A DNA stretch of 48,804 nt, taken from positions 1 to 48,804 of the forward strand of contig JACFNV010000006.1 in NCBI GenBank assembly GCA_019454675.1, written 5' to 3'. The translations under genes were made by a program, and so were the position numbers. Below, one piece after another: positions 1 through 48,804 of this stretch (position 1 is its first letter; each line of letters begins with the position of its first letter). This DNA is from Gammaproteobacteria bacterium. GTDB taxonomy: Bacteria > Pseudomonadota > Gammaproteobacteria > Steroidobacterales > GCA-2729495. Below the pieces are notes generated by a model. The model made no database searches, had not been told where the DNA came from, and worked only from the letters and a program-made list of their open reading frames with translations.

Positions 1-1130
1 AGCCGGCTCGAGCGGATGAGCGGGGTGAGCGTCACCGGGGCTGCCTCGCGCAGGCTGATGGCGGCGGCATAGCCCATGTTGATGGCGTCCAGCCCCGCGG
101 TGATGACGTCGTCCTGGTCGATGCCTTCCTTGCCGATGCCCATGAGGCCGATGTCGCGCACCGGGCGGCCGTCGGGGCCGAGGACCTGCAGTGCATAGCG
201 GTCATCGGCGATGAATGTGTCCGCGGGGACGCTGATGCCCCAGGCATCGAACAGCCGCCCGAGGCTGGAGCTGCGCACGCCGAAGCTGCCCGTCATGTCG
301 CCGGGGTCCGGCGTGCCGGGATCCGCCTCCGACCACGGATCCACGAACACCATGAGGCGCCCGCCGCGCAGCACGAACTGGTCGATCGCGTAGAGCGTCT
401 TCTCGGACAGGTCCTTGGGATGCACCAGCATCAGCACCTGGATCTCGTCGGCGATGCGGTCGAGGCCGGTGTCGAGCTGGCGCAGGTCGAAGACCTGCCG
501 CAGCTGCGACACCACGGCCCAGGGCTGGCGGATCTGCTGGGTCATCGGGTCGAAACCGGCGGTGATCGGCAGGCTGCTCAGCAGGCCGACCACCGGGCGC
601 TCGGGGTGCGCCAGCGAGTACACCAGCTTGGCCAGGTCGTATTCGAGGAAGGCCTCCTTGCGCGGGTCCGTGAAGGGGATGATCTGCTGGTCGCCGATGC
701 TGTTGGTGCCGGCGATGCCCATGAACACCGGGTCCGAGCTGTTGTCGAGGCGGATGCCCTGCAGCCCGTACTGGGTGGCACGGTCTTCCTCGTCGGAGAA
801 GGGCACGGGGTCGATTTCCGTGACGCGCAGCTTGCCGCCCGACTGGCGCGCGAAGTCGTGCAGCATGTCGCGCACCCGCCCCGCATAGGTGCGGAAGAAG
901 GGGGTCCTGGCGGTGGCGGCATTCGAGAAGAAGAAATAGAGGTTGATCGGCTCGGGAATGCCGTCGAGGACGTGGAGGGTGCCCGGTGCCAGCGTGTAGA
1001 GCCGGTTCTCGGTCAGGTCGATGCGGGCGCCGCGCAGGATGGTGTTGCTGAGCGGCACAGCCACCAGGAAGATCACCGCCACGGCCACCAGGCCCAGGCG
1101 CCCGAACGTGGATCGCGATGCACTGTTCAT
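1..1130 (-). CDS. GldG-family ABC transporter auxiliary protein (3' end beyond window)
   Basis: The frame begins with ATG at 1130 and stays open to the window edge, so about 376 residues of the N-terminal part are present and the C-terminus is missing. A single hydrophobic segment follows the start (about residues 8-28). It is followed by the pattern IDLTENRLYTLAPGT, which is typical of the extracytoplasmic GldG/ABC-type uncharacterised domain, and then by a Rossmann-like region. GldG proteins are membrane-anchored partners of GldA/GldF-type ABC-2 exporters. The gene starts 9 bp after the permease stop, in the order ATPase-permease-GldG, which supports one operon. A DUF4340-type gene often follows in such operons but would lie outside the window. 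The substrate is unknown. Confidence 0.85.
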   Translation of the reverse strand, partial: MNSASRSTFGRLGLVAVAVIFLVAVPLSNTILRGARIDLTENRLYTLAPGTLHVLDGIPEPINLYFFFSNAATARTPFFRTYAGRVRDMLHDFARQSGGKLRVTEIDPVPFSDEEDRATQYGLQGIRLDNSSDPVFMGIAGTNSIGDQQIIPFTDPRKEAFLEYDLAKLVYSLAHPERPVVGLLSSLPITAGFDPMTQQIRQPWAVVSQLRQVFDLRQLDTGLDRIADEIQVLMLVHPKDLSEKTLYAIDQFVLRGGRLMVFVDPWSEADPGTPDPGDMTGSFGVRSSSLGRLFDAWGISVPADTFIADDRYALQVLGPDGRPVRDIGLMGIGKEGIDQDDVITAGLDAINMGYAAAISLREAAPVTLTPLIRSSR

Positions 1131-1139
1131 GGCTTGCTC

Positions 1140-1870
1140 CTAGTCGGCCTTCTTCAGCTCGATGACCACCGCCGTCGCATACAGCCAGGCGGCGATCACC
1201 ATCAGGAAGTAGACGATGTCGCGCAGGTCGATGATGCCCTTGCTGATGGACTCGAAGTGGGTGCGGAAGCTGAGGCTGGCCACGGTGTCCAGCAGCGCCT
1301 GGGGCGCCCAGCCGCCGAAGAAGTCCAGCACCAGCGGGAAGCCGGCCAGCAGGAACAGGAAGCAGATGACCACGGTGATGATGAAGGCCACCACCTGGTT
1401 CTTGTTGGCCGCCGAGATGCACGAGCCGATGGCGAGGAAGCCGCCGGCCATGAACAGGCTGCCGACGTAGGCGGCAAGGATCACGCCGTTGTCGGGGTCG
1501 CCGAGGTAGTTGACCGTCAGCCAGATCGGGAAGCTGAGCGCCAGGGCAACGCCGGTGAAGGCCCAGGCCGCGAGGAACTTGCCGATCACCGCCTGCACCG
1601 TGGTGATCGGCAGCGTCATCAGCAGCTCGATGTTGCCGCTGCGGCGCTCCTCCGCCCACAACCGCATCGAGATGGCCGGTACCAGGAACAGGTACAGCCA
1701 GGGATGGAAGTTGAAGAAGGCCGAGAGGTTGGCCTGTTCGGCCTCGTAGAAGCCGCCGATGTAGAAGGTGAAGGCGCCCATCAGCGCCAGGAAGATGACG
1801 ATGAACACGTAGGCGAGCGGGGTGGCGAAGTAGGCCCTGAGCTCCCGCATGGCGATAGTGCTGATGGCGT

Positions 1871-1874
<4 letters not shown>
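1140..1874 (-). CDS. ABC-2 type transporter permease, GldF-like
   Basis: This 244-residue integral membrane protein is the channel half of an ABC-2 exporter. I place the start at GTG 1874, which overlaps the ATPase stop in a GTGA junction, so translation is probably coupled. The protein opens with a short amphipathic stretch (TIAMRELRAYFATPLAYVF) characteristic of ABC-2 permeases, and about six hydrophobic segments follow. The cytoplasmic motif RLWAEERRSGNIELLMTLP, seen in GldF/NosY-like permeases, lies near residue 85. In Bacteroidetes GldF works with GldA and GldG in gliding. In Proteobacteria the set occurs without gliding and its substrate is not established. Confidence 0.9.
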
Positions 1875-2809
<935 letters not shown>

Positions 2810-2897
2810 GCTTGTACCCTTCAGCTGGCAGGACGGATGGCAGGCATCCGCCACGGGAGCACGCAGCATCCCCGCGCGGCTGCCGGGGTGCGCGGGT

Positions 2898-2925
2898 ATT
2901 TTGCACAGGGTGCGGGGGCAATCAA
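2898..2925 (-). promoter_or_regulatory. Candidate sigma-70 promoter for the Gld-type ABC operon
   Basis: On the minus strand TTGATT (2925-2920) is followed after 16 bp by CAAAAT (2903-2898). This would start transcription near 2891, about 80 nt ahead of the ATPase ATG. The 245-bp gap between the M16 gene and the ATPase is otherwise unremarkable apart from a small GC hairpin near 2996-3011. The -10 match is imperfect, so this remains a candidate. Confidence 0.35.
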
Positions 2926-3054
2926 GGCGATGCTGCGTTGCTCGGGCACAAGTCGTTCCCGGGAAGCGCTATTGATGCCGTCGACAGGCCGGCAGCCCGC
3001 CGGATGGCGGGATCCGGAGGGCCTTCAGCAGCTGTCCTGCGTCGGGCGCCAGCC

Positions 3055-5775
3055 TCAGTCCGGATCGCCGTCCGCATCGATGGCGTGCAGCCCGGCAAAG
3101 CCCAGCTTCGACAGCGAGGCTTCGATGCGGGCGCGGTCGCCGACCACCACGAACACCTGGCGCGAGGGCTGCAGGTATGCGCTGGCAACGCGCGCCACCT
3201 CGGCTGCCGATACGCTGCGGATGCGTTGCCCGTAGGTGGCCCAGTAATCATCCGGCAGGCCGAAGCGCACGCTTTCGGCGAGGGCGGCGGTGATGGCGTC
3301 CGCGGTTTCCCAGCGGGCGGGCAGCTGGCGCAGTTCGGTGGCCTGCACCCGCTCGAGCTCGGCCGCGGTGGGCGGGCGGGTGGTGGCGATGTCGCGCAGT
3401 TCGTTGCGCAGCTCCACCAGCGCCTCGGCGGTCTTGTCGGCCTGCACCGGGGCATAGGCGAAGAAGGGCCGCTCGCCGCGTGCATCGCGCAGCACGCTGT
3501 AGGCGCCGTAGGACCAGTGCTTGTCCTCGCGCAGGTTCATGTTGATGCGCGCGGAAACCTGGCCGCCGAGGATGTTGTTCATGGCCTGGATGGCCTGTTC
3601 GTCGGCATTGGCCTTGGGCGGCATCACCTGGCCGACGAAGATCACCGACTGGCCGGCGCCCGGGCGGTCGAGGATGTAGAGCAGGTCGTCGGCTGCCGTG
3701 CTCCGTGCCGGTGGAATGGCATGGGCCGGTACGTCGCCGGCCTCCCAGCCGCCGAACAGGCGTTCCACCAGGGGCCTGAGCTCGGCCATGGTGGTGTCGC
3801 CAGACACCACCAGCGTGGCGTGGTTGGGGCGGAACCAGGCATCGCGGAAGGCGGCGAGGTCGGCGCGGCTGATCGAGCGGATGGCGGCTTCCGTGCCGCT
3901 GCCGCTCAGCGGCCTGGCATAGGGATGGCCCTCGCCATAGAGGAGTTGCGGCAGTACCCGCAGCGCCATGCCGTTGGGCTGGTTCTTTTCCTGGCGCAGG
4001 CTGGCCAGGCTGATGTCGCGCAGCCGTTCGGTGTCCGCCTCCGGGAAATTGGCGTTGAGGACGACATCGGCAAAGATGTCCAGCGACGGTGCCAGCTGGT
4101 CGCGCAGCGCGGAGAGGCCGACCACCATGTTGTCGAGGCTGGCCGAGGCGCTGAGGCTGGCGCCCAGCAGTGCCAGCTGTTCGCTGATCTGCAGCGAGCT
4201 GCGCGAGCGGGTGCCCTCGTCGAGCATCGCCATGGCAAAGCGCGCGGTGCCGGGCTGCTGCGCCGGGTCGGCGGCAAAGCCGCCCTCGAGGACGAGCGCT
4301 GCCTGGACGAGCCCGGTGCCGGCCCGGGGCACCAGCTGGATCTGCAGGCCGTTGGCCAGCGCGCTGCGCTCAATGGCGGGGAAGACCGCATCGGGCACCG
4401 GTCCCGGGGAGGGCAACGCGCTGCGGTCGGCGGCCTGCCCGCTGGCGGCCAGCTCCTCGTAGGGCAGCACGTGCATCCTCACCGAGGGCCCGCCGAGCCA
4501 CTCGCGCGCCGCCAGGCGCAGCTCTTCGGGGCGTGCGCTGTCGAGTGCCGCCACGTCTTCCTTCCAGGCATCGGGGGTGCCGCCCAGCGTCATGCTTTCG
4601 GCGAGGATGCCGGCCTTGCCGCTGTAACCGCCCACCCTTTCGATGCCGCGCAGGAAGTCGGCGCGGAAGCGGGCGCTGACGCGCTCGAGTTCCTTGCGCG
4701 TGGGGCCCTTGCGGAAGAAGGCATCGAGCTCCTCCTGCACCGCGGCCTCGATGGCGGCCAGCTCGACGCCCGGCTGGGCGGAGACCACCAGCTCGGTGAT
4801 GCCGGCCATCTCGAGCGCCAGCGTCTCCAGCGAAACATCGCTGGCCAGCCGGTCGCGGTAGACGAGGCGCTGGTAGAGCCTGGAGTTGCGGTCGCCGGCC
4901 AGCACCGCGGCGGCAAGCCCGAGGTGGCGTGCATCGGCCGTGCCCCAGCTGGGGCCGGTCCAGGTCTGGTAGAGGCGTGCCTGCGGCACGCGGTCCTGCA
5001 TGGTGATCAGGCGCTCCTCGGCCAGGCGCGGGACCCACGCGCCGGGGCGGGTGATGGGGGGCACCGGCGCCAGCTCGCCGAAGTACTGGCGCGCCTTGGC
5101 GAAGGCATCCTCCGCGCTGATGTCGCCGGCGATGACGAGCACCGCGTTGTTGGGGCCGTAGTAGGCCCTGAACCATTCGCGCACATCGTCGAGGGTGGCG
5201 GCATCGAGGTCGGCCATCGAGCCGATGGTTTCCCAGGAATACGGGTGCTCCTGCGGGAAGAGCGCCGGCAGCATGTGTTCCCAGACCTGGCCATAGGGCT
5301 GGTTGTCGCCCTGGCGCTTCTCGTTCTGCACCACGCCGCGCTGCTCGTCGAGCTTCTCCTGGCTGATGGCGCCGAGGAAGTGGCCCATGCGGTCGGACTC
5401 GAGCCAGAGGATGCTGTCCAGCGCGTTCTTCGGCACCGTCTGGAAATAGTTGGTGCGGTCGAACCAGGTGGTGGCGTTGAAGTCGCTGGCGCCGATGTCC
5501 TCGAGGACGGTCAGGTATTCGTCGTCATGGTGCTCCGAGCCCTGGAACATCAGGTGCTCGAAGAGGTGGGCAAAGCCCGTGCGGCCGCGCACCTCGTTCT
5601 TCGAGCCGACGTGGTACCAGATGTTGATGGCCACGATCGGCGCCTTGTGGTCCTCGTGGACGATGACCGTCAGCCCGTTGTCGAGCACCGTTTTCTGCCA
5701 GGGGATGTCGATCTCGGTGCCGGTGGCGCACAGTGGCAGGAGGAGGGCGGCAAGGGTGGCGGCGATGGGACGCAT
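3055..5775 (-). CDS. Periplasmic M16 family zinc metalloprotease (two-domain, pitrilysin-like)
   Basis: This 906-residue protein has a cleavable signal peptide (MRPIAATLAALLLPLCATG) and two M16 halves. The inverted zinc motif HLFEH is at residues 70-74 and the distal Glu ligand is at about 152 (in QNEKRQG), so the N-terminal half should be catalytic. The C-terminal half lacks HxxEH but keeps the R/Y-type pattern REDKHWSYGA of the substrate-binding half. ATG 5775 is chosen because AGGAG lies 5 bp upstream; the in-frame ATG at 5796 is upstream of that site. M16 enzymes of this architecture degrade peptides in the periplasm. It is divergent from the iminopeptidase gene and monocistronic as far as can be seen. 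Confidence 0.95.
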   Translation of the reverse strand: MRPIAATLAALLLPLCATGTEIDIPWQKTVLDNGLTVIVHEDHKAPIVAINIWYHVGSKNEVRGRTGFAHLFEHLMFQGSEHHDDEYLTVLEDIGASDFNATTWFDRTNYFQTVPKNALDSILWLESDRMGHFLGAISQEKLDEQRGVVQNEKRQGDNQPYGQVWEHMLPALFPQEHPYSWETIGSMADLDAATLDDVREWFRAYYGPNNAVLVIAGDISAEDAFAKARQYFGELAPVPPITRPGAWVPRLAEERLITMQDRVPQARLYQTWTGPSWGTADARHLGLAAAVLAGDRNSRLYQRLVYRDRLASDVSLETLALEMAGITELVVSAQPGVELAAIEAAVQEELDAFFRKGPTRKELERVSARFRADFLRGIERVGGYSGKAGILAESMTLGGTPDAWKEDVAALDSARPEELRLAAREWLGGPSVRMHVLPYEELAASGQAADRSALPSPGPVPDAVFPAIERSALANGLQIQLVPRAGTGLVQAALVLEGGFAADPAQQPGTARFAMAMLDEGTRSRSSLQISEQLALLGASLSASASLDNMVVGLSALRDQLAPSLDIFADVVLNANFPEADTERLRDISLASLRQEKNQPNGMALRVLPQLLYGEGHPYARPLSGSGTEAAIRSISRADLAAFRDAWFRPNHATLVVSGDTTMAELRPLVERLFGGWEAGDVPAHAIPPARSTAADDLLYILDRPGAGQSVIFVGQVMPPKANADEQAIQAMNNILGGQVSARINMNLREDKHWSYGAYSVLRDARGERPFFAYAPVQADKTAEALVELRNELRDIATTRPPTAAELERVQATELRQLPARWETADAITAALAESVRFGLPDDYWATYGQRIRSVSAAEVARVASAYLQPSRQVFVVVGDRARIEASLSKLGFAGLHAIDADGDPD

Positions 5776-5857
5776 GGAGGCTCCTGGCGCGGGCATGGTG
5801 ACGAGCGGGGGATTCTAGCAGGCGGCTGGCCGCGGCCAGCGGTGCCGGCGATGGGAC

Positions 5858-5863
5858 TATACT
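5858..5863 (+). promoter_or_regulatory. -10 box TATACT just ahead of the iminopeptidase ATG
   Basis: TATACT ends 7 bp before the ATG at 5871, so the expected +1 falls at or next to the start codon. No Shine-Dalgarno sequence fits in between, so the transcript may be leaderless. No convincing -35 is visible. Confidence 0.4.
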
Positions 5864-5870
5864 GGCGGGC

Positions 5871-6851
5871 ATGTCCGCACCTGCAGCAGGCGGCCACGGC
5901 ACGCGGCGTGGCCTTTATCCCGCCATCGAGCCGTACCGCGCCGCCTGGTTGCGGGTGTCGGGGCTGCACGAGATCTATTACGAGGAATGCGGGAACCCCG
6001 CCGGCAGGCCCGCGCTCTTCGTCCACGGCGGGCCGGGCGCCGGCAGCGGCACCGATGCGCGCCGCTTCTTCGACCCGGAGCGCTATCGCATCGTGGTCTT
6101 CGACCAGCGCGGCTGCGGGCGCAGCCGGCCCCATGCCGAGCTGCGCGAGAACACCACCGCCGAGCTGGTGGCCGACATGGAGCGCCTGCGCGAGGCGCTG
6201 GGCATCGAGCGCTGGCTGGTGTTCGGCGGCTCGTGGGGCAGCACGCTGTCGCTGGCCTACGCACAGGCGCATCCGCAGCGGGTCAGCGCGCTGGTGCTGC
6301 GCGGCATCTTCCTGCTGCGGCCGCAGGAGCTCGCCTGGTTCTACCAGCACGGCGCCAGCGAGATCTTTCCCGATCGCTGGGAAGCCTACCTGGCACCCAT
6401 CCCGCCCGCCGAGCGCGGCAACCTGCTGGCCGCCTATCACCGGCGGCTGACCGGGGATGATCCGGCCGTGGCAGCCGAGGCGGCGCGGGCCTGGTCGGTG
6501 TGGGAGGGAGCCACCAGCCACCTGCTCGAATCATCCACCGCGGTGGCGCGCTTCGCTGCCGGGGATTTCTCGCTGGCACTGGCACGCATCGAGGCCCACT
6601 ATTTCGTCAACGGCGGCTTTCTCGGCGATCCGCAGCAACTGCTGCAGGGCGTCGGGCGCATCCGCCACATCCCGGCGGTCATCGTGCAGGGACGCTACGA
6701 CGTCGTCTGCCCGATGACCACCGCCTGGGAGCTGCATCGCGCCTGGCCGGAAGCCGATTTCCGCCTGGTCGCCGACGCCGGCCATTCGGCCTTCGAACCA
6801 GGCATCACCCACGAGCTCATCACGGCAACGGACCGCTTTTCCATATCATGA
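5871..6851 (+). CDS. pip: Proline iminopeptidase (prolyl aminopeptidase, S33)
   Basis: This 326-residue alpha/beta hydrolase removes N-terminal proline from peptides in the cytoplasm. The family motif HGGPGAG is at residues 52-58, the nucleophile elbow GGSWGS at 119-124 (Ser121), the Asp-bearing strand at GRYDVVCP and the catalytic His at AGHSAFE. The N-terminal YPAIEPY and the DQRGCGRS segment are diagnostic for the Pip family rather than for generic esterases. Length fits the family (about 310-325). No signal peptide is present. The stop overlaps the dihydroorotase start (ATGA), so the two genes are translationally coupled. Confidence 0.95.
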   Translation: MSAPAAGGHGTRRGLYPAIEPYRAAWLRVSGLHEIYYEECGNPAGRPALFVHGGPGAGSGTDARRFFDPERYRIVVFDQRGCGRSRPHAELRENTTAELVADMERLREALGIERWLVFGGSWGSTLSLAYAQAHPQRVSALVLRGIFLLRPQELAWFYQHGASEIFPDRWEAYLAPIPPAERGNLLAAYHRRLTGDDPAVAAEAARAWSVWEGATSHLLESSTAVARFAAGDFSLALARIEAHYFVNGGFLGDPQQLLQGVGRIRHIPAVIVQGRYDVVCPMTTAWELHRAWPEADFRLVADAGHSAFEPGITHELITATDRFSIS

Positions 6852-8194
6852 CCAGCAGCAGCCTTCTCATCGTCAATGCCCGCATCGTCAACGAGGGCCG
6901 GATCGGCGAGGGCGATGTCCTCATCCGTGGCGGGCGCATCGAGCAGGTGGGCCCCGGCCTCGGCGGGCAGCCGGCGGACCGGGTGATCGACGCGCACGGG
7001 CGCTACCTGCTGCCCGGGATGATCGACGACCAGGTGCATTTCCGCGAACCCGGCCTCACCCACAAGGGCGATATCGGTTCCGAGTCGGCTGCCGCGGTGG
7101 CCGGCGGCATCACCAGCTTCATGGACATGCCGAACACCAACCCGCCGACCACCACGCGTGCTGCGCTGGCCAACAAGTACCTTGCGGCCACCGGGCGGGC
7201 ACATGCCAACTTCGCCTTCTACCTCGGCGCCACCAACGACAACATCGACGAGATCCGCGCGCTGGGACCCGAGCAGGCCTGCGGGCTGAAGGTGTTCATG
7301 GGGGCTTCCACCGGCAACATGCTGGTGGATGATCCGCGCACGCTGGAGCGCATCTTCGCCGACAGCCCGGTGCTGATCGCCACGCACTGCGAGGACACGC
7401 CGCTGATCCGCGCCAACGAGCAGCGCTACCGCGAGCAGTACGGCGACGAGGTGCCGGTGTCCGCGCACCCGCTGATCCGCTCCGCCGAGGCCTGCTATCG
7501 CTCCTCCTCGCTGGCGGTCGGCTTGGCGCGCCAGCATGACGCCAGGCTGCACGTGCTGCACCTGACCACCGCGCGCGAGATGGATCTGTTCACGCCCGGG
7601 CCGGTGCGTGGCAAGCGCATCACCGCGGAGGTCTGCGTCCACCACCTGTACCTCGACGAGGGTGATTACGCCGAGTTCGGCAACCTCATCAAGTGCAACC
7701 CGGCGATCAAGGGCGCCGCCGACCGCGAGGCCCTGCTCGCCGCGCTCGAGGAAGACCGCATCGACGTGGTGGCCACCGACCACGCGCCCCATCTGCTGCG
7801 CGAGAAGGACGAGCCCTACCTGCGCGCGCCCTCGGGGCTGCCGCTGGTGCAGCACGCCCTGCCGCTCATGCTCGAGCATCACCACGATGGCCGGCTCGAC
7901 CTGCCGACCATCGTGCGCAAGACCAGCCATGCGGTGGCGGATCTCTTCGGCATCGCCGACCGCGGCTATGTTCGCGAGGGCTACTGGGCCGACCTGGTGC
8001 TGGTGGACCTGCAGCGCGGGCTCGAGGTCCGTGGTGACGACATGCTCTGCAAGGTGGGCTGGTCACCCTTCGAGGGCCGGCGCCTGCGTTCGCAGGTGGC
8101 GCTGACGCTGGTCAACGGGGTGGTGGCCTGGGAAGACGGTGCGCTGACCGGGGAGATCGCCGGCCGCCGGCTCGATTGCCATTCCGCACGCTGA
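6848..8194 (+). CDS. pyrC: Dihydroorotase, class I type
   Basis: This 448-residue cyclic amidohydrolase should interconvert N-carbamoyl-aspartate and dihydroorotate in pyrimidine synthesis. The metal-binding HxH-type motif appears as DDQVHFREPG near residue 60. The lysine expected to be carbamylated is in LKVFMGAST, histidine ligands are in THCEDT and HVLHLT, and the catalytic Asp is in ATDHAPH. This arrangement is that of class I dihydroorotase (allantoinase-like, over 400 aa), not the shorter E. coli PyrC. The start ATG overlaps the pip stop by 4 bp. Frame extensions further upstream only read through pip and are not coding. Allantoinase is the main alternative, but the gene lacks purine-catabolism neighbours. 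Confidence 0.9.
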   Translation: MTSSSLLIVNARIVNEGRIGEGDVLIRGGRIEQVGPGLGGQPADRVIDAHGRYLLPGMIDDQVHFREPGLTHKGDIGSESAAAVAGGITSFMDMPNTNPPTTTRAALANKYLAATGRAHANFAFYLGATNDNIDEIRALGPEQACGLKVFMGASTGNMLVDDPRTLERIFADSPVLIATHCEDTPLIRANEQRYREQYGDEVPVSAHPLIRSAEACYRSSSLAVGLARQHDARLHVLHLTTAREMDLFTPGPVRGKRITAEVCVHHLYLDEGDYAEFGNLIKCNPAIKGAADREALLAALEEDRIDVVATDHAPHLLREKDEPYLRAPSGLPLVQHALPLMLEHHHDGRLDLPTIVRKTSHAVADLFGIADRGYVREGYWADLVLVDLQRGLEVRGDDMLCKVGWSPFEGRRLRSQVALTLVNGVVAWEDGALTGEIAGRRLDCHSAR

Positions 8195-8246
8195 TGGCGG
8201 CGACGGTCCGCCCCGCCGCCGGGACGGGCCGCCGCGGCGCGTGGTC

Positions 8247-9323
8247 TCAGATGCGGCCGTCCTTCGCCAGCCGTTCGATATCGGCCCGCTGCCAGCCGGC
8301 AAGCTCGCCTTTCTCCGGCATCCGTGCCCGGCCGTCGCGCAGCAGCAGGTTCGCCGGGTGGAAGACCGTCTGCGCGTAGCTGTCCGCATAGAGCTGGAAG
8401 GGCTGGCGCACCAGCATGTTGGTCAGCCCGGCCATGCGCCGCGCGGCACGCAGCGCCTCGATGTCGATGGTGGCGCTTGCCACCATCGATTCGCCGCCGG
8501 CGGCGGCCTCGGCCAGGACATTGCCCTTGTAGTCGATGATCTTCGACATCCCCGTGGCCGATGCCGCGGGGATGGCGATGCGGTCGAGCCGCGCCGAGTT
8601 GGCCGAGACGACATAAGCCAGGTTCTCGCAGGCCCGGGCGCGGCGCGCGATCTCCTTGCTGGTCAGCATCGGGCTGCCCACCTCGCTGGTCGGGTGGATG
8701 AGCAGTTCGGCGCCGCGCATGACATGGCAGCGCGCGATCTCCGGATACTGGATTTCCTCCGAGGCGACGGCCGCCAGGCGGCCAAGCGGGGTGTCCGCCA
8801 CCGGGAAGACACCGTCCATGCCGTACAGCTCGAGGTAGCGGTCCCAGACATCGTAGGGGGTGGGCGCGCTCAGCGAGACCAGCCGCCGGTAGCGCAGGAT
8901 CACCTCGCCGGCGGGATCGATGATGAAGCAGCACTGGAAGTAGAGCTCGGGGAAGTGCGGATCGACCTCGTAGGCATTGCCCGCCAGGTAGATGTCCATG
9001 TCGCGGGCAATCTCGCCCAGCGCCTTGTACTCCGGCCCGTCGGGCTGCAGGGCTGCCTTCTCGCGCCACTCGGCGATCGATTCCCCCATCGGGAAGCCGG
9101 TGAGGAAGTACTCGGGGAGGACCACCAGACGGGCAGGGGCGCCGTTGTACTGGCGCAGGAAGGCGTTGCTGCCGGCAACCGACCTGCGGATGCGGCGGAT
9201 GCTCTCCGCCATGCGCTCGCGTGCGGCAGCCGTGCTGCTGCAGTCGTTGACGCAGACGGTGTCGATCTGCAGGGCCAGCGCCGCATAGCGCTGGATCGGT
9301 GCGGGGGTGGTGGTGTTTGACAT
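8247..9323 (-). CDS. Nitrilase-fold protein with altered catalytic triad
   Basis: This 358-residue protein of the carbon-nitrogen hydrolase superfamily has no signal peptide. The Glu of the E-K-C triad is present (Glu71 in LPEYFLTGFP). The Lys position is Arg (Arg147 in RYRRL, where amidases have YRK). The nucleophile Cys position is Ser (Ser188 in AVASEEIQYPEIAR, where AmiE-like enzymes have IICDDGNYPEI). The remaining scaffold, such as RGAELLIHPTSE and ENLAYVVSANSA, is intact and aligns well with aliphatic amidases. It may be a pseudoenzyme, a binding protein or an enzyme with different chemistry. It converges with pyrC (52 bp between ends) and has its own promoter region shared with the Kor operon. 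Confidence 0.88.
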   Translation of the reverse strand: MSNTTTPAPIQRYAALALQIDTVCVNDCSSTAAARERMAESIRRIRRSVAGSNAFLRQYNGAPARLVVLPEYFLTGFPMGESIAEWREKAALQPDGPEYKALGEIARDMDIYLAGNAYEVDPHFPELYFQCCFIIDPAGEVILRYRRLVSLSAPTPYDVWDRYLELYGMDGVFPVADTPLGRLAAVASEEIQYPEIARCHVMRGAELLIHPTSEVGSPMLTSKEIARRARACENLAYVVSANSARLDRIAIPAASATGMSKIIDYKGNVLAEAAAGGESMVASATIDIEALRAARRMAGLTNMLVRQPFQLYADSYAQTVFHPANLLLRDGRARMPEKGELAGWQRADIERLAKDGRI

Positions 9324-9418
9324 CTTCTGCTCGCTTCCTCGGCTGCCTGCGATGACGGTCGTCCGCTCATCTCGTCGGCGGATTCTTCCCTGTCATCCGG
9401 GGTGGTGCAAGCCGCGAT

Positions 9419-9445
9419 TTGCTTTGCGGGGCCGGCAGGTATAAT
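9419..9445 (+). promoter_or_regulatory. Sigma-70 promoter of the 2-oxoacid:ferredoxin oxidoreductase operon
   Basis: A consensus -10 box TATAAT occupies 9440-9445, with TTGCTT at 9419-9424 as a -35 candidate at 15-bp spacing (short). The predicted +1 near 9452 leaves a leader of about 80 nt before the ATG at 9531. The box lies in the 207-bp gap between the divergent nitrilase-fold gene and this operon. Confidence 0.6.
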
Positions 9446-9530
9446 CAGGCCGCTTTCGCAGCCAGGTCACCTCGTCCCTCCCCGTCCCGGGCCGCAGGCC
9501 AGGGACCCACCGGAAGATGCAGCGCCCGCC

Positions 9531-11333
9531 ATGCAGCCCACGGATACCCGCAACCCCGATTATTTCCACAAGGTCGTCGATTGCCAGTGGGGTTGCCCCG
9601 CCCATACCGATGTCCCCGGCTACATCCGCCTCATCGCGCAGGGCCGCTACACCGAGTCCTACATGCTCAACCGGCAGGCGAATGTCTTCCCGGGCATCCT
9701 CGGCCGCGTCTGCGACCGGCCCTGCGAGCCGGTGTGCCGCCGCGCCCGCGTGGAGGAGAAGCCGGTGGCCATCTGCCGCCTCAAGCGCGTCGCTTCCGAC
9801 CTGCGCGACGAGATCGACGAGCTGCTGCCCAAGGCGCCGCAGCAGAAGAACGGCAAGCGGGTGGCGCTGGTAGGCGCGGGCCCGGCATCCCTCACCGTCG
9901 CCAACGACCTCATGCCGCTTGGCTACGAAGTGGTGATCTACGAGGCACAGGCGGTGCCCGGCGGCCTCATGCGCAGCAACATCCCCTCCTTCCGCCTGCC
10001 GGTGGAGGTGCTCGACGAAGAGATCGCGATGATCATCGACATGGGTGTCGACCTGCGCCTCGGCACGCCGGTCAAGAGCATGAAGGCGCTGCTGGCCGAG
10101 GGCTACGACGCCATCTTCGTCGGCAGCGGCGCACCGCGCGGCAAGGACCTGCGGCTCCCCGGCCGCGACGAGGCGGCGGCCAACATCCACATCGGCATCG
10201 ACTGGCTGGAGTCGGTGGCCTTCGAGCATGTCGACAAGATCGGCGAGCGGGTGCTGATCATCGGCGTCGGCAACACCGCCATGGACTGCTGCCGCACCTC
10301 GCTGCGCCTCGGCGCCAGGGACGTGAAGGTCATGGCGCGCAAGCCGCGCCAGTTCTTCAAGGCCTCGGCCTGGGAGCTCGAGGACGCCGAGGAGGAGAAC
10401 GTCGAGATCGTCGTCAACCATTCGCCGAAGTCCTTCGTCGTCGAGGGCGGGCGCTTGGTGGGCATGCTGTTCGACAAGATGTCCTACGAGTTCGATGCCA
10501 GCGGCCGGATCACCAGCGAGAAGATCGAGGGCGAGGTGCTCATCCCCTGCGACGACGTGGTGCTGGCCATCGGCCAGGAGAACGCATTCCCGTGGATCGA
10601 GCGCGACACCGGCATCGAGTTCGACAAGTGGGACGTGCCGGTGGTGGACAAGAGCACCTACCAGGGTACCCGTCCCGGGGTGTTCTTCGGCGGCGATGCC
10701 GCCTTCGGCCCGAAGAACATCATCTGGTCGGTCGAGCACGGCCACCAGGCCGCCATCTCCATGCACAAGCACTGCCATGGCGAGGATGTCGCGGAGCGCC
10801 CGGCCTACGGCATGAACCTCTCCACCGCCAAGATGGGCATCCACGAGTGGTCGTACAGCAACGACTACGATGGCACGCCGCGCCGTGTCGTCCCGCAGAT
10901 GGACCTTCGCGAGCGCTTCAAGAAGCTCGATCTCGAGGTGGAGCTGGGCTTCAGCGCCGAGCAGTTCACCAAGGAAGTCGAGCGCTGCCTCAATTGCGAC
11001 GTGCAGACGGTGTTCACCGACAAGCTCTGCATCGAGTGCGATGCCTGCATCGACATCTGCCCGACGCGCTGCCTGACCATCGTGCCGAACGCCCCCGAGG
11101 AGGAGCTGCGCGGGAAGCTGTCCGCGCCAGCCGAGAATCTCGAGCAGGCGCTGTTCGTTTCCGGGCCGCTGCCGCAGACCGGTCGGGTCATGGTCAAGGA
11201 CGAGAACATCTGCCTGCACTGCAGCCTGTGCGCGGAGCGTTGCCCGACGGGCGCCTGGGACATGCAGAAGTTCACGCTCAAGGTGCCCTACGCGGGCAAG
11301 CCGGCCACGACCGGGACAGAATCCACGAGCTGA
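9531..11333 (+). CDS. FAD/NAD(P)-binding, Fe-S oxidoreductase subunit (GltD-like) of a 2-oxoacid oxidoreductase
   Basis: This 600-residue protein resembles the small subunit of glutamate synthase with extra ferredoxin domains. The N-terminal Cys-rich Fe-S region (DCQWGCPAHTDVPGY, then CDRPCEPVCRR) is followed by the FAD-binding GAGPASLTVANDL motif and a second nucleotide-binding motif GVGNTAMDCC. The C-terminus has two 4Fe-4S motifs, CIECDACIDICP and CLHCSLCAERCP. Such a subunit would exchange electrons between ferredoxin-level clusters and NAD(P)H. I chose ATG 9531, where similarity to the family begins; the frame is open back to 9402 but that stretch covers the promoter. It is upstream of the alpha and beta subunit genes, which indicates one complex. 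Confidence 0.92.
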   Translation: MQPTDTRNPDYFHKVVDCQWGCPAHTDVPGYIRLIAQGRYTESYMLNRQANVFPGILGRVCDRPCEPVCRRARVEEKPVAICRLKRVASDLRDEIDELLPKAPQQKNGKRVALVGAGPASLTVANDLMPLGYEVVIYEAQAVPGGLMRSNIPSFRLPVEVLDEEIAMIIDMGVDLRLGTPVKSMKALLAEGYDAIFVGSGAPRGKDLRLPGRDEAAANIHIGIDWLESVAFEHVDKIGERVLIIGVGNTAMDCCRTSLRLGARDVKVMARKPRQFFKASAWELEDAEEENVEIVVNHSPKSFVVEGGRLVGMLFDKMSYEFDASGRITSEKIEGEVLIPCDDVVLAIGQENAFPWIERDTGIEFDKWDVPVVDKSTYQGTRPGVFFGGDAAFGPKNIIWSVEHGHQAAISMHKHCHGEDVAERPAYGMNLSTAKMGIHEWSYSNDYDGTPRRVVPQMDLRERFKKLDLEVELGFSAEQFTKEVERCLNCDVQTVFTDKLCIECDACIDICPTRCLTIVPNAPEEELRGKLSAPAENLEQALFVSGPLPQTGRVMVKDENICLHCSLCAERCPTGAWDMQKFTLKVPYAGKPATTGTESTS

Positions 11334-11353
11334 TCTGCCACCATCCGTGCTGG

Positions 11354-11390
11354 TGCGGACTGCCGGCGCCATCCGGCAGCGGCATCCGCA
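11354..11390 (+). promoter_or_regulatory. Intercistronic hairpin between the flavoprotein and alpha-subunit genes
   Basis: The left arm (11354-11366, TGCGGACTGCCGG) pairs with CCGGCAG (11373-11379) and TCCGCA (11385-11390), leaving a 5-nt bulge at 11380-11384 and a 6-nt loop. There is no U-tract, so it is not an intrinsic terminator. It may stabilise one side of the transcript or tune the expression ratio of the two cistrons. Confidence 0.4.
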
Positions 11391-11414
11391 GACTGCCACC
11401 GACAACAACGCGCC

Positions 11415-13235
11415 ATGGATCCAATGAGCACGCAAGTCCGCAACAACGATTTCACGATCAGGATCGCCAACGTCAATGGCACCGGCTCGGCCAGTGCCAA
11501 CACGCTGCTGATGAAGGCCTTTTTCCGCATGGGCATCCCGGTGGCGGGGAAGAACTACTTCCCGTCGAACATCCAGGGCCTGCCGACGTGGTACGAGATC
11601 CGCGTCAGCGACGAGGGCTACATCTGCCGCTCCGGGCGCGTCGACATCATGGTGGCGATGAATGCCCAGACCTACCAGAAGGACCTGGCGGCGGTAAGCC
11701 CGGGCGGCTACCTGCTCTACGACTCCACCTGGCCGCGCGACAAGCAGCTGGCCCGCGAGGACATCAGCGTCTTCGGCGTGCCGCTGTCGCGCATGTGCAA
11801 CGAGCGCTTCACGCGCGCGCGCGAGCGGGTGCTGATGAAGAACATCGCCTATGTCGGGGTGCTGGCGGCGCTGCTCGACATCGATGTCGAGGCGGTCAAG
11901 ACCCTGCTGCGGGAGAGCTATGGCGCCAAGCCGCAGCTGCTGGATGGCAACCAGCTGGCCTTCGACCTCGGCTACGACTACGCCCGCGAGCACTTCCCGT
12001 GCCCGCTGCCCATCCGCGCCCGGGCCGCAGGCAAGACCGCCGGCCACATCATGGTGGACGGCAACACCACGGCCGCCATGGGGGCGCTGTTTGCCGGCGC
12101 CACGGTGGTGGGCTGGTACCCGATCACGCCATCGACCTCGGTGATCGATTCCTTCAAGTCCATGGCCGAGCGCTGGCGCCGCGATCCGCAGACCGGCCGC
12201 CAGGCCGTTGCCATCGTCCAGGCCGAGGACGAGCTGGCGGCCATCGGCATGGTGCTCGGGGCCGGCTGGAACGGCGCACGGGCCTTCACCTCCACGAGCG
12301 GCCCCGGTATCTCGCTGATGAGCGAGTTCCTCGGCTATGGCTACTTCACCGAGATCCCCGCGGTGCTCATCAACGTGCAGCGCTGTGGCCCCTCCACCGG
12401 CATGCCGACGCGCACCCAGCAGGGCGACATCCTCGCCTGTGCCTACGCCTCGCACGGCGATACGCGCCACGTGCTGCTGTTCCCCGCCAACCCGGAGGAG
12501 GCCTTCTACCTCACGGCGGAGGCCTTCAACCTCGCCGAGCGCCTGCAGACGCCGGTGATGGTGCTCACCGACCTCGACATCGGCATGAACGACTGGATGT
12601 GCCCCGAGCTGAAGTGGGATGCCGCCTACCAGCCCGACCGCGGCAAGGTGATGAGCGCGGAGCAGCTGGAGAAGATCGAGAAGTTCCACCGCTATCTCGA
12701 CGTGGATGGCGACGGCATCCCCTGGCGCAGCCTGCCCGGCGTGCACCCGAAGGGCGCGTACTTCACCCGTGGCTCGGGCCACAACAGGTGGGGCACCTAT
12801 ACCGAGGATGCCGCGGAGTACCGGGACCTGGTGGACCGCCTGCTGAAGAAGTGGGAGACCGCCAGGACGCTGGTGCCGCCCGCGCTCATCGACCATGCGG
12901 GACAGCACCGGGTCGGCATCGTTTCGGTGGGCACCTGCGATGGCGCGGTGCACGAGGCGCGCGACCGGCTTGCGGCCACGGGCATGCACGCCAACTACCT
13001 GCGGGTGCGTGCCTTTCCCTTCGGCAGCGAGGTGCGGGAGTTCCTCGATGCGCATGAACGCATCTACGTGGTCGAGCAGAACCGCGATGCCCAGCTGCGC
13101 TCGCTGCTGCTGATCGAGACCGGCGTCGAGCAGGACAAGCTGGTGCCGGTGCTGCACTACGACGGCATGCCGGTCTCCGCCGACGACATCATCAAGGGCA
13201 TCAACCAGGACGTGCTGAAGGGCAAAGCCGCATGA
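11415..13235 (+). CDS. korA: 2-oxoacid:ferredoxin oxidoreductase, gamma-alpha fusion subunit (KorA-like)
   Basis: This 606-residue protein carries the gamma domain (about 10-190) fused to the pyrimidine-binding alpha domain. The alpha part begins near GHIMVDGNTTAAMGA and holds the family motif YPITPSTS at 235-242, followed by AEDELAAIGMVLGAGWNG. The enzyme oxidatively decarboxylates a 2-oxoacid to acyl-CoA and passes electrons to ferredoxin. The split into gamma-alpha plus beta fits 2-oxoglutarate or broad 2-oxoacid oxidoreductases; the substrate cannot be fixed from sequence alone. ATG 11415 and ATG 11424 are both possible; GGA precedes the second, so the first three residues are uncertain. 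Its stop overlaps the beta start. Confidence 0.93.
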   Translation: MDPMSTQVRNNDFTIRIANVNGTGSASANTLLMKAFFRMGIPVAGKNYFPSNIQGLPTWYEIRVSDEGYICRSGRVDIMVAMNAQTYQKDLAAVSPGGYLLYDSTWPRDKQLAREDISVFGVPLSRMCNERFTRARERVLMKNIAYVGVLAALLDIDVEAVKTLLRESYGAKPQLLDGNQLAFDLGYDYAREHFPCPLPIRARAAGKTAGHIMVDGNTTAAMGALFAGATVVGWYPITPSTSVIDSFKSMAERWRRDPQTGRQAVAIVQAEDELAAIGMVLGAGWNGARAFTSTSGPGISLMSEFLGYGYFTEIPAVLINVQRCGPSTGMPTRTQQGDILACAYASHGDTRHVLLFPANPEEAFYLTAEAFNLAERLQTPVMVLTDLDIGMNDWMCPELKWDAAYQPDRGKVMSAEQLEKIEKFHRYLDVDGDGIPWRSLPGVHPKGAYFTRGSGHNRWGTYTEDAAEYRDLVDRLLKKWETARTLVPPALIDHAGQHRVGIVSVGTCDGAVHEARDRLAATGMHANYLRVRAFPFGSEVREFLDAHERIYVVEQNRDAQLRSLLLIETGVEQDKLVPVLHYDGMPVSADDIIKGINQDVLKGKAA

Positions 13236-14287
13236 GCTACATCGCCAAGCCGAAGGTGGTCCACCCCGGGCTGCCGCGCAATGAACTCGGTCTCTCGATG
13301 CGTGACTACGAGGGGGGCATGTCCACGCTGTGTGCCGGCTGCGGCCACGATTCGATCACCGCGGCGCTGGTGCAGGCGGCCTTCGAGCTGTCGCTGCCGC
13401 CGCACCGCATGGCGAAGCTCTCGGGCATCGGCTGCTCGTCGAAGACCCCCGCCTACTTCCTCTCGGCCTCGCACGGCTTCAATTCGGTGCATGGCCGCAT
13501 GGCCTCGGTGGCCACCGGCGCCAACGCGGCCAACAACGAGCTGGTCTATGTCGGCGTCTCGGGTGACGGGGACACGCTTTCCATCGGCCTCGGCCAGTTC
13601 TGCCATGCGATCCGCCGCAACCTCAACATGCTCTACATCATCGAGAACAACGGGGTGTACGGGCTGACCAAGGGACAGTTCTCGGCCTCCGCCGACATCG
13701 GCAGCAAGGCCAAGAAGGGCGAGGTCAACCGGCAGCCGCCGATCGATCCCTGCCTGCTGGCGCTCTCCATCGGCTGCACCTTCGTGGCGCGCAGCTTCTC
13801 GGGCGACAAGGAGCAGCTGGTGCCGCTGATCAAGGCGGCCATCAGGCACCGCGGCTTTGCCATGATCGACGTGATCTCGCCCTGCGTCACCTTCAACAAC
13901 CACGAAGGCTCGACCAAGAGCTACGACTTCACCCGCCGGCATTACCAGCCGGCCGTATATGCCGACTACGTGCCGCCGGCACAGGAGATCCGCAGCGAGC
14001 AGGCCGCGGGTTCGCTGCAGGCGGTGACGATGCACGATGGCAGCCGCCTGCTGCTGCACAAGGTGGGCGCCGATTACGATGCCACCGACCGGCTGGCGGC
14101 CTTCGGCTACCTGTCGCGGCACCAGGCCGAGGGCGCCATCGTCACCGGCCTGCTCTATATCGACGAGAACAGCCCCGACATGCACGAGCTGCAGGCGACG
14201 CCCGAGCGGCCGCTCAACAGCCTGCCATACGCCGAGCTGCATCCCGGCCAGAAGGGGCTCGACGCCATCCAGGCGCGCTTCCGCTAG
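13232..14287 (+). CDS. korB: 2-oxoacid:ferredoxin oxidoreductase, TPP-binding beta subunit (KorB-like)
   Basis: This 351-residue subunit binds thiamine diphosphate and one 4Fe-4S cluster. The four expected Cys are present: Cys34 and Cys37 (LCAGCGHD), Cys68 (GIGCSSK) and Cys218 (ISPCVTF). The TPP/Mg motif starts at GDGDTLSIG (111) and ends at ENNGVYGLTKGQ. GTG/ATG choice is not an issue: the ATG overlaps the alpha stop (ATGA), so the subunits are translationally coupled. The enzyme should work with the GltD-like protein upstream to link 2-oxoacid oxidation with ferredoxin and NAD(P). The gene converges with a small secreted-protein gene 53 bp beyond its end. Confidence 0.94.
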   Translation: MSYIAKPKVVHPGLPRNELGLSMRDYEGGMSTLCAGCGHDSITAALVQAAFELSLPPHRMAKLSGIGCSSKTPAYFLSASHGFNSVHGRMASVATGANAANNELVYVGVSGDGDTLSIGLGQFCHAIRRNLNMLYIIENNGVYGLTKGQFSASADIGSKAKKGEVNRQPPIDPCLLALSIGCTFVARSFSGDKEQLVPLIKAAIRHRGFAMIDVISPCVTFNNHEGSTKSYDFTRRHYQPAVYADYVPPAQEIRSEQAAGSLQAVTMHDGSRLLLHKVGADYDATDRLAAFGYLSRHQAEGAIVTGLLYIDENSPDMHELQATPERPLNSLPYAELHPGQKGLDAIQARFR

Positions 14288-14340
14288 CCAGGGTTCCCGT
14301 CCCGGGCGAGGGTGGCCGGTCCGTGGCGGACGCGGCCGCC

Positions 14341-14886
14341 TCAGCCGCCGCCGTTCTCGCCTGGTCCGCGGCAGGAGATCCAGGCATCCAGCGGCAGCGC
14401 ACTGCTTGCCGCACTGCTGTCGCCCTGGCCGGTGCTGCAGCTCAGCGTGGCGAAGGCAGCGGTGACCGCAGGCAGGCGGAACAGGCGTTCCCCCTGTTCA
14501 CCGACGGCATCGGCAATCCGGCTGGCATCCTGCCTGGCACAGATCTGCGCCGGGTTGGCAAGCCAGGGCAGCTGCCTGCGGGGGACCTGCACGATGAGTG
14601 GTTGTGCCGCCTGGCTGGCGGGGATGCTGCGCACCGTGTTGGCGACGGAGATGACCAGCTCGGCCTGGTCGTGGCCGGCCGGGCAGTGCGCATCGACCAG
14701 CAGCTCGAATGCCAGCACCGGCTCGGCCGCCCCGGTTGCGCTGAGCCTTGGCAGCATGTGCCGGGCGCCGGTGCCACCCTGGCTCAGCCCGAGGTTCGGG
14801 GCTGCCTCGTCGGCGTGCAGGGCGGAGGCCAGCCCGAGGCTGGCCAGGATGATGGTGCCCATCAGGTGATGCATGGCAGTGTTCAT
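14341..14886 (-). CDS. Small secreted protein of unknown function
   Basis: I do not recognise a family. The 181-residue product has a clear signal peptide (MNTAMHHLMGTIILASLGLASALHA) and a mature part of about 155 residues with four Cys (in DAHCPA, AQICARQ, TLSCST and WISCRG), suggesting two disulfides in the periplasm. ATG 14886 is chosen because it starts the signal peptide; ATG 14871 (MHHLMG) is also possible. Composition matches the neighbours. It is divergent from the PGPGW gene and converges with korB. Confidence 0.65.
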   Translation of the reverse strand: MNTAMHHLMGTIILASLGLASALHADEAAPNLGLSQGGTGARHMLPRLSATGAAEPVLAFELLVDAHCPAGHDQAELVISVANTVRSIPASQAAQPLIVQVPRRQLPWLANPAQICARQDASRIADAVGEQGERLFRLPAVTAAFATLSCSTGQGDSSAASSALPLDAWISCRGPGENGGG

Positions 14887-14945
14887 GGCGCGAATACTAG
14901 CAGCTGCGGGCCGGCATGCAGCGCCGGGCACGCAGCCCGCAATGC

Positions 14946-14951
14946 TAGAAT
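14946..14951 (+). promoter_or_regulatory. -10 box TAGAAT of the PGPGW gene
   Basis: TAGAAT followed by CGCCGCG places +1 near 14958, giving a leader of about 36 nt. The same TAGAAT-plus-GC-rich arrangement precedes the P-II gene and the EF-G gene in this window, which supports it as the housekeeping promoter style here. No clear -35 is seen. Confidence 0.45.
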
Positions 14952-14993
14952 CGCCGCGTATCGCCGGGGCCGTCCCGGTGACCGGGAGCAAGC

Positions 14994-15284
14994 GTGTTTG
15001 CGGGGCTGGGCATCCGTGGCTACCGGCTGGCACGTCGCCTTGCCATCGCCCTCATCGGTGGCACGGTGATGCTCGGCGGCATCATCATGCTGCTGACCCC
15101 GGGGCCGGGCCTGGCGGCCATTGCCCTCGGCCTCGCCATCCTGGCGCTGGAATTTGCCTGGGCGAAGATCTGGCTCGATCGGCTGAAGGCACGCCTCAAC
15201 CGCGAGCAGCTGGGTAACCTGCTGGAAAAGACCCGCGGGCTGGGCACGGGCTGGCTGTTGCCGCGGAGCAGGCCCAGGCGCTGA
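14994..15284 (+). CDS. PGPGW family small membrane protein
   Basis: This 96-residue protein has two hydrophobic segments (about 17-37 and 39-60) joined by LTPGPGLAAI, the hallmark of the putative transmembrane PGPGW family. A basic C-terminal tail (RLKARLNRE and RSRPRR) probably faces the cytoplasm. The start is GTG 14994, preceded by GGGAG at normal spacing. The family has no established function. It stands alone between divergent and convergent minus-strand genes. Confidence 0.85.
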   Translation: MFAGLGIRGYRLARRLAIALIGGTVMLGGIIMLLTPGPGLAAIALGLAILALEFAWAKIWLDRLKARLNREQLGNLLEKTRGLGTGWLLPRSRPRR

Positions 15285-15338
15285 GGCGCTTCCGGGAGCC
15301 GTTGCCCATGCCGGGCCATGCCTGGCTGCGTGCATCCC

Positions 15339-16220
15339 TCAATCCGTGTTGCGGCATGCCCCGGGCAGGATGGCCTCGCAGCCCTGCGCGGGGTCGGCAA
15401 GGAAGCGCAGCAGCGCGGCGCGGATCTCCGGGTCCATGAAGCTGCCGATGTGCGGGCCGTCGTAGCCGAGCAGGAAGCGCGGCGGGCGGGCGGCGGCAAA
15501 CAGCGCCTCGGCATGGCGATGGTCGACGATGGCATCCTGCCTGCCGTGGATCAGCAGCAGCGGCACCGGGCTGATGTTGCCGACCTGGTCGAGCAGGTCG
15601 TAGCCGCGCGGCATGGACCAGCCGATGGGCCATTGCAGCGGCCAGGTCAGCCAGCTCTGGCGCGCCACGTCGTGGGCGATCCAGCGGTAGCGTGCAAAGC
15701 CGGCGTCGAGGACCACGCCCGCCAGGCGCGAGCGCAGCGCCGGATCCGCGCCGGCAAGATAGCCACCCAGCGTTGCGCCCAGGCTCTGCCCGAGCAGGTA
15801 CAGCGGCAGGCCCTGCGTCGCCGGCTCGCCGGCCAGCCAGTCGAATGCGGCATGCAGGTCGGCGAAGACCGCCGGTATGCGTGGCGTGCCCTCCGAGCCG
15901 CCAAAGCCGCGGTAGTCGAGCAGCAGCACCTGGTAGCCCTCGGCCGGCAGCCAGTACACGCTTGCCAGGTGCGTGCTGATGTTCTCCGCGTTGCCGTGCA
16001 GGAACAGCACGCTGCCCCGCGCCGGTCCCTGTGCTGGCAGCCACCAGGCTGCAAGCCGGGTGCCGTCCGCCGCCATCAGCTCCACGTCGCGGTAGGCGAT
16101 GCCGACGTCGGCCGGGGTGCGCAGCAGCGGGCGCATCGGCATGAACAACATCCGGCTGCAGCCGCTGAGCAGGAGCGCGCACAGGGCGAGCATCAGCCGG
16201 CTGAAGATGCGTTTCTTCAC
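15339..16220 (-). CDS. Lipoprotein alpha/beta hydrolase (BAAT/FrsA-like)
   Basis: This 293-residue protein has a lipoprotein signal peptide ending in LLSGC (Cys21). The alpha/beta hydrolase fold shows the oxyanion region LFLHGNAENIS, nucleophile elbow GQSLGATLGG, an Asp in IHGRQDAIVDH and a His in YDGPHIGS. This pattern is that of the bem46/YfhR-like family. The start is GTG 16220, which overlaps the DUF4105 stop in a GTGA junction, so the two are translationally coupled and probably act together in the envelope. The substrate is unknown. Confidence 0.9.
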   Translation of the reverse strand: MKKRIFSRLMLALCALLLSGCSRMLFMPMRPLLRTPADVGIAYRDVELMAADGTRLAAWWLPAQGPARGSVLFLHGNAENISTHLASVYWLPAEGYQVLLLDYRGFGGSEGTPRIPAVFADLHAAFDWLAGEPATQGLPLYLLGQSLGATLGGYLAGADPALRSRLAGVVLDAGFARYRWIAHDVARQSWLTWPLQWPIGWSMPRGYDLLDQVGNISPVPLLLIHGRQDAIVDHRHAEALFAAARPPRFLLGYDGPHIGSFMDPEIRAALLRFLADPAQGCEAILPGACRNTD

Positions 16221-18091
16221 GGCCCGAAATGGTAGCGCAGCGAAAGGCTGGCCTCGTTGATGCGGTCGCTGTCGCCGAGGTGCCGCTCCAGCGCGAGGCG
16301 CAGCGCCAGGTTCGTCCCCAGCGGCAGGTTCTGGCGCAGGGCAAGCAGGCTGCGCTTGTCGCCATCGCTGAAGTGGTAATGGTCGGCGGTGGCCAGGGTT
16401 ACGCCGGCGGGCGTGGTGAGGCGCAGGCCGGCGGCGAGCCCCGGGGCCACGTCGAGCTCCCTGTCCCTGGCATGGTTGAATTCCACCCTGCCGGTGGCGA
16501 GCAGGAACAGGCTGAGGCCGGGTGTTGGCGCCCGCGTCCAGCCGAAGCCGGCGTTGAGCTGCGGAACCAGCACGTCATCGCCCGCCGTCCACTGGCGCTC
16601 GAGCCCCGCATTGACCCGCCAGGACCACGGCTGGAAGAACTCGTCGCGGGTGCCGAGCGAGGTGATCTCCAGCAGGTCGAGGCGCTGCAGCTGCAGCGTG
16701 CCGCCCTCCTTGAGGCGCAGGAGGAAGCGTCCCATGTTGAGCGAGGCGCCGGGCGGATAACCGACATCCCGGTCATTCAGGTCGTGGTAGCTCAGGCGCC
16801 ACTCCAGCTCGGCAAAGCCGCGCTGGTCTGCCACGCCGCCACCGAAGCCCAGCAGGGCGGTGCGGTGGCCTTGCTCGGGAGCCGGTGGACGGGGAGGAGG
16901 CGGGGGCGCGGCGCCGGCGGCGTTTTGCCGGAGCTGCTGGAGCAGCGCGAAGTTCTGCCTGGCGAGCGCCTCGGTGGTGGGGGCGTGGACCGCGCGATCG
17001 CGGAAGAATCGATAGGCGGTATCGACCACCAGGTGTCGGCGCCCGGGTTCCAGTGCCGCCAGGGCAGGCGCGTGCGCCGGCGTAGCGGCATCGGCCATGC
17101 TGCGTGCGAGGGTGCGCTCATCCGCCGTCATCAGGCCGATCTGGTGCCGGAGCGTGGTGCGGCTGGCCGGACGGTATGCGACAGCGCTGACCATGCCGGC
17201 ATCGATCACCGCGCGCACCGTATCGATGGGGATCGCATGGTAGGGAAAGCGGCCGGCCAGGTCGTGGCCCGGCCTGGCGATGTCGAGCAGCTCCAGCAGG
17301 CGCAGCGAGCAGTTCTCGTCGAAGAAATAGTAGTCGAAGCGGATGCCGCGCAATTCCCAGGCATGGGCAAGCAGGCGGTCGATTTCCGCGGCGGAGAGGT
17401 CGAGTTCGTATTCCCACAGGTCGCGGCTCTCGATGCGCGAGTACTCGCGCAGCTTCTCGAAGTAGGGTCCGGCAGCGAACTGCCCCGGGTAGCCGCCGAA
17501 CAATCCGCGCCAGGCGTAGACGAAGCCGTTTTCCCCGGGCGGAACCGTGGCGCCGAAATTCAGGGCCCACGAGAGCAGCGGGGTCTCGCGTTCGGGGCTT
17601 TGCGAGTCGAAGCGCAGGAAGGTGTGCCCGTACATCGAGGAGGGGCTGTTGAGGTAGCTGGCGGCAAAGACCAGCACCACCCGGTTGACCGCCAGCACGT
17701 GGCGCCACTCCGCGTACTCCTCGCAGCTTGCCGCCGGCATCCCCGCCGCCAGCCCGGGCAGCCGCTCCTGCAGCCAGGCGCGGCGTGCGGGGAAGCGGCA
17801 CTGGATCGCGGGATCCTCCAGCAGGCCCTGCAGCGTGGCGTCGAGCTCGGCCGCCGGGTCGGTGGGCCCGCGGCGGCTGAGGAAGAAGGTGGCATCGTCG
17901 ACGAAGTTGCGAATCCCGCCGGGGCGCCATGAGGAGGTGTAGTGGAGCAGCTGCAGCCACTGCGGGTCCGCGGCCAGGCCCTGGTGCCGGGCTGCAGCCT
18001 GCAGTTCCTCGGCGGGGCCGGCTGCCCGGGCCACGCCGAGGGCCAGCAGCAGGCAGAGGGCGCCCAGCAGGGCGCGCACTTTGGGGAGCAT
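16217..18091 (-). CDS. DUF4105 (Lnb-type periplasmic domain) envelope protein
   Basis: This 624-residue exported protein starts with a signal peptide (MLPKVRALLGALCLLLALGVARA). The DUF4105 domain spans roughly 130-400, including SPSSMYGHTFLR and FFDENCSLRLLELLDIARPG, whose Cys/His-rich pattern is conserved in the family. The C-terminal ~200 residues (from about 420) are rich in alternating polar/aromatic strands such as WRLSYHDLNDRDVGYPPG and end in LSLRYHFGP, with a terminal hydrophobic/aromatic pattern like an outer-membrane barrel. No Shine-Dalgarno is obvious before ATG 18091. It is the first gene of a two-gene unit with the lipoprotein hydrolase. Confidence 0.88.
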   Translation of the reverse strand: MLPKVRALLGALCLLLALGVARAAGPAEELQAAARHQGLAADPQWLQLLHYTSSWRPGGIRNFVDDATFFLSRRGPTDPAAELDATLQGLLEDPAIQCRFPARRAWLQERLPGLAAGMPAASCEEYAEWRHVLAVNRVVLVFAASYLNSPSSMYGHTFLRFDSQSPERETPLLSWALNFGATVPPGENGFVYAWRGLFGGYPGQFAAGPYFEKLREYSRIESRDLWEYELDLSAAEIDRLLAHAWELRGIRFDYYFFDENCSLRLLELLDIARPGHDLAGRFPYHAIPIDTVRAVIDAGMVSAVAYRPASRTTLRHQIGLMTADERTLARSMADAATPAHAPALAALEPGRRHLVVDTAYRFFRDRAVHAPTTEALARQNFALLQQLRQNAAGAAPPPPPRPPAPEQGHRTALLGFGGGVADQRGFAELEWRLSYHDLNDRDVGYPPGASLNMGRFLLRLKEGGTLQLQRLDLLEITSLGTRDEFFQPWSWRVNAGLERQWTAGDDVLVPQLNAGFGWTRAPTPGLSLFLLATGRVEFNHARDRELDVAPGLAAGLRLTTPAGVTLATADHYHFSDGDKRSLLALRQNLPLGTNLALRLALERHLGDSDRINEASLSLRYHFGP

Positions 18092-18141
18092 CGGCTGGGA
18101 GAAGGTGCCGCCCGGCCCCTGCGGGCCGGGCGGCCGTCGGC

Positions 18142-18618
18142 TCAGGATACGTAGCCGGCCAGGCGGTCGTCGGCGCGCATCAGCTCGATGACGCGATCAC
18201 TGACCTGCTCGGCGGTGACCTCGCTGGAGGGGAAGAGCGTGGCGAAGTTGTCGTGCATCACCTGCTTGAATGCTGCGCGGTCGGCCTCGTTGATGCCGAG
18301 CGCAACGGCGACAGCGCTCAGCGCCTCGCCATCACCACGCGCCACGTCCTCGCTGAACTCGTCCATGACCGCGCCGATCAGCGACTTGCCGCCGTAGGTC
18401 AGGGTGCCATTGGCCGAGCAGCCGTTGGTGCCGGTGGTCATGCCGAAAGTCGCATTGCCGCTGGTGCCATTGGTCAGGCTGGCGATGACATGGGCGCCCA
18501 GCCCGGACTGGCCCTTCATCAGCATGTTGCCCCAGCCGCAGTTCGGGCCGCCGGGTGCTTCCGCCATCGCGGTGGCCGACAGGCCCAGTAGTGCCGTTGC
18601 GATCAGAATCCGCTTCAT
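18142..18618 (-). CDS. DUF3015 family secreted protein
   Basis: This 158-residue protein carries a signal peptide (MKRILIATALLGLSATAMA). A DUF3015-typical core follows with PNCGWGNMLMKGQ, TNGTSGNATFGMTTGT and NGCSANG. The two Cys may pair in the periplasm. ATG 18618 is chosen because GGGGAG lies at ideal spacing upstream and the signal peptide begins there; the frame is open further upstream but without similarity. The family is common in gammaproteobacteria and uncharacterised. It ends 51 bp before the DUF4105 gene and could be co-transcribed with it. Confidence 0.88.
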   Translation of the reverse strand: MKRILIATALLGLSATAMAEAPGGPNCGWGNMLMKGQSGLGAHVIASLTNGTSGNATFGMTTGTNGCSANGTLTYGGKSLIGAVMDEFSEDVARGDGEALSAVAVALGINEADRAAFKQVMHDNFATLFPSSEVTAEQVSDRVIELMRADDRLAGYVS

Positions 18619-18768
18619 GAGATCTCCCCTTTGTTGAGTGTGCGATACGCGCATAAGAAGCACGCAAACGTGTGCCGATCCCGGCGTTGTGATGCTAACA
18701 CAGTGCGGGGGATGTCGGGGAGTGCGTTCGTGCCACCGATGGCCGTGCCGCTGCCGGCCGCGCGCCAG

Positions 18769-18835
18769 AAAAAAAAGAGCCCGCATGGCTGGATCTGCAT
18801 GAACAGTGTCCCGGCCGGGACCGCCATGCGGGCTC
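18769..18835 (-). terminator. Intrinsic terminator behind the 38-residue peptide gene
   Basis: Read on the minus strand, a perfect 12-bp stem (GAGCCCGCATGG, 18835-18824, with CCATGCGGGCTC, 18788-18777) is followed directly by eight U (18776-18769). The 35-nt loop contains a further 14-nt palindrome, GTCCCGGCCGGGAC (18808-18821). Polarity fits a transcript coming from the sigma-54 promoter near 19199 and shields the DUF3015 gene from it. Confidence 0.8.
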
Positions 18836-19028
18836 CTGGCTGCAGGCCCCTGGAGGGGGGGGTGGGCCTGCCGCCGTGACGGACCGTGCCGTCGCTTCGG
18901 GTCGTGCGCGAAGGGGGGCTACGCTACGACCCTGAAGAGGGTTGATCTCGGTTGCCTGTGCTGCCAATCCCTGTCGTCAGTTACCATGAGTGGTGACGCA
19001 GACGACCGGCGAGCCAGAACCTGGCTGA
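18836..19028 (-). other. Structured non-coding stretch between peptide gene and terminator
   Basis: Together with the terminator and the DUF3015 leader, this forms a gap of about 410 bases without a recognisable gene. It contains inverted repeats that could fold in RNA: GGGTCGT (18899-18905) with ACGACCC (18926-18932), and ACCCT (18929-18933) with AGGGT (18938-18942). These two pairings share bases, so they are mutually exclusive. GACGG/CCGTC (18878-18893 region) is a third short hairpin. No riboswitch family is recognised on either strand. It would be the 3' untranslated part of the sigma-54 transcript, or a small RNA released from it. Confidence 0.4.
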
Positions 19029-19145
19029 TCAGAGCGAGAATCCGGCATTGATGGCCGCCAGGACCATGACCGTAGCCGCTACTGCCAGCAGCGCTGCCGA
19101 GAGCCGTTCGCCGTTGAGGTTAAAGAGCCAGTTTCTGCTATCCAT
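19029..19145 (-). CDS. 38-residue single-pass membrane peptide under a sigma-54 promoter
   Basis: This short frame encodes 38 residues: a polar N-terminus (MDSRNWLFNLNGER) and one hydrophobic helix (residues 15-38, LSAALLAVAATVMVLAAI then NAGFSL) that reaches the C-terminus. AGGAAAGG lies 7-14 bp before ATG 19145, a good ribosome site. An upstream in-frame ATG at 19241 would run across the sigma-54 promoter and is rejected. The gene is preceded by a near-consensus -24/-12 element and followed by foldable sequence and an intrinsic terminator, giving a transcript of about 420 nt. I recognise no family. It could be a membrane-inserted regulator or effector of the divergent PAS activator, or a leader for a regulatory RNA. 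Confidence 0.6.
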   Translation of the reverse strand: MDSRNWLFNLNGERLSAALLAVAATVMVLAAINAGFSL

Positions 19146-19198
19146 GATGTTGCCTTTCCTGCTTGCAATGGACCTGCCTTCAGATCCACTGTAGGTAT

Positions 19199-19215
19199 AG
19201 CAACAAGCGTGCCAA
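19199..19215 (-). promoter_or_regulatory. Sigma-54 (-24/-12) promoter of the 38-residue peptide gene
   Basis: The minus strand reads TTGGCACGCTTGTTGCT (19215 to 19199). This matches the RpoN consensus YTGGCACG-N4-TTGCW, with the required five bases between TGGCAC and TTGC. The predicted +1 is near 19188, about 43 nt before the ATG at 19145. It lies in the divergent region facing away from the sigma-54 activator gene. Confidence 0.85.
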
Positions 19216-19262
19216 TCTTGGTTTCTTTTCAAATCAGTCATTTACATGCAATTCGACGATGA

Positions 19263-19311
19263 CGATATTTCGTAATCACGAAATATCGTGGTATTAAATT
19301 ACGAAATATCG
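19263..19311. promoter_or_regulatory. Upstream activating sites: three copies of CGAAATATCG
   Basis: CGATATTTCG (19263-19272) and CGAAATATCG (19279-19288) form a perfect inverted repeat with a 6-bp spacer, and a third direct copy occupies 19302-19311. The sites lie 75-100 and 114-123 bp upstream of the predicted sigma-54 start point, the usual place for enhancer-binding-protein sites. They stand in sharply AT-rich sequence unlike the surroundings. The third copy ends 12 bp before the activator's ATG, so binding could also repress that gene. I infer that the divergent Fis-type protein binds here. Confidence 0.7.
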
Positions 19312-19317
19312 TAATAT
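19312..19317 (+). promoter_or_regulatory. Candidate -10 box of the sigma-54 activator gene
   Basis: TAATAT ends 6 bp before ATG 19324, so +1 would fall at the start codon and the mRNA could be leaderless; no Shine-Dalgarno is visible. TATTAA at 19292-19297 is an alternative. Both lie among the CGAAATATCG repeats, which is compatible with autoregulation. Confidence 0.35.
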
Positions 19318-19323
19318 CGCGGC

Positions 19324-21150
19324 ATGGCCGAGCCTACCGAAGGCAATACCGGACTGATTCGCAGCATGCCCGTCATGCTGGCGCTGCTCGACAGCGAGGG
19401 GCGTTTCCTCGATGTGACCGATGAATGCGTGCGGCGCATGGGCTACACGCGCGAAGAGCTGCGCGGGCGCCGTCCGGACGACATCGCCACGCCGCCCAGT
19501 GCACGCCGCATCCGCGAGGAGCTTCTGCCGCATTTCCGCCGCATCGGGCGCCTCGACCATGTACCGGTGGAGTTTTTCACCAAGGGCGGCCAGGTGCTGG
19601 GGCTGCTGGCCACCACGGTCGGGGTGCACGGGCCGGATGGCGCCAGCTTGCGCTATTCGGTCTCGCTGTTCGAGGAGCCCTCGGATCGCGAGCGCCTGGA
19701 GCGCCGCTACCTCGACCTGTATGAGTCCACCCCGGCCATGCTGCATACCATCGATCCGGATGGGCGCATCACCGCGGTCAGCAACCACTGGCTGCGCAAG
19801 CTCGGCTATCAGCGCAAGGAGGTCATCGGCCGCTCCATCCTCGAGTTCCTCAGCGAGGAATCGCGCCGCCCGCTGATGGATGAGCGGCTGCGCGACCACA
19901 TCAGCCGGGGGGATGCCCTCAACGTGCCCCGGCAGATGGTCAGGAAGGATGGCGAGCTCGTCGACGTGGTGATGAACGCCCGCGCCGAGCTCAATGCCCA
20001 GGGCGAGGTGATCCGCCTGCTGGTCGCCAGCAAGGATGTCACCGAGCGCAACCGGGCCGAGGCACGCCTGCGCGACGCCTATGGCGAGATCGCCCGCCTC
20101 AAGGAGGAGCTCGAGCGCGAGCGCGACTACCTGCGCGAGGAAGTCAATGTCTCGATGAACTTCGGCCGCATCGTCGGCGAGAGCCCGGCGCTGGCAGCGA
20201 TGATGGCGCGCATCGAGGCGGTGGCCTCGACGCCTGCCAGCGTGCTGATCATCGGCGAGACCGGATCGGGCAAGGAGCTGGTAGCGCATGCGATCCACGC
20301 CCGCAGCCAGCGGGCTGACGGGCCGCTGGTCAAGGTCAACTGCGCGGCCATCCCCGACGAGCTCTTTGAAAGCGAGTTCTTCGGCCATGTGCGCGGCGCC
20401 TTCACCGGTGCCCACCGCGATCGCGTGGGCCGCTTCGAGCTGGCCGATGGCGGCACCATCTTCCTCGACGAGGTCGGCGAGATCCCTCTGCCGCTGCAGG
20501 GCAAGCTGCTGCGCGTGCTGCAGGAGCGGGAGTTCGAGCGCGTGGGCGATGACCGCACGCGCAAGGTGGACGTGCGGGTCATCGCCGCCACCAACAAGGA
20601 CCTCGAGAAGGCGGTGGAGGCCGGCGAGTTCCGCGAGGACCTGTACTACCGCCTTGGCGTGTTCCCGGTGCAGGTGCCGCCGCTGCGCAAGCGCGGCGAT
20701 GACGTGGTGCAGCTGGCGCAGCATTTCCTCGGCCAGGTCTGCCGCCAGTTCGGCCGGCCGCTGGCGCGGCTGAGCGAGGCCCAGATCGAGGACCTGCGTC
20801 GCTACGACTGGCCCGGCAATGTCCGCGAGCTGAAGAACGTCATCGAGAGGGCGGTGATCCTCTCGAAGGGCAATGCCCTGCGCCTGGATCTTTCGCTGCC
20901 CGCGGCGGGCACGGCGCCTGCCGCGGCTGCCGCGCCGGCCGTATCCGCGGTGCCGGAGGCCAGCGAGGGCTTCCTGACCGAGGCGGGCATGCGCGACCTG
21001 CAGCGTCGCAACCTGCTTGCCGCGCTGGAGAAGGCGGACTGGCGTGTCTCGGGCAAGGGAGGTGCTGCCGAGCTGCTCGGCATCCGGCCGACCACCCTCA
21101 ACGACCGGATGCGCTCCTTCGGCATCAGCCGTCCGCAGCGCGGAGGTTGA
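19324..21150 (+). CDS. PAS-PAS sigma-54 dependent transcriptional activator (Fis family)
   Basis: This 608-residue enhancer-binding protein has two N-terminal PAS domains (about 8-120 and 125-240), a coiled coil (about 245-275, [17 protein letters not shown]), an AAA+ domain (about 280-510) and a C-terminal Fis-type helix-turn-helix (about 555-602). Walker A is GETGSGKE (311-318), the sigma-54 contact loop GAFTGA is intact (358-363), Walker B is [11 protein letters not shown], and the NVRELKN motif is present. There is no receiver domain, so the signal is probably sensed by the PAS domains, ligand unknown. It is divergent from the 38-residue gene with its sigma-54 promoter, which is its likeliest target. 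Confidence 0.93.
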
Positions 21151-21230
21151 GGCCGGCACGGCGCTGGACCGTGATGGCGTGGTTTCGGCACAATCGGCGC
21201 CTCGTTTCCTTCCCTGATTGCCAAGTTCCG

Positions 21231-23074
<1,844 letters not shown>

Positions 23075-23126
23075 GTTGCCTGGTCGCAGCGACCGCGCAT
23101 GCGGCTTGCCGGCCGGAGCAGCGCAG

Positions 23127-23894
23127 TTACCGGTCGTTTCCGCGGTAGCTGCCATTCAGCTCCCAGTCGAAGTCGACGAAGCGCAGCTCGAGCCAGCCTT
23201 CGCGCAGGGCTGCACGGCTGGCGGGATCCCCCGCGTGGGCGGCCAGCCAGGCCGGCAGGCTGCCTGCCGCGGCCTCCAGTTGCGCGCGATGCTGCTCGAA
23301 GAGCGGCGAGACGAAGGCTGTTTTCTGCGCGATGTCGAAGCGGTTGCGCGAGGGATCGTCGATGAAGCCCGCCACTGCTGCATCGAGTTGCACATCCAGC
23401 GTTGCCGCGCGATAGGCGTGGCTGGCGAGGCGCGGGCAGGACAGTGCCGTACAGGCCAGGCTGAACCAGACGCGTGGTTCATCGAGTGCCCGCAGCTGCT
23501 GCTCGATGTCCGCGAGCGTGAGGCTGCGGCCTGCCAGCTCATGCCTGGCGCTGCGGAAGAAGCGGCGACGGCTGGCTGCGCTCGCGGTCGAGCGGCCATC
23601 GAGGACCGCCTGGATGGCCAGGGCGTTGTAGGCATTGATGTAGAAGGCCAGCGCCTCCTCGCGTCCGGCGGGGACGGCGGCCGTCGCCAGCGTGCCGATG
23701 AAGCCCGCGAACTGCGGGCTTGCCGCCAGCCCGTCGTAGTCCACGTAGCCACCCCGTACGTTGTAGAGCAGTGCCTGCTCGAGCAGCGCGGTCCCGGTCT
23801 CCGTGGCGCCCGCCGGCAGGACTGCCAGCAGCAGTGCCAGCAGCGTGGCCAGCAGCCGCAGCGGGCGGCGGGCGGCAGGTGGTACTTCAGCCAT
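23127..23894 (-). CDS. DUF547 secreted protein
   Basis: This 255-residue protein with a signal peptide (RRPLRLLATLLALLLAVLPAGATE) belongs to the DUF547 family. Family features include the YVDYDGL start, LAFYINAYNALAIQAVL, the SLACTALSCPRL Cys pair and the C-terminal FVDFDWELNG. The FYINAYNA and Cys/His positions suggest a papain-like fold in this family, but no activity is established. The start ATG 23894 overlaps the 3' end of the alcohol dehydrogenase gene by 8 bp, so the two genes are probably co-transcribed and coupled. Confidence 0.88.
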   Translation of the reverse strand: MAEVPPAARRPLRLLATLLALLLAVLPAGATETGTALLEQALLYNVRGGYVDYDGLAASPQFAGFIGTLATAAVPAGREEALAFYINAYNALAIQAVLDGRSTASAASRRRFFRSARHELAGRSLTLADIEQQLRALDEPRVWFSLACTALSCPRLASHAYRAATLDVQLDAAVAGFIDDPSRNRFDIAQKTAFVSPLFEQHRAQLEAAAGSLPAWLAAHAGDPASRAALREGWLELRFVDFDWELNGSYRGNDR

Positions 23895-24948
23895 GCGGCT
23901 CGCCGGCGAGACCCGGTGCCCCTCGCTGCGCATGCTCGTCGCAGAGAAGCACCGCGGTGCCGCTGATCCGGCCTGCGCGCAGGTCGTCGAGGGCATCGTC
24001 GGCTTGCTCCAGTGGATAGGTGGTGATGTGGGCGCGGATGCCGGCATCCGCGGCAGCCTGCATGAAGTCGATGCCGTCCTGGCGAGTCAGGTTGGCCACC
24101 GAGCGCAGCTGGCGTTCGCCCCATAGTCTGGCATAGGGGAAGGCCGGGATGTCGCTCATGTGGATGCCGCCGCAGATCACGCTGCCGCCCTGGCGGATGT
24201 CGCCAAGCGCCCTGGGCACCAGGCTGCCATCGGGCGCGAAGATCAGCGCGGCATCGAGCGCTTCGGGTGCCGGCTCGTCCGAACCACCGGCCCAGGCCGC
24301 GCCAAGTTCGCGCGCAAAATCCTGCGCCATCGTGTCGCCCGGCCGGGTGAAGGCGAGGATGCGCCTGCCCTCGTGGCGGGCCAGCTGGGTGATCAGGTGC
24401 GCAGCGGAGCCGAAGCCGTAGATGCCGATGCTGCGCGCAGCACCGGCCATGCGCAGGCTGCGAAAGCCGATCAGCCCGGCGCACAGCAGCGGCGTGGCCT
24501 GCGCCGCCTCGAGATGCGCATCCAGCACGATGCAGTAACGCGAATCGGCCAGCATGTGCGTGGCGTAGCCGCCATCCACGTCGCAGCCATGGAAATGCGC
24601 GTTTTCACAGAGGTTCTCCTGCCCGTTGCGGCAGAACCGGCAATCACCGCAGGTGGAGGCCAGCCATGGCACGCCCACCCGGGTGCCGGGCATCAGCGCG
24701 GCGTGCGGGCCGGCCGCCATCACCTCGCCCACCACCTGGTGCCCCGGCACCCGGGGATAGGTGGCGGTCGGCAGCTCGCCGTCCTGCAGGTGCAGGTCCG
24801 TGCGGCAGACACCGCAGGCCGCGACGCGGATGAGGACCTCGGTGCCGCTGCAAGCGGGCAGCGGTCGGTGTTCCGCACGCAGCCGCGCGCGCGGTGCATC
24901 CAGCACCATGCGCAGCATCTGCGGCAGCTCAGCGTCCGGCTGTGTCAT
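23887..24948 (-). CDS. Zinc-dependent alcohol dehydrogenase (AdhA-like MDR)
   Basis: This 353-residue medium-chain dehydrogenase has the catalytic zinc motif CGVCRTDLH and GHQVVGEV, the structural zinc loop CGDCRFCRNGQENLC and the Rossmann motif GIYGFGSAAHL. The CGVCRTDLHLQDGELP start is typical of the AdhA/zinc-binding alcohol dehydrogenases that use NAD(P)H with broad alcohols. The nucleotide motif GFGSAA deviates from GxGxxG by Ser at the third Gly, a common variant in this subgroup. It overlaps the TPR gene upstream by 20 bp and DUF547 downstream by 8 bp, forming a tight three-gene unit. Confidence 0.92.
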   Translation of the reverse strand: MTQPDAELPQMLRMVLDAPRARLRAEHRPLPACSGTEVLIRVAACGVCRTDLHLQDGELPTATYPRVPGHQVVGEVMAAGPHAALMPGTRVGVPWLASTCGDCRFCRNGQENLCENAHFHGCDVDGGYATHMLADSRYCIVLDAHLEAAQATPLLCAGLIGFRSLRMAGAARSIGIYGFGSAAHLITQLARHEGRRILAFTRPGDTMAQDFARELGAAWAGGSDEPAPEALDAALIFAPDGSLVPRALGDIRQGGSVICGGIHMSDIPAFPYARLWGERQLRSVANLTRQDGIDFMQAAADAGIRAHITTYPLEQADDALDDLRAGRISGTAVLLCDEHAQRGAPGLAGEPHG

Positions 24949-26425
24949 CGCCCGGCGTGGATGTTGCTTCCGGATAGGCGATGCGCTCGCCCTTGCGCCG
25001 GGTGGCCGGGTCCGCCTGTCCGGAATCGGCCATGCCGGCGGGAGAAAAGCGGAAGCTGTGGCGGAACTGCGTATCGGGCCGGTCCACCGGCTGGCCGTCG
25101 ATCATCGCCGGCCGGAAGGCACTGCCATCCAGCGCACGCAGGAACTGCTTGTCGAGCAGGCCGGGGGGCGTGGACTCGATGATGCGGGCATCGGTGGCGC
25201 GTCCCTGTGCGGTCACGGTCAGCGCGGCCACCACCAGCCCCTGTTCGTGCTCGAGTTGCCCGAGCGCGGCCGCCGGGCGCGCCTTGCCGTCGGGGTCGAC
25301 CACCTCGGGCAGTCGTGGTCCGCCGATGCGCTGCGGCCGCGCGAAGTAGGCATCCCGCGCGGCGAGCAGGGTTTCGCCATGGCCCGAGAGTGCCTGCCAG
25401 GCATCGATGTAGTGCTGGCGGGCCGCCCGCGGCTGGCGTGCCACGATCTGCAGGTCGCCCAGCGCCACCAGCACCTCGGCCCGCCTGGCATGGTCCATCA
25501 CCGGTTGCGCATCGACCAGGTCCAGCGCGCGCTTGAGCACCGTGGCCGCTATCGGTAGTTCGCCTTCGCTCTCGTAGCTCATGGCCTCACCGAGCAGCGT
25601 GTCGATCATCCGCGGGTCGTAATCGCCGCCGTCCTTGCGCAGGACCCGGCGCGCATCCTGGAAGGCGGCCTGTGCGGCCTGCTGCTGGCCGGTACGGGTG
25701 TACCAGCGGCCGAGCTTCTGCCATGCCTGCGCCAGCGCCCCGTGGTCATCCGGGTCGTGGCGCCTGTGGATGGTGACCTGGCTGCGCTGGCGGGCATCGG
25801 CGCGATCGAATTTTTCCAGCCCGAGGAAGGCCTCCGACAGCCCGTCCAGGATGCGGATCTGCTCGAGGTTGTAGAAGCCGCTGGCGGCATGGTTGACCTG
25901 CAGCGCCCGTTCGTAGGCCTCGATCGCGGACAGGTACAGCCCGGCCCGCAACCGGGCCTCGCCCAGCCCCGTCAGCGGATTGATCAGCCGGGTGGAGGCG
26001 ATGCCATCGTGCCGCTCGATGAGGTCGATGGCCTGGATGTAGGTGGCTTGCGCGGAGTCCAGGTCGCCGCTTTGCAGCTGTGCCGTACCCAGGTTGGCCA
26101 GCGGCGCCGCCAGCCCGAGCCCGGGCTCGGTGTGCAGTTGCTGCGTCAGCTCGACGATGTGGGCCGCGGTGGTGGCGGCCTCGGCATAGCGCTTTTCGTC
26201 CATGAGGCGCAGGAAGCTTTGCTGCGCCGCTTCGCGCTGGGCTGCCGGGCCGGGCGTGGCGGCGACCGCTTCTGCGTCCCCGGGCGGGATGACCGGCGCC
26301 GCCGTTGCGGGCGGGGGAGTGATGGCATCGGCCGTGGCTGCGGCCGGCGCATCGGCAGGCGCCGTCGCCTGGGTCGCGCCTGCGGCCAGCAGGCAGGCCG
26401 GCAGCAGGCATCGCCATGCCTTCAT
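24929..26425 (-). CDS. Secreted TPR protein with TonB-like C-terminal domain
   Basis: This 498-residue protein begins with a signal peptide (MKAWRCLLPACLLAAGATQA) and a Pro/Ala-rich linker. Several tetratricopeptide repeats follow from about 80 to 340 (for example LANLGTAQLQSGDLDSAQAT and ALQVNHAASGFYNLEQ). The C-terminus (about 395-475) resembles the TonB C-terminal fold: LVVAALTVTAQGRATDARII, then LDKQFLRALDGSAFRPAMID and FRHSFRF. It lacks an N-terminal membrane anchor, so it is not a TonB energiser but probably a periplasmic scaffold. ATG 26425 has only a weak ribosome site. First gene of the overlapping set with ADH and DUF547. Confidence 0.8.
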   Translation of the reverse strand: MKAWRCLLPACLLAAGATQATAPADAPAAATADAITPPPATAAPVIPPGDAEAVAATPGPAAQREAAQQSFLRLMDEKRYAEAATTAAHIVELTQQLHTEPGLGLAAPLANLGTAQLQSGDLDSAQATYIQAIDLIERHDGIASTRLINPLTGLGEARLRAGLYLSAIEAYERALQVNHAASGFYNLEQIRILDGLSEAFLGLEKFDRADARQRSQVTIHRRHDPDDHGALAQAWQKLGRWYTRTGQQQAAQAAFQDARRVLRKDGGDYDPRMIDTLLGEAMSYESEGELPIAATVLKRALDLVDAQPVMDHARRAEVLVALGDLQIVARQPRAARQHYIDAWQALSGHGETLLAARDAYFARPQRIGGPRLPEVVDPDGKARPAAALGQLEHEQGLVVAALTVTAQGRATDARIIESTPPGLLDKQFLRALDGSAFRPAMIDGQPVDRPDTQFRHSFRFSPAGMADSGQADPATRRKGERIAYPEATSTPGDDTAGR

Positions 26426-26518
26426 GGCCAGGGAGCTCGTCCGGGGCGGTTTCACGGTGGATAATTTAGCATCCTCGGAAAGCTGCCCGCAGCGGGCGGC
26501 GCTGGACAGGAGCCTGTC

Positions 26519-27172
26519 ATGTCGTGGCGCGAGAAAATGACCCGCATGCCGGAGCCGCGCGAGTTGCTTCCCGGGCGGCAGGTGGCCATGCCGGTACCGG
26601 CCCGGCACCAGGTCAGCGGGCATCCGTTGCAGCCGCCTTTCCCGGCGCAGATGCGGCAGGGGCTGTTCGGGCTGGGCTGCTTCTGGGGCGCGGAGCGCCT
26701 GTTCTGGCAGCTGCCCGGCGTCTTCAGCACGGCTGCCGGCTATGCGGGCGGCGGCACCCCCAACCCGAACTACGAAGAGGTCTGCAGCGGGCTGACCGGC
26801 CACAACGAGGTGGTGCTGGTGGTCTTCGACCCGGCGCGGATCGGCTACGGCGAGCTGCTGCGGGTGTTCTGGGAGTCGCATGACCCCACGCAGGGCATGC
26901 GCCAGGGCAATGACATCGGCACCCAGTACCGCTCGGGCATCTATTGCTTCGGTGGCGAGCAGCACGGGGCTGCTCTGCGCAGCCGGGAGATCTATGCCCG
27001 GGCGCTGCAGGCAGCCGGCAGGCCCGCGATCACCACCGAGATCCTGCCGGCGCCGCAGTTCTACTACGCCGAGGCGTATCACCAGCAATACCTGGCGAAG
27101 AACCCCGGCGGCTACTGCGGGCTGGGTGGCTGCGGCGTGGCCTTCGGTGCGGTTGCAGGGCGGACGCCCTAG
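26519..27172 (+). CDS. msrA: Peptide methionine sulfoxide reductase A
   Basis: This 217-residue enzyme reduces the S-epimer of methionine sulfoxide. The catalytic GCFWGAE motif is at about residue 53, followed by [24 protein letters not shown] and DIGTQYRS. The C-terminal resolving Cys are in [12 protein letters not shown]. An extra N-terminal segment of about 45 residues is similar to that of E. coli-type long MsrA. No signal peptide. AGGAG precedes ATG 26519 by 7 bp. It is divergent from the TPR gene and convergent with the MscS gene. Confidence 0.95.
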
Positions 27173-27229
27173 CACGTCCGCAACCGCCCCCGGCCCCGCC
27201 GCAGGGCTCCTGCAGCATATGTGAAGGCC

Positions 27230-28042
27230 TCAGCGGGACACCTGCTCCACCCGCATGTGCTGCTCGGGCACCGGATAGCCGGCCGCGCCGAAGGTCTCGG
27301 CAATCACCCGGTTGGTGTCGAAGTACACCTGCCAGTAATGATCGTTGTGGCAGTAGGGGCGCACGGCCAGCACCGGGCCCATGGCGCTGAAGTCGACGAT
27401 CTCGATGTCCGGGGCGGGGCTGGCCATGACGTGGGGGATCGCGGCGACGGCGGCCCTGAGGCGGGCGACCGCATCCTGCGGATCGACGCCATGGGCGAGC
27501 TGCGCCAGGCGATCCACCCTGCGCCAGGGGTTCACCGAGAAGTTGCGGATGTTGTCGCTGAAGATCTTGTTGTTGCCCACGGTGGTATGGACGTTGTCGG
27601 CGCTGTTGATGGTGGTGCCGAACAGGCCGATGGTTTCCACCGTACCCTCCACGCCGCCCGCGGCGACGTAGTCGCCCACCTTGAACGGGCGCAGGATCAC
27701 CAGGAACACGCCGGCGGCGAAGTTGGCCAGCAGCCCGCTCCATGCGGCGCCGATGGCAATGCCGGCGGCGGCCAGGAGTGCCGCGAAGGAGGTGGTCTCC
27801 AGCCCGAAGTAGCCGAGGATGGCGACGACCAGCACGACGTTCAGCGTGACGGCGATGATGGAGCCGAGGTAGCGCTGCAGCGTGGCATCCACCTGCTGGC
27901 GCGACAGCGCGGCGCCGGCCAGGCGCACCACGAGGCCGATCAGCCAGCGGCCGATGACCCAGGCGACGAGGGCGCCGAGGATCTTGAGCCCGATGCCGAG
28001 GGCGAGCGTGGTGCCGGACTGGATGAGGTCTTCGATGTTCAT
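27230..28042 (-). CDS. mscS: Small-conductance mechanosensitive channel (MscS family)
   Basis: This 270-residue channel has three membrane helices. The pore helix TM3 reads AALLAAAGIAIGAAWSGLLANFAAGVFLVILRPF and the family motif PFKVGDYVAAGGVEGTVE follows. A cytoplasmic beta domain with TTINSADNVHTTVGNNKI completes the core. Length and layout equal E. coli MscS. ATG 28042 is preceded by AGGAC. It relieves turgor on hypo-osmotic shock. It lies 14 bp after a glycine-zipper lipoprotein gene on the same strand, which suggests an envelope-stress pair. Confidence 0.93.
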   Translation of the reverse strand: MNIEDLIQSGTTLALGIGLKILGALVAWVIGRWLIGLVVRLAGAALSRQQVDATLQRYLGSIIAVTLNVVLVVAILGYFGLETTSFAALLAAAGIAIGAAWSGLLANFAAGVFLVILRPFKVGDYVAAGGVEGTVETIGLFGTTINSADNVHTTVGNNKIFSDNIRNFSVNPWRRVDRLAQLAHGVDPQDAVARLRAAVAAIPHVMASPAPDIEIVDFSAMGPVLAVRPYCHNDHYWQVYFDTNRVIAETFGAAGYPVPEQHMRVEQVSR

Positions 28043-28056
28043 GGCAGCGTGTCCTG

Positions 28057-28413
28057 TCAGTTGAGTACCCGATAACCGCGGCCGCGCAGGCAGTTGCGCA
28101 CCACGCTTGCCTTTTCGCGATCCGCGGTGCGGGCCGACTCGGCGCCACCCGTCACCGCACCGATGCCGGCGCCCTTCTTCGCGCCACCTCCGGCCACCGC
28201 GCCGATGGCAGCCCCTACCGCAGCGCCGCCGGCGGAACCCTTGACCACCGCCTGCCCGGTGGATACCTGGCTGGCATAGGCCTCGCACTCGGCGAGGTCC
28301 TGGTGGTAGCGCGCCATGTCCACGCCCTTGGTGTCGACGATGGGCCCGCTTGCCCCCGAACAGGCAGCCAGCAGCGTCGTGGCGACGGCAAAAAACATCG
28401 TGGCGGGTCTCAT
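28057..28413 (-). CDS. Glycine-zipper lipoprotein
   Basis: This 118-residue protein has a lipobox LLAAC (Cys at about 18) and a central glycine-zipper GGAAVGAAIGAVAGGGAKKGAGIG typical of OmpA-associated/YMGG-like small lipoproteins. A C-terminal CLRGRGYRVLN resembles the conserved end CLxxRGY seen in related lipoproteins. GGAGGAAG precedes ATG 28413. Glycine-zipper lipoproteins are thought to embed in membranes and are often stress-induced. It is the upstream partner of mscS. Confidence 0.85.
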   Translation of the reverse strand: MRPATMFFAVATTLLAACSGASGPIVDTKGVDMARYHQDLAECEAYASQVSTGQAVVKGSAGGAAVGAAIGAVAGGGAKKGAGIGAVTGGAESARTADREKASVVRNCLRGRGYRVLN

Positions 28414-28517
28414 GGGCGCTTCCTCCATCCTGGATTGTGATCGCTGCCACAGCGGCCAGGGCACTGGTCATTATTATGACCCGATGTCCGCCTTTGCGGG
28501 ATGGACCCGGGCTGCCG

Positions 28518-29840
28518 ATGCACTTCAAGCGCCAGAAAATCGAGACCGCCAACCTCGAGCAGGGCATGTACGTGGCCCAGCTGGACCGTCCGTGGCTGGA
28601 AACCCCCTTCCTGTTCCACGGCTTCGAGATCCGGGGCGATGACGAGCTGAAGCTGCTGCGCAAGTTCTGCAGGCATGTCTATATCGACGTGACACGCAGC
28701 AGGCTGCCGCAGGAGCGCATCCTGCGGGTGCTGCGGCCGCGGGACGACGAGGCCGTCGTGCAGCGCCGTCCGCAGGCCGATCCTTTTGCCACTTTTGCCG
28801 GCCGGCTGGTGCGCGCGGCAAGCGCGCTGGACCCGAGCGGCATCCTGGCTGCATACGCCGGTGGCCGGCGCAGCTATCGCAACCAGGTGCCGACCGCCCG
28901 CGAGGCGCCCGAGGCCATCCGTGCCTACGACGCGGCCACCACCACCATGAGCGAGGTGCTGGCCGAGGCCCGCAAGGGCGCGGCACTGGATGCCGAGCGG
29001 ATCCTGGCGGCCGTCGGGCCGGTGGTCGACAGTATTTTGCGCAACCAGGATGCCATGGCCTGGTGCGCCTACCTGCGCAAGCGCGACGAACGTGCGCACC
29101 GGAACCCGGTTGCCGCCTCGGTGTGGGCCGTCATCCTCGGCAGGCATCTCGGCTTCGACCGCCGGGGCCTCGATACCCTGGGCATGGGCGGCATGCTGCT
29201 CGACATCGGCAGGGCCAGGTTGCCGGGCAGGTTCGGCGGCCGCGAGGAGGGGCTGCCCGAGGAGGACATCGGGATCCTCAGGAAGCACGTGCCCCTGGGA
29301 TTGAAGATGGTGCGACTGGTGCCCGGCATCAATGCCGACGTGCTGGCGATGATCGGTGGCCACCACGAGCGTGCCGACGGCTCGGGATACCCGCAGGGAC
29401 TCCAGGGTGCCGACATCCCGGTGTTTGCCCGCATCGCCGGCCTGGTGGACAGCTATGACGAGATGATCAGCCAGCGCTCGCCGGTGACGGCCGGCTCGCC
29501 CTACGACGCCATCCGCGAACTCAACATGCTCGCCGGCGTGAAGTTCCAGAGCGAGCTGGTGGAGCAGTTCGTCCAGGCGATGGGCATGTTTCCCACCGGC
29601 AGCGTGGTGGAGATGAACACCGGCGAGGTGGGCATCGTCGTCGAGCAGAACCGCGTCCGCCGCCTGCGCCCCAAGGTCCTGCTGGTGCTCGGCGCGGACA
29701 GGCGGCCGCTGGGCGAGTACCGCATCGTCGACCTGTGCCGGCTGCCGGGCGATCAGGGTGCGCGCAATGCGCGGTGGATCGCCAGGGGCCACGATCGCGG
29801 CACTTTCGGCCTCGACCCCAAGAACTATTTCATCGGCTGA
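28518..29840 (+). CDS. DUF3391/HD-GYP domain protein with degenerate HD motif
   Basis: This 440-residue protein has the N-terminal DUF3391 domain (LEQGMYVAQLDRPWLETPF to about 60) and an HD-GYP domain (about 185-380). HD-GYP enzymes hydrolyse cyclic di-GMP. The GYP part is intact: GGHHERADGSGYPQGL with GYP at 290-292. The HD dyad is changed: LLDIG (Leu228-Asp229) replaces HDIG, and the following Lys is Arg. Loss of that metal-ligand His argues for weak or absent hydrolysis, leaving a c-di-GMP binding or regulatory role. ATG 28518 has no strong ribosome site. Confidence 0.9.
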   Translation: MHFKRQKIETANLEQGMYVAQLDRPWLETPFLFHGFEIRGDDELKLLRKFCRHVYIDVTRSRLPQERILRVLRPRDDEAVVQRRPQADPFATFAGRLVRAASALDPSGILAAYAGGRRSYRNQVPTAREAPEAIRAYDAATTTMSEVLAEARKGAALDAERILAAVGPVVDSILRNQDAMAWCAYLRKRDERAHRNPVAASVWAVILGRHLGFDRRGLDTLGMGGMLLDIGRARLPGRFGGREEGLPEEDIGILRKHVPLGLKMVRLVPGINADVLAMIGGHHERADGSGYPQGLQGADIPVFARIAGLVDSYDEMISQRSPVTAGSPYDAIRELNMLAGVKFQSELVEQFVQAMGMFPTGSVVEMNTGEVGIVVEQNRVRRLRPKVLLVLGADRRPLGEYRIVDLCRLPGDQGARNARWIARGHDRGTFGLDPKNYFIG

Positions 29841-29858
29841 TGCCGTGCCCCGGAGGGG

Positions 29859-29895
29859 CACCACCCGCGGGCCTGGAGGCGGCCCGCGGGTGGTG
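29859..29895. terminator. 15-bp hairpin between convergent HD-GYP and EF-G genes
   Basis: CACCACCCGCGGGCC (29859-29873) pairs perfectly with GGCCCGCGGGTGGTG (29881-29895) around a 7-nt loop. It lies in a 69-bp convergent gap. Neither side has a U-tract, so it is either a Rho-assisted bidirectional stop or a 3'-end stabiliser. Confidence 0.55.
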
Positions 29896-29909
29896 GTGAT
29901 CCGCTGCGC

Positions 29910-32054
<2,145 letters not shown>

Positions 32055-32167
32055 GGCTGGATTCCATCAGGCCGGGAGTTGGAAGCTGCGCTGCTGCCGC
32101 AGCGGTCCGGTGCCGCCAGGGCGGCCCGGGCCGGCTGGCAGGGTGCAGCGCGCCGGGAAGGGCGCGA

Positions 32168-32173
32168 ATTCTA
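32168..32173 (-). promoter_or_regulatory. Candidate -10 box TAGAAT for the EF-G gene
   Basis: Minus-strand TAGAAT is followed by TCGCGC, like the P-II and PGPGW promoters in this window. No clear -35 is seen. The predicted +1 is near 32161. Confidence 0.4.
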
Positions 32174-32319
32174 CCCGTTTCTGCAGCCGAATGGGCCGAA
32201 TCTTGCCGGTGTGCCGCCCGCAGGACGGGGCATCCGGTCATGGGCAGTGGGCGGTTTCAGGCTGCGACGGGGAAAATATCCGCGCTGGCGCGGCTCCTGG
32301 GCCGGGGGCATGGGTCGCC

Positions 32320-32361
32320 GCCGGGCCTGGATGCGCGCTTGCATGCGCATCCAGGCCCGGC
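32320..32361 (-). terminator. 17-bp hairpin after the di-iron protein gene
   Basis: GCCGGGCCTGGATGCGC (32320-32336) pairs perfectly with GCGCATCCAGGCCCGGC (32345-32361) around an 8-nt loop, 18 bp past the stop of the di-iron gene. There is no U-tract, so it is an end-of-transcript hairpin rather than a textbook terminator. Confidence 0.55.
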
Positions 32362-32378
32362 CTCGGGGGGGCGGGTCT

Positions 32379-33134
32379 TCAGGCGGTGGCCGCCTGCGGC
32401 TGCTCCTGGCCCTGGCCCTGCTGGGCCTCCAGGGCGCGCGGGAACAGCGCCTCGTTTTCCTTGTACATGTGCTCCTGCAGGTCGCGGTCGAAGCGCTCGA
32501 GTTCCGTCATGGTGTCGTGCCACAGCCGGGTGGTCCGCGTCGTCGGGATCGCATAGTTGTCGGTCAGGGCGCGCATCTTGTTGAGCGTGCGCTGGGCCTC
32601 GGCGTGCTCGTTCTCCATGCAGGTGATCGGTCCGCCGACCGAGTCCCCGCAGCGGGTGGCACGGATGGCCGTGCTGGCGGCAAGGTCGCGCACCATGGCG
32701 AACAGCGACTCCTCCTCGTGGTGGATGTGGCCGTCGAGTTCGGTGGCAAGCCGGTGGAATTCATCGCGCAGCTGGGCAAGCTGCTCGTTGTCGGCATGTG
32801 CCTCGGCCAGCTTGCTGGTGTTGGCCACCAGCTTCGGCATCACCTCGCGCAGGTAGGCGTGGTGGGTGTGCTCGATGTGGTCCACCAGTGCCCCGAGGTC
32901 CATGTCCTGGTAGGGGGCGATGTCCAGCGGTGGCACGATGGCGGTGGCCATGGCGTCCTCCAGCATCGCCAGGAGGATGGCCGGGTTGAGGCCGAAATTC
33001 CAGCATAGCTGGCCGATCATCACCTCCGGGTCGTCCCCGTCGCGGAAGATGCCGGTGGACTTCAGCTTGGAATACAGGACGGGCGGCCCCGTCATCAGTT
33101 CGGCCACCGTCGTGCGTGCGCTGAGAGTGAGCAT
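32379..33134 (-). CDS. Hemerythrin-like di-iron protein (RIC/YtfE-like, Fe-S repair)
   Basis: This 251-residue protein has an N-terminal segment of about 75 residues and a four-helix di-iron domain. Candidate ligands are His86/His89/His91-92 (DHIEHTHHAY), His136/His138-139 with Glu140-142 (GHIHHEEES), His177 (ENEHAE), His206, His222 and Glu226 (EHMYKENE). This pattern is that of RIC/YtfE/ScdA proteins, which repair Fe-S clusters or handle nitric oxide. The N-terminal domain lacks the CCGG motif of ScdA; a single Cys44 is in LCWNFGLN. GGAG precedes ATG 33134. A TACAAT box lies upstream. Confidence 0.82.
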   Translation of the reverse strand: MLTLSARTTVAELMTGPPVLYSKLKSTGIFRDGDDPEVMIGQLCWNFGLNPAILLAMLEDAMATAIVPPLDIAPYQDMDLGALVDHIEHTHHAYLREVMPKLVANTSKLAEAHADNEQLAQLRDEFHRLATELDGHIHHEEESLFAMVRDLAASTAIRATRCGDSVGGPITCMENEHAEAQRTLNKMRALTDNYAIPTTRTTRLWHDTMTELERFDRDLQEHMYKENEALFPRALEAQQGQGQEQPQAATA

Positions 33135-33224
33135 GGGATTCTCCGGTGCGGGCCGGGCACCGCTGGCGCCCGGCGGTTCATTTTTCCCGAAAGTGCCGGA
33201 GGCAGCCCCTCCGGTCCATAGGGA

Positions 33225-33254
33225 ATTGTACGCAGCCGGGCGGGGACGGCTGCG
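33225..33254 (-). promoter_or_regulatory. Hairpin after the GST gene overlapping into a -10 box for the di-iron gene
   Basis: On the minus strand CGCAGCCG (33254-33247) pairs with CGGCTGCG (33238-33231), 12 bp after the GST stop, and is directly followed by TACAAT (33230-33225), a -10 candidate for the di-iron gene with +1 near 33218. End of one gene and start of the next are therefore packed into 30 bp. No -35 is evident, so an activator may be needed. Confidence 0.4.
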
Positions 33255-33266
33255 TGGATCCCGCCT

Positions 33267-33953
33267 TCAGGCCGGCGCGGCTGCGGCAGCGGCGGCCGCG
33301 CGACGCTGGTCCATCCGCTGCTGCAGCGACAGGTGGAAGTCCAGCGTGTGCCGTGTCGCGATGAAGCTCGGCCGCTGCCCGGCCGTCTCGTACCAGGCCC
33401 GCAGCCGGGTGCAATCGTCCGGCCACTCGGCACCGGCCAGCTCCTCGTAGACGGCAAAGCGCTCGAAGAAGGGCAGGTAGTGGAAGTCCGCCAGCGAGGG
33501 GTGCGCGCCCAGCCAGTACGGGTCGTCGCCGGAGTTGCGCAGCCCCCGGTCCATGAAGCGCATGACCTCGCCGAGCCGGTCCCGCGCCGCGGCCAGCTCG
33601 CCGGGCTTGTCGCGTGCCGCCATCAACCGCAGCAATGCCGGCAGGAAGCGCGCATCGCAATGATCCATCCAGATGCGCACCATCGCCCGCCCGTGGGCGT
33701 CGGCCGGCATCAGCGGGTGTTCGGTGAAGGCCTCGTCTAGGTACTGGTTGATGATGGCCGATTCATGGATCACGCGGCCTGCGTGGCGCAGCACCGGCAC
33801 CTTGCCGTGCGGCGAGACCTCCATGAACCAGTCCGGGCGGTTGCGCAGGTCGATTTCCACCAGCTCGAAATCGAGCTCTTTTTCGAGCAGGACCATGTGC
33901 GAGCGTTGCGCGAAGGGGCAACCGGCGTAGCTGAAGAGCTCGATGGCGGGCAT
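33267..33953 (-). CDS. Glutathione S-transferase family protein (omega/lambda-like)
   Basis: This 228-residue protein has a thioredoxin-fold N-domain with active-site CPFAQR (Cys at about 12), as in the Cys-type omega and lambda GSTs, which act as thiol transferases or dehydroascorbate reductases. HGKVPVL provides the cis-Pro, and HESAIINQYLDE the gamma-glutamyl binding site. An all-helical C-domain contains SLADFHYLPFF. An Ala-rich tail ends the protein. GGAG stands 8 bp before ATG 33953. SspA-like regulators share the fold but start differently. Confidence 0.88.
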   Translation of the reverse strand: MPAIELFSYAGCPFAQRSHMVLLEKELDFELVEIDLRNRPDWFMEVSPHGKVPVLRHAGRVIHESAIINQYLDEAFTEHPLMPADAHGRAMVRIWMDHCDARFLPALLRLMAARDKPGELAAARDRLGEVMRFMDRGLRNSGDDPYWLGAHPSLADFHYLPFFERFAVYEELAGAEWPDDCTRLRAWYETAGQRPSFIATRHTLDFHLSLQQRMDQRRAAAAAAAAPA

Positions 33954-34037
33954 GTCGGATACTCCACGAATGCGGTGCCGGCCCTGTGGGCAGGCTGCAC
34001 CGCGCGGCGGGAGTCTAGCAGCTGCACTCCGCGGCTT

Positions 34038-35231
34038 TCAGCCGCCCGCGGCCGGCCGGCAGCCCAGCGCGCGTTCCAGTTCCGCCGTCCCGATGGCCAC
34101 GGCATTGGGAGGCAGTGCCCGGAAGATGTCCGCCTCGTCGCCGATGAAGACCACCGCCGGCGCGGCCAGCGGGCGTCGTTGCGCATCATGGCTCAGCAGC
34201 ACTTCCGGGCGCACCGGCGATCCCGCGTGCACCAGGCCCACGCTGCCATCGGCAAGCTCGACCAGCGTGCCGCTGGGGTAGGGGCCAAGCGCCCCTGCCA
34301 GTTCCCCGACCAGCGCGGCATCGAACTGGTCGCCGGCGAGGCCTGCCAGCTGGCGCAGGGCAGCCGGCGGCGACAGGGCGGCGGCATAGCGGCGGTTGAG
34401 GGTCATCGCATCATAGGCATCGGCGATGGCGGCCAGCCGGCCGAACACGGGAATGGCGGTGCCGCACAGCTGCTGCGGGTAACCGCTGCCATCGAGGCGT
34501 TCATGATGGGTGGCGATCATCTCCACCGCCCTTGCGGGCAGCTCCGCCGCGGCCACGAATTCCAGCCCGCGCTCGACATGCCTGCGCACGTACAGCTGCT
34601 CCTCGGTGGTCAGCGCCGCCGGCTTGGCGAGGATCGGCACCGGCACCGCGATCTTGCCGAGATCCAGCAGCAGGGCGCCGATGGTGAGATCCTGCAGGGT
34701 GTGCCGGTCGATGCCGAGGCGCTGCCCGAGGAGATTGACCGCCAGTGCCGTGCCGGCGGCGCGCCGGCACAGGAAGCTGCCATGCTCCTCCCTGCGCAGG
34801 CAGTAGTGCAGCACGGGGGCATTGCCGCCAGCCTCGCCGGCCAGCAGCACGGCGCAGCGCGTCACGGCCGCCTTGTCGATGCGGCCCCGCTGGCGTGCAT
34901 CACGCACGATGGCCGCCATCCCGTGCAGGACTTCGTCGAGCACCCGGCGGGCGGCCAGCAGGCGCTCGCCCGTTGCCGTGGGCCGGACTGTCGGTGCCGG
35001 CCGCTGCGTGACGGCATTCGGGACGGGGGGCTGTTCGCTCAGCGTCGTGTCCACATAGACATGGTGGCAGAGTTGCTGCAGTTGCTCGACCTGCGCCTGG
35101 TCGGTGATCAGGAAGCCGGCGGCCGGGAGCGGCACGTGCAGCCACGAGCGGTCGAGCTCGGCAACATACATGCCGGGCTGCAGCGCCTCGCTGCGGACGG
35201 GAACCAGGTGTCGGGCCAGTGGGCGCCCCAT
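34038..35231 (-). CDS. Second DUF3391/HD-GYP protein with degenerate HD motif
   Basis: This 397-residue paralogue of the HD-GYP protein at 28518 has DUF3391 at 18-60 (LQPGMYVAELDRSWLHVPL). In the HD-GYP domain the HD dyad is again replaced by Leu-Asp (LLLDLGK, Leu189-Asp190) while the second half is intact (HHERLDGSGYP, GYP at 250-252). The Lys after LG is kept here, unlike in the other copy. It probably binds cyclic di-GMP or acts by protein contact. ATG 35231 follows GAG at short range; no better start is seen. It is divergent from the DUF4404 gene. Confidence 0.88.
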   Translation of the reverse strand: MGRPLARHLVPVRSEALQPGMYVAELDRSWLHVPLPAAGFLITDQAQVEQLQQLCHHVYVDTTLSEQPPVPNAVTQRPAPTVRPTATGERLLAARRVLDEVLHGMAAIVRDARQRGRIDKAAVTRCAVLLAGEAGGNAPVLHYCLRREEHGSFLCRRAAGTALAVNLLGQRLGIDRHTLQDLTIGALLLDLGKIAVPVPILAKPAALTTEEQLYVRRHVERGLEFVAAAELPARAVEMIATHHERLDGSGYPQQLCGTAIPVFGRLAAIADAYDAMTLNRRYAAALSPPAALRQLAGLAGDQFDAALVGELAGALGPYPSGTLVELADGSVGLVHAGSPVRPEVLLSHDAQRRPLAAPAVVFIGDEADIFRALPPNAVAIGTAELERALGCRPAAGG

Positions 35232-35385
35232 GGGATGCTCGTTGTTGTTATTCTTCCTTGACGGAGGATAGCGGGCCGGTGCTGCACAAAGCGTGACGCA
35301 GCGCACGGCGGGCCGGACGGGCTCATCTTATGTCCGCCGGCACGGCGCAATGCGGCGCCCGGGTATGGGGTTCGACTGGAAGGCC

Positions 35386-35658
35386 ATGGACAAGGACAGG
35401 TTGCAATCACTGCTGGCCGAGCTGCATCAGGAGCTTGGCCGCACGGACACGCTGGATGCCGATTCGCGCCGGCTGCTGCTGCAGGTGCTGGAGGATGCCC
35501 GCGTGCTGGCATCCCGGGATCCGGGTGCGTCGGACGAGCCGGATGCCAATGGCCTGGCCGCCCTGCAGGAGGCAGCCCTCGAGCTGCAAAGCAGCCATCC
35601 ACGGCTGGCGCTGCTGGCCGGCCAGGTCGCCGACAGCCTGGCCAAGCTCGGCATCTGA
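35386..35658 (+). CDS. DUF4404 family small protein
   Basis: This 90-residue soluble protein matches DUF4404: MDKDRLQSLLAELHQELG, then LDADSRRLLLQVLEDAR and a C-terminal HPRLALLAGQVADSLAKLGI helix. It is all-alpha by composition with no export signal. ATG 35386 is preceded by GGAAGG; in-frame ATGs upstream lack similarity. The function of the family is not known. It converges with the di-heme cytochrome gene. Confidence 0.85.
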   Translation: MDKDRLQSLLAELHQELGRTDTLDADSRRLLLQVLEDARVLASRDPGASDEPDANGLAALQEAALELQSSHPRLALLAGQVADSLAKLGI

Positions 35659-35669
35659 AAACGCCCGCC

Positions 35670-36551
35670 TCAGCGCGGCGTGGCGAGCGCGGGCAGCGCC
35701 TTGAGGTAGATGGCGATGGCGTGCCGATCCGCGGCCGTCAGCTGCGAGGTGTTGTCGTTGATCACCTGGCCCATGCCGGCGCCGGCAAAGTCGCCATCCG
35801 GCAGCATGCCGAAATCGAGGAAGGTCTCGATATCGGAGATTGACCATCCGCCGATGCCATCTTCCCCGTGGGGGGTGATGTTGGGCACCTTGCGCTCCTC
35901 GGGGCCGAGCGGGTTGCCGGCCATTTCCTCGCCGGCCCGCAGCGCACCCAGCGCGCTGCGCGGGGTATGGCATTCCCCGCAGTGGCCCAGGTGGCGCACG
36001 AGGTAGGCGCCGCGGTTCCAGTCCGCATCCCGCGTGTCGTCGGGGACGAAGGCGGCGGGGCGGAAGAACAGCCATTGCCAGGCGCGCGCCGCCAGCCGCG
36101 TGTCGAGGTACCAGGGCAGCTCGTGCGGGAGGCTCGCCCTGGCCACTGGCGTGAGCGACATCAGGTAGGCATAGATGGCAGCCGCATCCTCCTCGCTCAT
36201 GCCGGCATAGGCGGTGTAGGGGAAGGCCGGGAAATAGGCGCTTCCCGCCGGGCTGCGGCCGCGCCTGAGTGCGGCGAGGAATTGCGCCTCGCTCCACCCG
36301 CCAATGCCGGTGCCGGCATCCGGGGTGATGTTCGGCGCGTAGAAGGTGCCGAACGGGGTGGCCAGCGCCCTGCCGCCGGCAAAGGGTTCGGCGCCGTCAC
36401 GGTCCTCGGTATGGCAGCTCACGCAACCGCCCGCGGCCGCCAGGTAGCGGCCGCGCTCGACGGCTGTCTCGGCGGATGCGGTCGCGGCCTGCAGCAGGCA
36501 GGCCGCCAGCAGCGCGCCGATCAGTCCTTTTGCCGGTGACGGCCGTGGCAT
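35670..36551 (-). CDS. Di-heme cytochrome c
   Basis: This 293-residue periplasmic protein has a signal peptide (to about residue 28) and two c-type heme motifs, CVSCH (43-47) and CGECH (191-195). Each domain repeats an NITPDxGTGIGGWS or NITPHGEDGIGGWS segment, as in the cytochrome subunits of membrane sugar/alcohol dehydrogenases, which usually have three hemes. A start-proximal ribosome site is awkward: AAGGG abuts the ATG, while GAAGG lies 11 bp upstream. It follows the cytochrome c' gene by 15 bp and is probably in one operon with it. Confidence 0.92.
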   Translation of the reverse strand: MPRPSPAKGLIGALLAACLLQAATASAETAVERGRYLAAAGGCVSCHTEDRDGAEPFAGGRALATPFGTFYAPNITPDAGTGIGGWSEAQFLAALRRGRSPAGSAYFPAFPYTAYAGMSEEDAAAIYAYLMSLTPVARASLPHELPWYLDTRLAARAWQWLFFRPAAFVPDDTRDADWNRGAYLVRHLGHCGECHTPRSALGALRAGEEMAGNPLGPEERKVPNITPHGEDGIGGWSISDIETFLDFGMLPDGDFAGAGMGQVINDNTSQLTAADRHAIAIYLKALPALATPR

Positions 36552-36566
36552 CCCTTCAGGCTGCCT

Positions 36567-37019
36567 TCAATGAGCTGCACCCTGTTGCCGGTAACGGTCG
36601 TGGCATCCCTTGCAGGAGTCCCCGGTCGCCTTGATGGCCCTGCCGATGGCCGCCCTGTCATCCGCATTGACGGCATCGCGCAGCTGCGCCGTGGCCGTCG
36701 CCATGGTCTCGGCGATCTCCTGGAAGCGGGCGCCCTCCTGCCAGATCAGCGGCAGGGCGTCGGTCTTCCCGGCATCGGAGCCGGCGGGGAACATGTGGGT
36801 GATTTCCGTGCCTGCGGCAGCCAGCGCCTCGGCATGGCCGGACAGGTGGGAGGGAGCGTCGATCCTGCCGCCAAAGATCATGGTGATGGCGACCATATGT
36901 CCCGCCATGGTCTCCATGACGGCCTTGCGGTACTTGATGGCATCCTCGGGTGTGGCCGCCTGGGCCACGGAGCTTGCCAGCACGAGGAATATCGCCACGC
37001 TGCTCACGATTCGACGCAT
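36567..37019 (-). CDS. Cytochrome c' (class II)
   Basis: This 150-residue protein has a signal peptide (MRRIVSSVAIFLVLASSVAQA) and a four-helix bundle with the heme motif CKGCH near the C-terminus (136-140), the hallmark of cytochrome c'. The N-terminal YRKAVMETMAGHM matches the family. Cytochromes c' bind NO and CO on a five-coordinate heme and protect against nitrosative stress. GGAG precedes ATG 37019 at 8 bp. Upstream partner of the di-heme cytochrome; an FNR-type regulator gene lies about 0.6 kb away. Confidence 0.93.
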   Translation of the reverse strand: MRRIVSSVAIFLVLASSVAQAATPEDAIKYRKAVMETMAGHMVAITMIFGGRIDAPSHLSGHAEALAAAGTEITHMFPAGSDAGKTDALPLIWQEGARFQEIAETMATATAQLRDAVNADDRAAIGRAIKATGDSCKGCHDRYRQQGAAH

Positions 37020-37085
37020 CGATTGACTCCATCAGCCAAGCCTGGGGCGCCAAGGATAGCAGCACCCGGCGTCGCCGGCAGTGCC

Positions 37086-37592
37086 TCATCGCGCCGTGGT
37101 GCGGCAGTTCCAGGTGGCCGGATCGCAGTCCGTGGTGGATGGCTTGATCGATGGCGGCCCGGCCGGGGATGCGGCAGCGGTCGGTTGTTCCCGGTCCGGT
37201 CCGGGTTCCGCCGTGGCGGGCGTCGGGGCTGACGTGCAGCCCTCCGCCACCTCGTGGCGCCAGCCACCGGCATCGATCGCAGTGGCTTCCCTGTTGCCAT
37301 CGGCGCAGCCGGCAAGCTCCACGGTGACGTCGAGGCGCATCGGCGTGCCCTCCGCTCCATGCCTGCCCCTGTCGAAGCCGCGGTAGGCCTGCAGCTCGAC
37401 CTTGGTTGCGGGTGCGGGCTGGCTGGCCGGTGGTGCTGGCCGGGTGCTGATGGTGGCGGGTGTCGTGGTGTCCGCGGCGGACAGCGGTGACGCGCTGTCG
37501 AGCAACGCGATGCCGAGGGCTGCGGCCATGGCGAGGCCTGGCCGCAGGTGATGGGCCATGAAGAGAAGGATGCGGCTAGCGGTGCCAGGCAT
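37086..37592 (-). CDS. Small secreted Pro/Thr-rich protein of unknown function
   Basis: I recognise no family. The 168-residue product (157 if ATG 37559 is used) has a signal-like N-terminus (HHLRPGLAMAAALGIALL), a low-complexity Pro/Thr/Ala linker, a central part with ELAGCADGNREAT and EVAEGCTS, and a second low-complexity stretch before a C-terminal CDPATWNCRTTAR. Four Cys suggest two disulfides outside the cytoplasm. No convincing ribosome site decides the start. It lies downstream of the FNR-type gene (57 bp) on the same strand. Confidence 0.6.
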   Translation of the reverse strand: MPGTASRILLFMAHHLRPGLAMAAALGIALLDSASPLSAADTTTPATISTRPAPPASQPAPATKVELQAYRGFDRGRHGAEGTPMRLDVTVELAGCADGNREATAIDAGGWRHEVAEGCTSAPTPATAEPGPDREQPTAAASPAGPPSIKPSTTDCDPATWNCRTTAR

Positions 37593-37649
37593 GAGTGCAG
37601 CCTGGCACGAGCGTGTTTCCCGCCGCCACGACCCGGATCACGCACGGGA

Positions 37650-38426
37650 TCATGGCCGGTGGCGCGTGTAGGGATTGATGCAGGCCGCGATTTCGCCCAG
37701 ACCCTCCGGGTCCACCAGCGTGATGCGCTTGCGGTCGGCCTTGATCAGGCCGCTCTTGTGCAGGCGTGCGAGGATGCGGCTGACGGTCTCCGGGGCCAGC
37801 CGGAGAAAGTTGGCGATGTCCTGGCGCGACATGGCGAGATTGAGTTCGCCGCTCCAGCCACCGGGCCGCCGCAGCCGTGCCGCCGCCATCACCAGAAAGG
37901 CTGCCAGCCGTTCCTCGGCGCTGAAGTCGCCGGCGATGGCGGTGCTCGTCAGCACGTAGCGGCTCATCATGCGCATGATCTCGGCCTGCAGTGCGGGCAT
38001 CTCCTGCATCAGCCGCGTCAGCGTGCGGTAGGGGATGACGCAGACATTGTTCTGTTCGGCGAGCCCCACGCAACTGGAGACATGGCGTTCCGGATAGATG
38101 GCATCGACGCCGATGATCTCGCCGACGAAGTGGAAGGCCAGCACGTGCTCGCGCCCCTCGGCATCCACCATGTAGCTCTTGAGGCAGCCGGACTGCACCG
38201 CATACAGCGCATGGAAGGGATCGCCGGTGCGGAACAGGTGGTCGCCGGCGCCCAGCAGGCGGTTGCGCTGCATCGACTCCTCGAAGACGCGCAGCTGTTC
38301 GGGGTTGAGCGATGCGGGCAGGCAGCGCGAGAGGATGCCGCAGTTGCTGCAGCGTACACGTGCCGGCTCGGTCCGACCGGCATGGCTGCGACTGCTCGGG
38401 TCGGGAGCCGGTGCCGGGTCGCGCAT
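37650..38426 (-). CDS. fnr: FNR/ANR-type oxygen-sensing transcription regulator
   Basis: This 258-residue CRP-family regulator has the N-terminal cluster motif C-x2-C-x5-C (Cys26, Cys29, Cys35) plus Cys129 in NNVCVIPY, which together bind an O2-labile 4Fe-4S cluster. The cNMP-like fold covers about 45-160 and the helix-turn-helix holds ETVSR (Glu213, Ser216, Arg217), the FNR-type base contacts for TTGAT-N4-ATCAA. AGAGGA precedes ATG 38426. It probably controls low-oxygen respiration; the cytochromes nearby are plausible targets though no full FNR box is visible here. Confidence 0.92.
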   Translation of the reverse strand: MRDPAPAPDPSSRSHAGRTEPARVRCSNCGILSRCLPASLNPEQLRVFEESMQRNRLLGAGDHLFRTGDPFHALYAVQSGCLKSYMVDAEGREHVLAFHFVGEIIGVDAIYPERHVSSCVGLAEQNNVCVIPYRTLTRLMQEMPALQAEIMRMMSRYVLTSTAIAGDFSAEERLAAFLVMAAARLRRPGGWSGELNLAMSRQDIANFLRLAPETVSRILARLHKSGLIKADRKRITLVDPEGLGEIAACINPYTRHRP

Positions 38427-38454
38427 GCTGGGATCCTCTGGATGTTGGCATCGA

Positions 38455-38460
38455 AGTATA
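38455..38460 (-). promoter_or_regulatory. -10 box TATACT of the FNR-type gene
   Basis: Minus-strand TATACT predicts +1 near 38448, giving a 22-nt leader. An isolated FNR half-site-like ATCAA lies around 38472-38476 near the -35 position, but its partner half is missing, so autoregulation is only a possibility. Confidence 0.45.
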
Positions 38461-38595
38461 CCGTCAGTTGGCTTGATGTATTCCTGCATGGCGCGGGCAT
38501 CCGTTGGACGGTGCAGCGGGCTGGTCCACAATGACGGTTCCGGATTGCTGGATGCTGCACCCGTGACCACCGCCCACCGCCGGCCGGCACCGTTC

Positions 38596-39291
38596 ATGCC
38601 GGGCCTGATCCCCACGCTCAACAGGCGTGGCTTCATGGCCGAGAGCCTGGACCGCTTCTCGTCGGCGTTTGTCCACTACGCGGCAGGCTGCGGCGGCACC
38701 GTGCTGGACATGGGTTGCGCCTACGGCGTGGCCACGCATGCCGCCCTCGGGCAGGGCGCCACGGTGCATGCCTGCGACATGGAGGCCGGTCACCTTGCCA
38801 TCCTCGAGGCGGAGACGCCGGCTGCACTGCGTCCGCGCCTTTCCACCAGCGTGGGTACCCTGCCGGCGCTGAGCTTCGGGGCAGCGAGCTTTGCCGCCAT
38901 CCTCTGCTCGCGGGTATTGCATTTCATGCGTGGCGAGGAGATCCGTGCCGCGCTGGCCCTCATGCATGACTGGCTGCAGCCCGGCGGGAGGTTGTTCCTG
39001 GTGGCCGATACGCCTTACGCCGGCTTCTGGGCGAGCGCCGCGGCAAGCTACGAGCAGCGCAAGGCCGCCGGCGAGGAGTGGCCTGGCTTCATCGCCGACA
39101 TCGGCAGCTTTTTCCCCGACCCTGCAACCGTCGACGGCATGCTGCCTTACCTCAATCCGCTGGATCCCGATATCCTTGTGCGCGAGTGCGGACTGGCGGG
39201 CCTGGCGGTGCTCGACAGCGGTTTTACGGGGCGCGGTGACGATCGGCAGGGGCGCAAGCATGCCGGCGTCATCGCCATGCGACGAGGCTGA
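38596..39291 (+). CDS. Class I SAM-dependent methyltransferase
   Basis: This protein of about 231 residues has motif I VLDMGCAYGVATH near residue 36, an acidic end of strand 2 (ACDMEAGHL), and a motif VI-like LMHDWLQPGGRLFLVADTPY. The substrate is not evident; the fold is like ubiquinone/menaquinone-type small-molecule methyltransferases. GTG 38563 is an in-frame alternative start that adds 11 residues. It is divergent from the FNR-type gene, and its stop is 3 bp from the SCO gene start, so the two are probably co-translated. Confidence 0.82.
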   Translation: MPGLIPTLNRRGFMAESLDRFSSAFVHYAAGCGGTVLDMGCAYGVATHAALGQGATVHACDMEAGHLAILEAETPAALRPRLSTSVGTLPALSFGAASFAAILCSRVLHFMRGEEIRAALALMHDWLQPGGRLFLVADTPYAGFWASAAASYEQRKAAGEEWPGFIADIGSFFPDPATVDGMLPYLNPLDPDILVRECGLAGLAVLDSGFTGRGDDRQGRKHAGVIAMRRG

Positions 39292-39294
39292 TGG

Positions 39295-39912
39295 ATGAAG
39301 GTGGAAGCAGGGAGAGGGCAGCGGAAAGCCGGCGTGCGCTGGCTGTGGTTGCTGTCGGCCATGGTGGTGGGCAGCATCGTGGCCATCGGCCTGCGCGCCT
39401 TCCTGCCGTCCGGCACGGGGGCCAGCATGGAGCGGCCACGCATCAGCGGCGACTTCAGCCTGGTCGCCATGGATGGCGAGTCCGTGGCCTGGTCGCAGCT
39501 CGGGGGCCGGCGCCAGCTGGTGTTCTTCGGCTTCAGCCACTGCCCGGAGGTCTGCCCGACCACGCTGCTGAACGCCAGCCGGGCGCTGGCGCTGCGCGGC
39601 ACGGCCGAGTCCGATACGCGCATCCTGTTCATCTCGGTGGACCCCGGGCGCGATACCCCGCAGCGCCTGCGTGACTACGTGGCGCCCTTCGGCCCGGCGG
39701 TGAGGGGCTTCACCGGCGATGCCGCCGGCGTGGCCGCGGCGGCCAGGGCCTTCAACGTGTACTACGAGCAGATGGCGCCGATGGACGATGGCAGCTACAT
39801 GGTCGAGCACACCGCGACCATGTTCCTGCTGGGCCCGGATGACGAGATCCTCGACCTGATCCCCTATGGCGCCAGCGCCGCGGAGATCGCCGACGTGCTG
39901 GCCCGGCACTGA
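39295..39912 (+). CDS. SCO1/SenC family copper chaperone
   Basis: This 205-residue protein has one N-terminal membrane anchor (about 15-35) and a thioredoxin-like domain. The copper ligands are Cys83 and Cys87 (CPEVCP) and His172 (VEHTATMF). The FISVDPGRDTP segment is typical. SCO proteins help deliver copper to the CuA site of cytochrome oxidase or act in thiol redox. No oxidase genes are visible nearby. It starts 3 bp after the methyltransferase stop. Confidence 0.93.
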   Translation: MKVEAGRGQRKAGVRWLWLLSAMVVGSIVAIGLRAFLPSGTGASMERPRISGDFSLVAMDGESVAWSQLGGRRQLVFFGFSHCPEVCPTTLLNASRALALRGTAESDTRILFISVDPGRDTPQRLRDYVAPFGPAVRGFTGDAAGVAAAARAFNVYYEQMAPMDDGSYMVEHTATMFLLGPDDEILDLIPYGASAAEIADVLARH

Positions 39913-39950
39913 CATGGCGGGCAGCAACCGACGGTACATGCCTTGATGCG

Positions 39951-41321
39951 ATGAGCGCCTCCCTGCGCCGCTTCCGGCTCGCCGAGCCGCTGGTGATGCT
40001 CGCCACCGTGCTGCAATGGCTGGTGCTGGCGACGGCCACCGGGGCGCTGGTCGGTGCCGGCTGCACCGCCTTCCTGCGGCTGCTTTTCGCCAGCGAGGGT
40101 CGCGTGCAGGCAGCCCCCTGGTGGTTGCTGGCACTGCTGTTGCCGCTGGGCGGCCTGCTCAACGGCCTGCTGCTTCATTACGGCTACCGGCTGCGCCGGA
40201 GCCGCTTCGTCGACAACCCGATCGTCGCCGTCAACGAGCAGCGCGGCAAGATGCCGTTCCGCACCATGTGGATCAAGCCGGTGGCGGCGCTGGTGACGCT
40301 GGGTTGCGGCGGCTCCGCCGGCAAGGAAGGCCCGTGCTCGCACATCGGCGCCAGCATCGCGGCCGCCATCGGGCGCTCGCTGGGGCTCAACCGCGAGATG
40401 CGCAAGCGACTCCTTGCCTGCGGCGTCAGCGCGGGTTTTGCCAGCGTCTTCGGCACTCCCATCGCCGGCGCCATCTACGGGGTGGAAATGCTGGCGATCG
40501 GCCGCCTGCGCTACGACTTCCTGTTCCCCGGCATCGTCGCCGGGGTGACCGCCTTCGAGGTCTCCGCGTGGCTCGGCGTGCCTTATCCGGGCCATGCCGT
40601 TCCCCTTGGCGCGCGCTTCACCGAGCTGCTGTTCTTCAAGACCGTGGCCATCGGCGTCCTCTGTGGCGCCGTGTCCTGGCTCTTCGTCGAGCTGCTGCGC
40701 CGCTCTTACCTCGCCTTCGCCTGGCTCAAGCGCCGGCTGGGCCTGTGGACACCGCTGGTGCCCGCGCTGGGCGGGGCGGTGCTGGCAGCCCTCGTGCTGG
40801 TGGCGCCGCGTGCCTACCTCGGCCTCAGCCTGGGGGCGATGGACCAGGCGCTTGCGGGCGTGTCGCTGCCGGTCGCCGACTTCGCCTGGAAGTCGCTGCT
40901 GGTGGCGATCACCCTGGGCTCGGGCTTCTACGGCGGCATCGTCACCCCGCAGTTCGTGATCGGTGCCGTGGCGGGCAGCGCCTTCGCGCCGTGGCTGGGC
41001 CTGCCCCCGGCGCTGGGCGCGGCGGTGGGGCTGGTGGCGGTGGTGGCCGCGGCATCGAATGCGCCGCTGGCCGCCATCTTCATGGGGGTCGAGCTCTTTG
41101 GCGCCGCCGCCCTGCTGCCGGTTGCCGGTGCCGGCGTGGCCGCCTACCTGGTCATCGGCCACCGCAGCGTTTACCCCGAACAGCACGTGGCCTACAGCAA
41201 GTCCTCGTGGATATTCGCCCATCCGGGGCTGCCGGTCGGCCAGGAGAAGGTGCGGCTTTCCTATGGCCTGCTGCGCTGGCTGCGCATGCGGCGCCGGTGT
41301 TTGCGGCAGCGGGAATCTTAG
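39951..41321 (+). CDS. CLC family chloride channel/antiporter, atypical subclass
   Basis: This 456-residue membrane protein has about ten or more hydrophobic segments and the CLC motif GSAGKEGP (121-128), whose Glu126 matches the gating Glu of H+/Cl- antiporters. The second motif GIVTPQFVIGA replaces the usual GxFxP. The first motif GSGIPE, which holds the central Ser, is absent: the equivalent place reads VNEQRGKMP. It therefore belongs to a divergent CLC subgroup, and the ion carried is uncertain. It starts 38 bp after the SCO gene and may be in the same unit. Confidence 0.87.
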   Translation: MSASLRRFRLAEPLVMLATVLQWLVLATATGALVGAGCTAFLRLLFASEGRVQAAPWWLLALLLPLGGLLNGLLLHYGYRLRRSRFVDNPIVAVNEQRGKMPFRTMWIKPVAALVTLGCGGSAGKEGPCSHIGASIAAAIGRSLGLNREMRKRLLACGVSAGFASVFGTPIAGAIYGVEMLAIGRLRYDFLFPGIVAGVTAFEVSAWLGVPYPGHAVPLGARFTELLFFKTVAIGVLCGAVSWLFVELLRRSYLAFAWLKRRLGLWTPLVPALGGAVLAALVLVAPRAYLGLSLGAMDQALAGVSLPVADFAWKSLLVAITLGSGFYGGIVTPQFVIGAVAGSAFAPWLGLPPALGAAVGLVAVVAAASNAPLAAIFMGVELFGAAALLPVAGAGVAAYLVIGHRSVYPEQHVAYSKSSWIFAHPGLPVGQEKVRLSYGLLRWLRMRRRCLRQRES

Positions 41322-41426
41322 CCGCCGGATGCGACGGACGGGAGGCAGGCCGCAGCCACGGCGTGGCGCATGGCGTAGGATCGCTGCGATGCCCGCCAGC
41401 CAGCCGCAGGGAGCACGCCGCGATCC

Positions 41427-42401
41427 ATGGACCGTACCGAGCGTTTCTATCGCATCCAGCGTTTGCTGAACCAGCGCAGGATCGTGCCGCGCGAGACCTT
41501 CCTCGAGGACCTGGGTGTCTCGCGTGCCACCCTCAAGCGCGATCTCGCCTACCTGCGCGACCGCATGCAGGTTCCCATCGAGTGGGATCGCGAGCGCGGC
41601 GGCTATTACCTCGATGCCGGCGGCGGCGAGACGGCGGCTTTCCAGCTGCCGGGCCTGTGGTTTTCCGCCGAGGAAATCCATGCGTTGCTGACCATGGAGC
41701 GCCTGCTGGAGCATCTGCAGCCCGGCCTGTTGTCGCAGCAGATCCGTCCGCTGCGCGAGCGCATCCGCCGCATCCTCGGTGGCGGCGACCTTGCCGCCGA
41801 CGAGGTGATGCGGCGCATCCGCGTGCTGCAGATGGGCGCACGCACGGTCCAGCCGGCACACTTCCAGGCCATCGCCTCGGCGCTCCTCTCGCGGCGGCGG
41901 CTGAAGATTCGCCACCACCGGCGCCATGACGACGAGGTCATGGAGCGCGAGGTTTCGCCGCTGCGCCTGGTGCATTACCGCGACAACTGGTACCTCGATG
42001 CCTGGTGCCATCGCCGCCGTGCCCTGCGCACCTTTGCCGTGGATGCCATCCAGCAGGCGCGCATCCTCGGCCGCGTGGCGCGCGAGGTGCCCGACGAGGT
42101 GCTCGATGCAGCGCTGGAGGCGGGCTATGGCATCTTCGCCGGCCCTGCGCGGCATGTCGCGGTGCTGCGCTTCAGCCCGCTGCGGGCACGCTGGGTGGCA
42201 CGCGAGAACTGGCACCCGCAACAGGAGGGGCACTTCGAGCTCGACGGTGCCTGGATCCTCAAGCTGCCCTACAGCGATCCGCAGGAGCTGCTGATGGACA
42301 TCCTCAAGTTCGGTGCCGATGTCGAGGTCCTGGCCCCGGCCATCCTGCGCGAGCGGGTGGCGGCAGCGCTGCAGGTGGCAACCGGGCTGTACGGGGATTG
42401 A
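41427..42401 (+). CDS. WYL domain transcription regulator
   Basis: This 324-residue protein begins with a winged HTH (about 5-60: FYRIQRLLNQRRIVPRETF, then VSRATLKRDLAYL). A middle region and a WYL domain follow (about 140-225), with the core NWYLDAWCHRRRALRTFAVDAI. The C-terminal WCX extension completes the family architecture. WYL regulators sense nucleotide or DNA-damage signals and can also control defence genes; no defence genes are next to it here, so the target is unknown. It sits between the CLC and cytochrome genes on the same strand. Confidence 0.9.
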   Translation: MDRTERFYRIQRLLNQRRIVPRETFLEDLGVSRATLKRDLAYLRDRMQVPIEWDRERGGYYLDAGGGETAAFQLPGLWFSAEEIHALLTMERLLEHLQPGLLSQQIRPLRERIRRILGGGDLAADEVMRRIRVLQMGARTVQPAHFQAIASALLSRRRLKIRHHRRHDDEVMEREVSPLRLVHYRDNWYLDAWCHRRRALRTFAVDAIQQARILGRVAREVPDEVLDAALEAGYGIFAGPARHVAVLRFSPLRARWVARENWHPQQEGHFELDGAWILKLPYSDPQELLMDILKFGADVEVLAPAILRERVAAALQVATGLYGD

Positions 42402-42487
42402 GCGGCCGGCGGTGGTCGTGGCCGCTGCCCGCCGCCGGCGTTTTTGCGTATGCTGCCGCCATCCCTCCAGCGATCGGAGTTCCTGCA

Positions 42488-42904
42488 GTGCGAGCACAGC
42501 TCATGGCCGGGCTGATGGCCACGGCAATCCTTGGCACCTGGTTGCCCCTTGCCGCCGGCGCCGGGCCGGGACAGTTCGATGACTACACGGGGCGCGATCT
42601 CTATGCGCGGTTCTGCGCCAGCTGCCATGGCGGCACCGCCCACGGCGATGGCCCGGTGGCGGCTGCGCTCAGCGTCATGGTGCCCGATCTCACGCGCCTG
42701 CAGCGTGCGGGTGCCGACTTCCCCGAGCAGCGCGTGCGCCGTGCGATCGATGGGCGCAGCGTGCATGCTGCGCATGGCAGCCGCAGCATGCCGGTGTGGG
42801 GAGAGGCGCTGGTTGCCGAAGAGGGTGGCGACGAGGCGGCGGAGGCCGCCGTCAACCGCATGCTCGACAAGCTGGTGACCTACCTGCGCTCCATCCAGCG
42901 CTAG
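42488..42904 (+). CDS. Small monoheme cytochrome c
   Basis: This 138-residue periplasmic cytochrome starts at GTG 42488, which has GGAG 8 bp upstream; the ATG 15 bp later (42503) lacks one. A signal peptide (to about residue 25) is followed by the heme motif CASCH (43-47), GTAHGDGPVA and the axial Met of SMPVWGE (Met101). The pattern is typical of class I cytochromes c. It lies 86 bp after the WYL regulator gene and is probably expressed on its own. The redox partner is not evident. Confidence 0.88.
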   Translation: MRAQLMAGLMATAILGTWLPLAAGAGPGQFDDYTGRDLYARFCASCHGGTAHGDGPVAAALSVMVPDLTRLQRAGADFPEQRVRRAIDGRSVHAAHGSRSMPVWGEALVAEEGGDEAAEAAVNRMLDKLVTYLRSIQR

Positions 42905-42915
42905 GCCGGGGCTGC

Positions 42916-42939
42916 CTGCCGGCCACGGGGTGCCGGCAG
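42916..42939. terminator. Weak 8-bp hairpin in a convergent gap
   Basis: CTGCCGGC (42916-42923) and GCCGGCAG (42932-42939) form a perfect 8-bp stem 12 bp after the cytochrome stop. No U-tract follows on either strand. Confidence 0.35.
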
Positions 42940-43003
42940 TTGCCGGGACGGGTGCCGCCCCTGGCCGGGCATGACGCAGGCTCGGCCAGGAGCGTGGTGC
43001 CGC

Positions 43004-43348
43004 TCAGGGCGTGGACCAGGTGCCGTCCTGGAAGCCGCAGCCGATCTCCAGCCCCGAAGGATCCCCGTCGTAGTAGAGAAGCTTGGTGGCGCCCTTGTCG
43101 CAGGTGCCGACCAGGCTTTCCGTCGGGCAGGCGCCGGCGGCATGCACGGCATCCTTGTTCTCGTCGGTCTTGCCGAGTTCATCGCAGCGGGCGGCATCGA
43201 TGGGCATCTCGCAGACATGGAAGGGGCCGGCAAACATGTTCTGCTGGATGTAGACACAGTGGCCGGGTTCATCGGCCAGTGCGCTGCCGGCGAACGAGCC
43301 GGCAGCAAGGGCCACCGCAGCCATCCGGAGGGTCAGTCTGGTCATCAT
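43004..43348 (-). CDS. Small Cys-rich secreted protein
   Basis: This 114-residue protein has a signal peptide (MMTRLTLRMAAVALAAGSFAGSALA) and a mature part of about 89 residues. Its six Cys lie in GHCVY, HVCEM, ARCDEL, GACPT, GTCDK and IGCGF. An even number suggests three disulfides in the periplasm. I recognise no family. AAGGAT precedes the ATG. It is alone between a convergent cytochrome gene and an upstream lipoprotein gene on the same strand, separated by about 135 bp. Confidence 0.7.
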   Translation of the reverse strand: MMTRLTLRMAAVALAAGSFAGSALADEPGHCVYIQQNMFAGPFHVCEMPIDAARCDELGKTDENKDAVHAAGACPTESLVGTCDKGATKLLYYDGDPSGLEIGCGFQDGTWSTP

Positions 43349-43484
43349 GGAAGGATCCTTTTGTGGGTTGTTGTCGGCCTGTGGCGTGCGACCCGGTCGT
43401 GGCGCCGCAGCCGCCAGAATATGAGCATGGCTCAAGGCCGTCCAGCCGCGGTACGCGCTCGCACCGCCTGCCGGCGGGCGAGGT

Positions 43485-44045
43485 TCAGCTGCCGGCGGCT
43501 TCCTGGGCCGCTGCGGGGCCAGCGGGCCTGAGCGCGGGCAGCAGGCCGGCCTCGGGTGTTGCCATCGGCGGGAGGCGGCTGGTGGTGGACACATCGCGTG
43601 CGATCTGCCAGCCATCGGCGTCCTGCTGCCAGACCACCACGTACTTGCCATGGTCCAGGGACCGGCCGGCATCGTCGATGGCCTCGTAACGCCCGGTTTC
43701 CACGGCGAGGTTTCCGGAGACCTCCAGCGAGAGGGTGTCGAAGTGCAGCCCGGCCAGGCCGCTGGCCATGGCCTTCCGGAACTGGCGGCGAATCGCTTCC
43801 CGGCCGGTGATGAAATCGCTGCCTGCCGGCAGCATCAGCGCATCTTCCCGGTAATGCGCGGCGATGGCCTCGGCATCACCTTTGGCCACTGCGCTGGAGG
43901 TGGCGGCATTGATGGCCTCGATGGCCTCGCGAGCCGCTTGTTTCCCGGCATCCCCGGCGGATGCTGCATCCCGGGGGGAGGGGGCACAGGCGGCAAGGAG
44001 CGCAAGCAGCAGGCTGCCAAGCAGCAGGCGGGTCGGGGGAGTCAT
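43485..44045 (-). CDS. SnoaL/DUF4440-like lipoprotein
   Basis: This 186-residue protein has a lipobox LLAAC (Cys20) and a mature NTF2-like domain of the SnoaL/DUF4440 type: AAREAIEAINAATSSAVAKGDAEAIAAHYREDALML, followed by GREAIRRQF and GKYVVVWQQDADGWQIARD. A C-terminal Ala/Pro-rich tail of about 30 residues is extra. NTF2-like domains of this kind bind or isomerise small molecules; the ligand is unknown. It lies upstream of the Cys-rich gene and downstream of the OmpA terminator. Confidence 0.82.
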   Translation of the reverse strand: MTPPTRLLLGSLLLALLAACAPSPRDAASAGDAGKQAAREAIEAINAATSSAVAKGDAEAIAAHYREDALMLPAGSDFITGREAIRRQFRKAMASGLAGLHFDTLSLEVSGNLAVETGRYEAIDDAGRSLDHGKYVVVWQQDADGWQIARDVSTTSRLPPMATPEAGLLPALRPAGPAAAQEAAGS

Positions 44046-44171
44046 CGTATCTTCAACCGGTCTGGTGGAAGGGTGCGGTTCGCAGGCAGCTGATTTCACG
44101 CCGATCGATGTCCGCGGTCAAGCGCATGCTCCACCCGGGGACCGGCGGGCGAACGGCACGGAGCCATGACG

Positions 44172-44204
44172 AAAAAGGCCCCGGCGGGTGCCCGCCGGGG
44201 CCTT
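44172..44204 (-). terminator. Intrinsic terminator of the OmpW-OmpA gene
   Basis: On the minus strand AAGGCCCCGGCGGG (44204-44191 complement) pairs with CCCGCCGGGGCCTT and runs into a U-rich tail (five U, 44176-44172), 27 bp after the OmpA stop. Stem of up to 14 bp with a minimal loop. Confidence 0.85.
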
Positions 44205-44230
44205 GTCTCGACCAGCTCCTGGCGCGTGGA

Positions 44231-45391
44231 TCAGCGCTGGTTGCAGTCGGTGCGGCTGAGCACGACGCGACGGTTGAGGGCGCGACCCTCGGCCGTCTGG
44301 TTGTCGGCGATCGGCTGGCTCTCGCCGGCGCCGGAAACACTCATGCGACCATCGCCAATGCCCTTGGCATGCAGGTAGTCGGCCACGGTCCGTGCACGGC
44401 GTTCGGACAGCTTCTGGTTGTAGGCGTCCGAACCGGTGCTGTCGGTGTGGCCGACGACGGTGCCGGAGACGAACTTCAGCTGGACGAGCGTCCCGACCAG
44501 TTCGTCGAGCGTGCGGCGCCCTTCGGCGGTCAGCTCGGCGGAGTCGTGCGCAAACTGCACCTGGCGGGTGATGTCGCAGGAACAGCCACGTGCGTCGACG
44601 CGATCACCCCTCGGGGTGTCGGGGCACTGGTCGATGCTGTCGATCACGCCATCGCCATCGCTGTCGGCCGGCGGCGGGGGCGGCGGCGGGGGCGGCGGCG
44701 GAGTCGGGGCGACGGCTGCTGCCACGGGTGCGGCGACGACCGGGGCCGCCTTGCCGAACTTGTAGCCCAGCTGCAGCTGGTAGACCAGCGGGTCGATGCG
44801 GTAGCGACCGATGTCCATGCCCTCGTACTGGGCCTGGGTGTCGATGTCGATGTAGCGTACCGCGGCATTGATGAACAAGTTGTCGCTCAGGCCGACATCC
44901 AGCCCCAGCTGGCCAGCGACGCCCCAGGAATTGTTGAGGTGGAGGCGATCACCGGCGAAGGGGCCCTGGCCTTCTTCATCATAGAACTTGGTGAAGTTGA
45001 GGCCGGCGCCGAGGTAGGGCCGCCACTTGCCCTCGGGATTGAAGTGGTACTGCAGGCTGAGCGTCGGCAGCAGCGTGTTCAGCCGGGCAGCGCGGATGTC
45101 GCCACCGACGGTCTCCAGGTCGATGTCATGCCGGATCGGGGTGGTGGCCATCAGCTCCAGGCCCCAGTGATCGGCCAGCATGTAGGTGCCCTCGAGGGTG
45201 GCGCCGAGCGAGGTGTCGAGCTCGGCGGTGTCGGAGGAGAAGGGCACGCGGTAGTTGTCCGACTTCGGATCAACCACGGCAATACCGCTGCGCAGCAGCC
45301 AGTCGCCTTGTTTCGCCGACGCAACAATCGGCTGGGCGCTGAGGGCCGCAACCGTTGCGGTCAGGGCCAGAAGCCCAAAGCGGGGGTTCAT
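44231..45391 (-). CDS. OmpW-like barrel fused to OmpA C-terminal domain
   Basis: This 386-residue outer-membrane protein has a signal peptide (to about residue 26) and an N-terminal OmpW-type 8-stranded barrel (KQGDWLLRSGIAVVDPKSDN, then YLGAGLNFTKFYDEE and LQLGYKFG). It continues with a Pro-rich linker, a DSDGDGVIDSIDQCPDTPRG calcium-binding repeat and a C-terminal OmpA peptidoglycan-binding domain (VQFAHDSAEL to GHTDSTGSDAYNQKLSERRA). Most OmpA proteins have an OmpA-type barrel, so an OmpW-type barrel here is a notable architecture. AAGGAG precedes ATG 45391. Confidence 0.88.
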   Translation of the reverse strand: MNPRFGLLALTATVAALSAQPIVASAKQGDWLLRSGIAVVDPKSDNYRVPFSSDTAELDTSLGATLEGTYMLADHWGLELMATTPIRHDIDLETVGGDIRAARLNTLLPTLSLQYHFNPEGKWRPYLGAGLNFTKFYDEEGQGPFAGDRLHLNNSWGVAGQLGLDVGLSDNLFINAAVRYIDIDTQAQYEGMDIGRYRIDPLVYQLQLGYKFGKAAPVVAAPVAAAVAPTPPPPPPPPPPPADSDGDGVIDSIDQCPDTPRGDRVDARGCSCDITRQVQFAHDSAELTAEGRRTLDELVGTLVQLKFVSGTVVGHTDSTGSDAYNQKLSERRARTVADYLHAKGIGDGRMSVSGAGESQPIADNQTAEGRALNRRVVLSRTDCNQR

Positions 45392-45465
45392 GATGTTGTA
45401 GCTCCTTGGTTTTATTGGTCTCGGGCGCTGACTTGAGGTCAATGGGAGGTAGCCCGACGGCGCGC

Positions 45466-45471
45466 AGTATA
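45466..45471 (-). promoter_or_regulatory. -10 box TATACT of the OmpW-OmpA gene
   Basis: Minus-strand TATACT with an A-rich stretch around the -35 position (TGAAAA 17 bp upstream) predicts +1 near 45459 and a 68-nt leader, which contains the palindrome TGAC-CTCAA-GTCA. The divergent NYN gene has an extended -10 (TGGTACGAT) at 45520-45528. Confidence 0.6.
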
Positions 45472-45561
45472 TCTCAGGATTGTTGTTTTTTCATTACTCG
45501 TGTACGTGCTCCCTGGCGCTGGTACGATGCGTGCCCCTACACGGGATGGGATGGGCGGGCG

Positions 45562-46353
45562 ATGGGACAGGATGCAGGCAACCGGCCGGAGCTGACGCTC
45601 GCCGTATTCGTGGACTTCGAGAACCTTGCGCTCGGCGCCGAGGATCTCAAGGGCGGGCGCTTCGACATCGAGCTGGTGCTCAAGCGCCTGCTGGAGAAAG
45701 GGCGCATCGTCGTCAAGCGCGCCTACTGCGACTGGACCCGCTACCGGCAGTTCATGCAGGAGTTCCACCACCAGGGCTTCGAGATGATCGACATCCCGCA
45801 GACCAAGGTGAGCGGCAAGAACAGCGCCGACATCCGCATGGTGGTCGATGCGCTCGACCTGTGCTATTCGAAGTCGCACATCAATTCCTTCGCCCTGCTC
45901 ACCGGCGACAGCGATTTCTCCCCGCTGGTCTCCAAGCTCAAGGAGAACGACAAGCGGGTGATCGGTTGCGGCATCAGGAAGTCGACCTCGAGCCTGCTCG
46001 AGGCCAACTGCGACGAGTTCATCTTCTACGACGACCTGGTCAAGGTTTCCGAGCGCCCGCGCCGGCGTGCCCGCAAGCCCAAGGGCGGCGAGCAGACCGA
46101 GCAGCAGGCCGCACAGCAGCAGGCGCTGGAGCGGGTGGCCGAGACGGTGGAATCGCTCGCGCAGGAATACGACCCGCTGTGGGGCTCGCTGGTGAAGCAG
46201 ACGGTGCGCCGCGTCTACCCGGGCTTCAACGAGACGGCCTGCGGCTATCGCAGCTTTTCCGAGCTGCTGGAGGATGCCGCCAAGCACGGCCTGCTCGAGC
46301 TCGAGTTCGACAAGGAGCGCGGCAACTACATCGTGCGCCCCGGCGGCAACTGA
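45562..46353 (+). CDS. NYN domain (LabA/DUF88) protein with C-terminal OST-HTH
   Basis: This 263-residue protein has a PIN-like NYN nuclease domain (about 10-165). Acidic residues expected in the active site are Asp18 (FVDFENL), Asp90 and Asp96 (SADIRMVVDAL) and the GDSDFSP motif (115-121). A basic linker (RPRRRARKPKGG) and a Gln-rich helix lead to a C-terminal OST-HTH/LOTUS domain (about 190-255) that binds RNA. Such proteins are taken to be RNases acting on structured RNA. ATG 45562 is chosen at the domain start; the longer frame upstream overlaps the promoter. Confidence 0.88.
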   Translation: MGQDAGNRPELTLAVFVDFENLALGAEDLKGGRFDIELVLKRLLEKGRIVVKRAYCDWTRYRQFMQEFHHQGFEMIDIPQTKVSGKNSADIRMVVDALDLCYSKSHINSFALLTGDSDFSPLVSKLKENDKRVIGCGIRKSTSSLLEANCDEFIFYDDLVKVSERPRRRARKPKGGEQTEQQAAQQQALERVAETVESLAQEYDPLWGSLVKQTVRRVYPGFNETACGYRSFSELLEDAAKHGLLELEFDKERGNYIVRPGGN

Positions 46354-46366
46354 GGGCCGGGCGACG

Positions 46367-46389
46367 GATCGGGGGCAAGCCCCCCGATC
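46367..46389. terminator. 9-bp hairpin between NYN and M48 genes
   Basis: GATCGGGGG (46367-46375) and CCCCCGATC (46381-46389) form a perfect stem with a 5-nt loop in the convergent gap. No U-tract is present on either side, so it would serve both genes as a 3'-end hairpin. Confidence 0.5.
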
Positions 46390-46412
46390 GCCCGCCGTTC
46401 CCCGTCCGCCCC

Positions 46413-47267
46413 CTACTTCAGCGCGGGGCGCGGGCCCTGCACCTCGCCGGTCGTCGGCGACAGCGTATAGCTCGGCCGCGGGCCAGACTTCTCGTAGTAG
46501 GGCATCATCTGCGGCGCCAGCGCGGCCAGCGTGGCCTGGCGGTTGGCCGGGCTCGGGTGCGTGCTGAGGAACTGCGGCGGGCCGTTGCCGCCCGCCTTGG
46601 CCATCTTCTGCCACAGCGTGGCCGCCGCGCGCGGGTCGTAGCCGGCCTTGGCGGCGATCTCGATGCCCACGCGGTCGGCCTCCGCCTCGGACTGCCGGCT
46701 GTTCGGCAGCATCAGGCCCAGCTGTGCCAGCATCTCGGCACCCGCCGTCTTCATCTGGCTCTGGGTGGCTACCGCGGTGGCCACCACGCCCAGCTGCGCG
46801 GCGATGGCCATCGACATGCGCTCGGCGGTGTGGTTGAGCAGTGCATGGCTGATCTCGTGCGCCATCACCTGGGCCAGCTCGTCGTCGGTGGGGTCGACCT
46901 TGTTGATCAGCCCGGTGTAGATCGCCATGCGCCCACCGGCCATGCACCAGGCATTGACCGTCTTCGGCTCGTCGATGACCCGCACGCTCCACTCCCACTG
47001 CGCCGTTTCCGGCCGGTACTGCACCGCCTGTGCGATGAGCCGGCCGGTGATGGTGTTGACGCGCTTGACGAGCGCCGGGTCGCTGACCAGCTTGCCCTCC
47101 GAGCCGAGCTTGCTCATGGTCTGCACGTAGGCCTGCTTCGATTGCGCGATGGCGGATTGCTCGGAGACCAGCATCAGCTGCGAGCGGCCGGCGATGTTGG
47201 TGGCGCAGCTGGCCAGCAGCAGCAGCGTGGCAGCGGCCGCGAGGAGCCTGCGGGTGGCTTTCATCAT
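46413..47267 (-). CDS. M48 family lipoprotein metalloprotease
   Basis: This 284-residue protein has a lipobox LLASC (Cys21) and the M48 zinc motif HEISH (137-141), with a downstream Glu ligand in SEAEADRVG (about 194-196). The LSTHPSPANR motif is typical of the LoiP/YcaL-type periplasmic proteases anchored to the outer membrane, which help control envelope protein quality. Two adjacent ATG codons start the frame; a weak AGG lies upstream. It converges with the NYN gene and is divergent from the SDR gene. Confidence 0.93.
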   Translation of the reverse strand: MMKATRRLLAAAATLLLLASCATNIAGRSQLMLVSEQSAIAQSKQAYVQTMSKLGSEGKLVSDPALVKRVNTITGRLIAQAVQYRPETAQWEWSVRVIDEPKTVNAWCMAGGRMAIYTGLINKVDPTDDELAQVMAHEISHALLNHTAERMSMAIAAQLGVVATAVATQSQMKTAGAEMLAQLGLMLPNSRQSEAEADRVGIEIAAKAGYDPRAAATLWQKMAKAGGNGPPQFLSTHPSPANRQATLAALAPQMMPYYEKSGPRPSYTLSPTTGEVQGPRPALK

Positions 47268-47434
47268 GACGTGTGGCCTGTCCTTCCGGGCAGTGGATGG
47301 TAATGCAGGAAGCCACCTCCGGCTCGCGTCCGGCTGCAGCGCAGGATGCGCCCCCGCCTGCGATCCCGCGGCAGTCCCATGCCGCCGGCCATGGCGCTCG
47401 GCTAGACTGGGCCATTCGACTGGAGGGAAGGCTG

Positions 47435-48172
47435 ATGGATGACAAAAGCCCTGTCGCACTGATCACCGGGGCCAACCGCGGGCTCGGCCTCGCGCTGGTG
47501 AAGGCCTTTGCCGGCCATGGCTGGCGGGTGATGGCCACCGCACGCGAACCCGCAAAGGCCACCGCGCTTGCCGGGGTGGCGGCCGGCAACCCGCTGGTCA
47601 GCATCGAGCCGCTGGATGTCGCCAGCACGGAGAGCATCGAGGCGCTGGCGCAGCGCCACCGGGGCGAGCCCATCGACCTGCTGTTCAACAATGCCGCGGT
47701 GCTGGGCGACCGCCACGACGTCGGCAACCGCAGGCAGCAGCTGGGCGGGCTGGACCAGGCGCTGTTCGTGCAGGTGATGAAGACCAATGTCTACGGCCCG
47801 CTCAAGCTTGCCGAACTGCTGGCCGACAACGTGGCCGCCAGCGGGCAGAAGAAGATCGTCACGCTCAGCAGCGGGCTGGGCTCGCTCTCGCTGATGGGCT
47901 CGATGTCGATGTTCTACTTCTACCAGATGAGCAAGGCGGCGCTGAACATGGGGCTGCGCGCGCTGCGCCACGACCTGCGCCCGCGCGGCATCACCGTGGC
48001 CATCCTCGCGCCGGGGCTGGTGAAGACCGAGCTGCTGGCCGAGTCGGGCTACAGCGGCGAGGCGCTGACGCCCGAGCAGAGCGCGGCCGGGCTGTACCAG
48101 CTGGTGGCGGGGCTCACGCCCGAGGATCCGGGGCTTCCCATCAACGTCGACGGCCAGGTCCTCCCCTGGTAG
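47435..48172 (+). CDS. Short-chain dehydrogenase/reductase
   Basis: This 245-residue oxidoreductase has the NAD(P) motif TGANRGLG (11-18), the NNAA segment in LLFNNAAV, the active-site Ser in TLSSGLGS and a YxxxK pair in YQMSK. The APGLVKTEL end of the core is usual. The YFYQMSKAALNMGLRALRHDL stretch resembles the C-factor/CsgA-like and short-chain reductase subgroups. GGAGGGAAGG stands ahead of ATG 47435, and TAGACT (47402-47407) is a possible -10. Substrate unknown. Confidence 0.92.
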   Translation: MDDKSPVALITGANRGLGLALVKAFAGHGWRVMATAREPAKATALAGVAAGNPLVSIEPLDVASTESIEALAQRHRGEPIDLLFNNAAVLGDRHDVGNRRQQLGGLDQALFVQVMKTNVYGPLKLAELLADNVAASGQKKIVTLSSGLGSLSLMGSMSMFYFYQMSKAALNMGLRALRHDLRPRGITVAILAPGLVKTELLAESGYSGEALTPEQSAAGLYQLVAGLTPEDPGLPINVDGQVLPW

Positions 48173-48191
48173 CCGCGCAGCGGGCGGGGCC

Positions 48192-48804
48192 TCAGCGGCG
48201 CTGCGCCAGCCGGGCGCCCAGTTCTTCCAGCGTGTGCACCGGTGCCTCGCAGCTCATGCCCTGGCAGACATAGGCCAGCGCCCGGCCATCCGCGGTGGGG
48301 CGGCGCATGGCCAGCGTCCCCGGCAGCCCCGCCTCGCCGGCGGGAATGGCAAAGACCAGCTGTGCGGGTGCAAACAGCGCCTGGGCGGTGCCGTGCCAGC
48401 TGCGCAGCTCCTCGTCCTCGCCGCGGATCAGCACGATGCGCGGCGGCCGCAGGTATTCGTCGAGCGCACCGAGCAGCGTGGCATGCCCCTGCGGGTAGGC
48501 GCTGATGCGCGGCCAGGCGGCGCGCAGCGTGGCCTCGGCGGCATCGAGGTAGCGGGTCTCGCCCAGCAGGCAGCCAAGCCGCGCCAGCGCGCGGGCGGCC
48601 ACGCCGTTGCCGGAGGGCAGCGCCTCGTCGGCCATCGGCTTGTCGCGGTGGAGCAGCGCCTCGTGGTCGTGCGCGGTGAAGAAGAAGCCGCCTCCCTGCG
48701 CATCCTCGAAGCGCGCCAGCAGTTCCCCGGCCAGCCAGGCGGCAAAGTCCAGCTGCGCCGTGTTCCAGCGTGACTGCAGCAGCTCGAGGACGGCATCGAG
48801 CAGG
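48192..48804 (-). CDS. Thioredoxin domain protein YyaL/SSP411-like (N-terminus beyond window)
   Basis: Only the C-terminal 203 residues are present; the 5' part lies outside the window. GGGFFFTAHDHEALLHRDKPMADEALPSGNGVAARAL is an almost exact match to the (alpha/alpha)6-barrel part of the YyaL/spermatogenesis-associated protein 20 family, whose N-terminus carries a DUF255 thioredoxin-like domain. A late CQGMSCEAP Cys pair is typical for the C-terminal end. Function is unclear; sugar epimerase-like folds are known in this family. Confidence 0.88.
   Translation of the reverse strand, partial: LLDAVLELLQSRWNTAQLDFAAWLAGELLARFEDAQGGGFFFTAHDHEALLHRDKPMADEALPSGNGVAARALARLGCLLGETRYLDAAEATLRAAWPRISAYPQGHATLLGALDEYLRPPRIVLIRGEDEELRSWHGTAQALFAPAQLVFAIPAGEAGLPGTLAMRRPTADGRALAYVCQGMSCEAPVHTLEELGARLAQRR

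Follow-up and report, generated by a model that had tools for sequence, protein, structure and literature searches.

This locus raises two linked questions: what three copies of a short motif do between the gene of a sigma-54 activator and a divergent sigma-54 promoter, and what that promoter delivers. An earlier sequence-only reading had proposed that a single set of sites activates a peptide gene and represses the activator. The analysis covered the 48,804-nucleotide stretch of gammaproteobacterial DNA containing the locus (the window, to which all positions refer), its genome and related loci.

Three palindromic sites upstream of a sigma-54 promoter

Exact copies of the 10-mer CGAAATATCG were found at 19263-19272 (-), 19279-19288 (+) and 19302-19311 (+), precisely where the sequence-only reading had placed them and, as it had also stated, about 75-125 bp upstream of the sigma-54 start near 19187. 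The whole 2.38-Mb genome holds three exact copies only, all at this locus. When one mismatch is allowed, five occurrences fall within the window against 0.87 expected, and a palindrome pair 2-8 bp apart, ACGRWWWWYCGT-N2-8-ACGRWWWWYCGT, has this locus as its single genomic place. The motif is thus non-random and confined to this locus, and the repeat is present in orthologues, which rules out the two outcomes that the earlier reading regarded as fatal to its proposal, random genome-wide distribution and absence from orthologous loci.

The true repeat is an imperfect palindrome of 12 bp, ACGRNNNNYCGT, of which each CGAAATATCG copy is the core, and the inverted-plus-direct orientation of the copies is therefore immaterial. 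Of the proposed inverted pair with a third direct copy, the positions stand; the inverted repeat as a unit was rejected, since the orthologue alignment reveals three equivalent palindromes. Copy search and orthologue alignment define site 1 (ACGAAATATCGT, 19301-19312), nearest the activator, site 2 (ACGAAATATCGT, 19278-19289) and site 3 (ACGATATTTCGT, 19262-19273), nearest the sigma-54 promoter, none of them assigned a strand. A fourth near-copy at 19310-19319 is unconserved as a site and overlaps the -10-like region of the activator.

The -24/-12 promoter TGGCACGCTTGTTGCT (19199-19214, - strand), recognised by consensus match and orthologue alignment, fits the sigma-54 consensus TGGCAC-N5-TTGCW and is divergent from the activator. 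Between it and the sites lies an IHF site, TAAATGACTGATT (19232-19244, - strand), the reverse complement of which matches WATCARNNNNTTR exactly. The genome encodes rpoN and four IHF/HU-type genes.

Conservation of the arrangement

Upstream regions were read for 73 loci including the window, 72 of them with the promoter on the contig; many of the genomes compared are metagenomic. Essentially all 72 readable loci carry three ACGNNNNNNCGT palindromes, an IHF box and a sigma-54 promoter (TTGGCAC-N5-TGC), in that order and with a few sites degenerate. The palindromes are spaced by 22-24 and 16-19 bp (typically about 23 and 17) and lie 54-60 bp before TGGCA, or 69 bp in two loci. The window has spacings of 23 bp and, between sites 2 and 3, 16 bp (elsewhere 17-19). 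Its ACGA...TCGT is a variant of the cross-locus consensus ACGGWWTTCCGT. An IHF match with at most one mismatch is found 29-31 bp upstream of TGGCA in 66 of the 72 loci, against 4.6 expected from shuffles; here and below, expected counts come from mono- or dinucleotide shuffles, which do not control for phylogeny, and the counts therefore overstate independence. The same three sites occur in Woeseiaceae MAGs (L086, L089-L091).

A sequence-only model of the region, R1, trained on 68 loci with the window excluded, scores the window at 59.3 bits (E 5.7e-16 in its own genome). In each of 18 genomes it yields one match of E <1e-15, at the activator; weaker second matches occur in three genomes of the Woeseiaceae-type family f7, beside paralogous activators. 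The genome-wide scan that the sequence-only reading had recommended for defining a regulon, run here on this genome, returns one promoter, and no wider regulon was found in it by the R1 search. The only other R1 match in this genome (E 0.001) falls on a sigma-54 promoter with an IHF-like box ahead of a short PEP-CTERM-like ORF (G000:C166:37783-37835, L188); lacking the three sites, it was rejected as a regulon member, and it suggests another bEBP-controlled gene.

The activator and its own promoter

The activator (608 aa, 19324-21150, + strand) comprises, by domain search, two PAS domains, an AAA+ sigma-54 interaction domain with GAFTGA and a Fis-type HTH. Its GAFTGA AAA+ domain and C-terminal HTH are those of a sigma-54 bEBP, and the repeated palindromes lie where the sites of such a regulator would, roughly 80-150 bp before a -24/-12 promoter. 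By curated cut-offs it is neither NorR nor FhlA: it reaches 379.6 bits against the NorR equivalog (cut-off 476), with only residues 247-575 matched, and 369.4 bits against the FhlA equivalog, far under the cut-off of 830. Around 70 genomes of its order encode full-length orthologues with about 53-84% identity; the nearest named relative of the window is MAG SJ574 (L092), whose activator is 84% identical.

Three ACGNNNNNNCGT sites at near-identical spacing also lie beside related PAS-bEBPs outside the order (L196, L197, L199, L201, L204). There they precede target genes different from that of the window, and the operator is therefore a feature of a wider subfamily. The sequence-only reading could not assign the motif to a known Fis-type regulator; it can now be placed in a bEBP subfamily spanning other gammaproteobacterial families, with an FhlA-like half-site.

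With regard to the activator's own promoter, a -10-like hexamer (at least 5/6 to TATAAT) abuts site 1 in the direction of the activator in 35 of the 72 loci against 3.2 expected. In most loci the start codon lies 11-16 bp past site 1, and no Shine-Dalgarno sequence was seen between the two in the loci inspected. This geometry suggests that site 1 sits in the activator promoter and that the activator mRNA may be leaderless. In the window the corresponding box, TAATAT (19312-19317, + strand), abuts site 1 and is recognised from the conserved -10-like box in orthologues; it is a 4/6 match only, and no clear -35 was identified for this promoter.

The predicted sigma-54 transcript

The promoter is followed by a 38-aa putative single-transmembrane peptide ORF (19029-19145, - strand) with a Shine-Dalgarno-like AGGAAAGG. 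Its changes are mostly synonymous: 14 synonymous and 3 nonsynonymous codons separate it from its nearest relative, L077 (= G004). Judged by these codons, purifying selection acts on the peptide within the genus of the window, and the peptide would hence matter too. Relatives encode 50-58 aa, the C-terminal part being missing in this genome, and most other lineages have, in the same transcript, an ORF for a small exported protein or membrane protein, whose sequence is often dissimilar. One sister genus, represented by six species (L014, L016, L017, L018, L021, L035), has no credible ORF after the promoter; this absence is seen clearly in that one genus. Its transcript measures only about 145-172 nt, and the RNA is apparently homologous to the 3'UTR of the window.

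Beyond the peptide ORF, poly-C-loop hairpins and a terminator occupy 18769-18932. Hairpin 1 (18899-18932, - strand), which is supported by compensatory changes, has an apical AGCGUAGCCCCCCUUCGCGC whose C-run is unpaired in the predicted fold. Hairpin 2 (18838-18875, - strand; hairpin scan and fold) has the loop ACCCCCCCCUCCAG, and a terminator hairpin with a U-run (18769-18837, - strand; fold and alignment) would end a transcript of about 420 nt. C-runs of five or more are strongly enriched on the transcript strand, with 138 in 70 loci against 18 G5+ runs and against a mean of 61 and a maximum of 73 C5+ runs in shuffles; 63 of the 70 loci have at least one. Within a predicted hairpin loop lie 98 of 128 C-runs, where shuffled flanks lead one to expect 54. 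The fold z is -5.4 for the 261-nt window RNA and -8.6 for the stand-alone RNA of G023, and stem compensatory changes appear in two alignments. The RNA thus has multiple stable hairpins capped by C-rich loops, as does the sX13 RNA discussed below.

A covariance model built from the RNA of the ORF-less genus, R2, has its sole match in the window genome (E up to 0.1) at the syntenic place, 18766-18896, with a weak score (19.7 bits, E 0.019, short calibration). The syntenic place is likewise the sole match in G004, G007 and G014 (E 0.003 to 3e-6). No R2 match was obtained in G005, G006, G008, G013, G099 and G110, and homology there is therefore drawn from synteny and the C-loops alone. The number and stem sequence of the C-loop hairpins differ between families, and the hairpin scan returned none in several loci (L032, L070, L073, L075, L076). 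No Rfam family, including the sX families, scored above gathering in the loci scanned; sub-threshold matches, among them CcsR1, ar7 and BsrG, were attributed to chance. Three paralogous promoters inspected in Woeseiaceae-type genomes lack any C5 run within 600 nt downstream.

Three further features lie near these RNAs. In family f2 (L055, L056, L064), a strongly conserved block, GGGACCAGAGTTTGCCGTTCGTTCAGGGT...GCCCGAAAC, stands downstream of the C-loops within the same region of the transcript and is perhaps a further structured element. Hairpins with AGGA-type loops (e.g. CCAGGACGG), which resemble CsrA/RsmA sites, stand beside the C-loop hairpins in the Woeseiaceae-type RNA of L042, L043, L051 and L052. 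In the window, genes with DUF3015 and Lnb_N domains (16217-18618, -) lie beyond the terminator of the RNA and share its strand.

Proposed model and alternatives

We consider it probable that a self-limiting activator, a three-site enhancer, IHF and a sigma-54 transcript bearing both a peptide and a C-loop RNA together explain the locus. The model was built from computed features (the sites, their geometry, the conservation of the IHF box and promoter, the single strong locus per genome and the conservation of RNA structure), from which we infer activator binding, activation, autorepression, an RNA function and a signal sensed by the PAS domains. As in NorR, three activator dimers would occupy the neighbouring palindromes and nucleate a single hexamer, which, with the DNA bent by IHF at 19232-19244, would open the sigma-54 promoter at 19199-19214. 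Once occupied, site 1 would cover the activator's own, possibly leaderless, promoter, and the activator would thus limit itself. The activated transcript would give a small membrane peptide and a folded 3' RNA whose poly-C loops, by analogy with sX13, may pair with G-rich ribosome-binding sites and lower the translation of target mRNAs.

The enhancer half of the original proposal is supported, and the adjacent activator is very probably the protein that binds. We regard occupation of the three sites by some other transcription factor as highly improbable: activator binding is our own deduction, yet the sites accompany the activator gene in essentially every readable orthologue, the 18 genomes tested hold no full-strength R1 match at any other place, and comparable sites stand beside related bEBPs outside the order. 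Moreover, at three paralogues with altered sites (two CCACA-like, one ACAAG-like), the recognition helix has Y (STLxYR) where activators of ACG sites have D/S (TTLNDR), a co-change of helix and site that is suggestive, on three examples, of a specificity determinant. The repressive half has the conserved geometry in its favour, which makes autorepression plausible. The sites could instead be purely an enhancer, either because the activator has a further promoter or because site occupancy is too brief, and the 4/6 box without a clear -35 in the window fits such an arrangement; we nevertheless find it rather doubtful, since a -10-like box next to site 1 is conserved, with the start codon in most cases 11-16 bp on, and since the closest analogue, NorR, is bound to its sites ahead of the signal (PMC4987338).

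What the promoter delivers is the remaining point. Activation of the peptide gene, as first proposed, is supported as far as the promoter is concerned and is incomplete as a description, the transcript also carrying a conserved structured RNA that persists in the sister genus without an ORF. The peptide might still be the sole functional product and the C-loop hairpins an elaborate terminator or mRNA stabiliser. Purifying selection on the ORF in the window's genus and the small exported or membrane proteins of most other lineages agree with that reading, which we judge unlikely because the six ORF-less species keep promoter and RNA, because C-rich loops recur across families while their stems change, and because one terminator suffices. 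The persistence of the RNA points instead to a conserved output that is likely an sX13-like RNA with anti-Shine-Dalgarno loops, accompanied by a lineage-variable peptide; the anti-Shine-Dalgarno role is put forward by analogy only. The C-loop RNA appears to be the most widespread product of the conserved sigma-54 switch, and a dual-function transcript is favoured because most other lineages carry a small-protein ORF in it. In its fullest form, which we advance tentatively and would not expect to hold in every part, the model describes a self-limiting sigma-54 switch driving a new family of poly-C-loop RNAs that would act in trans on Shine-Dalgarno sequences, with dual function through the lineage-variable membrane peptide, and to which a leaderless activator mRNA would be immune.

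These results give an unassigned bEBP subfamily a defined operator, ACGRNNNNYCGT in three copies at near-fixed spacing, for which other genomes can be searched. They also tie this operator to a conserved structured RNA, apparently not described before, in several gammaproteobacterial families, including Woeseiaceae. If the model is true, a sigma-54-gated C-loop RNA would link a signal sensed by the PAS domains to translational control on a broad scale.

Comparison with known systems

In the open-access literature, we found no description of a sigma-54-driven C-loop RNA and no paper that treats sigma-54 activators in Woeseia or Woeseiaceae. Among described regulators, FhlA is also a sigma-54 activator, and the TTTCGT/ACGAAA half-sites resemble its enhancer motif CATTTCGTACGAAATG (PMC4987338); here, however, the half-sites are arranged differently and the sensor region of the activator consists of two PAS domains. 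The sRNAs GlmY and GlmZ are likewise transcribed by sigma-54 under a bEBP, GlrR (PMC4987338), whose motif, TGTC-N10-GACA, differs.

The best mechanistic analogue is NorR, for which three sites in the E. coli norR-norVW intergenic region scaffold a DNA-templated hexamer (PMC2941729). As there, three equivalent bEBP sites lie upstream of a sigma-54 promoter. In contrast to NorR, the present activator has PAS domains rather than a GAF sensor, its site is ACGRNNNNYCGT rather than GT-N7-AC, and its target is a peptide/RNA transcript rather than an NO reductase. With regard to the RNA, sX13 of Xanthomonas has three stems with C-rich loops and represses, independently of Hfq, mRNAs that carry G-rich motifs close to their start codons (PMC3771888). 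Compared by structural description, both RNAs have multiple stable stems capped by C-rich loops, and sX13 is the closest structural analogue. Whereas sX13 is encoded beside polA, the RNA described here has a bEBP enhancer and a sigma-54 promoter and frequently comes after an ORF.
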